A DNA stretch of 64,000 nt from Anaerolineae bacterium (GTDB lineage Bacteria; Chloroflexota; Anaerolineae; Aggregatilineales; Phototrophicaceae), in NCBI GenBank assembly GCA_023382675.1, contig JAHDWN010000003.1:156038-220037 (forward strand), written 5' to 3'. Both the position numbers and the translations under genes were made by a program. Every line of letters begins with the position of its first letter. The stretch's first letter is position 1. Positions 1 through 64,000 of the stretch are shown here, piece by piece. The notes under the pieces were generated by a model. The model was not told where the DNA came from and did not search any database. It saw nothing but the letters and a program-made list of their open reading frames with translations.

Positions 1-2
1 CG

Positions 3-458
3 CTTTTCCAGGCGGTGTCACATCCGGGGCATTGGGTGTTCGTGTCTCAGGGCAAAACACGCCAGTTGATCCAGTGGGGACTGGCGATGGCACTGGTTGA
101 AGGTGCGGCTTATCTTGTCGGCGCGGCCCTGGGGTCGATTGAGACCGTCGCGCTCGCGCACGCCGTCGTCAACGTGTTCCTGATGGTGTTCACGCTCAGA
201 CTGATCGAAAACGCCATCGGCTTGAGACCTATCGACATCCTCAAGAATGTTGCCCACGTGTTCGTGGCGGCGGCGCTCATGGGGGCTGTGGTGTGGGTCA
301 TGCGCTCGTTGATTCCGCCGGGGTGGCTGCCATGGCAGCAGTTTCTGATTCTGGTGTGCGCGGGCGCCGTGATTTACGTTGCCATCGTCTCACTCTTCCG
401 CATTCCGAGCGCATTCGAGGCCTACCAGCACGTGCGGATGCGCTTCAAGCACAGCTAA
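3..458 (+). CDS. Polysaccharide flippase/MOP-family membrane protein, C-terminal part (5' truncated by window edge)
   Basis: Frame is open to the window start (LFQAVSHPGHWVFVSQGKTRQLIQWG...); several hydrophobic helices; first gene of a glycosyltransferase-rich cluster. Confidence 0.65.
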   Translation, partial: LFQAVSHPGHWVFVSQGKTRQLIQWGLAMALVEGAAYLVGAALGSIETVALAHAVVNVFLMVFTLRLIENAIGLRPIDILKNVAHVFVAAALMGAVVWVMRSLIPPGWLPWQQFLILVCAGAVIYVAIVSLFRIPSAFEAYQHVRMRFKHS

Positions 459-477
459 CTATCCTTGGGGCATACTT

Positions 478-1662
478 ATGTCGCTCGCTGTTCTTTCAAC
501 ACATCCGATCCAGTATCATGCACCGGTGTATCGTGTGCTGCAGGCGGAGTTCGATATTCCTGTGACCGTAATCTACGGATCAGACTTCAGTGTCTCTGGA
601 TATCATGATCGGGAATTCGGCGTGGAGTTCGCATGGGATACGGATCTGGTCAGCGGTTACGATGCAATCTTCTTGTCTCAGATCGCAGAGGGCGGTGCAA
701 GGGATTCGCGACGTGTCTCTTCCAACGGCGCTGAGCAACACCTCGCCCGCATAAATCCAAAAGCTGTTTTGCTGCAAGGCTATAGTACGCCGTTTCATCG
801 GCGTGCCTTCTGGACAGCGTGGCGTACCCGAGCTCCCCTTTTGCTGCGCGCCGAAACCACTGATCATGCTTTGCAGCGAGGCAGAGCCAAGCGTATCGTT
901 CGCGACACGTTACTGCGTGCGCTCTACAGTCAGTTCTCTCGTCTGCTTTATATTGGCAACAATTCGAAAGCGCACTATCTTCGCCTTGGTTGCCAGGAAT
1001 CACGGCTCACGTTTTCACCCTACTGTGTCGATACAGCCGTTTTCAGACTCGACGCTGAGGAGCGAGACCGCTTACGTTCTGATGCTCGTGCAGAAGTCGA
1101 CGTTGATTCGTCAGCGATTGTTCTTCTCTTTTCCGGCAAACTGTCTCAACGAAAAGGCCCTCAGCTTATCTTACAGGCTGCAAAGACGCTTCCAGACGAA
1201 TTGCGTCAACGAATTGTGGTGCTTTTCATGGGCGACGGCGATATGCGATCTGCATTGGAGCAGCTTGCGTTGAGCGCGCCGACGGTTGACATCCGACTGC
1301 TAGGATTCAAGAACCAGTCACTGCTTAGTCGCTATTATCATGCTGCCGATCTCATGATTCTGCCAAGTCAGACGGGTGAGACGTGGGGCCTGGTTGTCAA
1401 CGAAGCGCTGCATCATGGCCTGCCCTGTATCGTATCCGACCGCGTCGGTTGTGCTCCCGATCTCGTCAAGCCAGGAATCACCGGCGAAGTATTCGCTGTG
1501 GATTCGGTTACGGAGTTGGCAGCTGCCATTCAGCGGGGCATACAGTTGCTTCAGAAGCCGGATACGCGGCAACGCTGTCTTGAGCTCATCAGTCACTACA
1601 CCGTTCGAGCGGCCGCCAGTGGGATAGCGCAAGCCTACCGAGAGGTCACACAACAGGTGTAA
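478..1662 (+). CDS. Glycosyltransferase family 4
   Basis: MSLAVLSTHPIQYHAPVYRVL N-terminus; GT-B C-domain features LLFSGKLSQRKGPQLILQA and ILPSQTGETWGLVVNEALHHGLPCIVSD; ATG at 478 preferred over the ORF-track start at 379. Confidence 0.88.
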   Translation: MSLAVLSTHPIQYHAPVYRVLQAEFDIPVTVIYGSDFSVSGYHDREFGVEFAWDTDLVSGYDAIFLSQIAEGGARDSRRVSSNGAEQHLARINPKAVLLQGYSTPFHRRAFWTAWRTRAPLLLRAETTDHALQRGRAKRIVRDTLLRALYSQFSRLLYIGNNSKAHYLRLGCQESRLTFSPYCVDTAVFRLDAEERDRLRSDARAEVDVDSSAIVLLFSGKLSQRKGPQLILQAAKTLPDELRQRIVVLFMGDGDMRSALEQLALSAPTVDIRLLGFKNQSLLSRYYHAADLMILPSQTGETWGLVVNEALHHGLPCIVSDRVGCAPDLVKPGITGEVFAVDSVTELAAAIQRGIQLLQKPDTRQRCLELISHYTVRAAASGIAQAYREVTQQV

Positions 1663-1673
1663 GGTACAGGCGG

Positions 1674-2417
1674 TCACTTTGCAAGGATTTCATCTGTAGT
1701 GGCGACAGTTTCTCCGACAATAGGTGAGAGTTCGTATCCCAACCCGTACAGCAGCTTGCAGCAAGCGTCATGCACCTCCGTTCCATGTGTTGCCAGAAAG
1801 ATCATGGGGCGGTGATTTCTCAAAGTATCCATTGCTCCTTTCAGAGCCAGAAGTTCAGCGCCCTCGATGTCGATCTTGAGGTGAGTTGGAGGCGCAATCT
1901 CTCCGCTGAGGACCAAGCGGTCGATGCTAACCTGAGATACCTGCAAATCGTTCCCCAAAGGTAGTTGAACGATGTAGCCTTGTGACCGGTCAGGGACTTT
2001 TCGAAAGAATATCGTTCCCGGTTCTTTGGCAACAGCGACTTCAAACAGCGTTACATTTGAAATCCTGTTGAGTTGAATATGGGATTTCAAGTATTTGACA
2101 TTCTCTGGGAGGGGTTCAAACGCTACAACTTTGCCCTGATCACCGACGAGTTTCGAAAACAGCAGTGTGTAGTATCCAACATGGGCTCCGATGTCATAGA
2201 CAATACTTGCCTGCGGGATCAAGCTCGAGAGGAGGCGTTGTTTCTTGAATTCGTAGCTTCCAAGCCAACAACCATGAGTGCTCGAACCCGCTATCCATTT
2301 GTATCCTCTCAATTCACCTTGAAGAACTGGCAATACCGTATTGGGGGGAATCAGTCGGAGAGGAATACGTGCTAACATTCCCACAACAGATGTTCGAGAA
2401 ATGCCTGAAAAGTTCAT
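1674..2417 (-). CDS. FkbM family methyltransferase
   Basis: VYDIGAHVGYYTLLFSKLVGDQGKVVAFEPLPENVKYLKSHIQLN and HLKIDIEGAELLALKGA motifs. Confidence 0.88.
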   Translation of the reverse strand: MNFSGISRTSVVGMLARIPLRLIPPNTVLPVLQGELRGYKWIAGSSTHGCWLGSYEFKKQRLLSSLIPQASIVYDIGAHVGYYTLLFSKLVGDQGKVVAFEPLPENVKYLKSHIQLNRISNVTLFEVAVAKEPGTIFFRKVPDRSQGYIVQLPLGNDLQVSQVSIDRLVLSGEIAPPTHLKIDIEGAELLALKGAMDTLRNHRPMIFLATHGTEVHDACCKLLYGLGYELSPIVGETVATTDEILAK

Positions 2418-2562
2418 GGGTATAAGGCCTTTCGATGAGTAGCTGACGTCGGACTAGTCAACCCAGCATTCCGCCATATGTGTAATATACTTCTCAGAGA
2501 CAACTTCGTGGTTTGTTTTATTATGCAAGGAATTGGCTTGAGCAAGCTATGGGTGTTGCACT

Positions 2563-3987
2563 ATGCACACTGAATTCACGTTGATTCTTGTTGTGTGGGT
2601 TATCACTGTCGCCATTCTTGGCATCTATTATTGGCGCAAACGGGAATCCAGCGCGGGCGTGGTGCTCACCTATGTCGCTTTGTTTTCTGGCTCTCACGCA
2701 ATGCAGGGCGCGGTCTATGCCATGCCCTGGTATACGCCGCGTTTCGAGCCAGCTTTGATATTTGCGGGTTTTGTCCAGAGCACCATCGGGCTGATCAGCC
2801 TTGCGGTTACGGTCATGATTTTCGTTCCGGTTGTGCGACAGGCTATCCGGAAGTCAAGATCATCACTGCCACAGACTTCGCCAATGCTTATAGACGAACC
2901 TCAATCTTCGTCCAGACTGCCAATGTTCTATATTGCTACTGGCCTCATCGCTTATTTCATTCTCACACCTATATTTTCGAGTGTGCCGACGGTAAGCGCC
3001 TTTATCGGCGGCCTCTACCGTCTGGTTCACATCGGCCTGGCTCTGGCTTTCTGGCAGGTCTTCACGAGCCCTAAGCGCAATTCCTTCAGACTCTTTGTAC
3101 TCATCGGCCTGACAATGTTCTGGCCCTTGGTCACCATCACCAATGAAGGGTTTCTGGGGTTCGGGCTTTGGCCGACAGTTTTCATATTCATATTTGTGAT
3201 GCTGCGACAGCGCCGCTATGTTGTGCCTCTGGTTCTAATACTAATTGCTTTTTATCTCGGCCTGTCTCTGATCGTGACCTACTATGGTGAACGACCTGTC
3301 ATTCGCGGCGTCGTTTGGGGTGAGAGCGAATTCGAAACACGCGTCAATACGTTGATCCAGGTGATTGAGAAGAATACGCGCGCCTTCAATATCTATGACG
3401 GGCAGCAGTTGTCTTATATTGATGAGAGACTAGGACTCAATCGCCTGGTCGGACTGGGGATCCGACGCCTGGATACGGGCATCAATCAATATGCCGGGGG
3501 AGAGACTATCCTGAATGCGGCGCTGATGATCATCCCACGGGCAATCTGGCCGGAAAAACCGATTGAATTGGGCGGGCAAGCAATGGTGAATCTATATACC
3601 GGTGTCTATATGTACGGCGACACCACCGTAGCGCTGGGACAGGTACTGGAATTCTATGTGAACTTCGGTACAGTGGGAGTCATTGCCGGATTCATTGTCT
3701 TTGGTTTGCTGCTCGCTGCGGTCGATCAGGGTAGCGTACGTGCTCTCAAAGCTGGAAACTACTACAGTGCGGCGCTGTGGTTGATACCTGCATTTGGACT
3801 GCTGCTTCCGGAAAACAATCTGATCGCAGTCGTGGGTAGTAGTGTTTCAGGTTGGCTCACGTTGGTTGCCTTTAACATGATCCCTTTTCTATTGTTCTCA
3901 AGTAGATGGCGGACTCGCCTTGGCGGAGAGGCAAAACACGCTGCATCGTCAAACTCCGTCATTGGAGACATTTCTTCCACCCAATGA
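2563..3987 (+). CDS. Multi-pass membrane protein, probable O-antigen polymerase-like (Wzy-type) protein
   Basis: 474 aa, many TM segments, large extracytoplasmic loop, located inside a glycan cluster. Confidence 0.6.
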   Translation: MHTEFTLILVVWVITVAILGIYYWRKRESSAGVVLTYVALFSGSHAMQGAVYAMPWYTPRFEPALIFAGFVQSTIGLISLAVTVMIFVPVVRQAIRKSRSSLPQTSPMLIDEPQSSSRLPMFYIATGLIAYFILTPIFSSVPTVSAFIGGLYRLVHIGLALAFWQVFTSPKRNSFRLFVLIGLTMFWPLVTITNEGFLGFGLWPTVFIFIFVMLRQRRYVVPLVLILIAFYLGLSLIVTYYGERPVIRGVVWGESEFETRVNTLIQVIEKNTRAFNIYDGQQLSYIDERLGLNRLVGLGIRRLDTGINQYAGGETILNAALMIIPRAIWPEKPIELGGQAMVNLYTGVYMYGDTTVALGQVLEFYVNFGTVGVIAGFIVFGLLLAAVDQGSVRALKAGNYYSAALWLIPAFGLLLPENNLIAVVGSSVSGWLTLVAFNMIPFLLFSSRWRTRLGGEAKHAASSNSVIGDISSTQ

Positions 3988-4905
3988 TGTTGATACCCAC
4001 TGTTCTGAACTTTTCTGCGGTATCGTTGCGAGCGCAGTGATCAAGGTTCGGAGTGAGATCGCGAACTTCGAAAGATCGCAACTTAGAGAGGCACGCCCCA
4101 TCCTACGCAAAGCGAAGGACGCAGTCTTGATCTGTAATGCACCATATTCGAGTCTACTTAGGTGATAGCTGTAGCGCTTTCCAATACGCATCGCCTGATG
4201 AAGGTCCGTGTCAAGCCGTCGAGCCTTTGCCGACACGCTTGTTGGATGTCGGCGCCAGATCAGGGGGGCTTCTTTGAGATATCGGACCGACCAGCCCGAA
4301 CTCAAGGTGCGAAGAAGCCATTCATAGTCGCTGTTGTAAGTGAATTCGGAATCGAATGGGCCTATCGTCTGAAATGCAGATGTCCTGATGGCGGCTCCCG
4401 AAATGTGCCACCAGCAGCCTGTGCGGAGTGAAAATCTCACAGAGGTAGTATTTCCCAACTTTTCATCTGCTGAGACATGAATATCGATACTATTCGGAAT
4501 AATGGTTCCGTCAGGAAGCAAATTATCCCAGTTCGTACTGACAGAGGCGACCCGCTCCGAACTCTCGGAAATTCCCTTATACATTAGCTCTATCCAATCT
4601 GGCTTGACCAGATCGTCGGAATGCAAAATAATCACCCAATCGATCCCTTTTTCGGCGAGAATCGAAATCGATTGGCTCACGTTGGCCCATTGTCCAACGT
4701 GACTTTCGTGTCTGATGATTCTGTAGTCCAGCGCTGATTGACGACAGATTGCTTCAGCGATCTCGAGAGAGTTATCCTGAGAGCCATCATCTGCAAAGGC
4801 TACCGTTTCAATCGCATCGAGACCTTTGCACTGAAGCAGCGAATTGAGTGTGTCGCCAATTGTCTCAGCACTGTTATAGATTGGGATGAGGACTGCAAGG
4901 CGCAT
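3949..4905 (-). CDS. Glycosyltransferase family 2
   Basis: MRLAVLIPIYNSAETIGDTLNSLLQC...VAFADDGSQDNSLEIAEAI...VIILHSDD; GT-A fold signatures. Confidence 0.9.
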   Translation of the reverse strand: MRLAVLIPIYNSAETIGDTLNSLLQCKGLDAIETVAFADDGSQDNSLEIAEAICRQSALDYRIIRHESHVGQWANVSQSISILAEKGIDWVIILHSDDLVKPDWIELMYKGISESSERVASVSTNWDNLLPDGTIIPNSIDIHVSADEKLGNTTSVRFSLRTGCWWHISGAAIRTSAFQTIGPFDSEFTYNSDYEWLLRTLSSGWSVRYLKEAPLIWRRHPTSVSAKARRLDTDLHQAMRIGKRYSYHLSRLEYGALQIKTASFALRRMGRASLSCDLSKFAISLRTLITALATIPQKSSEQWVSTSLGGRNVSNDGV

Positions 4906-4966
4906 AGTACTTCCGAGATTATGGGTGAATCGCTAAACTCACATGGGAAGTGGAATTCAACCTGGA

Positions 4967-5800
4967 TCAGTTATTCTTGGTAGCCACAAGACCGAATTGG
5001 GATGAGTCACGATAGACGAATTGGCATTGTACATTTTTATCAATATGCCGAAGATAATTGATGATTTCCTGCGGATGAGCTGGATAGACTGCGTCACAAT
5101 CTGGCACAAAGCCATGAAGGTGAAGACATCGTGGATCGGCAAGAATGGGAAAATCGAACTGACCATCGCTTATCTGTTGGACCCGGTACTTCCGCATTTG
5201 TGCAATGCGAATCTTGTTGTCAACCAATGTCAGAAATGCGTCGAGAACCTTACCTTCCCTCAATTTATCACGGCCCTGACCATAGCTGAAACCTGATCGC
5301 TCAGACGCCATTGGCTTGTGAGAAAAATCAGGCGCAACGATGAGTAGTTGCCCTTTGTCCCGGAGAAGTCGCCAGGACTCCCGCAGAAATTCTGCCGGAA
5401 AGACCAGATGCTCGATGACAAACATGGAGGCGACTACATCAAAGGATGCGTCTCTGAAAGGAACGGCTTCTGCACTGGCTGAAACATATTTGTTGCGCCC
5501 TCCCAGGCTTGGATTTAGATCAAGACCGACATAATTGATGGAACCAACCAGGCGCTCAATTTCATGCGCTGCTTCGCCTTTCCCGCATCCGACTTCAAGT
5601 ACGTCGGCCTGAGCGGGTATCCGTTGACACACAGCGATCTGAGCATCATGGGTACCCTCTGTCCAGTTCACATTGTGTCCGGAAATCCATGTATCATGAT
5701 ATTGCTGTGAACTATAGTAAATCCGCATTCGTTGCTGGAGTTTGAGAAGTAATTCGCGATTTTCACCGGAAATCGAGGTATGGTATTTGTCTACTCGCAT
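4967..5800 (-). CDS. Class I SAM-dependent methyltransferase
   Basis: DVLEVGCGKGEAAHEIERLVG...VPFRDASFDVVASMFVIEHL. Confidence 0.85.
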   Translation of the reverse strand: MRVDKYHTSISGENRELLLKLQQRMRIYYSSQQYHDTWISGHNVNWTEGTHDAQIAVCQRIPAQADVLEVGCGKGEAAHEIERLVGSINYVGLDLNPSLGGRNKYVSASAEAVPFRDASFDVVASMFVIEHLVFPAEFLRESWRLLRDKGQLLIVAPDFSHKPMASERSGFSYGQGRDKLREGKVLDAFLTLVDNKIRIAQMRKYRVQQISDGQFDFPILADPRCLHLHGFVPDCDAVYPAHPQEIINYLRHIDKNVQCQFVYRDSSQFGLVATKNN

Positions 5801-5939
5801 TGTCGCCACAATTTCGTCGAGACTGTCAATTAAAGTTTATAAGCACCTGCATCATATGGCAACATGTGACCAAACATTTGGATAACAGCTGTAAGGAGCA
5901 ATTCTCATCGACGTACCTCTAGCGTCTGCCCGCCGCTGT

Positions 5940-7058
5940 TTGCTGGCGCTCGCAGGCGGCATCGCCGTCGCCAACCGCTCGGTGGTTCATGCGCTCATCG
6001 ATGCGGGCTACCAAGTCGATCTCCTAGGGCTGAACGAGCCGGGCACATCATCGGCGTATGATCGGTTTTCTGGTGTCCACGCGCGGGGGTTCGACAACAG
6101 CAAGGCACGCTTCACGCTCGCTGTCTGGCGCGCGCTGCTGGCACACCGTTATGCGTTCGTCTTTTGCGATCACGTCAATCTGGCGATGATCTTGCTGCCG
6201 TTCAGCCTGTTGAACTGGGTGCGCTGTATCGTCCGGCTGAACGGCGTTGAGGTCTTTGCGCCGCTGCCGAATCGCGAGGGGCGGCTGGGGCTGTCCGCCG
6301 CGACTGTCCCGATGGCGATCTCGGATCATACCAAGGAGCGGGTTCTGGCGCAGTTTCCGCATTTGCCGGTCGTCACCTGCGATCTGTCGATCGACCCGGC
6401 GGCAAGCGAGCAAGCGCTGACGTCGCCAGGCGCGGTGTCAGAAACGATCACCTTGGAAGCTGTCGACGGCTCATTTCAGCGCCTGGGGTCACGCGTTCTG
6501 CTCCATGTAGGGCGGATGAGTGCTCTGCAGCGTCACAAGGGGCACGATACGATGATCCGGGCGCTGCCGCTGATCCGCGCGCAGTTTCCCGACGTCCAGC
6601 TCGTGCTCGCCGGTAAGGGCAGTGATCGGGAAAGGCTGCTGGCGCTGGCGCATACGCTCCCAGAAGATACTCAACGGGCGATTTTTATGCCCGGTTTTGT
6701 GGCCGACGCAGATTTGCAAAAGCTCTATCGACAGTGTTTTCTATTTGCTATGCCCAGCCGCGGAGAAGGCTTTGGTCTGGTTTATCTTGAAGCGATGCGC
6801 TGGGGCAAACCCTGCCTGGGCAGCAATCTGGATGCGGCGCAGTGCATCATCCGCGACGCCGAAACCGGCATCCTGGTCGATGATCCGGATGATCCACAGG
6901 AAGCTGCCGCGCGGATTATTGACCTCTTGAAAGACCCGGCACGCGCGGACAGGTTGGGGCAGGCAGGATACCAACGCTTGTGTGATCGCTTTCTCTATCC
7001 GCAGTTCAGACAGCGCTTTCTGGCGCTGGTAACGGGTGAGCGTCATGCCCAGCCATAA
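5940..7058 (+). CDS. Glycosyltransferase family 4 (true start possibly upstream near 5901-5907)
   Basis: AGGIAVANRSVVHALIDAGYQVDLLG; VLLHVGRMSALQRHKGHDTMIRAL; AMPSRGEGFGLVYLEAMRWGKPCLGS. Confidence 0.85.
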   Translation: MLALAGGIAVANRSVVHALIDAGYQVDLLGLNEPGTSSAYDRFSGVHARGFDNSKARFTLAVWRALLAHRYAFVFCDHVNLAMILLPFSLLNWVRCIVRLNGVEVFAPLPNREGRLGLSAATVPMAISDHTKERVLAQFPHLPVVTCDLSIDPAASEQALTSPGAVSETITLEAVDGSFQRLGSRVLLHVGRMSALQRHKGHDTMIRALPLIRAQFPDVQLVLAGKGSDRERLLALAHTLPEDTQRAIFMPGFVADADLQKLYRQCFLFAMPSRGEGFGLVYLEAMRWGKPCLGSNLDAAQCIIRDAETGILVDDPDDPQEAAARIIDLLKDPARADRLGQAGYQRLCDRFLYPQFRQRFLALVTGERHAQP

Positions 7059-8217
7059 ACCCCGGATACTGATTCTCATCGAGCATTATCTGCCCGGTTT
7101 CCTGGGCGGGGGGCCAATCCGCACAACAGTGAACATGGTCGATTGGCTCGGCGATGAGTTCGATTTCAGCATTCTGACGAGCGATTGTGAGTTCGGCGAT
7201 TCGACGCCGTATCCGGGGATTGAGCCGGGAAATTGGTATCAGCGTGGCAAAGCGCGTGTGCGTTATCTGGCTGCGCATGAACGCACGCTTCCGGTGTTTC
7301 GGCGGCATTTGCGCGAGACACCCTACGATCTGCTCTATTTGAATTCGGTCTTCGCGAACTCCACTGTTTATTCGTTGCTACTGAATCGGCTGGGGCAACT
7401 TCCGGGTCGGCCTATCATCGTTGCTGCGCGAGGCAATCTCAGTGTAAGTGCACTCAATCTCAAGGCGAGAAAAAAACAGGTCTTTCTCATTCCTGCAAAG
7501 CTGTTTGGCCTGTATCGCGACGTGATCTGGGACGCCACGAGCGAAGCTGAACGCCAGGACATCATGCGCGTCTTCGGCAGTGACGCGGCCAGACGCATCG
7601 AACTCGTTCCGAATTTGCCCCAGACGCTGCCGCACGATTCTCAACCTACGCCGACCGTCAAGCGATCGGGAGCCGCCCGAATCGGCTTCCTCGGCAGGGT
7701 ATCGCCGATGAAGAATCTGACCTTTGCGCTGGAAACACTCCGCAGCATCCAGGGCAAGGTCGAATTCGACATCTGGGGGCCAATCGAGGATGAGGCGTAT
7801 TGGCAGCGCTGCCGCACGATCATCGAGACGCTGCCCGCCAGCGTGAATGTCAGCCTCAAAGGCGCGGTTGCGCCCGATCAGGTGGCGGCGGTCATGCAGG
7901 GCTACCACCTGTTCTTTCTGCCATCTCTCAGCGAAAATTTCGGCCACGTGATTTTGGAAGCGCTGTGCGCGGGCTGCCCGGTGCTCACCAGCGACCAGAC
8001 GCCCTGGAAGGAACTGGCTGATCACGGTGCAGGCTGGGCGCTGCCACTGGACAACCCGGAAGCGTTCAGGCAGCGCGTGCAGCAGATTGTCGACATGGAC
8101 GCTGAGGCCATGCAGGACATGGTCAATCACGCCGCGCGCTACGGGCGCTCGTACATTGAGAATACGCCCGCTGTCGAAGCGATGCGCAGCTTCTTGCGCC
8201 GCCTTGCCTCGCCGTGA
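7036..8217 (+). CDS. Glycosyltransferase family 4
   Basis: GTG start overlapping the previous gene (MSVMPSHKPRILILIEHYLPGFLGGGPIRTTVNMVDWL; a second start, ATG, at 7045); FLPSLSENFGHVILEALCAGCPVLTSDQTPW. Confidence 0.88.
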   Translation: MSVMPSHKPRILILIEHYLPGFLGGGPIRTTVNMVDWLGDEFDFSILTSDCEFGDSTPYPGIEPGNWYQRGKARVRYLAAHERTLPVFRRHLRETPYDLLYLNSVFANSTVYSLLLNRLGQLPGRPIIVAARGNLSVSALNLKARKKQVFLIPAKLFGLYRDVIWDATSEAERQDIMRVFGSDAARRIELVPNLPQTLPHDSQPTPTVKRSGAARIGFLGRVSPMKNLTFALETLRSIQGKVEFDIWGPIEDEAYWQRCRTIIETLPASVNVSLKGAVAPDQVAAVMQGYHLFFLPSLSENFGHVILEALCAGCPVLTSDQTPWKELADHGAGWALPLDNPEAFRQRVQQIVDMDAEAMQDMVNHAARYGRSYIENTPAVEAMRSFLRRLASP

Positions 8218-8341
8218 GGCAGGGCATACGCGCCATCGTTCACCGTTGGTTCAGCGCTTTTCTGCTAGACTATTTGAGGAGCGTCCAGCCGGACGCCATC
8301 CGACAGCTTGCTCACGGTTTCAACGCTAAGGGACGCAATCA

Positions 8342-10093
8342 ATGGCAGTGATTCTTGGCATCAACACGCATCACGCCGGCTCATCCGCTGCGCTCGTTGT
8401 GGATGGTATACCGGTCGCGGCGGTGGCGGAAGAACGCTTGAACCGCGTGAAATACTATGCCGGGTTTCCCAAACTGAGTGTGCTCAAAGTCCTCGAGATC
8501 GGCGGCATCTCCTTCCGGGAGATCGATTATGTCGCCGTCGGGCGCGACGCCAACGCCAACCTGTCTCGCAAAGTCGAATACGTGGTGCGCAACCCAAGCA
8601 AGCTGCTCAATCTGGTCAAGATCAGGAGCGCGCGCACGGCGCTCGGCGATCTCAAGCAGCTACTCGTGGAGGAGTGCGGGGCGAACCCTGCCGATCTGCG
8701 CTTTGAGCAGATCAATGTCGAGCATCACCTGGCGCACATTGCTAGCGCCTATTATGTGTCGCCGTGGGAACATGCCGCCGGGTTCAGCATGGATGGTTCG
8801 GGCGATTTCGTGACCTGTATGCTGGCGGAATGCCGCGGGCAGGAGATTGAGATCAAGCAGCGGGTCTATGTGCCACATTCGCTGGGGTCGCTCTATTCGA
8901 TGGTTTGCCAGTACATCGGCTATGGCAAATATGGCGACGAAGGCAAGGTCATGGGTCTGGCTCCCTATGGCGAGGCCGCCTACATGGACACGTTTCGCGA
9001 CATGGTATCCACGACCGGCAATGCCTTCGAACTAAATCCGGCCTACTTCATGCCCTTCGGCTCGAACCAGGGCGTGGAGATGAACGAAAAAGGCGAAATG
9101 ATCCTTCTGCGCCACTATTCCGACAAAATAACGGAGTTGTTCGGCAGTCCGCGTGAACCCTACACAGAAATCGCCAAGCGCGACATGGATCTGGCCTTCT
9201 GTTTGCAGCAGACCTTCGAAGACATCTACATGCACATGCTCAACGTGCTGCACCGGCAGGTGCCGGCCGAGCGCATCGCCATGGCAGGCGGCGCAGTCCT
9301 CAACAGCGTTGCCAATGGCAAGCTCTTCGACGAGACGCCGTTCCGCGAGACATGCATCCAACCGGCTGCTGGCGACGAAGGCCTATCGCTGGGGGCGGCG
9401 CTCTACGTCAGCCAGTCCGTGCTCCACGAGCCACGACGTTACGTCATGCAGGATGCTTATCTCGGCCCCGAATACAGCCCCGCCGCGACCAAATCTGCCT
9501 TGGATGCCGCCCACGTGGACTATCAGCAGCTACCGCGCGAGCAGCTTTTGCAGGCGACCGTCGCTGAAATCGAGCAGGGCAATGTCGTCGGCTGGTTTCA
9601 GGGGCGGATGGAGTGGGGGCCGCGCGCGCTCGGCAACCGGTCGATCCTGGCGCATCCGGGTCTCGAAAACATGAAGGATGTGCTCAACGCGCGCATCAAA
9701 CGCCGCGAATGGTTTCGCCCGTTTGCGCCGGTCGTGCTCGCCGAACGGCAGACGGAGATTTTCGAGTATCATCACCCGTCGCCTTTTATGCTGCACGTCT
9801 ACAAGATCAAGCCGGAATGGCGCGCACGGCTGGCTGCTGTGCGCCACGTCGATGATACCGGACGCCTCCAGACCGTCTCGCGCGACGAGAATCCGCTCTA
9901 CTACGATCTCGTCCAAGCATTTGGCGAGCGCACCGGCATCCCGGTGTTGATCAACACCAGCTTCAACGAGAACGAGCCGATCATCTGCACGCCGGAAGAA
10001 GCAGTCGATTGCTATCTGCGCACGCGCATGGATACGCTCGTCATCGGCGATTACCTGTGCCGAAAACCGGCGTCGGATGAGGCGGAACAATAA
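8342..10093 (+). CDS. Carbamoyltransferase, NodU/HypF-C type
   Basis: VILGINTHHAGSSAALVVDG; VEHHLAHIASAYY; MAGGAVLNSVANGKL; GRMEWGPRALGNRSILAHP; GIPVLINTSFNENEPIICTPEEA. Confidence 0.93.
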   Translation: MAVILGINTHHAGSSAALVVDGIPVAAVAEERLNRVKYYAGFPKLSVLKVLEIGGISFREIDYVAVGRDANANLSRKVEYVVRNPSKLLNLVKIRSARTALGDLKQLLVEECGANPADLRFEQINVEHHLAHIASAYYVSPWEHAAGFSMDGSGDFVTCMLAECRGQEIEIKQRVYVPHSLGSLYSMVCQYIGYGKYGDEGKVMGLAPYGEAAYMDTFRDMVSTTGNAFELNPAYFMPFGSNQGVEMNEKGEMILLRHYSDKITELFGSPREPYTEIAKRDMDLAFCLQQTFEDIYMHMLNVLHRQVPAERIAMAGGAVLNSVANGKLFDETPFRETCIQPAAGDEGLSLGAALYVSQSVLHEPRRYVMQDAYLGPEYSPAATKSALDAAHVDYQQLPREQLLQATVAEIEQGNVVGWFQGRMEWGPRALGNRSILAHPGLENMKDVLNARIKRREWFRPFAPVVLAERQTEIFEYHHPSPFMLHVYKIKPEWRARLAAVRHVDDTGRLQTVSRDENPLYYDLVQAFGERTGIPVLINTSFNENEPIICTPEEAVDCYLRTRMDTLVIGDYLCRKPASDEAEQ

Positions 10094-10115
10094 GGGCCTG
10101 GCGATGCCAAGCCCT
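10093..10115. terminator. Hairpin between convergent genes (agggcctggc-gat-gccaagccct), no clear T-tract
   Basis: 10-bp stem with one G:U-type mismatch just after the carbamoyltransferase stop. Confidence 0.4.
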
Positions 10116-10138
10116 GATGAAGGTCAGAAGATCGTGCG

Positions 10139-11637
<1,499 letters not shown>

Positions 11638-11640
<3 letters not shown>

Positions 11641-12120
11641 CTCCAACGGCAGCGCAGTGACATGCTTGACCTCGCGCAGGGCGACGCTCGTTTCCAGGTG
11701 ACTGACGCCGGGCAGGATCGAGAGCCGTTCGACCAGCAGGTGTTCGAGCGCCTTGCGGTTGGGCGCGACGACCTTGAGCAAGAAATCGGCGTCGCCGGTC
11801 AGGTGATGGCATTCGAGCACCTCCGGCATCTCCAGCACCACCTGCTCGAAGGCGGCGATGTGATCGCGATGATGGCGCGCGACCGAGACGCGGACGAAAC
11901 AGATCAGATCCAGCCCCAGCAGTTCGTGATCGAGGATTGCCACGTAGCGCTGGATGTAGCCGCGGTCCTCCAACCGTTTGATGCGATGATGGACGGCTGG
12001 CTGTGACAGGTTGAGGCGGCGGCCCAACTCCGCCTTGCTGATGCTCGAGTCATCTTGCAGAAGCTTGAGGATTTCCACGTCCATGTCGTCGAGTCCGGTG
12101 CGTCGCGTCAATTCATTCAT
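11638..12120 (-). CDS. Lrp/AsnC family transcriptional regulator
   Basis: LDDMDVEILKLLQDDSSISKAELGRRLNLSQPAVHHRIKRLEDRGYIQRYVAILD; RAM domain HHLTGDADFLLKVVAPN. Confidence 0.95.
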
Positions 12121-12441
12121 GGTGCCTGCCTATCTCGTAGTCTAAAGGAAACGAGCCAATTCGCCGAATACGAGAAAGGATTCAAAGTTCTATCGGCGAT
12201 TCTATTATGAATGCTTCTCGATGGGGTGACGGATTACGTGCCTGTCAGGCTGTAAGTGATGCCCGGTTGGGCGGAAGCGGTGGATGGAGCAGGCTGATAC
12301 AACGTCGCTAGCCGGATCATGCGTAAGGCAAAAAAGCCACTTAAGTTTTAAGAGCAACCTGCGCCTATGTTAAGCGTTTGGCGCTCGCTTAAACAGCTAT
12401 TAAAATATGACATCTCACCTGCCCGCACGGAAGGCGAACCC

Positions 12442-13401
12442 ATGGACATCATCGACACTCCCGATACGCAGCTTATTGACGTTTTGCGCGCGGCAGTGCA
12501 GCCGATTGATCCGCACGACCCCATGTCGGAAGCAGGGCGTAAAGCTCTCCTGCGAGATTTCGTGCGCATGTTGGAACATGAAGCCGGGAGCAAGACGGGC
12601 GAAGACATCGAAGACGTGCATCAGATGCGCGTTTCGACCCGCCGTATGCGCAGTGCCCTCCGGTTGCTCGAACCCTACTACAAAGGCAAGCCGGTACGAT
12701 ACTTCCGCGCGCGGCTAACGACAATTGCCGATGCGCTGGGCGAGGTGCGCGACCTCGATGTGATGATTGACAATCTGAGCCAATTCCAGACGAAGCATAA
12801 CGCCCATCTCGACGGCACGATTGCCCTGCTCGATGCCGAGCTGCAGACCGCGCGCGCGGATCTCGTGCGCGTGCTTGAAAAGAAAGGCTACGCGCGTTTC
12901 ATCGATAAGTTTGCCGACTTCCTGACGACGGTTGGGGCGGGCGCGCGCAAGGTGGACCATGACTCGGTTGTGCCCAGCCAACTGCGCCATCTGCTGCCGA
13001 CGCAGGTCTACGAACATCTGGGCGCGGTGCGTGCCTACGACGCGGTTGTCGACCAGGGCGAAGCGACAACGCTGCATGCGCTGCGCATCGAATTCAAGCG
13101 TCTGCGCTACCTGGTGCATTTCTTCAGCGAGATCATGGGGCCGAGCGCGGAAGACTTCCTGAAGGAATTGAAGGCGATTCAGGATCATCTCGGCACGATG
13201 CAGGACATTCAAGTCGCGTCGGATCGCCTGGAGGATCTGATGCCGGATCTCGATGATGAAGATGCCGCCGGCCTGAGCGCCTACCTGGACGCGCTCAATA
13301 TACAGTTAGAAGCGCTCGACGCCAGCTTCCCGCAGGTGTGGAAGCGCTTCAACTCGGCGGCGATCCAGCGCAAGCTGGCCTCGGCGCTGGTGGCGCTGTA
13401 G
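12442..13401 (+). CDS. CHAD domain-containing protein
   Basis: EDIEDVHQMRVSTRRMRSALRLLEPYYK; ALRIEFKRLRYLVHFFSEIMG; internal ATG at 12442 preferred. Confidence 0.9.
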   Translation: MDIIDTPDTQLIDVLRAAVQPIDPHDPMSEAGRKALLRDFVRMLEHEAGSKTGEDIEDVHQMRVSTRRMRSALRLLEPYYKGKPVRYFRARLTTIADALGEVRDLDVMIDNLSQFQTKHNAHLDGTIALLDAELQTARADLVRVLEKKGYARFIDKFADFLTTVGAGARKVDHDSVVPSQLRHLLPTQVYEHLGAVRAYDAVVDQGEATTLHALRIEFKRLRYLVHFFSEIMGPSAEDFLKELKAIQDHLGTMQDIQVASDRLEDLMPDLDDEDAAGLSAYLDALNIQLEALDASFPQVWKRFNSAAIQRKLASALVAL

Positions 13402-13438
13402 TTGCGGCCTGGATGTATCAAAATCTGAATGAAATGTC

Positions 13439-13489
13439 GTAGGGGTGACCCGGCGGGTCGCCCAGGGCAAGCCATCAGATTGCCCCTAC
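13439..13489. repeat. Cloverleaf-like palindromic intergenic element
   Basis: Outer stem gtagggg (13439-13445)/cccctac (13483-13489) enclosing gaccc-ggc-gggtc (13447-13459) and gggcaa-n9-ttgccc (13465-13485). Confidence 0.75.
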
Positions 13490-13622
13490 AGCGGATGCCG
13501 ACAGTTGAAAACTATTCTTTCCCCAACCCCTGGCGAGAGCAGCAGATCTGCCCCATTTTGAAACGCGCCTGTTTGAAACCGCTAATTGTCTGACCGGCGC
13601 ATTTGTGGTTCAATACGCCGCT

Positions 13623-14789
13623 ATGCGACGTTGGCTCATCCTTCTACTCTTGATCCTGGGCGGATGCGGCGGTGACGCGGTCGTTTTCGCGCCGACACCA
13701 CCCCCGCCTGACGTGTCGCCGCTGCGTTACCAGCATCCCGGCGGCGTTTTCAGTATTGTCGTGCCGCGCACGTGGTCAGTCTACGAGGTCAACACAACAG
13801 AACTCGCCGCGACCGCGTTTTCAGCGCCGGACGCGCGCGAGTCTACCCTGTCGGTTGCCGTCGTCAACCTGGGCACCACGCCGGACGCCGATGCTTTTGC
13901 CGCGCTCCTCAATCGCTATCAGACGCAGGTGCGCGCCGACGTCGAGTTCTACACCGAGCAGGATCGGCAGGCGATGGGCGATGGCAGCTGGCGCATGACC
14001 GGGCTGCGGCAGTTGCCGGGCGGTCAGACTCAGCCGCTGAACACGTTTGTGCAGATGTTCGGCAGCCAGATGGCCGTCGTCGATGTCGTCGTACCACGTG
14101 ATGCTGCCGCGCAGGTGGAGATGCAGCGCATCGTCAACACGCTCCAGGTTGACAGCGCCGCGCCGCTCGATGTGACCGACCTGAGCACGTTGTCCTCGGC
14201 CAAGCGTTCCGGGCTGGCGCTGCTGCATCTGTATGCCTGGTCAACCGCCGAAGGTGTCTTCTTCATCACCGGCGAGGTCGCTAACTACGGCACGGCGGCG
14301 GTCAGCCCTGCGCCGGTGCGCGCGCTGATGACGACCGCCGAAGGCCAGCCGCTGCTCGAAGCCGTCGATACGGTCATGGGCTACGGCATCCCGCCGGGCG
14401 GGTTCGCGCCCTTCAGCCTGCGTTTCGGCCAGGGCCAGCCGAACAACGCGCGCGATTACGAGGTTTACCTGGGCGGGGATGATTGGCAGTCAGAGCTAGG
14501 CGAGCCGCTGTTCCCGGCGGAGCAGTTGCTCACGAGCGACGAATCGAGCTTCGACGCGCTCGGCAGGCTGATCGTGCGCGGCGAAGTCGTGAATACCGGC
14601 GACGCAGTGGCGCAAGCGCCGCGCGCCGTCATCACCATCTTTGACGCGGCGCAAAACGTGATCGCGGCGGGGTTTGCCGATCTGGCTGTCGCCTCGCTTG
14701 CGCCGGGCGAACGCGCGCCCTACGAGATCGCCGTGCCGGAACTCGGCGGCGAGCCGGTCAGCTACATTGTGGTCGTGCAGGCGAAGTAG
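13623..14789 (+). CDS. Predicted lipoprotein, unknown function
   Basis: MRRWLILLLLILGGCGGDAV lipobox; 13623 ATG. Confidence 0.75.
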   Translation: MRRWLILLLLILGGCGGDAVVFAPTPPPPDVSPLRYQHPGGVFSIVVPRTWSVYEVNTTELAATAFSAPDARESTLSVAVVNLGTTPDADAFAALLNRYQTQVRADVEFYTEQDRQAMGDGSWRMTGLRQLPGGQTQPLNTFVQMFGSQMAVVDVVVPRDAAAQVEMQRIVNTLQVDSAAPLDVTDLSTLSSAKRSGLALLHLYAWSTAEGVFFITGEVANYGTAAVSPAPVRALMTTAEGQPLLEAVDTVMGYGIPPGGFAPFSLRFGQGQPNNARDYEVYLGGDDWQSELGEPLFPAEQLLTSDESSFDALGRLIVRGEVVNTGDAVAQAPRAVITIFDAAQNVIAAGFADLAVASLAPGERAPYEIAVPELGGEPVSYIVVVQAK

Positions 14790-14790
14790 C

Positions 14791-15726
14791 TCACCCCATC
14801 GCTTCAACCTGCGTCCCGGCCATCATTGCCTCGAACTGATCCCAGGTGAAGCGCCCGCCGCCCATCGACAGCGCGTTGGCTGCACCGGCAGCGACCGCCT
14901 GGCGCAGCGCTTTGACCGGCGGATGCCCGCGCAGGAAGCCCACCAGCAGCCCGGCGAAGAACGAATCGCCGCTGCCGACATCGCTGACGATCTGAATGTG
15001 TGGCGGTGTGGCGCGCCAGACCTCGCCCTGCATGGAGAGCACTGCGCCCGCCGCGCCCATCGTCACGACGACCGGCGCGTGAATGCGCCCGCTCAACTGC
15101 GTGGCGGCCTCGGCGGCTGCCTGGGGTGTCGTGACCGTCAGGTTCAGGATCGCGCCGATCTCCGCCTGATTGACCTTGATGCCGCAGCCGCCCAGATCGA
15201 GCGCCGCCGCCAGCCCTTCGCCGCTGCTATCCACCCAGACGATCTTGCCTGCCTCGCGCAGCACGCGCAGCAGATCCTGAAACAGCGCGGCTGGCGAACC
15301 AGGGGGCAAACTGCCGCCAAAGCAGATGAACTCGCTGCCCGCGCTGGCTTCCAGGAGGTCGTTCTGGAGGCGCGCCCAGTCTTCCGGCAGCGCTTCCGGC
15401 CCGGTCTCGTTGACCACCGTCGTGATCTGGCGCTCGGTATCGGCCATGACGATGCAGGTGCGCGTTTCGCCATGAGCGAGGAGTGTCCAGTGCTGGTGGA
15501 TGCCTTCCGCATCCAGCATTTCGGTGATGTGCTGGCCGGTGTGCCCGGCGAGGAACCCGGCGCACTGTGCCAGCCCGCCCAGCCCGCTGACGGCGCGCGC
15601 GACGTTGATGCCCTTGCCGCCGGCGCCGACGTGGTGCGTCGATGAGCGAAAGACGCCGCCGTCGCCATAGCCGGGGATGACGTACGTGCGATCCATGGTC
15701 GGGTTGGGCGTGACGCAAACGATCAT
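14791..15726 (-). CDS. PfkB-family sugar kinase (1-phosphofructokinase/hexose kinase type)
   Basis: MIVCVTPNPTMDRTYVIPGYG; VGAGGKGINVARAVSGLGG; SDVGSGDSFFAGLLVGFLRG. Confidence 0.9.
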   Translation of the reverse strand: MIVCVTPNPTMDRTYVIPGYGDGGVFRSSTHHVGAGGKGINVARAVSGLGGLAQCAGFLAGHTGQHITEMLDAEGIHQHWTLLAHGETRTCIVMADTERQITTVVNETGPEALPEDWARLQNDLLEASAGSEFICFGGSLPPGSPAALFQDLLRVLREAGKIVWVDSSGEGLAAALDLGGCGIKVNQAEIGAILNLTVTTPQAAAEAATQLSGRIHAPVVVTMGAAGAVLSMQGEVWRATPPHIQIVSDVGSGDSFFAGLLVGFLRGHPPVKALRQAVAAGAANALSMGGGRFTWDQFEAMMAGTQVEAMG

Positions 15727-15764
15727 GCGCTGTCCTTGGTCTGTCGAGGATAGGAGCAGAATTA

Positions 15765-15895
15765 TAATCGGCGATTGGGTATTGGGCATTGGCTTTTGGC
15801 GTATAGCTGATAGCCAATAGCCCTTAGCCGGATAGGCAACTGGCTATCGGCGTTCGGCTGTCAGCTTTTGGCTAATGTGCCAATCCGCTAATTCG

Positions 15896-15900
<5 letters not shown>
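15765..15900. repeat. Degenerate short tandem repeat (ggctatcggc/ggctgtcagcttttggctaat type)
   Basis: Low-complexity intergenic sequence shared with 11575-11640. Confidence 0.65.
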
Positions 15901-18559
<2,659 letters not shown>

Positions 18560-18722
18560 TCAGATCTTCATCCCTGATAGAGTGTGATATGTAAACGGAT
18601 AGATGACATGCATCCAGCTTATATCCCAAGATCGCGTGTAACAAGGCCCACCCGACCTACATTCAGCGCCAGCCCATCAACTGCGGTTGCGTTACCTTTT
18701 GCGCTGTGGACACGATATAGAG

Positions 18723-19316
18723 ATGACAGAGCGGCGTCAGAAAGGATGTGACCGCGTGACCGTTCCGACGACGAAAGCAGCCAGCGACGACGCGCCCCTG
18801 GCCTTGATCGCCCAGACAGAGTCATCGGCGTTTGGCGAACTCTATCTCCGCCACACGGCGCGCGTCTACCGCTATATCTACATCCGCGTTGGGCAGGCGC
18901 AGCTTGCCGACGACCTGACAGCAGAGACATTCCTGGCAGCCTTCAAGAGCCTGGCGGCGTATCGGGAGCACGGGGCCTTCGCCGGGTGGCTGCTCGGCAT
19001 CGCGCGCAACGTGGTTGCCGATCATTTTCGTGCGCACAAGCCCAATCTCTCGCTCGATGCGCTCGGCGATCAGCCGGAGGATCAACCGTCGCCGGAAGAA
19101 AGCGTCGGGCAGCGCCTGGAGATCGAAAGCCTGCGCCGCGCGCTGCGCCACCTGACCGACGAGCAGGCAGAGGTCGTCCGGCTGCGGATGTTTGCCGAAC
19201 TCAGCACGTCTGAAACCGCCCGCTTGATGGGCAAGAGCGAAGCCGCGATCAAGATGCTGCTCCACCGCGCTCTGCGGGACCTGCGCCAGCACCTGCGGCT
19301 GGAGGAATCACGATGA
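18723..19316 (+). CDS. ECF-type RNA polymerase sigma factor
   Basis: AFGELYLRHTARVYRYIYIRVGQAQLADDLTAETFLAAFKSL (region 2); HLTDEQAEVVRLRMFAELSTSETARLMGKSEAAIKMLLHRALRDLR (region 4). Confidence 0.93.
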   Translation: MTERRQKGCDRVTVPTTKAASDDAPLALIAQTESSAFGELYLRHTARVYRYIYIRVGQAQLADDLTAETFLAAFKSLAAYREHGAFAGWLLGIARNVVADHFRAHKPNLSLDALGDQPEDQPSPEESVGQRLEIESLRRALRHLTDEQAEVVRLRMFAELSTSETARLMGKSEAAIKMLLHRALRDLRQHLRLEESR

Positions 19317-20728
19317 ACGATGAACGATCCAATGCCGACCGGTTGAGCCGCTCCATCGACCATCTGCACGCGGGCGAGGCTGACGACGCCGAGACGCCGG
19401 AAGCGCGGCTCGCCGCCGATCTGCACCGGCTGGCAGCCAGTATCGAGCCACCCGCCGACCTGATGCAGCGCTTGCTGCCGCCGCTGCACACCAATGGGCA
19501 ACCCGCACGACCTTACCACCACACAGTTCATGAGGAGAGACTGATGACTGCTGTACCCGCACACGCCCACGCTCAGGCAAAAAGCGCGCGCTTGCCGCTG
19601 ACGTTGGCGGCAGCGGCGGCCGCCGTCTTTCTGCTGCTGATCGTACTGCTCGGCCAGCCGAACGGCCAGCCGGTCGCAGCGCCGATTGTCGCCCAGGCCG
19701 CCACTGACACGCCCACGCCCATACCCACCGAGACGCCCACGCCAACCGCCGCAGCGGGGGTCATGCAGACGAGTCTGCCCCTGCCCGCCGGGGCTTACGT
19801 CGCTGATCTACGCCCTGAGACGCTCGCCCGGCTGCGTGCGACCGGCATGGAGTGGGTCGCCGTCAACCTGCCGTTCGAGATTCGTTCGGGCCTCGACAGC
19901 CTGGAACTGGCGAGCATGGTCATCAGCGCGGTTCATGCACAGGGACTGCGCATCATGCTCACGGTCACGGGCGCACCTCTGGATATGATGTCCCACCGTG
20001 AGACGTACACCCAGGATTACGCCAGCTTCATCGGCAGGGTGGCCGCGCTGTCACCAGATGCGATTCAAGTCTGGACCGAGCCGAACATCGACGTAAACTG
20101 GCTGACGGGTGAGATCAGCCCCTCGGCCTACGTGCAACTGCTCAGAGCGGCCTACGCCGCCATCAAAGCCGCCGATCCGAAAGTGATGGTGATCAGCGCC
20201 GCGCCCGCGCCGACCAGCGCACAGGCCATCGTCTCCGATCACGTCGTCAATGATGACACGTTCTACACGCTGATGGCGCAGGCAAACGCGGCCGATGTTG
20301 CCGACTGCATCGGCGTGCATTACGTCGAGGGCATCGTCCCGCCGGACGCGACCAGCGGCGACTCACGCGGCGAAACTGGCACACGCTATCTGGCGACGAT
20401 GCTGGAGCGCGCCGCCGCACCCTTCCGCGAGCGCGGTGATGATGTGCCGCTGTGCATCACCGAGTTGGGCTACGTCTCGCCGGAAGGCCTGCCGGAGCCG
20501 CTGCCCGACGATTTCGCCTGGGCCAACGAGACGACGCTCGCTGAGCAGAGCGCCTGGCTCGCCGGGGCTATCGACCTGATGAGCGGCCTGAGCAGCAGCC
20601 AGATCCGGCTCGTGCTCGTCTACAACTTCAACAGCGCCAGCCCGGCCATTTATGCACACGGCTACTCGATGCTGCGCCCCGACGGAAGCTGCCCCACCTG
20701 CGATGCGATTGCGGCGCTGCGCCGCTAG
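19313..20728 (+). CDS. Putative anti-sigma factor: cytoplasmic segment, one TM helix, Thr/Pro linker and GH-A-like (GH39/cellulase-superfamily-like) ectodomain
   Basis: ATGA overlap with ECF sigma stop; N-term DRLSRSIDHLHAGE...ARLAADLHRLAASIEPPADLMQRLLPPL; TM LPLTLAAAAAAVFLLLIVLLG; linker TDTPTPIPTETPTPT; VWTEPNIDVNWLTGEIS...ITELGYVSPEGLP. Confidence 0.8.
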   Translation: MNDERSNADRLSRSIDHLHAGEADDAETPEARLAADLHRLAASIEPPADLMQRLLPPLHTNGQPARPYHHTVHEERLMTAVPAHAHAQAKSARLPLTLAAAAAAVFLLLIVLLGQPNGQPVAAPIVAQAATDTPTPIPTETPTPTAAAGVMQTSLPLPAGAYVADLRPETLARLRATGMEWVAVNLPFEIRSGLDSLELASMVISAVHAQGLRIMLTVTGAPLDMMSHRETYTQDYASFIGRVAALSPDAIQVWTEPNIDVNWLTGEISPSAYVQLLRAAYAAIKAADPKVMVISAAPAPTSAQAIVSDHVVNDDTFYTLMAQANAADVADCIGVHYVEGIVPPDATSGDSRGETGTRYLATMLERAAAPFRERGDDVPLCITELGYVSPEGLPEPLPDDFAWANETTLAEQSAWLAGAIDLMSGLSSSQIRLVLVYNFNSASPAIYAHGYSMLRPDGSCPTCDAIAALRR

Positions 20729-20731
20729 GTG

Positions 20732-21298
20732 TCAGCGGCTGCCGTTGGTCGCGTCGAGCTGCTTGTAGTAGAGCACAGTCGTACACAGCGCACCGTCGGG
20801 GAACAGGGCGTAGTTCGGGATACGCCCCGCGGCGGTGTAGCCGCAGCGTTGGTAGAGATACTCGGCGTCGGAGCCGGCGCAGGTATCCAGCACCAGCAGC
20901 GTGCGCCCGCTTTCGTGCGCTGCTGTTTCCAGCGCCTGCATGAGCATGAGGGCGATCCCGCGCCGCCGCGCCCGCGTGTGGACGAGCACTTTCTGAACTT
21001 CGGCACGATGGAGCGAGTTTTCGCGCTCCGCCAGGGCAAGCTGCGCCGTACCGACGAGGATGCCGTCGTCGTAGGCGGCCAGCAAGACGCGACGCCTGGC
21101 GGCGACGTCCGCGATCATGTCCGCCCAGAATTTCTCGGCCAGCGCCGGATTGAACGGCACGAGGAAGCCAATCGACGCGCCGCTTTCCACGGCGTCGCGC
21201 AGCAGTTCGATCAGCGCCGGCTGTTGGGCGCGGGCAGCATCAGGTGTCATCGCGGTCGTGGTGAGCATGAGCATTTCCTTTGCTGGTTGGGCGAACAA
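20732..21298 (-). CDS. GNAT family N-acetyltransferase
   Basis: VLVHTRARRRGIALMLMQALETAAHESGRTLLVLDTCAGSDAEYLYQRCGYTAAGRIP. Confidence 0.88.
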   Translation of the reverse strand: MFAQPAKEMLMLTTTAMTPDAARAQQPALIELLRDAVESGASIGFLVPFNPALAEKFWADMIADVAARRRVLLAAYDDGILVGTAQLALAERENSLHRAEVQKVLVHTRARRRGIALMLMQALETAAHESGRTLLVLDTCAGSDAEYLYQRCGYTAAGRIPNYALFPDGALCTTVLYYKQLDATNGSR

Positions 21299-21299
21299 C

Positions 21300-22067
21300 C
21301 TATGCCAGCACGTCGCGCGCGTGGATCTTCAGCAGGTCGATCAGGCGGCGGTAGGGGAATGGCCCATGGCTGATGCGGGCGACACCCAGGCTGGCAAGCT
21401 GGGCTTGTGGCAGCGAATCGGGATGCGCCAGCACATTCACGGGCAGGGTGCAGGTGGCGCACAGCTTTTCGATCAGGCTGCCATCGCGCAAGCCCGGCGC
21501 GAAAAATCCGCTGGCTCCGGCCTCGGCAAAGGCGGTAGCCCGATCCAACGCTGCTGCCAGATGTTCGGCGGAGTGTTCAGCCGGTTTCGCATTCAGGAAA
21601 ATGTCTGTGCGCGCGTTGATAAACAGCGGGATTCCGGCATCGTCGGCGGCCTGACGCACGGCGGCGACGCGCTTGACCTGCTCGTCGAGTGGATACAACA
21701 CATCCTCACGAATGTTTTGATCCTCGAAGTTCACGCCGATGGCTCCGGCGGCGATCACCTGCGCGACGTTCTGGCGGATCGTATCCGGGTCGCGGGCATA
21801 ACCGCTCTCGAAGTCCAGCGACACCGGCAGATCGACCCGGCGGGCGATGCGCTGCAAATTGGCGACCACCAGTTCCAATGGAAGGTTTTCGCCATCGGTG
21901 TAACCCTGGGCGGCGGCGACACACGCGCTCCCGGTTGCCAGCGCTCTGGCTCCGGCTTCGGCAACTGCCAGCGCGCTCCCGGCGTCCCAGATGTTATACA
22001 GAACCAGCGGATCGCCTTTGACGTGCAGAGCGGCAAACTGGCGCGCGCGGTCAATTTGTGCGGTCAC
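21300..22067 (-). CDS. Isocitrate lyase/PEP mutase family protein
   Basis: LVLYNIWDAGSALAVAEAGARALATGS; VSLDFESGYARDPDTIRQNV; GVNFEDQNI; FINARTDIFL. Confidence 0.9.
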   Translation of the reverse strand: MTAQIDRARQFAALHVKGDPLVLYNIWDAGSALAVAEAGARALATGSACVAAAQGYTDGENLPLELVVANLQRIARRVDLPVSLDFESGYARDPDTIRQNVAQVIAAGAIGVNFEDQNIREDVLYPLDEQVKRVAAVRQAADDAGIPLFINARTDIFLNAKPAEHSAEHLAAALDRATAFAEAGASGFFAPGLRDGSLIEKLCATCTLPVNVLAHPDSLPQAQLASLGVARISHGPFPYRRLIDLLKIHARDVLA

Positions 22068-22282
22068 GATCTGCTCCTGTGCGTTAAAAAGGCGCGATTC
22101 CCGTCAGCGCATACATGCTCAACCATAATCCAGTGAACGCGCACCGAAAACTACCATTGGAGGCCAGAACCTATATCAGCCAGGGTCTGCATGAAGTCAC
22201 CTGACCGTCGCCACAATTTACCCTTGAATCAGACAGGGCGATCCATTGACCGCCCTGTGTGCGTACATTGAGCAGCGTTTGG

Positions 22283-23713
22283 TTAGAAGTCGTAGTAGAG
22301 TTGCATCTCGTAAGGATGCGGGCGCATCGCCACGGCGTCGGCCTCGTTGACCTTCTTGTAGCTGATGTAGTTCTCGATGAACGGTTCGGTGAAGACGCCG
22401 CCTTCGGTCAGGAAGGCACTGTCCGCTGCCAGCGCATCCAGCGACCCATGCAGGCTGCCGGGCACGGTCGGTGTCTCGACGCCTTCTTCGTACAGGTCGA
22501 AGTCCGACGGTTCGCCGGGGTCGATCTTGTTCTTGATGCCGTCCAGCCCGGCCATCAACATGGCGGCGAAGGCCAGATAGGGATTGGCTGTCGGGTCAGG
22601 CGCGCGGAACTCGATACGCTTGGCTTTCGGGTTGTCGCTGTACATCGGGATACGCACGGCAGCCGAACGGTTGCGCGCGCTGTAGACCAGGTTGACCGGT
22701 GCTTCGTAGCCGGGCACGAGACGGCGGTAGCTGTTGGTCGTCGGCGCGGCGAAGGCCAGGATCGCTGGCGCGTGCTTGAGGATGCCGCCGATGTAATTCA
22801 GCGCCATCTGGCTCAGGCTGGCATAGCCCTTCTTGTCGTAGAACAGCGGCTTGCCGTCTTTCCAGAGCGATTGGTGGCAGTGCATCCCGGAGCCGTTGTC
22901 GCTAAAGATCGGCTTGGGCATAAAGGTGACGCTGTAGCCATGGCGATAGGCGACGTTGCGGATCAGGTACTTGTAGAGCAGAAGCTTGTCGGCCATCGTG
23001 CGCATTTCATCAAAGCGCATGTCGATCTCGGCCTGCGCTGCGCCGCCGACCTCGTGATGATGCACTTCGATGTCGATGCCACAGGACATGAGGACTTCGA
23101 CCATCTCAGAGCGTAGATCCTGCATCTTATCTGTCGGCGGAACGGGGAAGTAGCCTTCCTTGATGCGCGGGCGGTAGCCCAGGCCGGGTTCGCCTGAACC
23201 CCAGAAGCCGGACGGGCTGTCGACTTCGTAGAAGCTGCCGTTCGGGTTGTTCTCGAAAGCGACGCTGCTGAAAATGAAGAACTCGGCTTCCGGGCCAAAG
23301 TAGCAGACATCGGCGATGCCGGATGCCTTCAGATAGTCGTCTGCACGCTTGAGCACACCACGCGGATCATTGGCATAGGGCGTACCGTCGAGATCGACCA
23401 CGTCGCAAATCAGGCTCAACGTCGGGACTGCCGGAACCGGATCGATGAACGCTGTCGAGATGTCCGGAACCAGGTTGAGATCAGACTTGTTGATCGTCTG
23501 GAAGCCACGGATCGACGAGCCATCAAAGCCGATGCCGTCCTTGAAGATGCCTTCGTCGAAATTGGCAATCGGCACACTGAAGTGCTGAACGACGCCGCGA
23601 ATATCGACAAACTTGACATCGACAAAACGCGCACCGTTTTCCTTTGCCCATTTCAACAGCCCCGATGCAGTTTTTACCTGCGCCGAAGGCCGTATACCGC
23701 GCATATCCGTCAT
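22283..23713 (-). CDS. glnA: Glutamine synthetase, type I
   Basis: [74 protein letters not shown]; internal ATG at 23713. Confidence 0.96.
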
Positions 23714-23754
23714 GGTGGTCACTCTCCGTGTTAGTGATAATTGCCGACCCAGCA

Positions 23755-23770
23755 AGAATTGTGCAATTCT
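23755..23770. promoter_or_regulatory. Inverted repeat agaattg-tg-caattct next to a tatagaat-like -10 on the minus strand, upstream of glnA
   Basis: Perfect 7-bp arms, 2-nt spacer. Confidence 0.4.
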
Positions 23771-23917
23771 ATACAATCCGATTGGGCAGGCGGTAAGGGG
23801 AGAATCGACAAAAACAGCCCGCGATTGCTGTGGATTCTGTACAAAGATTTCGGGAAAAGCGCCTGGAAAGGCGTTTCTGGCGAGGAAATTTGGTGAAGTA
23901 TGACAATTTCTATAGCG

Positions 23918-23941
23918 TGGGGCGCGTTTTGGCGCGCCCCA
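23918..23941 (-). terminator. GC-rich hairpin downstream of S41 peptidase (tggggcgcg-ttttgg-cgcgcccca)
   Basis: 9-bp perfect stem. Confidence 0.5.
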
Positions 23942-23982
23942 ATCAATGACGTTTGTCGATTCTGGCTACACGTGTGCCAGAC

Positions 23983-26361
23983 CTACTTGCTGGCGCTCAC
24001 CGTGAGTACGAATGACCCGGCAAGCACATCGTCGTAGGTCGCTACCTCGATGATGATCGACTGGCCGGACGTGACCTGCAAGCCTGTCACCTGCGAGTTG
24101 ATCTGCTCACCAAGCTGGATGTCATCGTTTTCGGTGATCAGGGTGTCACTCTCGTCGTAGATGCGCAGGTAGGTGTCGAGCGCCCCTTCCGCATCCGTCA
24201 GCGAGATGTCAATCGCGCCATCCGCTTCCGGCACCAGCACGTAACGCACACGCTCACCCGCTGCGATCACGCCCTCGACGGTGTCGCCGACTGCGATGTC
24301 GCCGCCGTCAACCTGCGTGATCTCCGGCGCTGCGTTATCTGTGCCGACCACGCCGAGGGCTTCGTCGAGCACGCGCTCGCCGTACTGGAGCACGATATCC
24401 TGGTCGCCGATCACGTCTTCCGCTGTGACGGGAACACGCACATCCGGGACAATGCCGGTGCCTTCGATGATGACGTTGCCCTCGTTATCGACCGGGCGGC
24501 TGACAGGCAGCGCAATGCTCAGGCCGTCGGGCAGGTAGACTTCATCCCAACCGCCGCCCAGACCCGCGGTCGAGTACTGGCCGACGACGGTCGCGCGGTC
24601 TTGCTGGCTCATGTTGTAGGTGAAGAATTCACAGGCGCTGGCGCAGCCCGGCCCCACGAGCACCACGACCGGCCCGCTGAAGGCCAGGGCGGGGTTCTCC
24701 GCCGGGAAGATACGGGTCGGGAAGTTCGGGTCGCCGAAGAACTGGCCGCTTTCCGGGTTGTATTCCTCGCGGTTGCCCGCGACGAACTCCTGGTCGAAGA
24801 AGTAGCCCGCGATCCGGTCGCCGATCTGCGAGAAGCCGCCGCCGTTCTGGCGCAGGTCGAGGATGATGCCCTGCACGCCAAGCTGCTGCACCAGCCCCAT
24901 GAAGTAATCCCACGTTTCGATCATGACTGGCTCGTTGCCGTTGAACGACGTGATCTTGACGTAGCCATAGCCGCTGTCGAGGAACTCATATGTCAGCGGC
25001 GGCGCAAGGTTGTCGAACCCACGGTAGACCGAGCCGAAGGCGAAGCTGGCGCGTTCGTCGGTAGTCGCGATCGTCGCTGTCTCCGCCTGCGCGCCGGGGT
25101 TCTGGAAGGTGACTTCCGCCTCCGCGCCGAGCGGCGCGCGCGTCAGGTAGCGCACCTGCTGGTAGCGGTAGCCATCCGGGCTGCCGACGCCTGCGTAGGG
25201 CGCGACGGCATCGATAGCATCCTGGATCGACATGCCGCCGAATTCCAGGATTTCTGCGCCAACGCTGATGCCTGCCGCTTCCGCAGAGCCACCGGGCGTG
25301 ACGAAGACGACGACAACGCTGCCATCGCTCAACTCGCGCAGCGCCATGCCGTAACCGCCCGACGTTCCATCAAGGAAGCGATTGTCCAGGATGTTCGAGG
25401 GCATCTGCGGGAACTGCCAGTGACCATCCGGCACGTCGCGCGTCAGGGCGTCCAGCGCCAGGATGAACGAGTCGAGATCGCCATTGGCCTCAGCCTGTTC
25501 GACTTCGGGCAGATATTGGTCGCGCAGCGCTTCCCAATCGACGTTCTTCATCTCAGTGAAGGCGTATTCGTTCTTTGCCAGATCGATGAAGGCGTTGAAG
25601 GCCTCGGTGTAGGTCATGTCGCTGTAGTCTTCCGGCTGGAGTTCTTCCGGCTCGTGCAGTTCGACGCTGACCTCGTGCGAACGGTCGTAGGTGAACGGTT
25701 CGGACTCCATGTCGACGAGCGTCCAGCCTGCGGGGATCGCGACCGTCGGGTCGTCCTCCGTAAAGAGCAGGCCATCGTCGCCGAAGCCCGACGGGAAGCC
25801 CTGCTGATCATCCGGCGCGTAGACGAGATACTGACCGCCGATAACCTCGTAGAGTGTTTCCGGGTTGACGCTGGTGCGGGTGGTTGCATAGGCGGTTGAC
25901 CAGCTATAGCCATCGCGCTCGGTGATGAACGGATCGCCAAAGCGGTTGTCCCAGTAGGCGACGGTGTACACCTCGACGCCGCTATCGGTTTCGCCGTCAT
26001 TGTCGACGTCGTGCAGCGTCCCTTGCGGCGCGACGGGAAGATTCATTTCGAAGGTGATCACGGTGTCGGTATAAAAATCGTTGGTGATGGCCCCGAAGGC
26101 CTGCGATTCCACCGGGAAGGTGAATTCGACATTGCGGGTGACAAAGCCACCTTGATCTTCCAGCAAGATAATCGGCTGGACGGTGAGGTCGCGGATGTTC
26201 GGATTGGTAATCGTCATCGTTCCGGTGACAACTGCCACGCCGCCTTCGTCGGCTTCCATCTGGGCAGCGGGCAACATTTCCTGCGCCGCAGCAAGCGCAT
26301 TCACCGAGAGGATCAGGATGGCGAACAGCACCATCACCACATACAGACTGCGTTTCGGCAT
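23983..26361 (-). CDS. Secreted S41 family (C-terminal processing) peptidase with PDZ and C-terminal PPC-like domain
   Basis: Signal peptide MPKRSLYVVMVLFAILILSVNALAAAQE; GIILDLRQNGGG; VVLVGPGCASACEFFTYNM; C-term GALDTYLRIYDESDTLITENDD. Confidence 0.87.
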   Translation of the reverse strand: MPKRSLYVVMVLFAILILSVNALAAAQEMLPAAQMEADEGGVAVVTGTMTITNPNIRDLTVQPIILLEDQGGFVTRNVEFTFPVESQAFGAITNDFYTDTVITFEMNLPVAPQGTLHDVDNDGETDSGVEVYTVAYWDNRFGDPFITERDGYSWSTAYATTRTSVNPETLYEVIGGQYLVYAPDDQQGFPSGFGDDGLLFTEDDPTVAIPAGWTLVDMESEPFTYDRSHEVSVELHEPEELQPEDYSDMTYTEAFNAFIDLAKNEYAFTEMKNVDWEALRDQYLPEVEQAEANGDLDSFILALDALTRDVPDGHWQFPQMPSNILDNRFLDGTSGGYGMALRELSDGSVVVVFVTPGGSAEAAGISVGAEILEFGGMSIQDAIDAVAPYAGVGSPDGYRYQQVRYLTRAPLGAEAEVTFQNPGAQAETATIATTDERASFAFGSVYRGFDNLAPPLTYEFLDSGYGYVKITSFNGNEPVMIETWDYFMGLVQQLGVQGIILDLRQNGGGFSQIGDRIAGYFFDQEFVAGNREEYNPESGQFFGDPNFPTRIFPAENPALAFSGPVVVLVGPGCASACEFFTYNMSQQDRATVVGQYSTAGLGGGWDEVYLPDGLSIALPVSRPVDNEGNVIIEGTGIVPDVRVPVTAEDVIGDQDIVLQYGERVLDEALGVVGTDNAAPEITQVDGGDIAVGDTVEGVIAAGERVRYVLVPEADGAIDISLTDAEGALDTYLRIYDESDTLITENDDIQLGEQINSQVTGLQVTSGQSIIIEVATYDDVLAGSFVLTVSASK

Positions 26362-26437
26362 GGAAAATAACTCCTATAGAATAGCCAGCAGTTTGCATTG
26401 TAATCGCAGTCACCCGCCGCGCAAAGTGAGGGTATTG

Positions 26438-27598
26438 TTAGACCGCCTGCTCCAGAATGCCGAGCAGCTCGTCATCGGTCAGTGCGAGCGGGTTGCCCTT
26501 CATGCTGCTGGCGCTGCGCGCTTTCGGCAGAATCTCGCTGAAGGCCTGTGCGCCCAGGCCGAACGTCCCCAGCGCCGGGATCGCCAGCGCATCACGCAAA
26601 TCGTAAGTCCAGGCGACGCCGTCGTCTGCAGTGGCGCTGTCTTTGCCGGTGAGGATGCGCCCGATCTCCCGGTAGCGCCCCAGCGCAGGATGTTCCGGCT
26701 CGCGCTCGCGCAGCGCCTTGAGATTCGTCTCCATGACAATCGGCAGCAGCCGCGCGCAGATGACGCCGTGGGCGATGGGATACATGCCGCCGAGCGGGCC
26801 AGCGAAGCCATGCACCGCGCCCAGGCCAGCATTCGCCAGCGACATGCCGCTGAGCAGCGCCGTGATCGCCATGTCCGAGCGCGCGTCGAGATCGTCCGGA
26901 TGTTCGTAGGCTCGGCGCAGCGAGCGTGCCCCGCGCATGATGCCTTCGCGGGCGAGGCCGTCGGTCATCGGTGTGGCTTTGCTGCTGACGAACGGCTCAA
27001 TCACCTGCGTCAGCGCGTCCATCCCGGCGCTGGCTGTCACCGATGGCGGCAGCGACTGCGCCAGTTCGGGGTCGATCAAGGCTACACGCGGGATCATCAG
27101 AGGGCTGCGGACGCTGACCTTGACCTTCTTCTCAGTCGAGGCGAGCACGGCGTTGCGCGTGACTTCCGAGCCGGTGCCCGCGGTCGTCGGCACGGCGATG
27201 TAGGGCAGCGGCGGCTGTTCGAGCGGCTGCGCCTTGCCGATCACTTCCATGTAGTCGAGCGGCTCGCCGGGGTTGGTCGCCAGCGCGGAGATCGCCTTGC
27301 CCGCGTCAATGGGGCTGCCGCCGCCGAAGCCGATAACCAGGTCACAGCCCTCGCTGCGCGCCATGTTGACGCCGCGTTCGGCGGTTTCGACCTTCGGCTC
27401 GCCTTCGGTGGCGAAGACGACCGGTGTCAGGCCAGCCGCGCGCAGGTGCGCATTCAGCGCTTCAGCCCGCGCCGGATCGCTGCCGGTGACGACCAGCACC
27501 TTGCCCGATTTGCACATTGCTGCTGCGATGCCGCCGACCTGCGCCAGCGCTCCGACGCCATAAACGATCCGTGGCGACGTCATGAACTCGAAAACCAT
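26438..27598 (-). CDS. Iron-containing alcohol dehydrogenase
   Basis: VIGFGGGSPIDAGKAISALATNPG; AVPTTAGTGSEVTRNAVL; GAVHGFAGPLGGMYPIAHGVICARLLP. Confidence 0.93.
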   Translation of the reverse strand: MVFEFMTSPRIVYGVGALAQVGGIAAAMCKSGKVLVVTGSDPARAEALNAHLRAAGLTPVVFATEGEPKVETAERGVNMARSEGCDLVIGFGGGSPIDAGKAISALATNPGEPLDYMEVIGKAQPLEQPPLPYIAVPTTAGTGSEVTRNAVLASTEKKVKVSVRSPLMIPRVALIDPELAQSLPPSVTASAGMDALTQVIEPFVSSKATPMTDGLAREGIMRGARSLRRAYEHPDDLDARSDMAITALLSGMSLANAGLGAVHGFAGPLGGMYPIAHGVICARLLPIVMETNLKALREREPEHPALGRYREIGRILTGKDSATADDGVAWTYDLRDALAIPALGTFGLGAQAFSEILPKARSASSMKGNPLALTDDELLGILEQAV

Positions 27599-27728
27599 GG
27601 GGGAATCCTTTCGCAATAACGCTCGTCGCGTCGATCCTTTATAATGAGCGCCGGTGTGCTGTTCGCCGACTGTGGCCCAGGCTAGGCGGCCAACACGCCA
27701 ACAAAATTTGAGAGTATTGTAAGCCGCG

Positions 27729-28337
27729 ATGTCGCAAACACCCAACCCGCCCACGAATCAGCCGCCTGGTCGTGGATTGTCTCCTGCCCTGATCTTGTTG
27801 CTCTTCCCGCTGTTGGGAATCGCCGCGGCGATCCTGGTGCTTGCCGGTGCGCCAAACGGCGCGCAGGTTGTCGAGGTCACACCCGCGCCGGTCACACTGC
27901 CGCCCGCGCCGCCGGTCAGCGCCACCCGCAGCGCGGTCGTCAGCTTTGCACTGGAGGCGCTGGATGGCCGCCTGATCAGCCTGAACGATTATCAGGGCGA
28001 GCCGGTAATCATCAACTTTTGGGCGACGTGGTGCCCGCCGTGCGAGCGCGAGATGCCCGCCATCGCTCAGTTCGCCAGCGAGCATCCTGACGTGAACATC
28101 CTCTCGATCAACATCGGCGAGACCGCCGACGTGGTCGCGCCCTGGCTGGAAGACCGCGGGATCTACGGCTTTCCCGTGCTGCTCGATCTCGATACGGCGG
28201 TCAGCGCCAACTACGGTGCGATCAATATCCCGGTCACTTACGGCCTGGATACAGATGGGGTGGTGCAGTTGCAGCACTACGGCGAAATCACCATCGATGA
28301 CCTCGAAGCGCTGGTTGAATCACTGAATTCGGACTAA
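27729..28337 (+). CDS. Membrane-anchored TlpA/thioredoxin-like protein
   Basis: N-terminal TM; EPVIINFWATWCPPCEREMPAIAQFA. Confidence 0.93.
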   Translation: MSQTPNPPTNQPPGRGLSPALILLLFPLLGIAAAILVLAGAPNGAQVVEVTPAPVTLPPAPPVSATRSAVVSFALEALDGRLISLNDYQGEPVIINFWATWCPPCEREMPAIAQFASEHPDVNILSINIGETADVVAPWLEDRGIYGFPVLLDLDTAVSANYGAINIPVTYGLDTDGVVQLQHYGEITIDDLEALVESLNSD

Positions 28338-28401
28338 TTTGTAGAAAATGCGTGTATTATGCGCATAGTGGACATGTGAGTGTGACGAAAAGGCCGCGTG
28401 T

Positions 28402-29055
28402 ATGTCTCATTATATGGATACCGCACCCGCCACCTTCCGCGATCAGGAGCAGTGGATCGACCGACTCAAGCGCGGCGACGAGATCGCCTGGGAGTTGCTG
28501 ATCGCGCGGTATGCCGGCGATCTGCGCACAGCCATCGGGCAAATGCTGCGTAAGCGTGATCTATCGATTGAATTTCAAGACGACATCGAGCAGGAAACCT
28601 GGCGCACCGCCGTCCACAAAATGGGCACGTTTGTCTATCAGAGCGAAGACAAATTGGCACACTGGCTGCACAGCATTGCGCGCCATCACGTCCAGACGTA
28701 CATGCGCACAGATCGCCAGCAATCGCCCTCGATGGAAGACATCCAGTCCAAAAACCTGGAGAATGAGTTCACGCTCGATATGTTTCTTTATGCCAATGGC
28801 CTGATCAGCCACAGTGCTGAGGACGAGGTGCTGCTCTTCGAGCAGGTCGCCATTCTCGAAGACGTGTTAAGCGATCTCAAACTCCGTGATCGCGAAATCC
28901 TGCTGGCCTCGCTGCTTGACAACAGTGACAGGAGCGAACTGGCCCAGCGCTATCAACTGGAAGAAGATACGATTTCGATGATTGTTTGGCGCTGCAAAGG
29001 AAAACTGCGTGGGATGTTGAAAGCACGACTAGATCGGGGAGGTCGCAAACAATGA
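28402..29055 (+). CDS. RNA polymerase sigma factor (sigma-70/ECF-like)
   Basis: WIDRLKRGDEIAWELLIARYAGDLRTAIGQML...FQDDIEQETWRTAVHKM; LKLRDREILLASLLDNSDRSELAQRYQLEEDTISMIVWRCKGKLRGML. Confidence 0.83.
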   Translation: MSHYMDTAPATFRDQEQWIDRLKRGDEIAWELLIARYAGDLRTAIGQMLRKRDLSIEFQDDIEQETWRTAVHKMGTFVYQSEDKLAHWLHSIARHHVQTYMRTDRQQSPSMEDIQSKNLENEFTLDMFLYANGLISHSAEDEVLLFEQVAILEDVLSDLKLRDREILLASLLDNSDRSELAQRYQLEEDTISMIVWRCKGKLRGMLKARLDRGGRKQ

Positions 29056-29435
29056 CACAGAACAGCGGGATCGAGCGGCTGCGCAGATTGGTACGCGACG
29101 AATACAAGAATCAAAACGAACACATTCATCGCGTCGTCAAGGCTGAACTGCTCAAGGTACACGGCACGGGGGTATCGCCCACGCAAAACCGCGCGCGCAT
29201 GGTCGGCTTGTTCGTCGGTGCGAGCGCACATCGCCAGGGCATGAGCGTCGATGCACTGTCCGCCGCTACCGGGCTGACCGCGCCGGTCACTGCTGCGCTG
29301 ATTAAGGGCGAACTGACCCAGGATGATTACACTGACGACCTGCTCGACCGGTTGGCGGCTGCCGTCGGCTATGAAGCGAACCTGCTGCGCCTGATGCTGG
29401 GCCGTCCGCATGGTGAAGAAGAAGCGATGGCCTGA
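29052..29435 (+). CDS. Small HTH (Cro/CI-like) protein translationally coupled to sigma factor
   Basis: ATGA overlap with previous stop; QGMSVDALSAATGLTAPVTAALIKGELTQDDYTDDLLDRLAAAVGYE. Confidence 0.65.
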   Translation: MTQNSGIERLRRLVRDEYKNQNEHIHRVVKAELLKVHGTGVSPTQNRARMVGLFVGASAHRQGMSVDALSAATGLTAPVTAALIKGELTQDDYTDDLLDRLAAAVGYEANLLRLMLGRPHGEEEAMA

Positions 29436-29502
29436 CTTCGGTGTTATTCAGTTTGAATGAGAACGGCGCAGGGGGAAGTAGCGCCGTCTCGGGGATGGGT
29501 TT

Positions 29503-29538
29503 GTAGAGGCGTGGATTTTTCCGCGCCTCTACGTTTTT
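29503..29538. terminator. Hairpin gtagaggcgtgga-tttt-tccgcgcctctac followed by gttttt
   Basis: 13-bp stem with one G:U pair between convergent genes. Confidence 0.75.
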
Positions 29539-29552
29539 GGAGCAGGAATCTT

Positions 29553-30755
29553 CTACCCCTCAGCGGCGCGGCTGAAGGTGAGCACGCCGCCGTCATAGAA
29601 CAGCGTCAGCATGTCCCCGTTGATCTGGTAGCCGGTCGCGCCTTGCAGCGCGTTCAAGAACGCCCCTTCTTGATCCATGACGGGTTGCTCGCAGGCCATG
29701 AGCGTGGTCGCCAGCGGCTGAACGACGAGCACGCCGTTGTTGTACTGGAAGCCGCCACTGTAGCTGTTGCAGCCACTGCTGCCGCTGATGCCCTCAGCAC
29801 CGAAGTTGACGTTCACCGCCGAACCTTCGAGCGGAGCGGTGGGCGCATTGACATCACCCCAACCGGTCAAGATCCAGGCGCCGCCGAGACCGCCAAAGGT
29901 CGGATCGGCAATCGCCGTCGGTTCGCTGGTGGGCGTTGGCTGAGCGGGCACGGGCACGCCAGGGGCGGATGCTGATGTGAGCATGAGCGATGACACGACG
30001 GCATCGAGCGTCTCCAGACCGGGCGTGAACTCCGTCGGAGCGGCGGCGTTGAGTGTGGCGATGCTTTCGTTGGTGTACTGGTCGATACCAGCGATGAACG
30101 AGTCGTAATTGAAGTCGGCGGGCACGCTGTCCGGGAACAGCGCCGTCGTCAGCGGGAAGATCGCCGACACGTAGTAGCTGCCGTCGCTGCTCACGCCCTG
30201 CACCGTATACAGGAATTCTGTGCCCACGAACGGCGAGGCATCCTGACGGAATACGGTCACGTAGGCGATACCGCTGAATGTGGCATTGCCGACGTAACGA
30301 GCGCGGGCGCGAATGACCTGGTTCGCCGGGACGACGGGCAGGAAGGGCAGCTTGTTCGAGTTGTCGGCGGCGTTGGCGGCCATGGATGGCGTCAGATCAG
30401 CCTGCGCGCCGACCATCCCGCTCAGAATATCCGCGGTCTGCTGATATTCGGGATACTGGGCGAAATCGGCGGTGCGGTAGACGCGAATGCCACCGGCATC
30501 GAAGATGCTCTCCGGCGCGGGGAACGTGTTGTAGAGCAGGAAATCGGTGTAGGGAGCCTGTGGGCCACCCGGCGCGTCGAGATCGACCGGATCGCCGGGA
30601 TGCTGGCTGATGCTGACGTTGGTCGCCAGTGTGCTCGGGAATTGGAAGCTCACACCGTTGAAGGCAACGCTGTTGGTAGCTGGCTGAGCAAGGGCAGGGA
30701 GCGCAACCACGAGCATGGCGCTCAGCGCGAGCAGCAGGATCGACTTGATTTTCAC
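29553..30755 (-). CDS. Secreted META domain-containing protein
   Basis: GTG start VKIKSILLLALSAMLVVALPALAQ; C-term GISGSSGCNSYSGGFQYNNGVLVVQPLATTLMACEQPVMDQEGAFLNAL. Confidence 0.85.
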   Translation of the reverse strand: MKIKSILLLALSAMLVVALPALAQPATNSVAFNGVSFQFPSTLATNVSISQHPGDPVDLDAPGGPQAPYTDFLLYNTFPAPESIFDAGGIRVYRTADFAQYPEYQQTADILSGMVGAQADLTPSMAANAADNSNKLPFLPVVPANQVIRARARYVGNATFSGIAYVTVFRQDASPFVGTEFLYTVQGVSSDGSYYVSAIFPLTTALFPDSVPADFNYDSFIAGIDQYTNESIATLNAAAPTEFTPGLETLDAVVSSLMLTSASAPGVPVPAQPTPTSEPTAIADPTFGGLGGAWILTGWGDVNAPTAPLEGSAVNVNFGAEGISGSSGCNSYSGGFQYNNGVLVVQPLATTLMACEQPVMDQEGAFLNALQGATGYQINGDMLTLFYDGGVLTFSRAAEG

Positions 30756-30825
30756 GTGCAATCTCCTTGATTTTGACACGCACAAGCCTAGATGCTGCGG
30801 CTGTCATCTTCAAGAGACGATTGTC

Positions 30826-31305
30826 CTACGGCTGGCCTACCCAATGCGCCTGAAGTTTGTCCCGCCAATTGTCCGGTATGGGCGTGGATTGGTTGCTGCG
30901 GTAGTCGTAGACGACGATGGTGATCGTGGCCGCGGCTGCCAGCGTGGGCAGGCCGTCGCGCTCACAGACGATGTGCTGTTCGGTGTCGAAGCTCTTGCTG
31001 CCGATGCGCGCCACGCGGGTGTAGACCGTCACCGTATCTTCGGCGTTCAACGGCAGCTTGTAGTCGATGATCACGCGCGCCATGATCAGGCCGAGCTTGT
31101 CCGGCTTGCCATCCCAGAGCGCGAGCGTCTGGAAGAACATGATTCGCGCCTGTTCCAGGTAGGTGAGGTAGGTTGCGTTGTTGACATGCCCCAGCGCGTC
31201 CAGATCTGCCCAGCGCATTTGCAGCCGGTAGGCGTGACGAAATCCCGGATATGACGACTCGCTCAAACGATTGCTCCCTTGGGTGTAGATACGAACAGCC
31301 TGCAA
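30826..31305 (-). CDS. Acyl-CoA thioesterase (hot-dog fold, 4HBT type)
   Basis: LQMRWADLDALGHVNNATYLTYLEQARIMFFQ. Confidence 0.88.
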   Translation of the reverse strand: MQAVRIYTQGSNRLSESSYPGFRHAYRLQMRWADLDALGHVNNATYLTYLEQARIMFFQTLALWDGKPDKLGLIMARVIIDYKLPLNAEDTVTVYTRVARIGSKSFDTEQHIVCERDGLPTLAAAATITIVVYDYRSNQSTPIPDNWRDKLQAHWVGQP

Positions 31306-31396
31306 CGTGTTACCCTGACGATCCGACCAGGGGAGATATTACCGCGTGTGTCAACCCGGCACGCCGCCGGTTGACCGTATCGGGTTGGGCAACATC

Positions 31397-31416
31397 GGGT
31401 TTGATGCATCAAACCC
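31397..31416. repeat. Perfect 20-nt palindrome gggtttgatgcatcaaaccc within degenerate intergenic repeat
   Basis: Read directly; flanked by atcacgcatcacgcatta-type low complexity. Confidence 0.7.
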
Positions 31417-31499
31417 CTACAATCGCCCCCATCTCATCACGCATCACGCATTACTCAACCCTCATCACCTCATTCCTGGTATCTCATCACCTTCCCTAC

Positions 31500-32195
31500 C
31501 TAACCACAATACAGCCGGTCGTAGCGATCCAGCAGTTCCAGGAGCGAGGGGACGTAATCGGGTGGCGGGCTGCCGCTGAGCAGCGCGGGCGCGGTCATCT
31601 GGATCAGCAGCGGCTGGCTTGCCCAGAGCGTCTCACGGCTTAACGGGCAGCGTTGATAGGCGGTGACGGCTACACCCGGCGCACCCATGCCGATCAGCCG
31701 GACGCTCATGATCGTCTCGTTGAGCGAGGGGACGCGCCCGATGCTGAAGGCCGTGGGCGGGCCAAGCGCCAGCCAGACATCGGCCAGGTGCAGTCCGGTG
31801 CCCAGGCTGACGCCGGTGACGACCGGACGCACGACCTGAAGGCGCGCAGACGAGCCAACCCCAAGAATGCCTTCTGGTACCTGGACGGCCCGGCTGTCAT
31901 TGCCCAGCGCCGCCGGGTAGGGGAACGCATCTGACCACAGCCAGGGGATGTACGTCGGCGGCACGAGCGGCGAGCTGATGCGGGGCCGGTTGACCCAGGG
32001 ATGTGCATCCAGGATCGCCACCGCGTCTTCGAGCGGCGTCACACCGAGTTGAATCCCTTGCCAGCACGGCATCTCACAGTTATCTGTGCCGAAGAAGGCG
32101 CGCGCCGGATTGACATGCGCCCGTGTGGTCACGAGCGCCAGCGCGGCAGTGAAGATGAGCAGGCTATAGAAGGTGAGACGGCGTAGATGCGACAT
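31500..32195 (-). CDS. Membrane-anchored hypothetical protein with CxMPCWxGI motif
   Basis: MSHLRRLTFYSLLIFTAALALV signal/TM; GTDNCEMPCWQGIQLGVTPLEDAVAIL. Confidence 0.65.
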   Translation of the reverse strand: MSHLRRLTFYSLLIFTAALALVTTRAHVNPARAFFGTDNCEMPCWQGIQLGVTPLEDAVAILDAHPWVNRPRISSPLVPPTYIPWLWSDAFPYPAALGNDSRAVQVPEGILGVGSSARLQVVRPVVTGVSLGTGLHLADVWLALGPPTAFSIGRVPSLNETIMSVRLIGMGAPGVAVTAYQRCPLSRETLWASQPLLIQMTAPALLSGSPPPDYVPSLLELLDRYDRLYCG

Positions 32196-32263
32196 CGGCA
32201 ACGCCTTGTCCGATCCGGCAGCTGTGTTGATGATACCCACGCGTCGCGTTGAACGGTTCAGAT

Positions 32264-32677
32264 TTATGGCAGGATGCACCAGCGGCGGAGCAGCGGCGCG
32301 CACGACCATTCGAACGGATCGACCGGGCGCGCGGCTGCCGGGACGACGTAATACCTGTCCCACGTGCCCTCGGCGACCCAGCCGCGCGTGCCGTCCGCCA
32401 GTTCCACCCGCCACCAGTGATAGCCGCCGTTGCAGCTTGGGCCGTCGAGCACGGTCATTTCAGTGCGCTGGTAGAGCTGGGCACGCACGCCGGTATCCAC
32501 GGCGGGCAGCGCGCGCACATTGAGCCGATCCACACCTGGCGCGACGATGGCGGCGCTGCCTGGGCGGAGATGGGGCGCGGGCGCATGGGCGCAGGCGTCG
32601 GCCTCGGCGGAGGCAGGCACGATCGCCGCCAGCGTGTGCAAAATGATGAGTAGAGTCAGCCAGTGACGTCGTTTCAT
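32264..32677 (-). CDS. Secreted SH3b-like domain protein
   Basis: Signal peptide; VDRLNVRALPAVDTGVRAQLYQRTEMTVLDGPSCNGGYHWWRVELADGTRGWVAEG. Confidence 0.82.
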   Translation of the reverse strand: MKRRHWLTLLIILHTLAAIVPASAEADACAHAPAPHLRPGSAAIVAPGVDRLNVRALPAVDTGVRAQLYQRTEMTVLDGPSCNGGYHWWRVELADGTRGWVAEGTWDRYYVVPAAARPVDPFEWSCAPLLRRWCILP

Positions 32678-32731
32678 AGCGCTATTCTACATCGCCCGCG
32701 TGCAAGACATGACAGTTAACCATTAAAATCT

Positions 32732-32745
32732 GTGAAAAGTTTCAC
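32732..32745. promoter_or_regulatory. Operator-like inverted repeat gtgaaa-ag-tttcac upstream of flavodoxin-like gene
   Basis: Perfect arms, extra tttcac half-site at about 32753, AT-rich tatgctatttatagt just downstream. Confidence 0.3.
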
Positions 32746-32892
32746 TATACAATTTCACCAAATGTAGTATGCTATTTATAGTGCTTATCGTACAAATGGA
32801 CACGGAGAACTGGCAGGAGTATGAAGTTTGACTTGGCTCATTAATTCTTTAGCCATGAACGACAACTCTGCCACTCTGGAGCAGGAGATACA

Positions 32893-33357
32893 ATGAAGAG
32901 CCTGATCATTTATGAGAGCTTTTACGGGCATACGCATGTGGTCGCGCAGGCCATTGGCGACACCCTTGCTCTGCACGGCGAAGTCAAGATCATGCGTGCG
33001 GACGAGGCGCAGATCAACGATTTGCGCGACATCGATTTGTTGGTGGTGGGCTGCCCAACGCAGTGGCTGGGCGTCACCGCGGCGACCCGCGCTTTCTTCG
33101 ACCAGATCCCGGCGGAGGGGCTGCGTGGGATTCGCGTGGCGCTGTTTGATACCCGCTATCAGCGTCCGCGCTGGCTGACCGGCTCGACCGCCGAACGGTT
33201 GGAACGCACCGTCTATAAATTGGGTGGCGGCATCATCGCCCCGCCGGAGAACTTCGTCGTCGCAGACCGCGAAGGCCCACTGGTGGAAGGCGAAGTCGAG
33301 CGTGCGCGCAGTTGGGCGACCGCATTGGTGGCCGCGCGCGTGATCGAACCGGCGTAA
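32893..33357 (+). CDS. Flavodoxin domain-containing protein
   Basis: MKSLIIYESFYGHTHVVAQAIGDTLA FMN-loop signature; IDLLVVGCPTQWLGVTAATRAFFDQI. Confidence 0.88.
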   Translation: MKSLIIYESFYGHTHVVAQAIGDTLALHGEVKIMRADEAQINDLRDIDLLVVGCPTQWLGVTAATRAFFDQIPAEGLRGIRVALFDTRYQRPRWLTGSTAERLERTVYKLGGGIIAPPENFVVADREGPLVEGEVERARSWATALVAARVIEPA

Positions 33358-33370
33358 CGAATATCTGTTT

Positions 33371-33404
33371 GCGCCCTTCTCCGCCGTGAGGAGGGCGCTT
33401 TTTC
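33371..33404 (+). terminator. Rho-independent terminator gcgcccttctc-cgccgt-gaggagggcgc-ttttt
   Basis: 11-bp stem plus T-tract directly after flavodoxin gene. Confidence 0.85.
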
Positions 33405-33627
33405 TTCTCTTATATCCTCGATACTTGAAAAGGGTTGTTTGCAGTCGGCGCGCCCGTCTGGGTGGATGCCTCTTTGTCAGCCCTACAAGCCAGACGATGG
33501 CACTGACGCTCCACAGGCGAATCTCGCTGCGATCACCTGACAATCGCGTAACAATCCGTGCGTTCGGCTTCATGTCTGCGTTACAATCGTGCTTTCGACC
33601 TCTTCCGTTCAGGACATCATCCCAGTT

Positions 33628-34989
33628 ATGCGCTTTGATAACGAAGAAGACGCGATTACCTATATCTTCCGATCCATGCGCGCCAAGGTGGACGCGACCA
33701 CACGCGCCCCGGACGACATCAGCCGCAGCGTCGCGCCGACGCGCCGCCTGATCTCGCTGGCGAATCTGCTCGGCCAGCATCGCGAGTACGTGGTCGTCAC
33801 CGGCAGCAAGGGCAAAGGCTCGACCTCGGCCATCACCGCCAAGCTCTTGCAGCACCTGGGGCACACGGTCGGCCTGCTGACCAGCCCGCACATGGTCGAT
33901 TGGTACGAGCGCATCCGCGTCAACGGGCGCATGATCCCGGCGCAGGACTTCTACCGCATCCTGAGCGACCTGTCGCCCTACATCGACCAGATCGAGGCGA
34001 GCCTGGCGGATGGGCAGTACTTCAGCCCGCAGGGGATTTTCCTGGCGATTGCGCTGCGCTGGTGGGATGAACAGCACGTCAACGTCGCCGTCTGCGAAAT
34101 CGGGCGCGGCGGGCGCTACGACGATGTGGCGGTCGTGCCGAACGAACTCAGCCTGTTCACGCCGATCATGCTCGAACACGTCAACCAGTTGGGGCCGACG
34201 CTCGAACGCATCGCCTGGCACAAGGCGGGCATCATCAAGGCGGGCGGCTATGCCTACAGCGTGCCGCAAGCGCCGGAAGTGCTGGACGTGCTCCAGGCGG
34301 AGGCCGAGGCGCAGGGCACAGAATTCGCCTGGATCGCGCCGATGGACATGGGCGAATACGTCGGCTCGACGCCAGATGGCATCCTTATGCGCCTGGGGCG
34401 TTATGGCGAGATGAAGCTGTCGTTCCTGGGGCGGCATCAGGTCGAGAACGCGACGCTGGCGGTGCAGGGCGCGGGCAATGTCCACGGGCGGCTGGCGGGT
34501 GCGTCGCATCAATCGCAGGAATACATCGACGCCATCCGCGCGGGACTGGCGGACGTGCGCTGGCCGGGGCGCTTGCAGCGCATCGACGAGCACCCGTCGA
34601 TCTGGCTGGATGGGGCGACGACCGTGGTGGCCGCGCGCTCGATGCTCGCCAGCCTCGATCAGTGGCTGACGCGCCCGCTGATCAGCATCGTCGGCACGCC
34701 CATCGACCGCGATTACCAGGGCGTCTACGCCGTCTTCGGCGCTGCGAGCGACGCCATCATCCTGACCGAGAATCACATCAGCCAGAACGTGCGCTTCCCG
34801 GCGCAAGACGTGGCGCTGGCAGCGGCACACAAGCACAACGCCGACGTGAGCTTCGCGCCGGAATTACGCCAGGCGCTCGATCTGGCGCGGACGAAGGCCG
34901 GGACAGACGGCACGATTCTGATCGGGGCGGCGCTGCCGGTGGTCGCCGAGGCGCTTCAGATCTGGCACATGAAATTCGAGGTCATCTGA
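33628..34989 (+). CDS. Folylpolyglutamate synthase/dihydrofolate synthase-like Mur ligase
   Basis: YVVVTGSKGKGSTSAITAKLLQHLGHTVGLLTSPHMVDWYERIRVNG; VCEIGRGGRYDDVAVV; LERIAWHKAGIIKAG. Confidence 0.9.
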   Translation: MRFDNEEDAITYIFRSMRAKVDATTRAPDDISRSVAPTRRLISLANLLGQHREYVVVTGSKGKGSTSAITAKLLQHLGHTVGLLTSPHMVDWYERIRVNGRMIPAQDFYRILSDLSPYIDQIEASLADGQYFSPQGIFLAIALRWWDEQHVNVAVCEIGRGGRYDDVAVVPNELSLFTPIMLEHVNQLGPTLERIAWHKAGIIKAGGYAYSVPQAPEVLDVLQAEAEAQGTEFAWIAPMDMGEYVGSTPDGILMRLGRYGEMKLSFLGRHQVENATLAVQGAGNVHGRLAGASHQSQEYIDAIRAGLADVRWPGRLQRIDEHPSIWLDGATTVVAARSMLASLDQWLTRPLISIVGTPIDRDYQGVYAVFGAASDAIILTENHISQNVRFPAQDVALAAAHKHNADVSFAPELRQALDLARTKAGTDGTILIGAALPVVAEALQIWHMKFEVI

Positions 34990-35906
34990 TGGAGATTCGC
35001 CCGGAGACGATCCACGATCATCCTGCGGTGGCGCGTGTCAACCTGCGCGCGTTTGGCGGCATGGGCGAGCCGATGCTCGTCGCGCTGCTGCGCCAGCGCC
35101 AGAGTTATGACCCCGATCTCTCGCTGGTCGCGGAGCAAGACGGCAATATTGTTGGACACGCGCTGTTTACGCGCTGCACCATCCGCCTGATGGGCGAAGA
35201 TGTGCCCGCGGCCTATCTCGCGCCGATTGGCGTCGACCCGGCCTGCCAGCGGCAGGGCGTCGGTACGGCGTTGATGCAAGAAGGCCATCGCATCGCCGCG
35301 GCGAAAGGTTGCCATGTCTGCTTTCTGCTTGGCCACACCAGCTACTATCCACGCTTCGGCTATCACACAGGCGCGTTCGGCGCGGCGGAGATGAATGTCG
35401 CCGTCTCCGCGCTGGCAGCGCCCGAAGCGCCATTGGAAGCGCGCCCCCCTGAGGAACATGATCTTTCAACACTGTGCGCGTTCTGCCGGAGTGAACACGC
35501 CGATGTCGATTTTTCTCTGCACCCGGAAAACACGCTCTTTGATTGGCTCAGCCCGGACCCGCGCGTCTATGCACGCGTCTACGTGCGCGATGGCGCGCCC
35601 GTCGGTTATGCGCGCTATCGCCGCTCGGCAAAAACGCGCGTGATCTGCTTCCTCGCCGCCGACGCTGCCGCTGCCCAGGCGATGGCCGTGCAGCTCGCCG
35701 AACATGCGCCAGAGATCACGCTGCCCATGCACCCACGCTCGAAGTCCGCGCCGGTCTTCGGGCTGCAGGGCGCAACGCTGGACGCCTGGGATGCAGGCAT
35801 GGCCTGTGCGCTTCAGCCCGGCGCGCTCGACGCTTACTTCGCCGCCTTGAGCGCCGGGCGAGTCCCGGGGGCCGTCGTCTGGCCGCCGGTTTTCGATCCC
35901 CTGTAA
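34989..35906 (+). CDS. GNAT family N-acetyltransferase
   Basis: Start overlaps previous stop; AYLAPIGVDPACQRQGVGTALMQEGHRIAAAKGCHVCFLLGHTSYYPRFGYHTG. Confidence 0.9.
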   Translation: MEIRPETIHDHPAVARVNLRAFGGMGEPMLVALLRQRQSYDPDLSLVAEQDGNIVGHALFTRCTIRLMGEDVPAAYLAPIGVDPACQRQGVGTALMQEGHRIAAAKGCHVCFLLGHTSYYPRFGYHTGAFGAAEMNVAVSALAAPEAPLEARPPEEHDLSTLCAFCRSEHADVDFSLHPENTLFDWLSPDPRVYARVYVRDGAPVGYARYRRSAKTRVICFLAADAAAAQAMAVQLAEHAPEITLPMHPRSKSAPVFGLQGATLDAWDAGMACALQPGALDAYFAALSAGRVPGAVVWPPVFDPL

Positions 35907-36019
35907 GCAGCGAGCGCTGTGCCTCCGCCCCGTGATTTGTTAAGAAATGACGATTGACACAGGCACAGTCGAGCGGCAGATTCATCAGCAATTTGATTCA
36001 CAGTCCAGGAGCGAAGTTC

Positions 36020-37516
36020 ATGTCTACCAGGGCGCGCCGCGCCCAGGCCGAAGCCTTGCTTTCCGAGTTAGAAGGCCTGCGCCAGGACGTTGAAAGCGAA
36101 GGCCGGGCCACGTTTAACGGGTGGCTGCCCGCCATCAAGCGGCGCGAATTTTGCCCCAGCGCCCTCAATCTCGCCCATTATCTGGCGTTACGCCGCCGCG
36201 ATCTGCGCCCGTTGCAGCGGGCGCTCATTCCCTGGGGATTGTCCTCGCTCGGACGCAGCGAGGCGCACGTGATCGCCAGCCTGGACGCCGTCATCGCCAC
36301 GCTGACCCTGATCGCGCGGCCGAGCGATGCGCCGTCACGCCCACACCCGCCGATTCACCGCTTCTTCCGCGGCGAGCGCGCGCTGCGGCGCAACGTCGAT
36401 GCCATTTTTGGCGCACAGACACGCGAGCGCCGCGTGCGCATCATGGTGACGCTGCCTCTATCGGCGGCGGAGGATTACCCGTTCGTGCGTGATCTGATCG
36501 CACGCGGTATGGACTGCGCGCGCATCAACTGCGCCCACGACGGCCCGGATGCCTGGTACGCGATGATCGCCAACGTCCGCCAGGCGGAGCAGGAGGTTGG
36601 CTGCCGCTGCCGCGTGCTCATGGACCTCGGTGGTCCCAAGGCGCGCACGGGCAAAGTCCTGCTGACGGATAAGCGCCGGGTCTACCGGGGCGATGTGATT
36701 TTGCTTACGTCCATGCCGCCGGAAAAGCGCCTGCGCGATCTGCCGATCCAGGTCGAGAGTCAGCTTCCAGAAGCGCTGGCACAGCTCAAAATCGGCCAGC
36801 ACATCTGGATCGACGACGGCAAGATCGGAGCGCTCGTCGAATCGATCCTACCGCAGGGAGTCGTCGTGCGCGTCAACCACGCCAGCCTGACCGGCTCGAA
36901 ACTGCGTGAAGAAAAGGGACTGAACTTCCCCGACAGCGACCTTTCGCTCGATCCGCTGACCGAAGACGACCTGGCCGCGCTCGATTTCGTCGCCGAACAC
37001 GCCGATATGATCGGCTACTCGTTCGTGCAGACGCGTGAGGATGTCATGCGTTTGCAAGACGAGATCAACCGCCGCCTGCCGCCGGAGCGCGCCCGCGCCC
37101 TCGGCATCATCGCCAAGATCGAGACGCAGCGCGCCGTCCACAATCTGCCGGAAATCCTGATCCAGGCGGCTGGTGCGCAGCCGTTCGGCGTCATGATCGC
37201 GCGCGGCGACCTGGCCGTCGAACTCGGCTTCCAGCGGCTGGCCGAGATGCAGGAACAACTGCTGTGGGTGTGCGAGGCGGCGCACGCGCCAGTCATCTGG
37301 GCGACGCAGGTGCTGGAGACGTTCGTCAAGAAAGGCACGCCTTCACGCGCCGAGATCACCGACGCGGCGATGGGGTCGCGCGCCGACTGCGTCATGCTCA
37401 ACAAGGGCGATTTCATTGTCGAAGGCGTCGCCATGCTCGACGACGTGCTGATGCGGATGCAGCAGCACCAGATCAAGAAGCGCGCCCAACTCCGCGCCCT
37501 GCGCAGTTGGTCATAG
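36020..37516 (+). CDS. Pyruvate kinase-like protein with N-terminal extension and no C-terminal PK domain
   Basis: MDLGGPKARTGKV; IAKIETQRAVHNLPEIL; IARGDLAVELGFQRLAEMQEQLL; PVIWATQVLETFVKKGTPSRAEITDAAMGSRADCVMLNKG. Confidence 0.85.
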   Translation: MSTRARRAQAEALLSELEGLRQDVESEGRATFNGWLPAIKRREFCPSALNLAHYLALRRRDLRPLQRALIPWGLSSLGRSEAHVIASLDAVIATLTLIARPSDAPSRPHPPIHRFFRGERALRRNVDAIFGAQTRERRVRIMVTLPLSAAEDYPFVRDLIARGMDCARINCAHDGPDAWYAMIANVRQAEQEVGCRCRVLMDLGGPKARTGKVLLTDKRRVYRGDVILLTSMPPEKRLRDLPIQVESQLPEALAQLKIGQHIWIDDGKIGALVESILPQGVVVRVNHASLTGSKLREEKGLNFPDSDLSLDPLTEDDLAALDFVAEHADMIGYSFVQTREDVMRLQDEINRRLPPERARALGIIAKIETQRAVHNLPEILIQAAGAQPFGVMIARGDLAVELGFQRLAEMQEQLLWVCEAAHAPVIWATQVLETFVKKGTPSRAEITDAAMGSRADCVMLNKGDFIVEGVAMLDDVLMRMQQHQIKKRAQLRALRSWS

Positions 37517-37521
37517 CGCAC

Positions 37522-38121
37522 TTATTTTTGCGCCTGCTGCTGTTCGACCCAATCCGGGAGAACGAAGAAGTCGCGCGTATTGAGGGCGAGGTCGGGGAAC
37601 AACTCTGCGACGTTCATGGCGTCGCCGGTCTGATAGACCGTCACGACAGAAGGCTGATCGCGGCGATACTGATAGACTTCCTTCGATTCAGGATAGACGA
37701 CCCAGACCTGTTCCGTGCCCGCCTTGAGATAATCGCGGATACGCCGGGCAGTGTCTTCGGCGCTGTCGTCAGGCGAAATCACCTCAACGGCCAGATCAGG
37801 CGTGCCGGGATGCGGCTTGGTGATGTCCCAGCCTGCCGGGATGTTGCCCTTGCGGATGAACGAGACATCGGGGACACGCGCGCCGCGTAGAAGGCTTGGC
37901 TCGTGATGCAGCAAGTACATAAGGCCATGAAAAAAGACTGCGCCTGGGTCATTCGCGAGCACGTAGCGGTCGATAAGCGAATAGATATTCCCTACTATAA
38001 GATGATGTAATATACCGATGGGTTTCAGTTCGGTGATTTCTCCGTCCACGACTTCGACACGCGCATCCGCCGGAAGGTGCATCAAATCTTCGAGAGTGAT
38101 TTCAGCTCGTGCCAGTTCCAT
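37522..38121 (-). CDS. Uma2 family (DUF820) endonuclease-like protein
   Basis: ITLEDLMHLPADARVEVVDGEI; PDVSFIRKGNIP; PDLAVEVISPDDSAEDTARRIRDYLKAGTEQVWVVYPESKEVYQY. Confidence 0.92.
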   Translation of the reverse strand: MELARAEITLEDLMHLPADARVEVVDGEITELKPIGILHHLIVGNIYSLIDRYVLANDPGAVFFHGLMYLLHHEPSLLRGARVPDVSFIRKGNIPAGWDITKPHPGTPDLAVEVISPDDSAEDTARRIRDYLKAGTEQVWVVYPESKEVYQYRRDQPSVVTVYQTGDAMNVAELFPDLALNTRDFFVLPDWVEQQQAQK

Positions 38122-38207
38122 CAGAACACACCGCGTTACTTATATTGTTGATGTTATTTTAGCAGATTTCACGCGCGCTGCGGGAAGTGCTGAACGCCCT
38201 CTGGCCG

Positions 38208-38253
38208 CAAAAAAAGACTCATCCCGGAGTTGGGACGAGCCAAAACTCGTCCC
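38208..38253 (-). terminator. thrS terminator: gggacgag-ccaaaa-ctcgtccc stem with ttttttt on minus strand
   Basis: 8-bp stem 38232-38253, A-tract (T-tract on minus) just below. Confidence 0.75.
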
Positions 38254-38281
38254 TTTCATCCATATTGTGAATTTCTGCTGG

Positions 38282-40087
38282 TCACCCCAGCGCCATCGCC
38301 TTGTCGTTGATGACGCGCTGGGCCATGGCGATGAAATCGTCGAGCGGCATCTGGCCGAGATCTTCGTCCGTGCGCAGCCGTACACTGACCGCGCCCGCCT
38401 GCTGATCGCGGTCGCCCATGATCAACAGCCACGGGATATGCCGCTCGCGTGCGGCGGCGATTTTCGCCTGCATCCGGTTCTTGCTCTCGTCGATCTCGAA
38501 GCGGATACCCGCCGCCTTGAGCTTGGCCGCCACTTCCTGCGCATACGGCACGTGCCGATCCGTGATCGGGATCAGCAGCGCCTGCACCGGCGAGAGCCAG
38601 GCCGGGAATGCGCCGTCGAAGTGTTCGATCAGAATGCCGACGAAGCGCTCCAGGCTGCCGAACGGCGCGCGGTGGATCATGACCGGCTGCTGGCGTGAGC
38701 CATCCGCCGCTACGTATTCGAGTTCGAAGCGGGCGGGCAGGTTGTAATCGACCTGCACCGTGCCAAGCTGCCAGTTGCGCTTCAGCACGTCGCGGAAGAT
38801 GAAGTCGAGCTTCGGCCCATAGAAGGCCGCCTCGCCCTCCTCGACCGTATGCGGCAGATCCATCTCCTGGCAAGCCTGGATGATGGCGGCGGCAGCGTGC
38901 TCCCAATCGGCATCGTTGCCGACGTACTTGTCGCTCTTCGGGTCGCGGATGCCGACGCGCGCGCGGAAGTCCGTCAGGCCGAGCGTGTTGAACACGTATT
39001 GGATCAGGCGGACGACAGCTTTGAATTCTTCGAGCAGCTGATCCGGCGTCACGAACAGGTGCGCGTCATCGACCGTGAAGCCGCGCACGCGCGTCAGCCC
39101 GTGGAGTTCGCCGCTCTGCTCGTAGCGGTAGACCGTGCCGAACTCGGCGTAGCGCACCGGCAGATCGCGGTAGGAGCGCATCTCGCTCTTGTAGATCATG
39201 ATGTGGTGCGGGCAGTTCATCGGCTTGAGCAAGAACTGCTCATCGTCCACGTCGATGGGCGCGTACTGGCTCTCCTTATAGTAAGGATAGTGGCCGCTCG
39301 TCTTGTAAAGATCGATGTTGCCGATGTGCGGCGTGACGACCGGCTCATAGCCATTCTCGATCTGCACGTCGCGCAGCCAGCGCTCCAGCGTGTCGCGCAG
39401 CGTCGCTCCGGCGGGCTTCCAGAGCGGCAGGCCTTTGCCGACGATCTGCGAGAACGTGAACAGCCCCAGCCGTTCGCCGACGATGCGGTGGTCGCGGCGC
39501 TTGGCTTCTTCCAGCCGGTGCAGATAGTCTTGCAGTTCTTCCGACGTCTCGAAGGCCGTGCCATAGATGCGCGTCAACTGCTGGCGCTTTTCGTCGCCGC
39601 GCCAATAGGCCCCGGCGGGCATCTTGTACGTGATGCTGATCGCGTCCGGGTTGATCTGATTCGTGTTCTCGACGTGCGGCCCACGGCAGAGATCCGTGAA
39701 CGTGTCCTGCGTCCAGAACGTCATCGTGTCCGCCGGTTCGGCGATACGGTTGCCATTGTCATCGACGCGGCCATTTTGCAGGTCGTCGATCAGTTCCAGC
39801 TTGTACGGCTGGCCTTTGAAGAAGGCGCGCGCCTCGTCCGGCGAGACTTCGCGCACCGTGTAGGGATGATCTTCGCGCATGATCGCTTTCATGCGGGTTT
39901 CGATCCAGTTCAGATCTTCCTCCGTCAGCGGGCGCGGGAGATCGAAGTCGTAGTAAAAGCCGTCTTCAATCGGCGGGCCGATGGCGATCTTGGCTTCCGG
40001 GATGCGTTCCAGCATCGCCTGGGCCATGATGTGCGCCGTCGAATGCCGGATGCGATAGAGACGGCTGTCTTCGTAGTGTTCGGGCAT
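38282..40087 (-). CDS. thrS: Threonyl-tRNA synthetase (no N-terminal TGS domain)
   Basis: RHSTAHIMAQAMLERIPEAKIAIGPPIEDGFYYDF; LKPMNCPHHIMIYKSEMRSYRDLPVRYAEFGTVYRYEQSGELHGLTRVRGFTVDDAHLF. Confidence 0.97.
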   Translation of the reverse strand: MPEHYEDSRLYRIRHSTAHIMAQAMLERIPEAKIAIGPPIEDGFYYDFDLPRPLTEEDLNWIETRMKAIMREDHPYTVREVSPDEARAFFKGQPYKLELIDDLQNGRVDDNGNRIAEPADTMTFWTQDTFTDLCRGPHVENTNQINPDAISITYKMPAGAYWRGDEKRQQLTRIYGTAFETSEELQDYLHRLEEAKRRDHRIVGERLGLFTFSQIVGKGLPLWKPAGATLRDTLERWLRDVQIENGYEPVVTPHIGNIDLYKTSGHYPYYKESQYAPIDVDDEQFLLKPMNCPHHIMIYKSEMRSYRDLPVRYAEFGTVYRYEQSGELHGLTRVRGFTVDDAHLFVTPDQLLEEFKAVVRLIQYVFNTLGLTDFRARVGIRDPKSDKYVGNDADWEHAAAAIIQACQEMDLPHTVEEGEAAFYGPKLDFIFRDVLKRNWQLGTVQVDYNLPARFELEYVAADGSRQQPVMIHRAPFGSLERFVGILIEHFDGAFPAWLSPVQALLIPITDRHVPYAQEVAAKLKAAGIRFEIDESKNRMQAKIAAARERHIPWLLIMGDRDQQAGAVSVRLRTDEDLGQMPLDDFIAMAQRVINDKAMALG

Positions 40088-40250
40088 GGATTATCGCTCC
40101 AATGTTGAAGGTGCGGACGAATTATAGCAAATAGCGCTCGGAATGTGGTCGCCGAACCAGGTGGGCGCGCCGCGCACAGACACGCGAACAGCGCCGTCTG
40201 GCGAGCACACGTCGATTGTACTGAACGTGGGGATAGCAAATACCGTCGCG

Positions 40251-40700
40251 CTAGGCGACGGTGCTGTCTTCGGCGTCCTGTTCGACCAGCAAGACTTCAG
40301 CGACAACGACAGCGGCGATTTCCTGGGTGGCGCGCCTGCCGTTGTTGCCATGATTGCGATCCGCAACTGTCTCAGCCTCATCCTCCGTCACGCGCGTGAA
40401 GACCGACTCGAACGTCTCCAGCGCGAGCAGATTGTCGATGCTGTCCTCAATCGTGTCGCGGTCGAGGTGTGCCACCAGGACGTGCGGCGTATCGATAACC
40501 GCATGATAAACAGCGGGTGTGTCCGGAAGCTGCTGGCTGGCTTCGTAGCTGAGCAACATTTGACGTTCCAGGTAAGCGAACGTGACGTAGAGCGCCGTAT
40601 ACATCGCGTCGTCTTCCATCTCGACGATCACATCACGCGCATCTGGTTCGTTAAGATCGTGCCATTCGATCCAGACGTGTTTGGGGATAAAAGCATTCAT
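40251..40700 (-). CDS. Hypothetical acidic protein
   Basis: MNAFIPKHVWIEWHDLNEPDARDVIVEMEDDAMYT...; intergenic-sized ORF with no better overlap; internal ATG at 40700. Confidence 0.5.
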   Translation of the reverse strand: MNAFIPKHVWIEWHDLNEPDARDVIVEMEDDAMYTALYVTFAYLERQMLLSYEASQQLPDTPAVYHAVIDTPHVLVAHLDRDTIEDSIDNLLALETFESVFTRVTEDEAETVADRNHGNNGRRATQEIAAVVVAEVLLVEQDAEDSTVA

Positions 40701-40954
40701 GTTTTTGCTAGCTTTCGCACATCCGCGCGTTATGAGGAGGCGGACATACAATGGCGGATTGTTGTGTGTCTTTGTGAGCAGCATAGGACAAAACGACTGC
40801 CATTGTCAAGAAGCGCAGGGTGAGAAATTTGTTACGAATTCTTACGAGCAGATCGGTGGCTTGCCCGCCGACTCGCTGCAATGTTTGACGCGCCCGTCTG
40901 ACAGGCTCCGCTCAACCAACGCTCCCCTCCCAGGCTCACGCATCGCAGTGTACA

Positions 40955-42535
40955 ATGCGCCGCATGAAGCCAAACACACTCACCCGACTGTTCGTTCTTC
41001 TTCTGACTATCGTCCTGATCGCGGGCTGCAATGCGCAGGCTCCGATCACGGTTTTTGTCACGCCGACGCTGCCGCCCTCGCCGACAGCGACGATTGCCGC
41101 CGCCACGTCTACCTACACAGCCGTGCCGACGGTGGCAGCGCAGGTGCAGCCCTCACAGACAGCAGGCGAGCCGCCGACCGAGGTGCCGACGCCGACCCCG
41201 GCAGGCAGCCCGGTCTTCGTTGGCCCGGTGATCGGGCCAGGCTACGTCGTACCGCCCTCCACGACACCCGTGCCGACCGCGACGCCAGAGGGCGGTGTGC
41301 CGACGGACACCGCCGCGCCGGTCGAGCCATCCGCGCCGCCGACCGTCGAGGCGCAGCCGCAGGCCGCCCCCGCCGTCATGCCCAACCTCGACCCCAACCA
41401 GATCGGTATTCAGCTCGACATCAACCTGGACGATCAGGACTGGAACGAGGCGATGGGGCGCATCGAGCAGCTTGGCCTCAAGTGGGTCAAGGTGCAGCTC
41501 CCCTGGCGCGACATGCAGCCGAACGGGCCGGATGAGCGCGACAACGAGTTCTTCCGCCGCATCGAGCAGCATCTCGAAGACGCCAACAATCGCGGCATGA
41601 ACATGCTCGTCAGCGTGGTCAAAGCGCCCACGTGGGCACGCAGCGTGCAGGCCGAGGATGGCCCGCCGGATGATCCGAATGCGCTCGCCCGCTTCTTCAC
41701 CATCATCTTCGAGGAATTCAACGCCGGGCTGAACCGGGAGATGGTCGGCGATTACATCGACGCCATCGAAATCTGGAACGAGCCGAATCTTCAGCGCGAA
41801 TGGCAGGGGACGCTGCCGTTCAACGGCGCGGGCTATATGCAGTTGTTCGGGCCGGCGTATCAGGCTGTGCGCGCCTACTCGCCGACAGTGACCATCGTCA
41901 CCGCCGGGTTAGCGCCGACCAGCACGCAGCCGTTCTCGGTCGATGACCGTGACTTCTTGCGCCAGATGTACGACGCCGGGCTGGGGCAGTATGGCGATGT
42001 CGTCGTCGGTGCGCATCCCTATGGCTGGGGCAATGCCCCGGATGCGCGCTGCTGCGGCTCGCGCGGCTGGGACGAAGACCCGCACTTCTACTACCTGGAA
42101 ACGCTCGATGCTTACCGCGCCATCATGAACCAGTTTGGGCACAGCGGCGTGCAGATGTGGATCACCGAATTCGGCTATGCCAGTTGGGATGGCTTCCCGC
42201 TCGACCCGCCGCAGCCGTGGATGTCGTTCAATGACCGCTGGGCGCAGGGCGGCTATACCGTCCGCGCGATCCAGATCGCCCAGGAGCGAGGCGACATCGG
42301 CGTCAAACTGCTGTGGAATCTCAATTTCGCTGTGCTCAGCGGCCTGATCGGCGGGCGCGATGAGCGCGCTGCCTACAGTATGCTCGTGCCCGGCGACGCC
42401 TGCCAGATCAACCCGGACAACGGTAACCACACCGAGCGCCCGATCTTCTGGATGCTGTTCGATGCCGTGCATCCGGATCAGGCGCTCACGGACTGGTGTG
42501 GTGTGCCGCCGAATGGAGTGCCTGGCCTGGGGTGA
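40955..42535 (+). CDS. Lipoprotein with Pro/Thr-rich linker and GH-A-like (cellulase-superfamily) domain
   Basis: LTRLFVLLLTIVLIAGCNAQ lipobox; TP-rich linker; AIEIWNEPNLQREWQ; MWITEFGYASWDGF. Confidence 0.85.
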   Translation: MRRMKPNTLTRLFVLLLTIVLIAGCNAQAPITVFVTPTLPPSPTATIAAATSTYTAVPTVAAQVQPSQTAGEPPTEVPTPTPAGSPVFVGPVIGPGYVVPPSTTPVPTATPEGGVPTDTAAPVEPSAPPTVEAQPQAAPAVMPNLDPNQIGIQLDINLDDQDWNEAMGRIEQLGLKWVKVQLPWRDMQPNGPDERDNEFFRRIEQHLEDANNRGMNMLVSVVKAPTWARSVQAEDGPPDDPNALARFFTIIFEEFNAGLNREMVGDYIDAIEIWNEPNLQREWQGTLPFNGAGYMQLFGPAYQAVRAYSPTVTIVTAGLAPTSTQPFSVDDRDFLRQMYDAGLGQYGDVVVGAHPYGWGNAPDARCCGSRGWDEDPHFYYLETLDAYRAIMNQFGHSGVQMWITEFGYASWDGFPLDPPQPWMSFNDRWAQGGYTVRAIQIAQERGDIGVKLLWNLNFAVLSGLIGGRDERAAYSMLVPGDACQINPDNGNHTERPIFWMLFDAVHPDQALTDWCGVPPNGVPGLG

Positions 42536-42627
42536 GATTGCCCGTCCGGCGGCTCCTTTATACCCTGTAGATCAATGCATGATTACCTGCATATAGTTCT
42601 TCAGGGTAGCAAAGGGGGTCTGTGACC

Positions 42628-45600
42628 ATGGCGATGGAACTCCAGTCCATAGTTCAAGAGTTGAGTCAGCCACCGCGAGATATTCGCGACATTCCCCGCA
42701 GGGTGGATTTGTGTCGCCGGGCGCTTCTTATGCTGCCGCGCGAACGAAATGAGCAAATGTGGGCAGTGTTCCAGAGTTTGATTGGTGAGCTGCTCCTGCA
42801 GAATCCAGTGGGGAATCGGGCTGAAAACATCGAACAGGCGATCGTTGCCTATCAGCAAGCGCTCACTGTCATGACCCAGTCGGCGATGCCCGTCGAATGG
42901 GCGACCACCATGATGAACCTGGCGACCGCCTACTATTCTCGGCTTGGCGGCGACAAAGCTGAGAACATCGAACAGGCGATTGCCGCCTACCAGCAGGCGC
43001 TCACTGTCAGGACCCAGTCGGCAATGCCTGTCGAGTGGGCGCAAACCCTATATAACCTGGCGACCGCCTACTATTCTCGGGTTGGCGGCGACAAAGCTGA
43101 GAACATCGAACAGGCGATTGCCGCCTACCAGCAGGCGCTCACCGTCATCACCCAGTCGGCAATGCCTGTCGAGTGGGCGCAAATCCTGAATAACCTGGCG
43201 ACCGCGTACTATACCCGGATCGGCGGCGACAGAGCCGAGAACATCGAACAGGCGATCATTGCCTACCAGCAAGCGCTCGCTGTCATGACCCAGTCGGCCA
43301 TGCCCGTCGAATGGGCGCAAATTCAGTTTAACCTGGCGACCGCCTACTGTAACCGTATTCATGGCGACAGAGCCGAGAACATCGAACAGGCGATTGCCGC
43401 CTACCAGGAGGCGCTGACCATCAGAACCCAGTCGGCCATGCCCGTCGACTGGGCGCAAACCTTGAATAACCTGGCGACCGCCTACCAAGATCGCATACAC
43501 GGCGACAAAGCCGAGAACATCGAACTGGCGATTGCTGCTTGCCAGCAGGCGCTGACCGTCACAACGAAGGCAGCCATGCCCTCGGACTGGGCGCAAACTG
43601 TGATGAACCTGGGGATTGCCCTTCAAAACCGAATACACGGCGACAAAGCCAAGAACATCGAACTGGCGATTGTTGCCTACCAGGAGGCGCTGACCATCAG
43701 AACCCAGTCGGCGATGCCCGTCGACTGGGCGACGACCATGATGAACTTGGTGACCGCCTACCAAACCCGCATATACAGCGACAGAGCCGAGAATCTCGAA
43801 CAGGCGATTGCCGCCTACCAGCAAGTCCTGACCGTCAAGACCCAGGCGGCCATGCCCGTCGACTGGGCGACCACTATGATGAACCTGGCGAACGCCTACT
43901 GTGACCGCATTCGCGGCGACAAAGCCGAGAACATCGAACAGGCGATTGTCGCCTACCAGCAAGCACTGACCGTCAAGACCCAGGCGGCCATGCCCTTCGA
44001 GTGGGCGCGAACCCTGAATAACCTGGCAACGGCCTACCAAAATCGCATACACGGCGACAGAGTCGAGAATCTCGAACAGGCGATTGCCGCCTATCAGCAG
44101 GCGCTCACCGTAAGGACCCAGTCGACCATGCCTGTCGAGTACAGTCAGACTCTCAGCAATCTCGGCGCGCTCCATTTCGATGAGCGACGCTGGGCGGAGG
44201 CGAGTGAGATGTACTCCAACGTGATCGATGCCGGCAAATCGCTGCTTTCACAGGCTGCGACGGATGCCGGACGGCAGCACAATGTCAAGGAGTCGGCGTT
44301 GGCGTATGTCCGTTCTGCCTACTGTGCGCTGCGACTTGGACAACCCAGTGCGGCGCTTGAACGCCTGGAGGCGGGCAAGACGCGCCTCCAGGAGGAGGCA
44401 TTCGCGCTCGACGATACGAACCTGTTGCGGCTTTCTGAAGGGCAGCGAGGCCAGATACGAATCGCCCGCGCCCATATCCGTGCACTGGAAGCGGAATACC
44501 GGCTGCCAGAGGATCACCCTCAGCGCCGCGAAGAGCTTGAATTGACTGCGGCGCTCAGGGCCGCCCGCGAAGAGCTGCAAGCGATCATCGACGCAGTCCG
44601 CGTCGAACAGCCCGATTTCATGCCCGAAGACCTGGCACTACCTGAAATCCTGGCGCTGATTCCGCCAGAGAGCGCTCTTGTCGCCCCTCTGTTCACCTCG
44701 CAAGGCAGCGGCGTGTTCATCGTGCCACATGGCGCACAGAATGTGATCACTGATCACGTGATCATGCTCGACGATTTCACAGATGGCGATGCGGCCAGGT
44801 TGCTGATCGGTACGGAAGGTGATCCGGGTTGGCTGCGTGGGTATCTGGAAGGCGATGTAGAGGAGACGCTTGATATTATCACGCGCCGACTGTGGGATGA
44901 TCTGATCGAGACGATTGACGCGCGTCTGCAAGCGCTGGGCGTGAAACGTGTCCTGTTCATGCCACAGGGCGGGCTGGGCTTGCTGCCGGTTCACGCGGCC
45001 TGGCGCGAGGTCGAGGGCCAGCGCCGCTATTTCATGGACGACTACACGATCACCTACGCGCCCTCGGCCTACGCCTTGCAGGCGGCGACCAAGCGCGCAG
45101 CGAATCAAAAGGACAAGAATGCGCTGATCGCCGGAGTCAGCCATTATCCCGAACCGATGTCCGATCTGCCCAACACTGCCAGCGAAGCCAGAGCGATTGC
45201 AGACTTGTTCGGCGTGTCGCCTCTGCTCGACGGGCAGGTCGCCGTCGCCGCTGTGAATGCCTTGTCAAGCAGCGCGAACTATCTGCACCTGGCATGTCAT
45301 GGCTCGTTCGCCTGGGGCGGCGATACCTATCAGGCCGGGTTGTTCCTGCACAACGGCGAGCTGCTGACGATGGGCGAGATCATGGGGCGGCTCGATCTCA
45401 ATCAGACGCGGCTGGTGACGCTCTCGGCCTGTGAGACGGGTATCACCGACATTCGCAAAGCGCCGGACGAGTTTCTCGGTTTGTCCGCGGCGTTCATACA
45501 GGCGGGTGCGTCGGCGGTCGTCAGCAGCCTGTGGACGGTGGAAGACCGCAGCACGGCGCTGCTCATGGAGAAGATGTATCAGCTCATGCTCGACAAAGAT

Positions 45601-45711
45601 CATCCGCTGGAACCTGCCGTCGCTCTGCGCGAGGCGCAGTTCTGGCTGCGTAGTAACCCGGCCTATGCGCACCCGTTCTACTGGGCGGCATTCAAGATCG
45701 ACGGGGTGTAG
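42628..45711 (+). CDS. TPR-repeat CHAT domain protein (caspase-like protease candidate)
   Basis: Ten 46-aa TPR units AENIEQAIAAYQQALTVRTQSAMPVEWAQTLNNLATAYYSRIGGDK; C-terminal CHAT with YLHLACHGSFAW and LVTLSACETG. Confidence 0.93.
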   Translation: MAMELQSIVQELSQPPRDIRDIPRRVDLCRRALLMLPRERNEQMWAVFQSLIGELLLQNPVGNRAENIEQAIVAYQQALTVMTQSAMPVEWATTMMNLATAYYSRLGGDKAENIEQAIAAYQQALTVRTQSAMPVEWAQTLYNLATAYYSRVGGDKAENIEQAIAAYQQALTVITQSAMPVEWAQILNNLATAYYTRIGGDRAENIEQAIIAYQQALAVMTQSAMPVEWAQIQFNLATAYCNRIHGDRAENIEQAIAAYQEALTIRTQSAMPVDWAQTLNNLATAYQDRIHGDKAENIELAIAACQQALTVTTKAAMPSDWAQTVMNLGIALQNRIHGDKAKNIELAIVAYQEALTIRTQSAMPVDWATTMMNLVTAYQTRIYSDRAENLEQAIAAYQQVLTVKTQAAMPVDWATTMMNLANAYCDRIRGDKAENIEQAIVAYQQALTVKTQAAMPFEWARTLNNLATAYQNRIHGDRVENLEQAIAAYQQALTVRTQSTMPVEYSQTLSNLGALHFDERRWAEASEMYSNVIDAGKSLLSQAATDAGRQHNVKESALAYVRSAYCALRLGQPSAALERLEAGKTRLQEEAFALDDTNLLRLSEGQRGQIRIARAHIRALEAEYRLPEDHPQRREELELTAALRAAREELQAIIDAVRVEQPDFMPEDLALPEILALIPPESALVAPLFTSQGSGVFIVPHGAQNVITDHVIMLDDFTDGDAARLLIGTEGDPGWLRGYLEGDVEETLDIITRRLWDDLIETIDARLQALGVKRVLFMPQGGLGLLPVHAAWREVEGQRRYFMDDYTITYAPSAYALQAATKRAANQKDKNALIAGVSHYPEPMSDLPNTASEARAIADLFGVSPLLDGQVAVAAVNALSSSANYLHLACHGSFAWGGDTYQAGLFLHNGELLTMGEIMGRLDLNQTRLVTLSACETGITDIRKAPDEFLGLSAAFIQAGASAVVSSLWTVEDRSTALLMEKMYQLMLDKDHPLEPAVALREAQFWLRSNPAYAHPFYWAAFKIDGV
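42820..44199 (+). repeat. Ten tandem 138-bp repeats encoding TPR units
   Basis: Unit starts at 42820, 42958, 43096, 43234, 43372, 43510, 43648, 43786, 43924, 44062; last unit degenerate. Confidence 0.93.
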
Positions 45712-45716
45712 AGGTC

Positions 45717-45880
45717 TTGCCCTCATCCCCCGGCCCCTTCCCATGAATGGGACTTCCGAGGCGCTTTCAGCCACCTCTCTCGTCTCCGGAACGCTGCGCT
45801 GGGAGAAGGGGAGAATGCTACGTTGAAGTCCCTATCCCAGACGCGCAGCGCCGGTCGGGTGAGGGAATGAGGGTGAGGGC
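45717..45880. repeat. Intergenic repeat-like element with inverted ends (ttgccctcatccccc ... gggtgagggaatgagggtgagggc)
   Basis: C-rich left end and G-rich complementary right end, internal ccttctccc-like/ggagaaggggag stems, between convergent genes. Confidence 0.6.
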
Positions 45881-45885
45881 TTATA

Positions 45886-47085
45886 TCACTCAAGAATTTC
45901 GGTGATCAAGCCTGCGCCGACCGTCAGGCCACCCTCGCGGATGGCGAATTTCGAGCCGCGTTCGAGCGCCACCGGCGTGACGAGTTCGATCACGAGGTTG
46001 ACGTTGTCGCCGGGCATGACCAGCGGGATATCTTCCGGTAGGATGACCTCGCCGGTGACATCCATCGTCCGAATGTAGAACTGCGGACGATAGCCCGTGA
46101 CAAAGCCTTTGTGACGGCCACCTTCTTCCTGGCGCAGGATGTAGACCTGGCTGCGGAAGCGTTTGTGCGGTGTGATCGAACCGGGCTGCGCCAGCACCAT
46201 GCCGCGCTCGATCTCCTCGCGGTCAATGCCACGCAGCAGCACGCCAGCGTTATCACCGGCCATAGCCGCGTCGAGTTCCTTGTGGAACATCTCGATCCCT
46301 GTCACGACGCTGCGCTTGATCTCGTCACGCAGACCGACAATATCGACCTCCTGGCTTTTCTTGATCTGGCCGCGTTCGACACGCCCGGTCGCGACGGTGC
46401 CGCGCCCCTTGATCGAGAAGACATCCTCGACCGGCATCAGGAACGGTCGATCGATCTCACGTTTGGGCGTGGGGATCCAGCTATCGACGGTATCCATCAG
46501 CTCGAGGATCGGGGCATATTCCGGCGCGTTGATGTCGTCGCTCGTGCTTTCGAGCGCCGCGAGCGCGGAGCCGCGGACAATCGGCGTCTGCGGGTCGAAT
46601 TCATAGCGCTCCAACAGATCGCGCAGTTCCATCTCGACCAGTTGCAGCAGTTCCTCGTCGGCCATCTGATCGACCTTGTTGATGAAGACGACCATCGCCG
46701 GGACTTCGACCTGGCGCGCGAGCAGGACGTGCTCCATCGTTTGCGGCATGGGGCCGTCCGGCGCGCTGACGACCAGGATCGCGCCGTCCATTTGCGCCGC
46801 GCCGGTGATCATGTTCTTGATGTAGTCGCGGTGGCCGGGGCAGTCAACGTGCGCGTAGTGGCGCGCGTCCGTCTCGTACTCGGCGTGATGGACGTTGATG
46901 GTGATGCCACGGGCTTTCTCTTCCGGCGCGTTGTCGATCTCTTCAAACGACCGGCGCTGTGCCTGGCCTTTCATGGCGAGCACTTTGGTGATGGCTGCTA
47001 CCAGCGTCGTCTTGCCGTGATCGACGTGCCCAATCGTGCCGATATTGACGTGCGGCTTGGTGCGCACAAACGCGGTTTTCGTCAT
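45886..47085 (-). CDS. tuf: Elongation factor Tu (divergent copy)
   Basis: [104 protein letters not shown]. Confidence 0.95.
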
Positions 47086-47358
47086 AAGTCCATCTCCATG
47101 TGTAGATTTACAGCGGAGAGGCAAGTGTGATGTGAAGAACAGAGGGGGTTGCTGCAAAAACGGCAATCGCTTGCCCGGCAAGGCAGGAGCGCAATCAGTG
47201 TCCGCTATATACATTCTATCTTATCCGCTTCTGGCGCGCCCGGCTCATGATGGATGTCATATGAGACGCAGACATTCCGCGAAAACGGCCTTGTGAACCG
47301 CACCGCGATCAGCGAGTATTTCAGCGGTGGCGCGGATAAACGCAGAAATGAGCAAACC

Positions 47359-48681
47359 ATGGCAGCTTCTGCCCGCCTGAGCGGGATGCGCGGCTTCACA
47401 CTCGTTTGGGCAGGGCAGTTCGTGTCGCTGCTCGGCACGGCGATGACACAGTTCGGCCTGACGATCTGGGCCTATCAGTTGACCGGCCAGGCGACGGCGC
47501 TGGCGCTGGTCGGCTTCTTCAACTTCGCGCCGACGATCATCCTCAGCCCGATTGCCGGGGCGCTGGTGGATCGCTGGAATCGCAAGCTGGCGATGATGCT
47601 CAGCGATCTGGGCGCGGGCGCTGCAACCATCGCCGTGTTCCTGCTCTACAGCTCCGGCAATCTGGAAATCTGGCATCTCTACGCTGCCGGGGCGGTCACG
47701 GGCGCGTTCCAGGCGTTTCAATTTCCGGCCTATTCGGCGTCGATCTCGCTGATGATCAACAAAGAGCAGTATGGGCGCGCCAGTGGGATGCTGGCGCTGG
47801 CCGATTCCGCCTCGACGATCCTTGCGCCGCCACTGGCCGGTTTGTTCCTGGCGCTGCTCGGCCTGAGCGGGATCATGCTCATCGACATTGTGACGTTCGT
47901 GTTCGCGATTCTGGCGCTGCTCGTCGTCTTCATCCCACAGCCGGAAGTGACGGCGGCGGGCGCGGAAGGGCGCGGCAGTCTGCTCGGCGAGGCGGTCTAT
48001 GGCTTTCGCTATATCGTCGCGCGCCCCAGTCTGCTCGGTTTGCAACTCGTCTTCCTGGCTATCAATCTGCTGGCGAGCCTGGCGCTGGCGGTCTTCGCGC
48101 CCATGATCCTGGCGCGGACGAACCAGGAGGCCAACGCGCTGGCGCTGACCCAGGCGGCGAACGGCGCAGGCGGCGTCGTTGGCGGCCTGCTGATGAGCGT
48201 CTGGGGCGGGCCGAAGCGGCGTGTGCATGGCGTGCTGCTGGGCATGGCCGCGAGCAGCCTGTTCGGCCAGATGCTGCTCGGTTCAGGCAGCGGCCTGTTC
48301 GTCTGGGTGGTGGGCGCTTTCAATCTGTCGTTCTTGATTCCGCTGATCAACGGCTCAAATCAAGCCATCTGGCAGGCGAAAGTCGCGCCAGACGTGCAGG
48401 GGCGCGTCTTCGCTGCCCGCCGCATGATCGCACAGTTAACCGTGCCGGTCGCGTTCTTGCTGGCAGGGCCGCTGGCGGATCGTGTCTTCGAACCGGCGAT
48501 GATGCCCGGCGGCGCGCTGGTGGATGTGTTCAGCGGCTTCTCCGGCGTTGGCCCCGGCGCGGGCATGGGCGTCATGTTCGTGATCTTCGGCGCGTTCGGC
48601 GTGGCGGTTGGCCTGGGCGGCTATCTGTTCCCGGCGGTGCGCGATGCCGAAAACCTGCTGCCGGATCACGGCGGAGGCTGA
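47359..48681 (+). CDS. MFS transporter
   Basis: LVWAGQFVSLLGTAMTQFGLTIWAYQLTGQATALALVGFFNFAPTIILSPIAGALVDRWNRK. Confidence 0.92.
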   Translation: MAASARLSGMRGFTLVWAGQFVSLLGTAMTQFGLTIWAYQLTGQATALALVGFFNFAPTIILSPIAGALVDRWNRKLAMMLSDLGAGAATIAVFLLYSSGNLEIWHLYAAGAVTGAFQAFQFPAYSASISLMINKEQYGRASGMLALADSASTILAPPLAGLFLALLGLSGIMLIDIVTFVFAILALLVVFIPQPEVTAAGAEGRGSLLGEAVYGFRYIVARPSLLGLQLVFLAINLLASLALAVFAPMILARTNQEANALALTQAANGAGGVVGGLLMSVWGGPKRRVHGVLLGMAASSLFGQMLLGSGSGLFVWVVGAFNLSFLIPLINGSNQAIWQAKVAPDVQGRVFAARRMIAQLTVPVAFLLAGPLADRVFEPAMMPGGALVDVFSGFSGVGPGAGMGVMFVIFGAFGVAVGLGGYLFPAVRDAENLLPDHGGG

Positions 48682-48734
48682 TCCCGGGGTGAGATATATG
48701 GTATGCTAAATGCGGGTTTGAGGAGAGTCAGGCA

Positions 48735-48986
48735 ATGGCGGCAGTCCAGCCCCCGGCAGTATTGGACGAAATTCTGGAATTTCTGGCGCAAGGCCCTTCG
48801 CCTCAGGCAATTGTGGATTTCAAACCGTCTGAAGCGCTGGAACAACGCCTGGAGTATCTGCTTGATCGAAACCGGCGTGACGTGATTTCGCCAGAAGAGC
48901 AGGCGGAACTAGACGAATTCCTGCGCATGAATCACTTTATGACCATGCTGCAGATCCGCACGCGCAAGAAACTGCTTGGCAAATGA
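48735..48986 (+). CDS. Small protein (83 aa) coupled to HNH nuclease
   Basis: Overlaps next start by ATGA; FKPSEALEQRLEYLLDRNRRDVISPEEQAELDEFLRMNHFMTMLQIRTRKKL. Confidence 0.75.
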   Translation: MAAVQPPAVLDEILEFLAQGPSPQAIVDFKPSEALEQRLEYLLDRNRRDVISPEEQAELDEFLRMNHFMTMLQIRTRKKLLGK

Positions 48987-49423
48987 GCGATGCTTATGTT
49001 AGCGCGGAAATGCGCCGTAGTGTTGCGCTTCGGGCCGGTGCTTGTTGTGAGTATTGCCTGCTAAAGATGGGGACAATCGCCTTTCCCTTTCAAATCGATC
49101 ACATCATTTCGGAGAAGCACGGCGGTGTCACATCTGAGGAGAACCTTGCCCTCAGTTGCATTTACTGCAATGCTTACAAAGGCAGTGATATTGCCTCTGA
49201 AGATCCCTTTACGGACAAGATCACCCGCCTCTATAATCCTCGTACACAAGTGTGGGAAACACATTTCCGACGTGATCATGTAACGATCGTCCCCTTAACA
49301 CCTGAAGGACGAGTCACTGTCAAGTTACTGCGCTTGAATGAAGAACGGCGTGTGCTTGAGCGCGAGGCATTGATCGAGATCGGCGAGTATCCCTGTCGAG
49401 TGTTGCAACCTGAACGGACGTGA
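48983..49423 (+). CDS. HNH endonuclease
   Basis: RAGACCEYCLLKMGTIAFPFQIDHIISEKHGGVTSEENLALSCIYCNAYKGSD. Confidence 0.95.
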   Translation: MSDAYVSAEMRRSVALRAGACCEYCLLKMGTIAFPFQIDHIISEKHGGVTSEENLALSCIYCNAYKGSDIASEDPFTDKITRLYNPRTQVWETHFRRDHVTIVPLTPEGRVTVKLLRLNEERRVLEREALIEIGEYPCRVLQPERT

Positions 49424-49491
49424 ATTCTGCGTATCGCGTTGATTTTGTGTCCAGGAATGAAAGGGATACCGTGTGAGTAGTAGGTATCAAA

Positions 49492-49509
49492 GCCACGCTT
49501 TTGCGTGGC
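49492..49509 (+). terminator. Hairpin gccacgc-tttt-gcgtggc after HNH gene
   Basis: 7-bp perfect stem, weak T-rich tail (ctattt). Confidence 0.5.
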
Positions 49510-49563
49510 CTATTTGAGCGTTTTATTCTGTCGTTTGCACACGCTATGACCGAGGGATGTTGA

Positions 49564-50376
49564 ATGCCGCCGCTGATCTTGATTACGAATGATGATGGGG
49601 TACGTTCGCCGGGACTGCGCGCGCTGGCCGAGGTGGCGGCGCGGATCGGCGACGTGGTGATTTCTGCGCCGGCCCGGCAGCAGACGAGCATGAGCCGGGG
49701 CTTCGACCACGGCGGTGATGCCGGGCGCATTCTGCAGATCGAGATTGCGCTCGATGGGCAGATGTATCCGGCTTACGGTGTGGTCGGTTCGCCCGCCATG
49801 GCAGCGGCGCACGGTGTCCTGGAACTTGCGCCACGCCTGCCGGATCTGTGCCTGAGCGGGATCAACTACGGCGAGAACGTCGGCTTCAGCGTGACGCGCA
49901 GCGGGACGCTCGGCGCGGCCATTGAGGCAGCCTCGTTCGGCATCCCCGCTATCGCCGTCTCGCAGGAGAGCCATCCCGATGCCCACTTTTCCAACGACTA
50001 CACCGAGATGGATTGGCACGTCGCTCAGGCCGTGACGGAGCAGATCGCCAGGCGCGTGCTCGAACGCGGGCTGCCCGCGGGCACCGACGTGCTCAACGTC
50101 AACGTCCCCGACGGCGCAACCCAGCAATCGCCGATCCGCTGGACGCGTCAGAGCCGCCACAACTATTACAGCTATGTCGAACAGCCGGTGCGTGACCGCG
50201 ATATGCCTTTCCGGCTGCGCACACAGCGCCTCACGCCGCCCGATGCCGAGCACGACAGCGATATTTATGCCTTCGCTGTCGAGCGCGCCATCGCCGTGAC
50301 GCCCCTGACCGCCGACCTGACCGCCTGCGGGTTCGCCGATGGCTGGCTCGGCGATGATGTCTCGATGCAGAGTTGA
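49564..50376 (+). CDS. surE: 5'/3'-nucleotidase SurE
   Basis: PPLILITNDDGVRSPGLRALAEVAARIGDVVISAPARQQTSMSRGFDHGG; LCLSGINYGENVGFSVTRSGTLGAAIEAASFGIPAIAVSQE. Confidence 0.95.
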   Translation: MPPLILITNDDGVRSPGLRALAEVAARIGDVVISAPARQQTSMSRGFDHGGDAGRILQIEIALDGQMYPAYGVVGSPAMAAAHGVLELAPRLPDLCLSGINYGENVGFSVTRSGTLGAAIEAASFGIPAIAVSQESHPDAHFSNDYTEMDWHVAQAVTEQIARRVLERGLPAGTDVLNVNVPDGATQQSPIRWTRQSRHNYYSYVEQPVRDRDMPFRLRTQRLTPPDAEHDSDIYAFAVERAIAVTPLTADLTACGFADGWLGDDVSMQS

Positions 50377-50464
50377 AAAGCGCCGAATCGCTGTTGCCAT
50401 AAGGCTGTCACACGGCTTTGATAAGCTGAGGGTGTCGAACGATTTCAGAGAGGGAGGCATCCTC

Positions 50465-50836
50465 ATGAGCAATGCGATCAACTGGTTCGAGCTTCCGGCG
50501 CGCGATCACGAGCGGGCGGCGAAGTTTTACGAAACGATCCTGGGCGCGGAAATGCGGCGCGAACTCTTCTTCGGCACGCCGAATGCCATTTTCCCCTACG
50601 ATCAGGGCGGTATTGGCGGCGCGGTCATCGCTTCGGATCGCATCCAGCCGGCCAGGGGCGGCACGCTGGTCTATCTCGACACGCGCGGCGACATCGATGG
50701 TGTGTTGAGCCGGGTTGAGGCGGCGGGCGGCAGCATCGTCTCGCCCAAGCAGCCGATCGGCCCCGTGGGCTACATCGCGATCATCGAAGACAGCGAAGGC
50801 AATCAGGTCGGGCTGCACCAACCGCTGGCGGATTAG
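50465..50836 (+). CDS. VOC family (glyoxalase-like) protein
   Basis: INWFELPARDHERAAKFYETILGAEMRRE; GGSIVSPKQPIGPVGYIAIIEDSEGNQVGLHQP. Confidence 0.92.
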   Translation: MSNAINWFELPARDHERAAKFYETILGAEMRRELFFGTPNAIFPYDQGGIGGAVIASDRIQPARGGTLVYLDTRGDIDGVLSRVEAAGGSIVSPKQPIGPVGYIAIIEDSEGNQVGLHQPLAD

Positions 50837-50897
50837 CGCCACCACCATCATCTTGACCGAAGGGTTTGGCGCTGCCAGACCACAATCCATATGTTGT

Positions 50898-50927
50898 AGT
50901 ACGGGCGGGATATATCCCGCCCGTACT
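50898..50927. repeat. Perfect 30-nt palindrome agtacgggcgggatatatcccgcccgtact
   Basis: Read directly, centre between 50912 and 50913, intergenic. Confidence 0.85.
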
Positions 50928-50990
50928 TTGCCACACGCCGATTCGTGATCGAGGACGCGCGCCGGACGCAGCCGCGCTATAATCGTTAGC

Positions 50991-52331
50991 ATGAACGATT
51001 ACAGTCCTTCCAATCCGTATGCGTGCAGTGCGACCGATCAGACATTCGCGCCATTCGCCGGGCGCCAGGCCGCCTTCGCGCGGCTGCGCCAGCAGCTCAC
51101 CGACACGACGCGCAGCGGCGCACTGCTCGTGTTGGGACGCAGGCGCATCGGCAAGACGGCGTTCTTGCGCGCCTTCGACATGGCCTTCGATGACACATTC
51201 GTCGGCGTGTATCTCAATCTGCGCGAACTGACCGCGCAAACTGAGAGCGAGTGGTGGCTGAGCCTGGCCCAGGCGATCACGGAGCGGCTGATTGAGCGCG
51301 CATTTACGCTGAACCGGCTGATCGATCTGTCGCCGCCGGGGGATGATGCTCGCACCTGGTTCACGCAGACGTATCTGCCGCCGGTGCTGACGCTGGTCCG
51401 CCCGTTTCGCCGCATTGTGCTGCTGGCGGACGATGCGGAAGCGCTGCTTGACGCTGTCAGCGCCGGACATCTGGCCGCTGATACCATCACTTTCTTGCGC
51501 GAGCTGATCGATACACGCGCACGTCTGCACCTGACTCTCACACTCGACAGCGCCTACGAAGGTCGTATCAGCAGTTTGCAGCCGCTGGTGCGCCCCATCG
51601 ACGTGATCCGCCTGACGCATTTGAGCCAGGATGAAGTCCACTGGCTCCTGCGCGAGCCGGTGGAGGGGCGCTATCGGCTGGATGACACTGCGCTCGAGGC
51701 GGCCTGGCGGCTTACCGGCGGCGAACCGTCATTTGTCCAGGCCCTCGGCTGTGTGCTGTACCGCAGCGTCGAGGACGATTTGACCGCATCGCAGGTGACG
51801 GCAGAGGAGGTAAAGCAGGTCGCCGGGCAGGTGTTTAGCATGACGGCTGATGATCTGGGCCGGGCATGGGAGACGTTGAATTATCAAGAACAGCAGGCAC
51901 TGCGCGCCATCAGCCAACTGCAATATGCGCATCCATTGCGTCCCATCGATGCGGCAACGATTGCCCACTGGCTTGCGGATTCAGACGATCCCATCGATGC
52001 CACGGCGGTCAGTGCGACCATTCGCAGCCTGGAATACCGCGAGATGGTCAGACTGACTCCTGAAGGGGTTACACTCACGTCTGATTTGCTGCATCGCTGG
52101 CTGCTTGAGCGTGCCTATCCGGCGGCGCTGACGGCGGTCAGACGCGCCCCCGCTGCGTCCGAGGGCAGCCCGGCGCTGACACGGCGCAATCGCGGGCTGC
52201 GGCTGGCACTGCTGGTTGTGCTGCTGGCGATGCTGATTGTGGGTATCCTGCTGCTGACGACGCTGAGCAATCTGCCGCGCGACGAATTCCTGATCCCGCC
52301 GGAGCCGACCGTCACCCTCGTCGGCGAATAG
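50991..52331 (+). CDS. AAA/STAND-like ATPase with C-terminal TM anchor
   Basis: FAPFAGRQAAFARLRQQL; Walker A LGRRRIGKTAFL; Walker B RRIVLLADDAEALL; C-terminal TM LRLALLVVLLAMLIVGILLLTTL. Confidence 0.8.
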   Translation: MNDYSPSNPYACSATDQTFAPFAGRQAAFARLRQQLTDTTRSGALLVLGRRRIGKTAFLRAFDMAFDDTFVGVYLNLRELTAQTESEWWLSLAQAITERLIERAFTLNRLIDLSPPGDDARTWFTQTYLPPVLTLVRPFRRIVLLADDAEALLDAVSAGHLAADTITFLRELIDTRARLHLTLTLDSAYEGRISSLQPLVRPIDVIRLTHLSQDEVHWLLREPVEGRYRLDDTALEAAWRLTGGEPSFVQALGCVLYRSVEDDLTASQVTAEEVKQVAGQVFSMTADDLGRAWETLNYQEQQALRAISQLQYAHPLRPIDAATIAHWLADSDDPIDATAVSATIRSLEYREMVRLTPEGVTLTSDLLHRWLLERAYPAALTAVRRAPAASEGSPALTRRNRGLRLALLVVLLAMLIVGILLLTTLSNLPRDEFLIPPEPTVTLVGE

Positions 52332-52334
52332 CTG

Positions 52335-54179
52335 TCACTGCTCCATAGCGATCGCGCATTCGCCGTCGGCGATGCTGCACTCACCGTAGATGGTGTCCCG
52401 CCGCTGGACGACGAACCGGGCGTCTTCATCGCTGCTGTTGATCCAGAACCAGCGTGGCCGCGAGACCGACCGCCACGATTGGCGGTTGACGCAGTTCGGG
52501 CTGGGCGGAAGCTCTGTGAAAGCGATCACCCAGATCTGGACGCAGTCGCCAGGTTGCAATTGGGTCACGCTGAAGCTCCCGTTCGACCACTGATTCGCGT
52601 TGAATGTGCGCGTTGTGCCGTCAGCCAGCTCCTGCACGAACTCCACACCACTGAGGTCGATGGTGCGATTCGAGGTGTTGGTCAGAGACAGCAGCGTCGA
52701 GTCATAGTTCAACTGGAATGTTTCCTCACTGGATGCCGATGTGCTGGCCGCGCTAATGGCTGTGGGGCGCGCAGTCGCCGGTCTGGGGGTGGTGGTTGGC
52801 CTTGGGGTTGACGTAGGTGCAGCGGTCGAGGTCAGCGTCGGCGTCAGGGTGGGCGTCGGCGTGCTCGTCGTGCTGTTGGCCGCGAGCACAATCTCTGTTT
52901 GACCGCTGGTAACCACGGTTGTGGACGTTGGGCGTGGTCTTGTCGTGTTCGTCGCTGCACGAGTCGGCGTTGCCGTGGGCACAGATGTCGAGGTTAGTGT
53001 CGGCGCGTTCGTTGCCAGGACAACCACGGCGGTCGGCGAAGCGGGTTGTTGTAATGCGGTGCTTTGAGCCGCGCTTAGAATCCCGCCGACAAGCGCCAGA
53101 ACAGCCACAATGCCGATCCCCATCAGCCACCGCTTGTGATCTCTTTTGCCACTGAGGGCCGACGGCTTCGAGATTTGCGGTATTGGATCAAAGAGGGTTG
53201 ATCCATCCAGGCGTTCGTCTGAAGGCAGCGGCAGCGTTGAATTGGTTCCTTTTGGTTTCTCACCATCGGTCTTTTCCCGCTTGGGGCGCGCCAACACCAC
53301 GGGTTTTTCCGAGTAGGTGATATCGACGCGGCTGTCCTTCAGCGCCTTTTCTAAAGCCGCGATCATGGCGGCACCGTTTTCGAAGCGATCCTTTGGCTCT
53401 TTGCTCAAGCCCTTAAGCATCACGCGGTCGATCTCAGGTGTGAGTTCGGCATTGAATTGGCCTGGCGACGGCGGCGACTCGCGCAGATGCTGAAGGACGA
53501 CGCTCATGGCGGACGGATCATCGAACGGCACTTTGCCCGCCAGCATCTGGTAAATAACGACACACAGCGAGTAAAGATCGCTTTGCGGCACGGCATTGTT
53601 CGACGCCATCGCCTGCTCAGGCGCAATGTAATGCGCACTGCCGAACGTATTGCCGATTGATCCTTCCGGCACGCTCAACGCCAGCCCGAAATCGGTCAGC
53701 GTGGCGTGTCCGTCATGCGTCACCATGATGTTCGATGGTTTGATGTCGCGGTGGATCACGCCCTGTGCATGGGCGTAATCGAGTGCCTCGGCCATATCAC
53801 GGGCGATACGCAGGGTTTGCCCGTAGCTCATGCGCGTTCCGTTCTGAACGTGTTCACGCAGGATTTGCCCCAGGTCACAGCCGTCGATCAGCACCATCGC
53901 CATGTAGTAGAGATTGGCGAATTCACCGAACTGGTAGATGCCGACGATATTCGGATGGTGCATGTTGGCGATGGCACGGGCTTCGCGGCGGAATCGTTGG
54001 CGATATTCTTCTTCGGCTTCGGACACGAGCAGTTGGGCGTCAATGACTTTCACAGCAGCGTAGCGATCCAGGCGCGCATCATACCCTTTATAAACGCGCG
54101 CCATACCGCCACGACCGAGGATTTCGATGATCTTGTAGTCGCCCAACTGTTGATCGATAAGAGGATCAAAACTGTTCAT
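52335..54179 (-). CDS. Hanks-type Ser/Thr protein kinase with TM helix and extracellular C-terminal domain
   Basis: YKIIEILGRGGMARVYKGYDARLDRYAAVKVI; GVIHRDIKPSNIMVTHDGHATLTDFGLAL; TM LMGIGIVAVLALVGGIL; TP-rich linker. Confidence 0.95.
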   Translation of the reverse strand: MNSFDPLIDQQLGDYKIIEILGRGGMARVYKGYDARLDRYAAVKVIDAQLLVSEAEEEYRQRFRREARAIANMHHPNIVGIYQFGEFANLYYMAMVLIDGCDLGQILREHVQNGTRMSYGQTLRIARDMAEALDYAHAQGVIHRDIKPSNIMVTHDGHATLTDFGLALSVPEGSIGNTFGSAHYIAPEQAMASNNAVPQSDLYSLCVVIYQMLAGKVPFDDPSAMSVVLQHLRESPPSPGQFNAELTPEIDRVMLKGLSKEPKDRFENGAAMIAALEKALKDSRVDITYSEKPVVLARPKREKTDGEKPKGTNSTLPLPSDERLDGSTLFDPIPQISKPSALSGKRDHKRWLMGIGIVAVLALVGGILSAAQSTALQQPASPTAVVVLATNAPTLTSTSVPTATPTRAATNTTRPRPTSTTVVTSGQTEIVLAANSTTSTPTPTLTPTLTSTAAPTSTPRPTTTPRPATARPTAISAASTSASSEETFQLNYDSTLLSLTNTSNRTIDLSGVEFVQELADGTTRTFNANQWSNGSFSVTQLQPGDCVQIWVIAFTELPPSPNCVNRQSWRSVSRPRWFWINSSDEDARFVVQRRDTIYGECSIADGECAIAMEQ

Positions 54180-54200
54180 GATTCGTTGTCTGAGAATAGA

Positions 54201-54217
54201 TGTCACATATTGTGACA
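54201..54217. promoter_or_regulatory. Inverted repeat tgtcaca-tat-tgtgaca just upstream of kinase start
   Basis: Perfect 7-bp arms; further ttgtgact copies at 54391-54398 and 54403-54410. Confidence 0.4.
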
Positions 54218-54800
54218 AGCGACCATAGATTTATTATAGGCCTAACCGTGGCATACAAAGCGTGAGAAGGGCGATTTTCATAAAGAAATCGCAATGGTTA
54301 ACAACCGACCGCGCGCGCGCCGGTTTCTGTGCTGAAAGGGCGCTACAATCAAATCCAACCCGAGTCAGCGCTTCCATTGATTTGGAACATTTGTGACTGC
54401 TATTGTGACTGGCGTATGCGACGTGTAATGCAATGTGTGCTGGGCTGCGCTCGCCTGACAAGGGCGTTGGGGATCTGGCAGACCCGTGCAGAAACGCGGC
54501 GCGGACAGCATCGACGCCCAAAGCCGTAAGATCACACGCCTGAATTCTATGAATTTGCGTGTCGGTTTTGTGTTAGAATGAGCGTGTCGAGGACTAAGAA
54601 TTACAAACTGCAAATATACTGGCGTATTGGAAGCGACGCTCGCTGCGGGTTAGGGGAATTTTCGCTCTACGGCGAAATTGCCGGCGTGGGTTTTACTCCG
54701 GTAGAACTTGCGTGGTGCTCATGTGGACGGTGGGCGAAAACCCATTGTTCATCTAAATTGTTCGCTCGATTGCCATCTGTTTTGAAGGGGAGCTTTGTTT

Positions 54801-55403
54801 ATGCGTCGTCTGATCCTCGTCCTCACAGTTCTGCTGCTGTTAGCAATGTTTGCTCCGTCGGCGCTGGCGCAGACGGGCACGACCACTTACGTTGTTCAAC
54901 CGAATGACTCGCTCAGCGCGCTCGCGGCGCGGTATGGCATCACCGTTGACGCGCTCGCCGCCGCCAACAACATGACGGTCACAACCCGTCTGTATGTGGG
55001 ACAGAACCTGGTGATCCCGGTTGCCGCGCCGAGCGCCAATACGGGTTCGTACACGGTTCAGCGCGGCGACACGCTCGCCTCGATAGCGCGGCGCTTCAAT
55101 ACGACCACCCAGAATCTGATGCTCGCCAACGGCATCGCCAACCAGAACCGCATCTTTGCCGGGCAAACCTTGCGCGTGCCAGCAGCAGCAGTAGTGCAGC
55201 AGCCTGCGCCTGCTCAACCAGCGCCGTCGGGTAACTATGCCTCTGGCTATTATGCCTCTGGGCATTATCTCGTCCGTTATGGCGACACCATGCTGGGCAT
55301 TGCGCGCTATTTTGGCCTGTCTCCGTGGTCGATTGCGCAGGCAAACGGCATCTACAACTTGAATTTGATTTACGCCGGGCAGTGGCTGCGCATTCCGCGC
55401 TAG
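54801..55403 (+). CDS. Secreted protein with three LysM domains
   Basis: Signal peptide [111 protein letters not shown]. Confidence 0.95.
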
Positions 55404-55456
55404 ACGCTCCGCTCTGCAACATTTTATCGATACGTTCACCACAAGGAGTTCGCTTT

Positions 55457-56890
55457 ATGCGCCGCGTCCTGCTCATCGCAGCCTGTTTATTCTTACTTCT
55501 GGCCGTCGTCCCCCTGGCCTCCGCACAGCAGGGGCAGACCATCCATGTCGTGCAGCCGGGCGAGAACCTGTTCCGCATCTCCCTGCGCTATGGCGTATCG
55601 ATGGGCGCCATCGCCCAGGCGAACGGCATCGCGAATATTAACCTGATTTTTGTTGGCCAACGGCTGGTCATCCCTGGCGTCGGGGCGCCTGTCCCGACAC
55701 CCGTGCCCGCGACGCCGGTGCCCGGCGCGCCTACACCTGTGCCGCCAACGACAGGCACTTACGTAGTGCAGCGTGGCGACACGCTCTCCGCGATTGCGCG
55801 GCGCTTCAATACGACGGTGCAGGCACTGGCAGCCGCGAATGGCATCGCCAACCCGAATCTGATTTATCCCGGTCAGGTGCTCCAGGTGGGTGGTGGTGGC
55901 ACTGGCACAACTCCGCCGCCGGTCGTGACACCGCCGCCAGGGCCGCCCGTGACGACCGGATTCAGTCTCGGCGGTCACGTCTTTGGCTTCTCGTACCCGG
56001 ATCAGATGCGCGGCGCGGGCATGACCTGGGCCAAGACGCAGATCATCTGGAACCAGGGTGATCCGCCGAGCATCGTGCAAGGGGCGATTGACGCAGCGCG
56101 CTCGCGCAACTTCAAGATTCTGCTCGGCATCGTTGGCAACCCGGCGCAGCTCGCCGCCAACCCGACGCAGTATTACCAGGACTTCGCCAACTTCCTGGGC
56201 GGCGTCGCGAGTTTGAACCCGGATGGCATTGAAGTCTGGAACGAACCGAACATCGACCGCCAATGGCCTGCCGGGCAGATCAGCGGCCAGAACTACACGC
56301 AGATGTTGAGCGCCGCCTTCCAGGCGATCAAGCGCGCCAACCCGAACGTGCTCGTCGCCAGCGGCGCGCCGGCACCGACCGGCTTCTTTGGCAATCGCTG
56401 CACGGGCCAGGGCTGCGACGACAACGTCTTCATCCAGCAGATGGCGGCGGCAGGCGCAAGCCAGTTCATGGACTGCGTGGGCATTCACTACAACGAAGGC
56501 ATCCTGCCGCCCAGCGCCACCAGCGGCGATCCGCGCGGCAACAGCGGCCACTATTCGCGCTACTACACGAGCATGGTCAATCTGTATGCGAGTGTGTTCC
56601 CGAACAAGCCATTGTGCTTCACGGAATTGGGTTACATCACGCCGGAAGGCTATCCTGGCGGCCAGCTCCCCAGCGGCTTCGATTGGGGCCAGGGCAACAC
56701 GCTGCAGGAACAGGCCGAATGGCTGGCGCAGGCCGTGCGGCTGGCGCGCAACAGTGGGCGCATCCGTCTGATGATCGTCTGGAACGTCGATTCGACGACC
56801 ACCGGCGCTGATCCGCAGGCAGCCTACGCCATCGTGAGAGGCAACCAATGCCTCGCCTGTATCACCATGGGCGCGGCCATGGCAAATTAG
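55457..56890 (+). CDS. Secreted protein with two LysM domains and a GH-A-like (cellulase-superfamily) domain
   Basis: [94 protein letters not shown]. Confidence 0.93.
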
Positions 56891-56915
56891 CGAGGGCACA
56901 GCATCTCGCGGAATC

Positions 56916-56944
56916 AAAACGGGGCGCACATGCGCCCCGTTTTT
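56916..56944. terminator. Rho-independent bidirectional terminator aaaacggggcgca-ca-tgcgccccgtttt
   Basis: 13-bp perfect stem flanked by A/T tracts between convergent genes. Confidence 0.9.
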
Positions 56945-56967
56945 GTGGGTCTCAGATAATCTTGCGC

Positions 56968-57411
56968 TTAGTTGGCGCTGATGGTGGTGCGCACCGGGAT
57001 GAGTTTCGGCTGCGCTTCCGGCGTCTTGGGCAGCGTCAGGGACAGCACGCCGTTCTCGTAGGTGGCCTCGACGGCTTCCGCGTTGATCGGGCGGCCAAGG
57101 CGCAGGCTGCGGCTGACCTTGCCAGCGGCGCGTTCGATCATGTGCGTCTTGAGATTTTCGGCGTTGGGCGTACCCTGCGGCAGTTCGGCGCTGATGGTCA
57201 GCACATCGTCGTGCCAGTTGACCTGGATGTTGTCCGCGCCGACACCCGGCAGAGTTGCGACAACCACGTAGTTGGCATCGCTCTCGTAGACATCCAGCGG
57301 CAGGGAGTACGTCCCGTTCGACGGGCGAACCGTGCGCCAATTGTTCTCATCGAACATGTTCTGCAACGCCATCATCTCACGAATGGGATTCCAACGAATT
57401 ACAGTGGTCAT
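56968..57411 (-). CDS. Hsp20/alpha-crystallin family small heat shock protein
   Basis: LPLDVYESDANYVVVATLPGVGADNIQVNWHDDVLTISAE; YENGVLSLTLPKTPEAQPKLIPV. Confidence 0.95.
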   Translation of the reverse strand: MTTVIRWNPIREMMALQNMFDENNWRTVRPSNGTYSLPLDVYESDANYVVVATLPGVGADNIQVNWHDDVLTISAELPQGTPNAENLKTHMIERAAGKVSRSLRLGRPINAEAVEATYENGVLSLTLPKTPEAQPKLIPVRTTISAN

Positions 57412-57668
57412 GGTCCAAGCTCCTGAAATTACCAGTGAAGTGCTTTCGTTTGATGACCACCACGATACGTCGGCTGTGTAAGAGCAAGATCAGCACACTA
57501 TATGCGTTGTGTAGACACTGTATTGGAAAAATGTAGGCGGCGGAGAATGGGCAGCCCGGTTTGTGTCAGTCCTGTTTCATATCCCCCAATTCAATGATCC
57601 AAACGCACCCCGCTATCAGATTGAGGCAGTTGTGCTACACTGTGGGCAATAGCAGAGGATATGGTCGC

Positions 57669-57908
57669 ATGGTCGAAAAAGTGATCGTTCTCACCGATGA
57701 ACAGAACCGCCGCGCTGAAGAATTGGCGCGCCAATTGGGGTACGACAGCGCGGACGCTTATTTGCGCGCTGTGATCGAGGGTGCTCTTGACGACACCATC
57801 ACTGCTGCCGAGATTCTGGACGCAGTAAAAGATGGCATTCGGGAAGCACGCCGAGGTGGCGGTATCAGCGTTGAGGAATTCCGGCGACGAATGGCGCAAG
57901 ATGACTAG
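57669..57908 (+). CDS. Antitoxin-like protein (type II TA)
   Basis: MVEKVIVLTDEQNRRAEELARQLGYDSADAYLRAVIEGALDD; overlaps toxin start. Confidence 0.75.
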   Translation: MVEKVIVLTDEQNRRAEELARQLGYDSADAYLRAVIEGALDDTITAAEILDAVKDGIREARRGGGISVEEFRRRMAQDD

Positions 57909-58254
57909 AGTGGTCATCGGCACGAAATTTGAGCGCCTGGTCAAGAAACTGCGCAAGCGCTATCCCCACATCATGCGCGATATTGAGCCGTTGATCGCCC
58001 AACTGGAGAACGGCACTACCCCTGGCGATCAGCTTCAAGGTCTCCCGTATGCTGTCTACAAGGTCAGAGTTCAAAACAGCGACGCTCAGCGCGGCAAAAG
58101 CGGCGGGTATCGTGTCCTGTATTTCGTGCGCACTGCCGATACGGTTTACCTGATCGCTATCTACTCCAAGTCTGATCTTGAGGATTTGCCTGATGCCCTA
58201 ATCATTGACGCCATTGTTGAGGCCCTGGAAGACGACGACCCCAAAAAGGGATGA
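57901..58254 (+). CDS. RelE/ParE superfamily toxin
   Basis: FERLVKKLRKRYPHIMRDIEPLIAQL...QRGKSGGYRVLYFVRTADTVYLIAIYSKSD. Confidence 0.82.
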   Translation: MTRVVIGTKFERLVKKLRKRYPHIMRDIEPLIAQLENGTTPGDQLQGLPYAVYKVRVQNSDAQRGKSGGYRVLYFVRTADTVYLIAIYSKSDLEDLPDALIIDAIVEALEDDDPKKG

Positions 58255-58325
58255 CAACCCTGAACAATCGACCGCTCGACCTGCCACCATTCGCAGGTAG
58301 CCGTGCAGTCTCATGATCCCTGAGA

Positions 58326-58772
58326 TCATTCGTCCGGCGTCGTCGGCAGGAACAGCCCATCGATGTCGTAGTAACCTTCCTCGTCCACCTGAAGCACGCC
58401 GGGATATTGCTCGAAGAGCCAATCCCAGAGCTGTTCGAGGATGTCCGGGTTATCGTTTCCCGCTTGCAAGACGTGCAGCGCGACCATGGCGTGCGCGACA
58501 TCGAGCGCCGTCTGGACGAGCGGCTTGTCCGGGTGGCTGACCGCATCGAGCTGCTTGCGCAGCTCGGCGATCTCTTCTTCAAAGATGCTATCGCCCGGTC
58601 GATTGACCGTGATTTCGCCGAGAATATCGCTCTTGTAGTAGAGGTCGCCGGTCTCGACTTCGCTCTGATCGACTTGAATGTTGAAATCCGGGTCGATCAG
58701 ATGCAGCGCTGCTTCCACCGTCGCCAGCGTCGTTTCATCACGAACCAGGATATAGCGTATGAAGTAACTCAT
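58326..58772 (-). CDS. Hypothetical protein
   Basis: MSYFIRYILVRDETTLATVEAALHLIDPDFNIQVDQSEVETGDLYYKSDILGEITVNRPGD; start at 58772. Confidence 0.65.
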   Translation of the reverse strand: MSYFIRYILVRDETTLATVEAALHLIDPDFNIQVDQSEVETGDLYYKSDILGEITVNRPGDSIFEEEIAELRKQLDAVSHPDKPLVQTALDVAHAMVALHVLQAGNDNPDILEQLWDWLFEQYPGVLQVDEEGYYDIDGLFLPTTPDE

Positions 58773-58842
58773 CGAGCACGATCCCCTTTGCGGAGTGTTT
58801 GGCTGCCAACAGTGTACTTCGTGACCCGGCGTAAGCAAATGA

Positions 58843-59238
58843 TCAGGGCGTTGGCGGCGGCGTCCAGAGCGCGCTGCAATCGCCGACCGTACCGGCCATG
58901 TTCGGGTCGAGATAGCCATCTTCGCCGATCTCCGGAACGCTGACCACCAGCCAGCCCATCCGCCAGGGCGCGGCCTCGTTGGGCAGGATGTCCTTGATCG
59001 CGATCTGTTCCCCCGGCGCGAGCAGCCCGATGACCGTGCCGATGTCGTCCGGCGCGTAAATTTCGATTTCTTCCCCAATGGTGTTGACCGCGTAGCATTC
59101 GCCGCTGGATACGGGCGTGCTCTCCGGCAGCGTCGCCGTTGCTTCGGGCTGGCGTGTGATCACAACCGAATCGGATGATAGATTGCAGGCAGCAAGCAGC
59201 AAGAACAGCGCATAGACGGGCGCATGGCGTAAACGCAT
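58843..59238 (-). CDS. Small lipoprotein (SH3-like)
   Basis: MRLRHAPVYALFLLLAACNLSSD lipobox; GLLAPGEQIAIKDILPNEAAPWRMGWLVVSVPEIGEDGYLDPNM. Confidence 0.7.
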   Translation of the reverse strand: MRLRHAPVYALFLLLAACNLSSDSVVITRQPEATATLPESTPVSSGECYAVNTIGEEIEIYAPDDIGTVIGLLAPGEQIAIKDILPNEAAPWRMGWLVVSVPEIGEDGYLDPNMAGTVGDCSALWTPPPTP

Positions 59239-59355
59239 GGGCATTCTCTCTCTGGCAGGTCTCCCCGGTTGGATTCTAATCTGCGCCGGCCATTTGCTCA
59301 ACGGCTGTGAATTAGGTGTGTTCGGAAATGGGAGCAAATGCGCCATTTCGTCGCC

Positions 59356-59473
59356 GGGGAATGAAATCCCCCGTCTAAACGTGCGCCGCCTACGGCGGCT
59401 GTTCGGCGTGACGACTGCTGACACAGTCCCCGCAGGGGACGTATTCATAGCCCGCCCCATTTCATGGGCGGGC
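59356..59473. repeat. Multi-hairpin palindromic intergenic element
   Basis: Stems gggga/tcccc (59356-59371), gccgcc/ggcggc (59385-59399), gtcccc/ggggac (59426-59440), gcccgccc/gggcgggc (59450-59473). Confidence 0.8.
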
Positions 59474-59575
59474 GTCCCCCAAAACTCGAATACACCCGAA
59501 TTCGGTGCTTGACTCTCAAGCGGCTTGAGACCTTACACTCGGAGCAACATCTTCGAAGATGAGAGGAGAAATGCC

Positions 59576-60400
59576 ATGTTCAAGATCGGCGATTTCTCGC
59601 AGCTATGCCGGGTGCCGGTGTCGGCGCTGCGCTATTACGCCGACACCGGATTACTCGCCCCGGCGCACATCGATTCGTTCACCGGCTACCGCTACTACTC
59701 GCTTGATCAACTGCCCAGGCTCAATCGTATCCTGGCGCTCAAAGACCTGGGCTTCTCGCTGGAACAGGTCAAACAGCTGCTCGCCGATGATCTGTCTTTC
59801 GAGCAGTTGCAAGGCATGTTGATGCTGCGTCAGGCCGAGATCGAGCGCCAGATCGAGGACGAGCAGGCGCGTCTGGCGCGGGTGGCGGCCCGGCTCAATC
59901 AAATTGCACAGGAGGGCAAAATGCCAGAACAAGAAGTGATCCTGAAAACGCTCGACCCGCTGCGGGTTATGTCCATTCGCGAGATCGTACCGACCGGGGA
60001 GCACGTCGGGCTGCTGCTCGGCCAGTCAGCAGGCGTGTTGATCGGGCAGGGTATCCAGCCCACGGGCGCGCCCTTCACCATCTATCACGACACCGAGTTC
60101 AATGACACCAACCTGGACATCGAAATCGCTTTCCCGGTGGCAGCGAGCAGCCCGGCGGAAATCCCCATCGACGAGACACGCGCGCTCCGTGTGCAGACGC
60201 TGCCCGCCATCGCGCAGGCAGCGAGCATCGTTCACACGGGCAGCTATGACACGTTCGAACAGACCTACGCCGTCATTGGTCAGTGGATCGAAGCCAACGG
60301 TTATCAAATCGACGGGCCGATTCGCGAGATCTATCTGCGCCCGCATTCGGATCAGGAACCGGGCATCAGCGAGATCCAGTTCCCGGTGAAGAAGCCATAG
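59576..60400 (+). CDS. MerR family regulator with C-terminal GyrI/effector-binding-like domain
   Basis: MFKIGDFSQLCRVPVSALRYYADTGLLAPAHIDSFTGYRYYSLDQLPRLNRILALKDLGFSLEQVKQLL. Confidence 0.93.
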   Translation: MFKIGDFSQLCRVPVSALRYYADTGLLAPAHIDSFTGYRYYSLDQLPRLNRILALKDLGFSLEQVKQLLADDLSFEQLQGMLMLRQAEIERQIEDEQARLARVAARLNQIAQEGKMPEQEVILKTLDPLRVMSIREIVPTGEHVGLLLGQSAGVLIGQGIQPTGAPFTIYHDTEFNDTNLDIEIAFPVAASSPAEIPIDETRALRVQTLPAIAQAASIVHTGSYDTFEQTYAVIGQWIEANGYQIDGPIREIYLRPHSDQEPGISEIQFPVKKP

Positions 60401-60402
60401 TT

Positions 60403-61653
60403 TCACGGAGCGCCAACGGATTCACCGATCAGGCGGACGGCCTCGGCGATGCCAGCTTCCCGGCGCAGCGCAGCGCTCACGTCCGCCGCACGGTTGCGCA
60501 GGCTGGCGTCGTGAGTCAGACGCTTGATCGCCGTCGCCAGCGCGTCCGCCGTCAGCGTCTTGATGTGCAGCGGCGCGAGGCCCGCACCCAGCGCCGCTGT
60601 TCGCTGCCCCCAATAGGGTTGATCTGTGCCGAAAGCGACGACCATCGACGGTGCGCCACCGCGCAGCGCTAGGCCCGTCGTGCCCGATCCGCCGTGATGG
60701 ACGACGGCAGACATCCGCGGGAACAGCCAGGCATACGGTGCGTAATCGAGCGCGAAGACGTGCGGCGGCAGCGCGTCCGTGCCGATGTTGGCCCAGCCGC
60801 GCGAGATGATCGCCCGGCAGCCTGCGCGCGCAGTTGCATCGAGCAGCAGGCGGGTCAGTGCCGCCGGATCGGGCGCGATCATGCTGCCAAAACCGATGAA
60901 GACCGGCGCAGCCCCCGCCGCCAGGAAGTCGAGCAGATCACGTGGTGGCTGCCAATCCGGCTCATCCAGCGTCCAGTAGCCGGTCGTGTGTACCTGCGCG
61001 CCCCAATCCGTGGGCGGCGGGACGACGTGCGGGCTGAAGCCGTTGATGACCGGGCAGTCGGGCGTCTGCATGACCCACGGCGGCGCGCCCAGACCCAGCT
61101 TACGCCGGAAGCGCCCGATGATCGGGCGGAAGCCCGCCCAGAGCAAGTGACCGGCCAGCGCATAACTCAAACGGTTGCCCACGCCGCCAAACGAGCGCGT
61201 TGTCAGCAGTGGGTTGGCGAAGGCGCGCGTGGCTGTCAGCGGAATGACCGACAGCATGATGTGGGGGACGCGCAGTTTTTCGGCCAGATCGACGCCGAAA
61301 ATGCCGCCCGGAAGCTGGTTGAGGATGGCGTCCGAATCGGCCAGCGCGTCCGCTGAGAACGCCTCGATGTAAGCCTCGGCGATGGCACCAAAGCTGCGCA
61401 TGATCGTGCGCATCAGGCGCAGTGGGTTGCGCGTGCCGATGCCAGCGCCGCCCATCATCATCGCGACGAGCGCCTGGGCATCGCCCTGGACCGGGTAGAA
61501 ATCGACCGCCTGGCCTTCGACCAGCGCCCGAAACGACTCGAACGTGACCACGCGCACACGGTAGCCGGCACGCTGCAAGCCCGCGCCCAGGGCGACGTAG
61601 GGCTGCACGTCGCCGCGCGAGCCGAGCGCCAGCATCGTCAGACGTTTCGCCAT
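60403..61653 (-). CDS. Glycosyltransferase family 1 (UDP-glucuronosyl/glucosyltransferase-like)
   Basis: MAKRLTMLALGSRGDVQPYVALGAGLQRAGYRVRVVTFESFRALVE; PVFIGFGSMIAPDP; AVVHHGGSGTTGLALRGGAPSMVVAFGTDQPYWGQRTAALGAG. Confidence 0.93.
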   Translation of the reverse strand: MAKRLTMLALGSRGDVQPYVALGAGLQRAGYRVRVVTFESFRALVEGQAVDFYPVQGDAQALVAMMMGGAGIGTRNPLRLMRTIMRSFGAIAEAYIEAFSADALADSDAILNQLPGGIFGVDLAEKLRVPHIMLSVIPLTATRAFANPLLTTRSFGGVGNRLSYALAGHLLWAGFRPIIGRFRRKLGLGAPPWVMQTPDCPVINGFSPHVVPPPTDWGAQVHTTGYWTLDEPDWQPPRDLLDFLAAGAAPVFIGFGSMIAPDPAALTRLLLDATARAGCRAIISRGWANIGTDALPPHVFALDYAPYAWLFPRMSAVVHHGGSGTTGLALRGGAPSMVVAFGTDQPYWGQRTAALGAGLAPLHIKTLTADALATAIKRLTHDASLRNRAADVSAALRREAGIAEAVRLIGESVGAP

Positions 61654-61693
61654 CAGCGTTTCCTTTGCGGCTATCAGGGACGTTCCTTTTAGC

Positions 61694-62437
61694 TTACGTG
61701 CGGCGCGCGCGGATGGCGATAAAGGTTGGGCTGCGTTTGTGGCGTTCGTAGTCGTCTGGATCGGCCTCGCGGAAGGCCTCGGTCGGCTGCGGTTCGATCA
61801 CCTGCTCCAGCGCGAAACCCGCGTCGATCAACGGGTTGAGAATGGCGCTGATCGGGCGGCGATACTCGTACACGACCGGACGTGGCTCGCCGAAGCCACC
61901 CCACATGAAAGAGTACATCTGCGTGGTGAAATAATCGGGCATTGCGTCCATCCGAAAGCGCCCGCTGACCACCAGCAGCCAATCCGCGACCGGGTTGCCG
62001 CAGGCGAAGATCAAGCGCCCGCCGGGGACGAGCACGCGGGCGAACTCACGCAGCGTTGGCGTCCAATCCTCCAGGTAGTCGAGCACCAGGTTGGCGAAGA
62101 CGAGATCGAACGTGCCGTCGGCGGCGAACGCCAGCGGCTGTGTCAGATCCTGGCGGCGGACGGTCGCGCGGTCGCCCAACCGCTGCTGTGCGATCTCGAC
62201 GAAGGCAGGCGTCACGTCGATGGGCGTCACCTGCGCGCCCGCGTTGAGGAAGCGCTCGCTGTACCAACCGCTGCCGCAGCCGGCATCGAGCACGCGCAGC
62301 CCGGCCAGAGGCGGCAGCAGGGCGCTGACGGCGGGATCGACTATGTGAGCGTTGTGCGCTTTCGTCTCGACCCTGGCGGCGTAGCGGTCGGCGAACTGCT
62401 CGTAATTCTGCTCGCCCAAAGACTTCGCGGTCATCAT
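61694..62437 (-). CDS. Class I SAM-dependent methyltransferase
   Basis: LRVLDAGCGSGWYSERFLNAGAQVTPIDVTPAFVEIAQQRLG. Confidence 0.92.
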   Translation of the reverse strand: MMTAKSLGEQNYEQFADRYAARVETKAHNAHIVDPAVSALLPPLAGLRVLDAGCGSGWYSERFLNAGAQVTPIDVTPAFVEIAQQRLGDRATVRRQDLTQPLAFAADGTFDLVFANLVLDYLEDWTPTLREFARVLVPGGRLIFACGNPVADWLLVVSGRFRMDAMPDYFTTQMYSFMWGGFGEPRPVVYEYRRPISAILNPLIDAGFALEQVIEPQPTEAFREADPDDYERHKRSPTFIAIRARRT

Positions 62438-62497
62438 TGCTCTCCATTCGAGTTATGTCGCTCGCTTAATGCAGAATGCCGCGCGATCTGCGCCACT

Positions 62498-63289
62498 TTA
62501 GCCGCATGCCGCCCATTCAACCGCGCCCGTCAGATGCGCGCGCACCAGCGGATCGTCGAAGTGCGCCGGGTCGTGGCCGACCCCGGTGTAGATAGCGCGC
62601 CCGCCGCCATACTCATGCGCCCAGGCGAGCGGATGATCGCCCATCGTCCCGCCGCTGTAGCTGGTCTCATCCAGCGCCAGCAGCACGTGGACATTTTCGC
62701 GCGGGTTACGGTGGTAGTTGTACCACTCGTCGCTGCGCACCCACGGATCAGGCAGCGCCTGCGTGGCGGGATGCGTCGGGTCTTCGACATGGATCGTCGC
62801 TTCGGGCATGCCCGATGGGTGATTGACGAAGTATGCGCCGACCAGCCCGCCGTACCACACCCACTCGTGCTCGGTGTCCGACGCCGCGTGAATGCCGACC
62901 CAACCCCCGCCGGCGCGCATGTAGGCTTCGAGAGCCGCTCGCTGCGCAGCGTCGAGGATCGTGCCGCTGGTGTTCAGGAAGACGATGACACGATATGCCG
63001 CTAAATTGGCATCGGTGAAGACGCTCGCGTCCTCCGTGGGTGTGAGCGTCCAGCCGCGCGTCTCGGCGATGGCTTGCAGGGCGCGCACGCCGTTCTCTAT
63101 CGACTCGTGGCGGAAACCGGCAGTCTTGCTGAACACGAGCACCGGCAGCGGCTGATCCGCGCTCGGCGTGGGGTCACAGGGTGAGGGCAGTGAGATCGGT
63201 GTGTTTGTGGGGGGCATAGCTGTCTCCATTGGTTGACAGGCGGATAGTACGCCGAAGATCGCGATCAGGGCAATGCGCAAGCGGATCAC
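62498..63289 (-). CDS. ThuA domain-containing lipoprotein-like protein
   Basis: LPVLVFSKTAGFRHESIENGVRALQAIAETRGWTLTPTEDASVFTDANLAAYRVIVFLNTSG; WVGIHAASDTEHEWVWYGGLVGAYFVNHP. Confidence 0.93.
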   Translation of the reverse strand: MIRLRIALIAIFGVLSACQPMETAMPPTNTPISLPSPCDPTPSADQPLPVLVFSKTAGFRHESIENGVRALQAIAETRGWTLTPTEDASVFTDANLAAYRVIVFLNTSGTILDAAQRAALEAYMRAGGGWVGIHAASDTEHEWVWYGGLVGAYFVNHPSGMPEATIHVEDPTHPATQALPDPWVRSDEWYNYHRNPRENVHVLLALDETSYSGGTMGDHPLAWAHEYGGGRAIYTGVGHDPAHFDDPLVRAHLTGAVEWAACG

Positions 63290-63903
63290 GACTTGCTGCT
63301 CGATGCGCGCCGTCCGCTCGCCGCATAATGATCCGCCGCGTCCTCGACGCGAACATCGACGAATCTCGCCTGTGCGAGTAACGCCTGCATCTGGTCGCTG
63401 GGCAGCAGCAGGTCATGCGCGACCGCCGCGCCAGCGTGCGCATGGACGGCGCTGATCGCAGCGCGCGGCTCGTCGTGAATGATAGCCAACAGTCCGCCCG
63501 GACGCAGCACCCGCTGGATCTCGGCCAGGGCGCGCGCTTTGTGCGGGAAGTGCGGAAAGCTGTTGTGGCAGACGACCACGTCGAAACCTGTGTCCACAGC
63601 CGCGAACGGCAGCCAATCTACGTTGGCCTGCGCCAGCAGCGCCTCCGGGCAGCGTTCGCGCGCCCGCACCAGCATCGCGTGTGCAAGATCGACCGACACA
63701 CGCCGGGCGGACGGCGCGTACTCACGCAGATACGGGATCAGGATGCCTGTGCCCGTGCCGATCTCCAGGAGCGCGGCTGCGCTGTGCAGATCGGCGGCGT
63801 AGATGTCCAGCAGCCGCCGGAGCATGGCGTCGCGTTCGGCGGTCAGCGGTGTATCCCACGTCGGCGCGCGGGCTTCGAAATAGGTCTGGCGCTCTTCGGT
63901 CAT
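63286..63903 (-). CDS. Class I SAM-dependent methyltransferase
   Basis: ALLEIGTGTGILIPYLREYAPSARRVSVDLAHAMLVRARERC; FDVVVCHNSFPHF. Confidence 0.88.
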   Translation of the reverse strand: MTEERQTYFEARAPTWDTPLTAERDAMLRRLLDIYAADLHSAAALLEIGTGTGILIPYLREYAPSARRVSVDLAHAMLVRARERCPEALLAQANVDWLPFAAVDTGFDVVVCHNSFPHFPHKARALAEIQRVLRPGGLLAIIHDEPRAAISAVHAHAGAAVAHDLLLPSDQMQALLAQARFVDVRVEDAADHYAASGRRASSSKS

Positions 63904-63969
63904 GATGTCAGGTCTTGCTGCAGAACGCAATCTTAGAGCACTAAAGTTGAATCTGTCCCCTCCCCTCAA

Positions 63970-63997
63970 TCCCCTCCCCATCGCGATGGGGAGGGGA
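63970..63997. repeat. Perfect 28-nt palindrome tcccctccccatcgcgatggggagggga, part of an intergenic repeat cut by the window end
   Basis: Read directly, centre between 63983 and 63984. Confidence 0.8.
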
Positions 63998-64000
63998 CGA

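Follow-up and report, generated by a model that had tools for sequence, protein, structure and literature searches.

A coupled ECF sigma factor and membrane protein with a putative anti-sigma domain and a glycoside hydrolase-like ectodomain in Anaerolineae (Chloroflexota)

A draft genome (6.4 Mb) of a member of Anaerolineae (Chloroflexota) encodes an extracytoplasmic function (ECF) sigma factor whose gene runs directly into that of a membrane protein with a glycoside hydrolase (GH)-like outer part. This arrangement raises the question of whether the membrane protein is a receptor that controls the sigma factor or an enzyme that happens to share its operon. The locus was analyzed as part of a 64-kb stretch of this genome, referred to below as the window.

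The sigma factor, its probable start codon, and its predicted promoter

The features of the locus are as follows.

18691-18717, + strand: predicted autoregulatory ECF promoter, with the -35 element GTTAC at 18691-18695, a 17-base spacer, and the -10 element CGATA at 18713-18717
18756-19316, + strand: ECF sigma factor with sigma2 and sigma4 domains (Pfam and NCBIfam matches; likely GTG start, judged from the promoter and the relative in genome G002)
19313-20728, + strand: single-pass membrane protein of 471 aa, a putative anti-sigma factor with a GH-like ectodomain (open reading frame; full-length relatives in three other genomes)
19313-19492, + strand: putative cytoplasmic anti-sigma domain, residues 1-60 (alignment A1 of 29 coupled proteins; AlphaFold2 helices)
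19592-19654, + strand: transmembrane (TM) helix, residues 94-114, N-terminus predicted inside (hydropathy; helix pLDDT up to 96; Lys/Arg counts)
19700-19762, + strand: extracytoplasmic Thr/Pro-rich linker TPTPIPTETPTPT, about residues 130-150 (sequence; low pLDDT)
19775-20725, + strand: clan GH-A TIM-barrel ectodomain, PslG/GH39-like, about residues 155-471 (profile, Foldseek, predicted structure)
20078-20080, + strand: E256, the acid/base residue in VWTEPN; secreted relatives have Asn directly before it, the window copy Thr
20462-20464, + strand: E384, the nucleophile Glu of ITELGY, kept in the window and replaced by Ser in genomes G057 and G065

The TGA stop codon of the sigma factor gene (19314-19316) overlaps the ATG of the membrane protein gene at 19313 in an ATGA arrangement, so that the open reading frame coordinates agree with the overlap seen in the first-pass annotation. 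A co-encoded and translationally coupled regulator is one of the marks of an ECF sigma factor, and the ATGA overlap is also present in most relatives of this pair. The sigma factor matches the Sigma70_r2 (Pfam ID PF04542, 4e-14) and Sigma70_r4_2 (Pfam ID PF08281, 1.9e-12) domains, both above the cut-off, and has the sigma2 and sigma4 domains only, the composition that defines the ECF group. Its best-scoring NCBIfam subfamily is the BldN-like TIGR02952, with a score below the cut-off of that family.

The ATG at 18723, initially taken as the start of the sigma factor gene, is probably not the true one: with the promoter at 18691-18717, transcription would begin at that ATG or right beside it, and in G002, the closest relative, the codon directly after the equivalent ATG is a stop codon. 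These two observations favor the GTG at 18756, which is in the same frame as the ATG at 18723 and would yield a protein of 186 aa, as the likelier start.

The pattern GTTAC-N16/17-C[GA]A[TC]A is found upstream of many sigma factor genes of this clade (L047 to L101), including the one in the window. The combination GTTAY-N17-CGA is present in 15 of 59 upstream regions, compared with a mean of 0.34 in shuffled sequences, and none of these 59 regions contains GTTAY and CGA at an N15, N18, or N19 spacing. With at most one mismatch allowed, the only match to the promoter pattern in the 64-kb window is the one at 18691-18717. A clade-specific -35/-10 autoregulatory promoter, another mark of ECF sigma factors, is thereby present at the level of sequence, and its sharing across the clade implies that these sigma factors would regulate their own transcription. 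This clade-wide promoter code also offers a handle for regulon prediction in an otherwise unannotated ECF clade of Anaerolineae. In a scan of the genome that contains the window, the strict pattern revealed no target besides the operon itself, and relaxing it to two mismatches yielded a single additional site, which was weak and had no convincing gene downstream. Given the single strict site, the regulon would be either small or dependent on looser sites. Promoter sites are few in G002, G057, and G065 as well, and the counts in G057 and G065 are comparable to those of reversed-pattern controls.

A putative anti-sigma family with varied ectodomains

The membrane protein had been described as consisting of a single TM segment, a linker, and a GH-A-like ectodomain, an anatomy borne out by the TM helix at residues 94-114 and a confident TIM-barrel prediction. 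Its cytoplasmic part is predicted to form helices at residues 2-19, 29-43, and 48-54 (AlphaFold2, pLDDT about 70 to 87). An alignment of 29 coupled proteins (A1) shows a conserved N-terminal core, LxxLAxxIxPDxxFxxxLExxL. Behind most sigma relatives, whether from the order, the class, or the phylum, this core is followed by one TM segment, usually with the ATGA overlap at its gene start. The motif is common to dozens of proteins with no GH domain, always encoded directly behind a member of this sigma clade; more distant sigma relatives are followed by proteins with other N-termini (DUF5667-like and others). Comparison of the window with G002 shows that the N-terminal 60 residues (dN 0.32, dS 0.58) evolve faster than the barrel or the sigma factor.

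The ectodomains of this family vary and include lectin-like GH43_C2 (L083), WD40-like (L098), SAF (L066), and VWA-like (L050) domains, as well as unknown ones. The GH43_C2 concanavalin-like ectodomain (L083:2052-3014, 8e-23), from genome G471 of the class Anaerolineae, represents a second glycan-related module on the same sigma clade. The anti-sigma-like proteins of L050 and L053 have very long Thr/Pro stalks, and the one in L050 runs on into the VWA-like domain.

Lys and Arg are commoner before the TM segment than after it in 49 of 57 relatives; among the four GH proteins, this is the case in three, with equal numbers in the fourth. By the positive-inside rule, the N-terminus is predicted to be cytoplasmic, as the first-pass annotation had assumed. 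The anti-sigma-like character that it ascribed to this segment stands only in part: the segment is predicted to be cytoplasmic and helical and belongs to a sigma-coupled family, but it matches no solved anti-sigma structure, either in a profile search of PDB sequences or with Foldseek. The N-terminus of the window protein also has no match to a Pfam anti-sigma domain at E<1. From the co-conservation with the sigma factor and the helical prediction, we infer that residues 1-95 may constitute a sigma-binding domain.

Assignment to class I anti-sigma factors (ASDI/ZAS) was rejected, as there is no profile match and residues 1-95 contain no Cys, and hence no Hx3Cx2C zinc motif, which is itself present in only about half of class I members. 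RsbN, the class III anti-sigma factor of BldN in Streptomyces, is membrane anchored and uses three helices (PMC7406223, PMC8103513). The window pair resembles BldN/RsbN in that BldN is the best, if below-cut-off, NCBIfam family of its sigma factor and three N-terminal helices are predicted; RsbN itself turned up neither in the PDB profile search nor with Foldseek, and these searches lend no support to membership in class III.

Origin and distribution of the GH-like barrel

The ectodomain is predicted to be a TIM barrel with pLDDT values mostly above 90. PslG, a GH39 enzyme of Pseudomonas aeruginosa with no link to a sigma factor, is its nearest relative by profile (E = 9e-15) and its best PDB match by Foldseek (2.8e-13), and this closest solved structure shares about 19% identity with it. 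The curated GH39 profile does not recognize the window protein, and Pfam yields mixed, weak GH-A matches below the cut-off. As for the traits of clan GH-A, the barrel is there and so are both catalytic residues that had been picked out from the sequence, the acid/base E256 in VWTEPN and the nucleophile E384 in the ITE motif; the Asn of the Asn-Glu acid/base pair (Asn255) is Thr in the window.

Relatives of this barrel are found in all 151 genomes searched, often in at least 10 copies per genome. Most of those examined are secreted proteins that combine a signal peptide with Ig-like, LysM, or SH3 parts and have no sigma factor gene nearby; those of the main family retain the nucleophile Glu as well as the Asn-Glu pair. 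The barrel is best read as a descendant of this secreted GH family of the same bacteria.

Pairs of a sigma factor with a GH-bearing membrane protein were found at four loci (in the window and in G002, G065, and G057), which belong to two genera of a single family, and the sigma factor gene comes first in each of them. The co-conservation of the two genes, which the first-pass annotation had made a test of its proposal, thus holds at all four loci. The fusion is rare, with these 4 loci among 154 genomes of the order, and no further GH fusions were detected behind the best sigma-relative loci from the class (396 genomes) and the phylum (400 genomes). The cytoplasmic N-terminus is attached to a barrel only in these four proteins, each encoded directly behind the sigma factor, and none of about 30 examined GH relatives without this domain has a sigma factor gene within 1.5 kb. 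The gene order in G002 is the same as in the window, and the neighborhoods in G057 and G065 are unrelated to it. In phylogenetic trees, the four sigma-linked GH domains form one clade (support values 100/99), and the four sigma factors form another (98/94) together with a fifth one, L052, whose coupled partner opens with the same N-terminal motif and then runs off the contig. Because the GH domains and the sigma factors each form a clade and the flanks differ, the data point to one fusion event, with the fused gene probably inherited along with its sigma factor.

The four copies differ in their catalytic sites. That of G002 is intact (equivalents of Asn255, E256, and E384), the window copy has Thr in place of Asn, and those of G057 and G065 have Ala in place of Asn and Ser in place of the nucleophile. 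Accordingly, N255 is lost in three of four sigma-linked copies and E384 is replaced by Ser in two, and such changes are seen only in sigma-linked copies. A further column, N338, is occupied by Asn in 26 of 26 secreted relatives and by Val in 4 of 4 sigma-linked copies. Taken together, the four active sites suggest that catalysis has been lost in part. A Fisher test at three thresholds detected no significant clustering of conserved-column changes at the barrel mouth (p = 0.21, 0.38, and 0.14). Divergence between the window and G002 indicates purifying selection on both the barrel (dN 0.15, dS 0.71) and the sigma factor (dN 0.15, dS 0.63). That three of the four copies have lost residues of the catalytic site is in keeping with a sensing role, and the ectodomain probably derives from a sugar-cutting enzyme whose task has shifted from glycan cleavage to glycan sensing.

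A proposed switch, its rivals, and known counterparts

We interpret the pair, with a probability of roughly 0.7, as a two-gene ECF sigma/anti-sigma switch with an enzyme-derived, glycan-sensing ectodomain. For the window pair, we infer sigma binding, a glycan ligand, proteolytic release, and a regulon along the following lines. The short helical cytoplasmic domain of the membrane protein would hold the sigma factor at the membrane, and the extracytoplasmic GH-A barrel would bind (or slowly cleave) a polysaccharide. Binding would alter or destabilize the anti-sigma factor, probably via regulated proteolysis, and free the sigma factor, which would then transcribe its own operon from GTTAC-N17-CGATA, as well as further genes. 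The genome also encodes an M50 site-2-type protease, a kind present in nearly all bacteria. The same cells secrete related barrels, which makes a glycan attacked by those enzymes a sensible initial candidate for the ligand. More tentatively, and at slightly less than even odds, the pair may belong to a class-wide Anaerolineae family that combines one ECF clade and its own promoter code with an anti-sigma domain whose brevity and divergence put it beyond the reach of current profiles and with interchangeable ectodomains, among them hydrolases that lose catalysis and become receptors.

A true sigma/anti-sigma switch could also use the barrel as a scaffold for detecting a protein, a peptidoglycan fragment, or envelope stress, and not a glycan. 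The same anti-sigma family does bear many ectodomains of the non-glycan kind (SAF, WD40-like, VWA-like, and unknown), and several catalytic and conserved barrel residues have been lost. We nevertheless consider this version unlikely, given that the barrel is under purifying selection, with 54 of the 91 conserved columns of the secreted enzymes unchanged in all four sigma-linked copies, and that GH-bearing anti-sigma factors elsewhere bind polysaccharides (PMC3526467, PMC4711584). It is less probable still that the protein is a functional glycosidase, anchored in the membrane, that merely shares an operon with an otherwise regulated sigma factor and has an ordinary cytoplasmic tail as its N-terminus. 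An active enzyme is possible in the window and in G002, where both catalytic Glu are intact, and its secreted relatives abound in every genome searched; yet the copies in G057 and G065 have no nucleophile and have kept the sigma factor, and the N-terminal motif is shared with proteins that have no GH domain and lie directly behind the same sigma clade. All these genomes are draft assemblies, which leaves a very slight chance that the two genes are accidental neighbors or an assembly artifact. Against this, the ATGA coupling is repeated in three other genomes on independent contigs, and chance adjacency is excluded because the pair recurs in four genomes whose flanking genes differ.

The sigma factor σ24C of Clostridium thermocellum is of the ECF type. 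Its partner in the σ24C/Rsi24C pair (Cthe_1470-1471) has a catalytically dead GH5 ectodomain; this module is missing its acid/base residue and attaches to crystalline cellulose (PMC3526467, PMC3990059). The window pair has the same layout, a sigma factor adjoining a membrane anti-sigma factor with an extracellular GH-A module, and the catalytic-site residues missing from some of its copies have a parallel in the loss reported for Rsi24C-GH5 (PMC3526467); unlike Rsi24C, it comes from another phylum and has a PslG/GH39-like barrel instead of GH5. RsgI6-GH10 of C. thermocellum likewise resembles the putative anti-sigma factor described here: it has one TM segment and an extracellular GH10 that is almost inactive but can bind xylan and cellulose (PMC4711584). 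However, SigI has no sigma4 (PMC6056542, PMC4711584), whereas the window sigma factor has both sigma2 and sigma4 and its partner shows no RsgI_N match, for which reasons membership in the RsgI family was rejected. In ECF52 and ECF53 sigma factors, a membrane extension with an outside carbohydrate-binding domain is fused to the sigma factor (PMC8999054); in the window, the sigma and anti-sigma factors are separate proteins. Taken in its strong sense, the proposal of this pair as a candidate for an undescribed signaling system is not supported, as Rsi24C-GH5 and RsgI6-GH10 already demonstrate the principle (PMC3526467, PMC3990059, PMC4711584). By analogy, its working principle would be that of the GH-bearing anti-sigma factors of C. 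thermocellum, with Rsi24C-GH5 as the direct precedent. Our literature search found no described case of such pairs in Chloroflexota.

The window pair would be the second instance of an enzyme turned receptor in sigma/anti-sigma signaling, on a different GH family. Among its four copies, the active site is intact in one, partly altered in another, and without its nucleophile in the remaining two, which opens the step from enzyme to sensor to direct testing.

Several neighboring genes may be mentioned as well. An S41/tricorn-type protease (Pfam ID PF03572, 1.7e-30) with a PDZ domain is encoded at 23983-26361 on the - strand of the window. It lies downstream of the pair at a distance of about 3 kb, in an order that is kept in G002. 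In G057 (L118:9403-13392), inspection by eye revealed genes 2 to 6 kb from the pair that we take to encode a glycosyltransferase and apparent heptose-biosynthesis enzymes (GmhA/GmhB-like). The window itself contains two paralogues of the GH barrel, both on the + strand, a LysM-GH protein at 55325-56890 and another at about 41312-42403.
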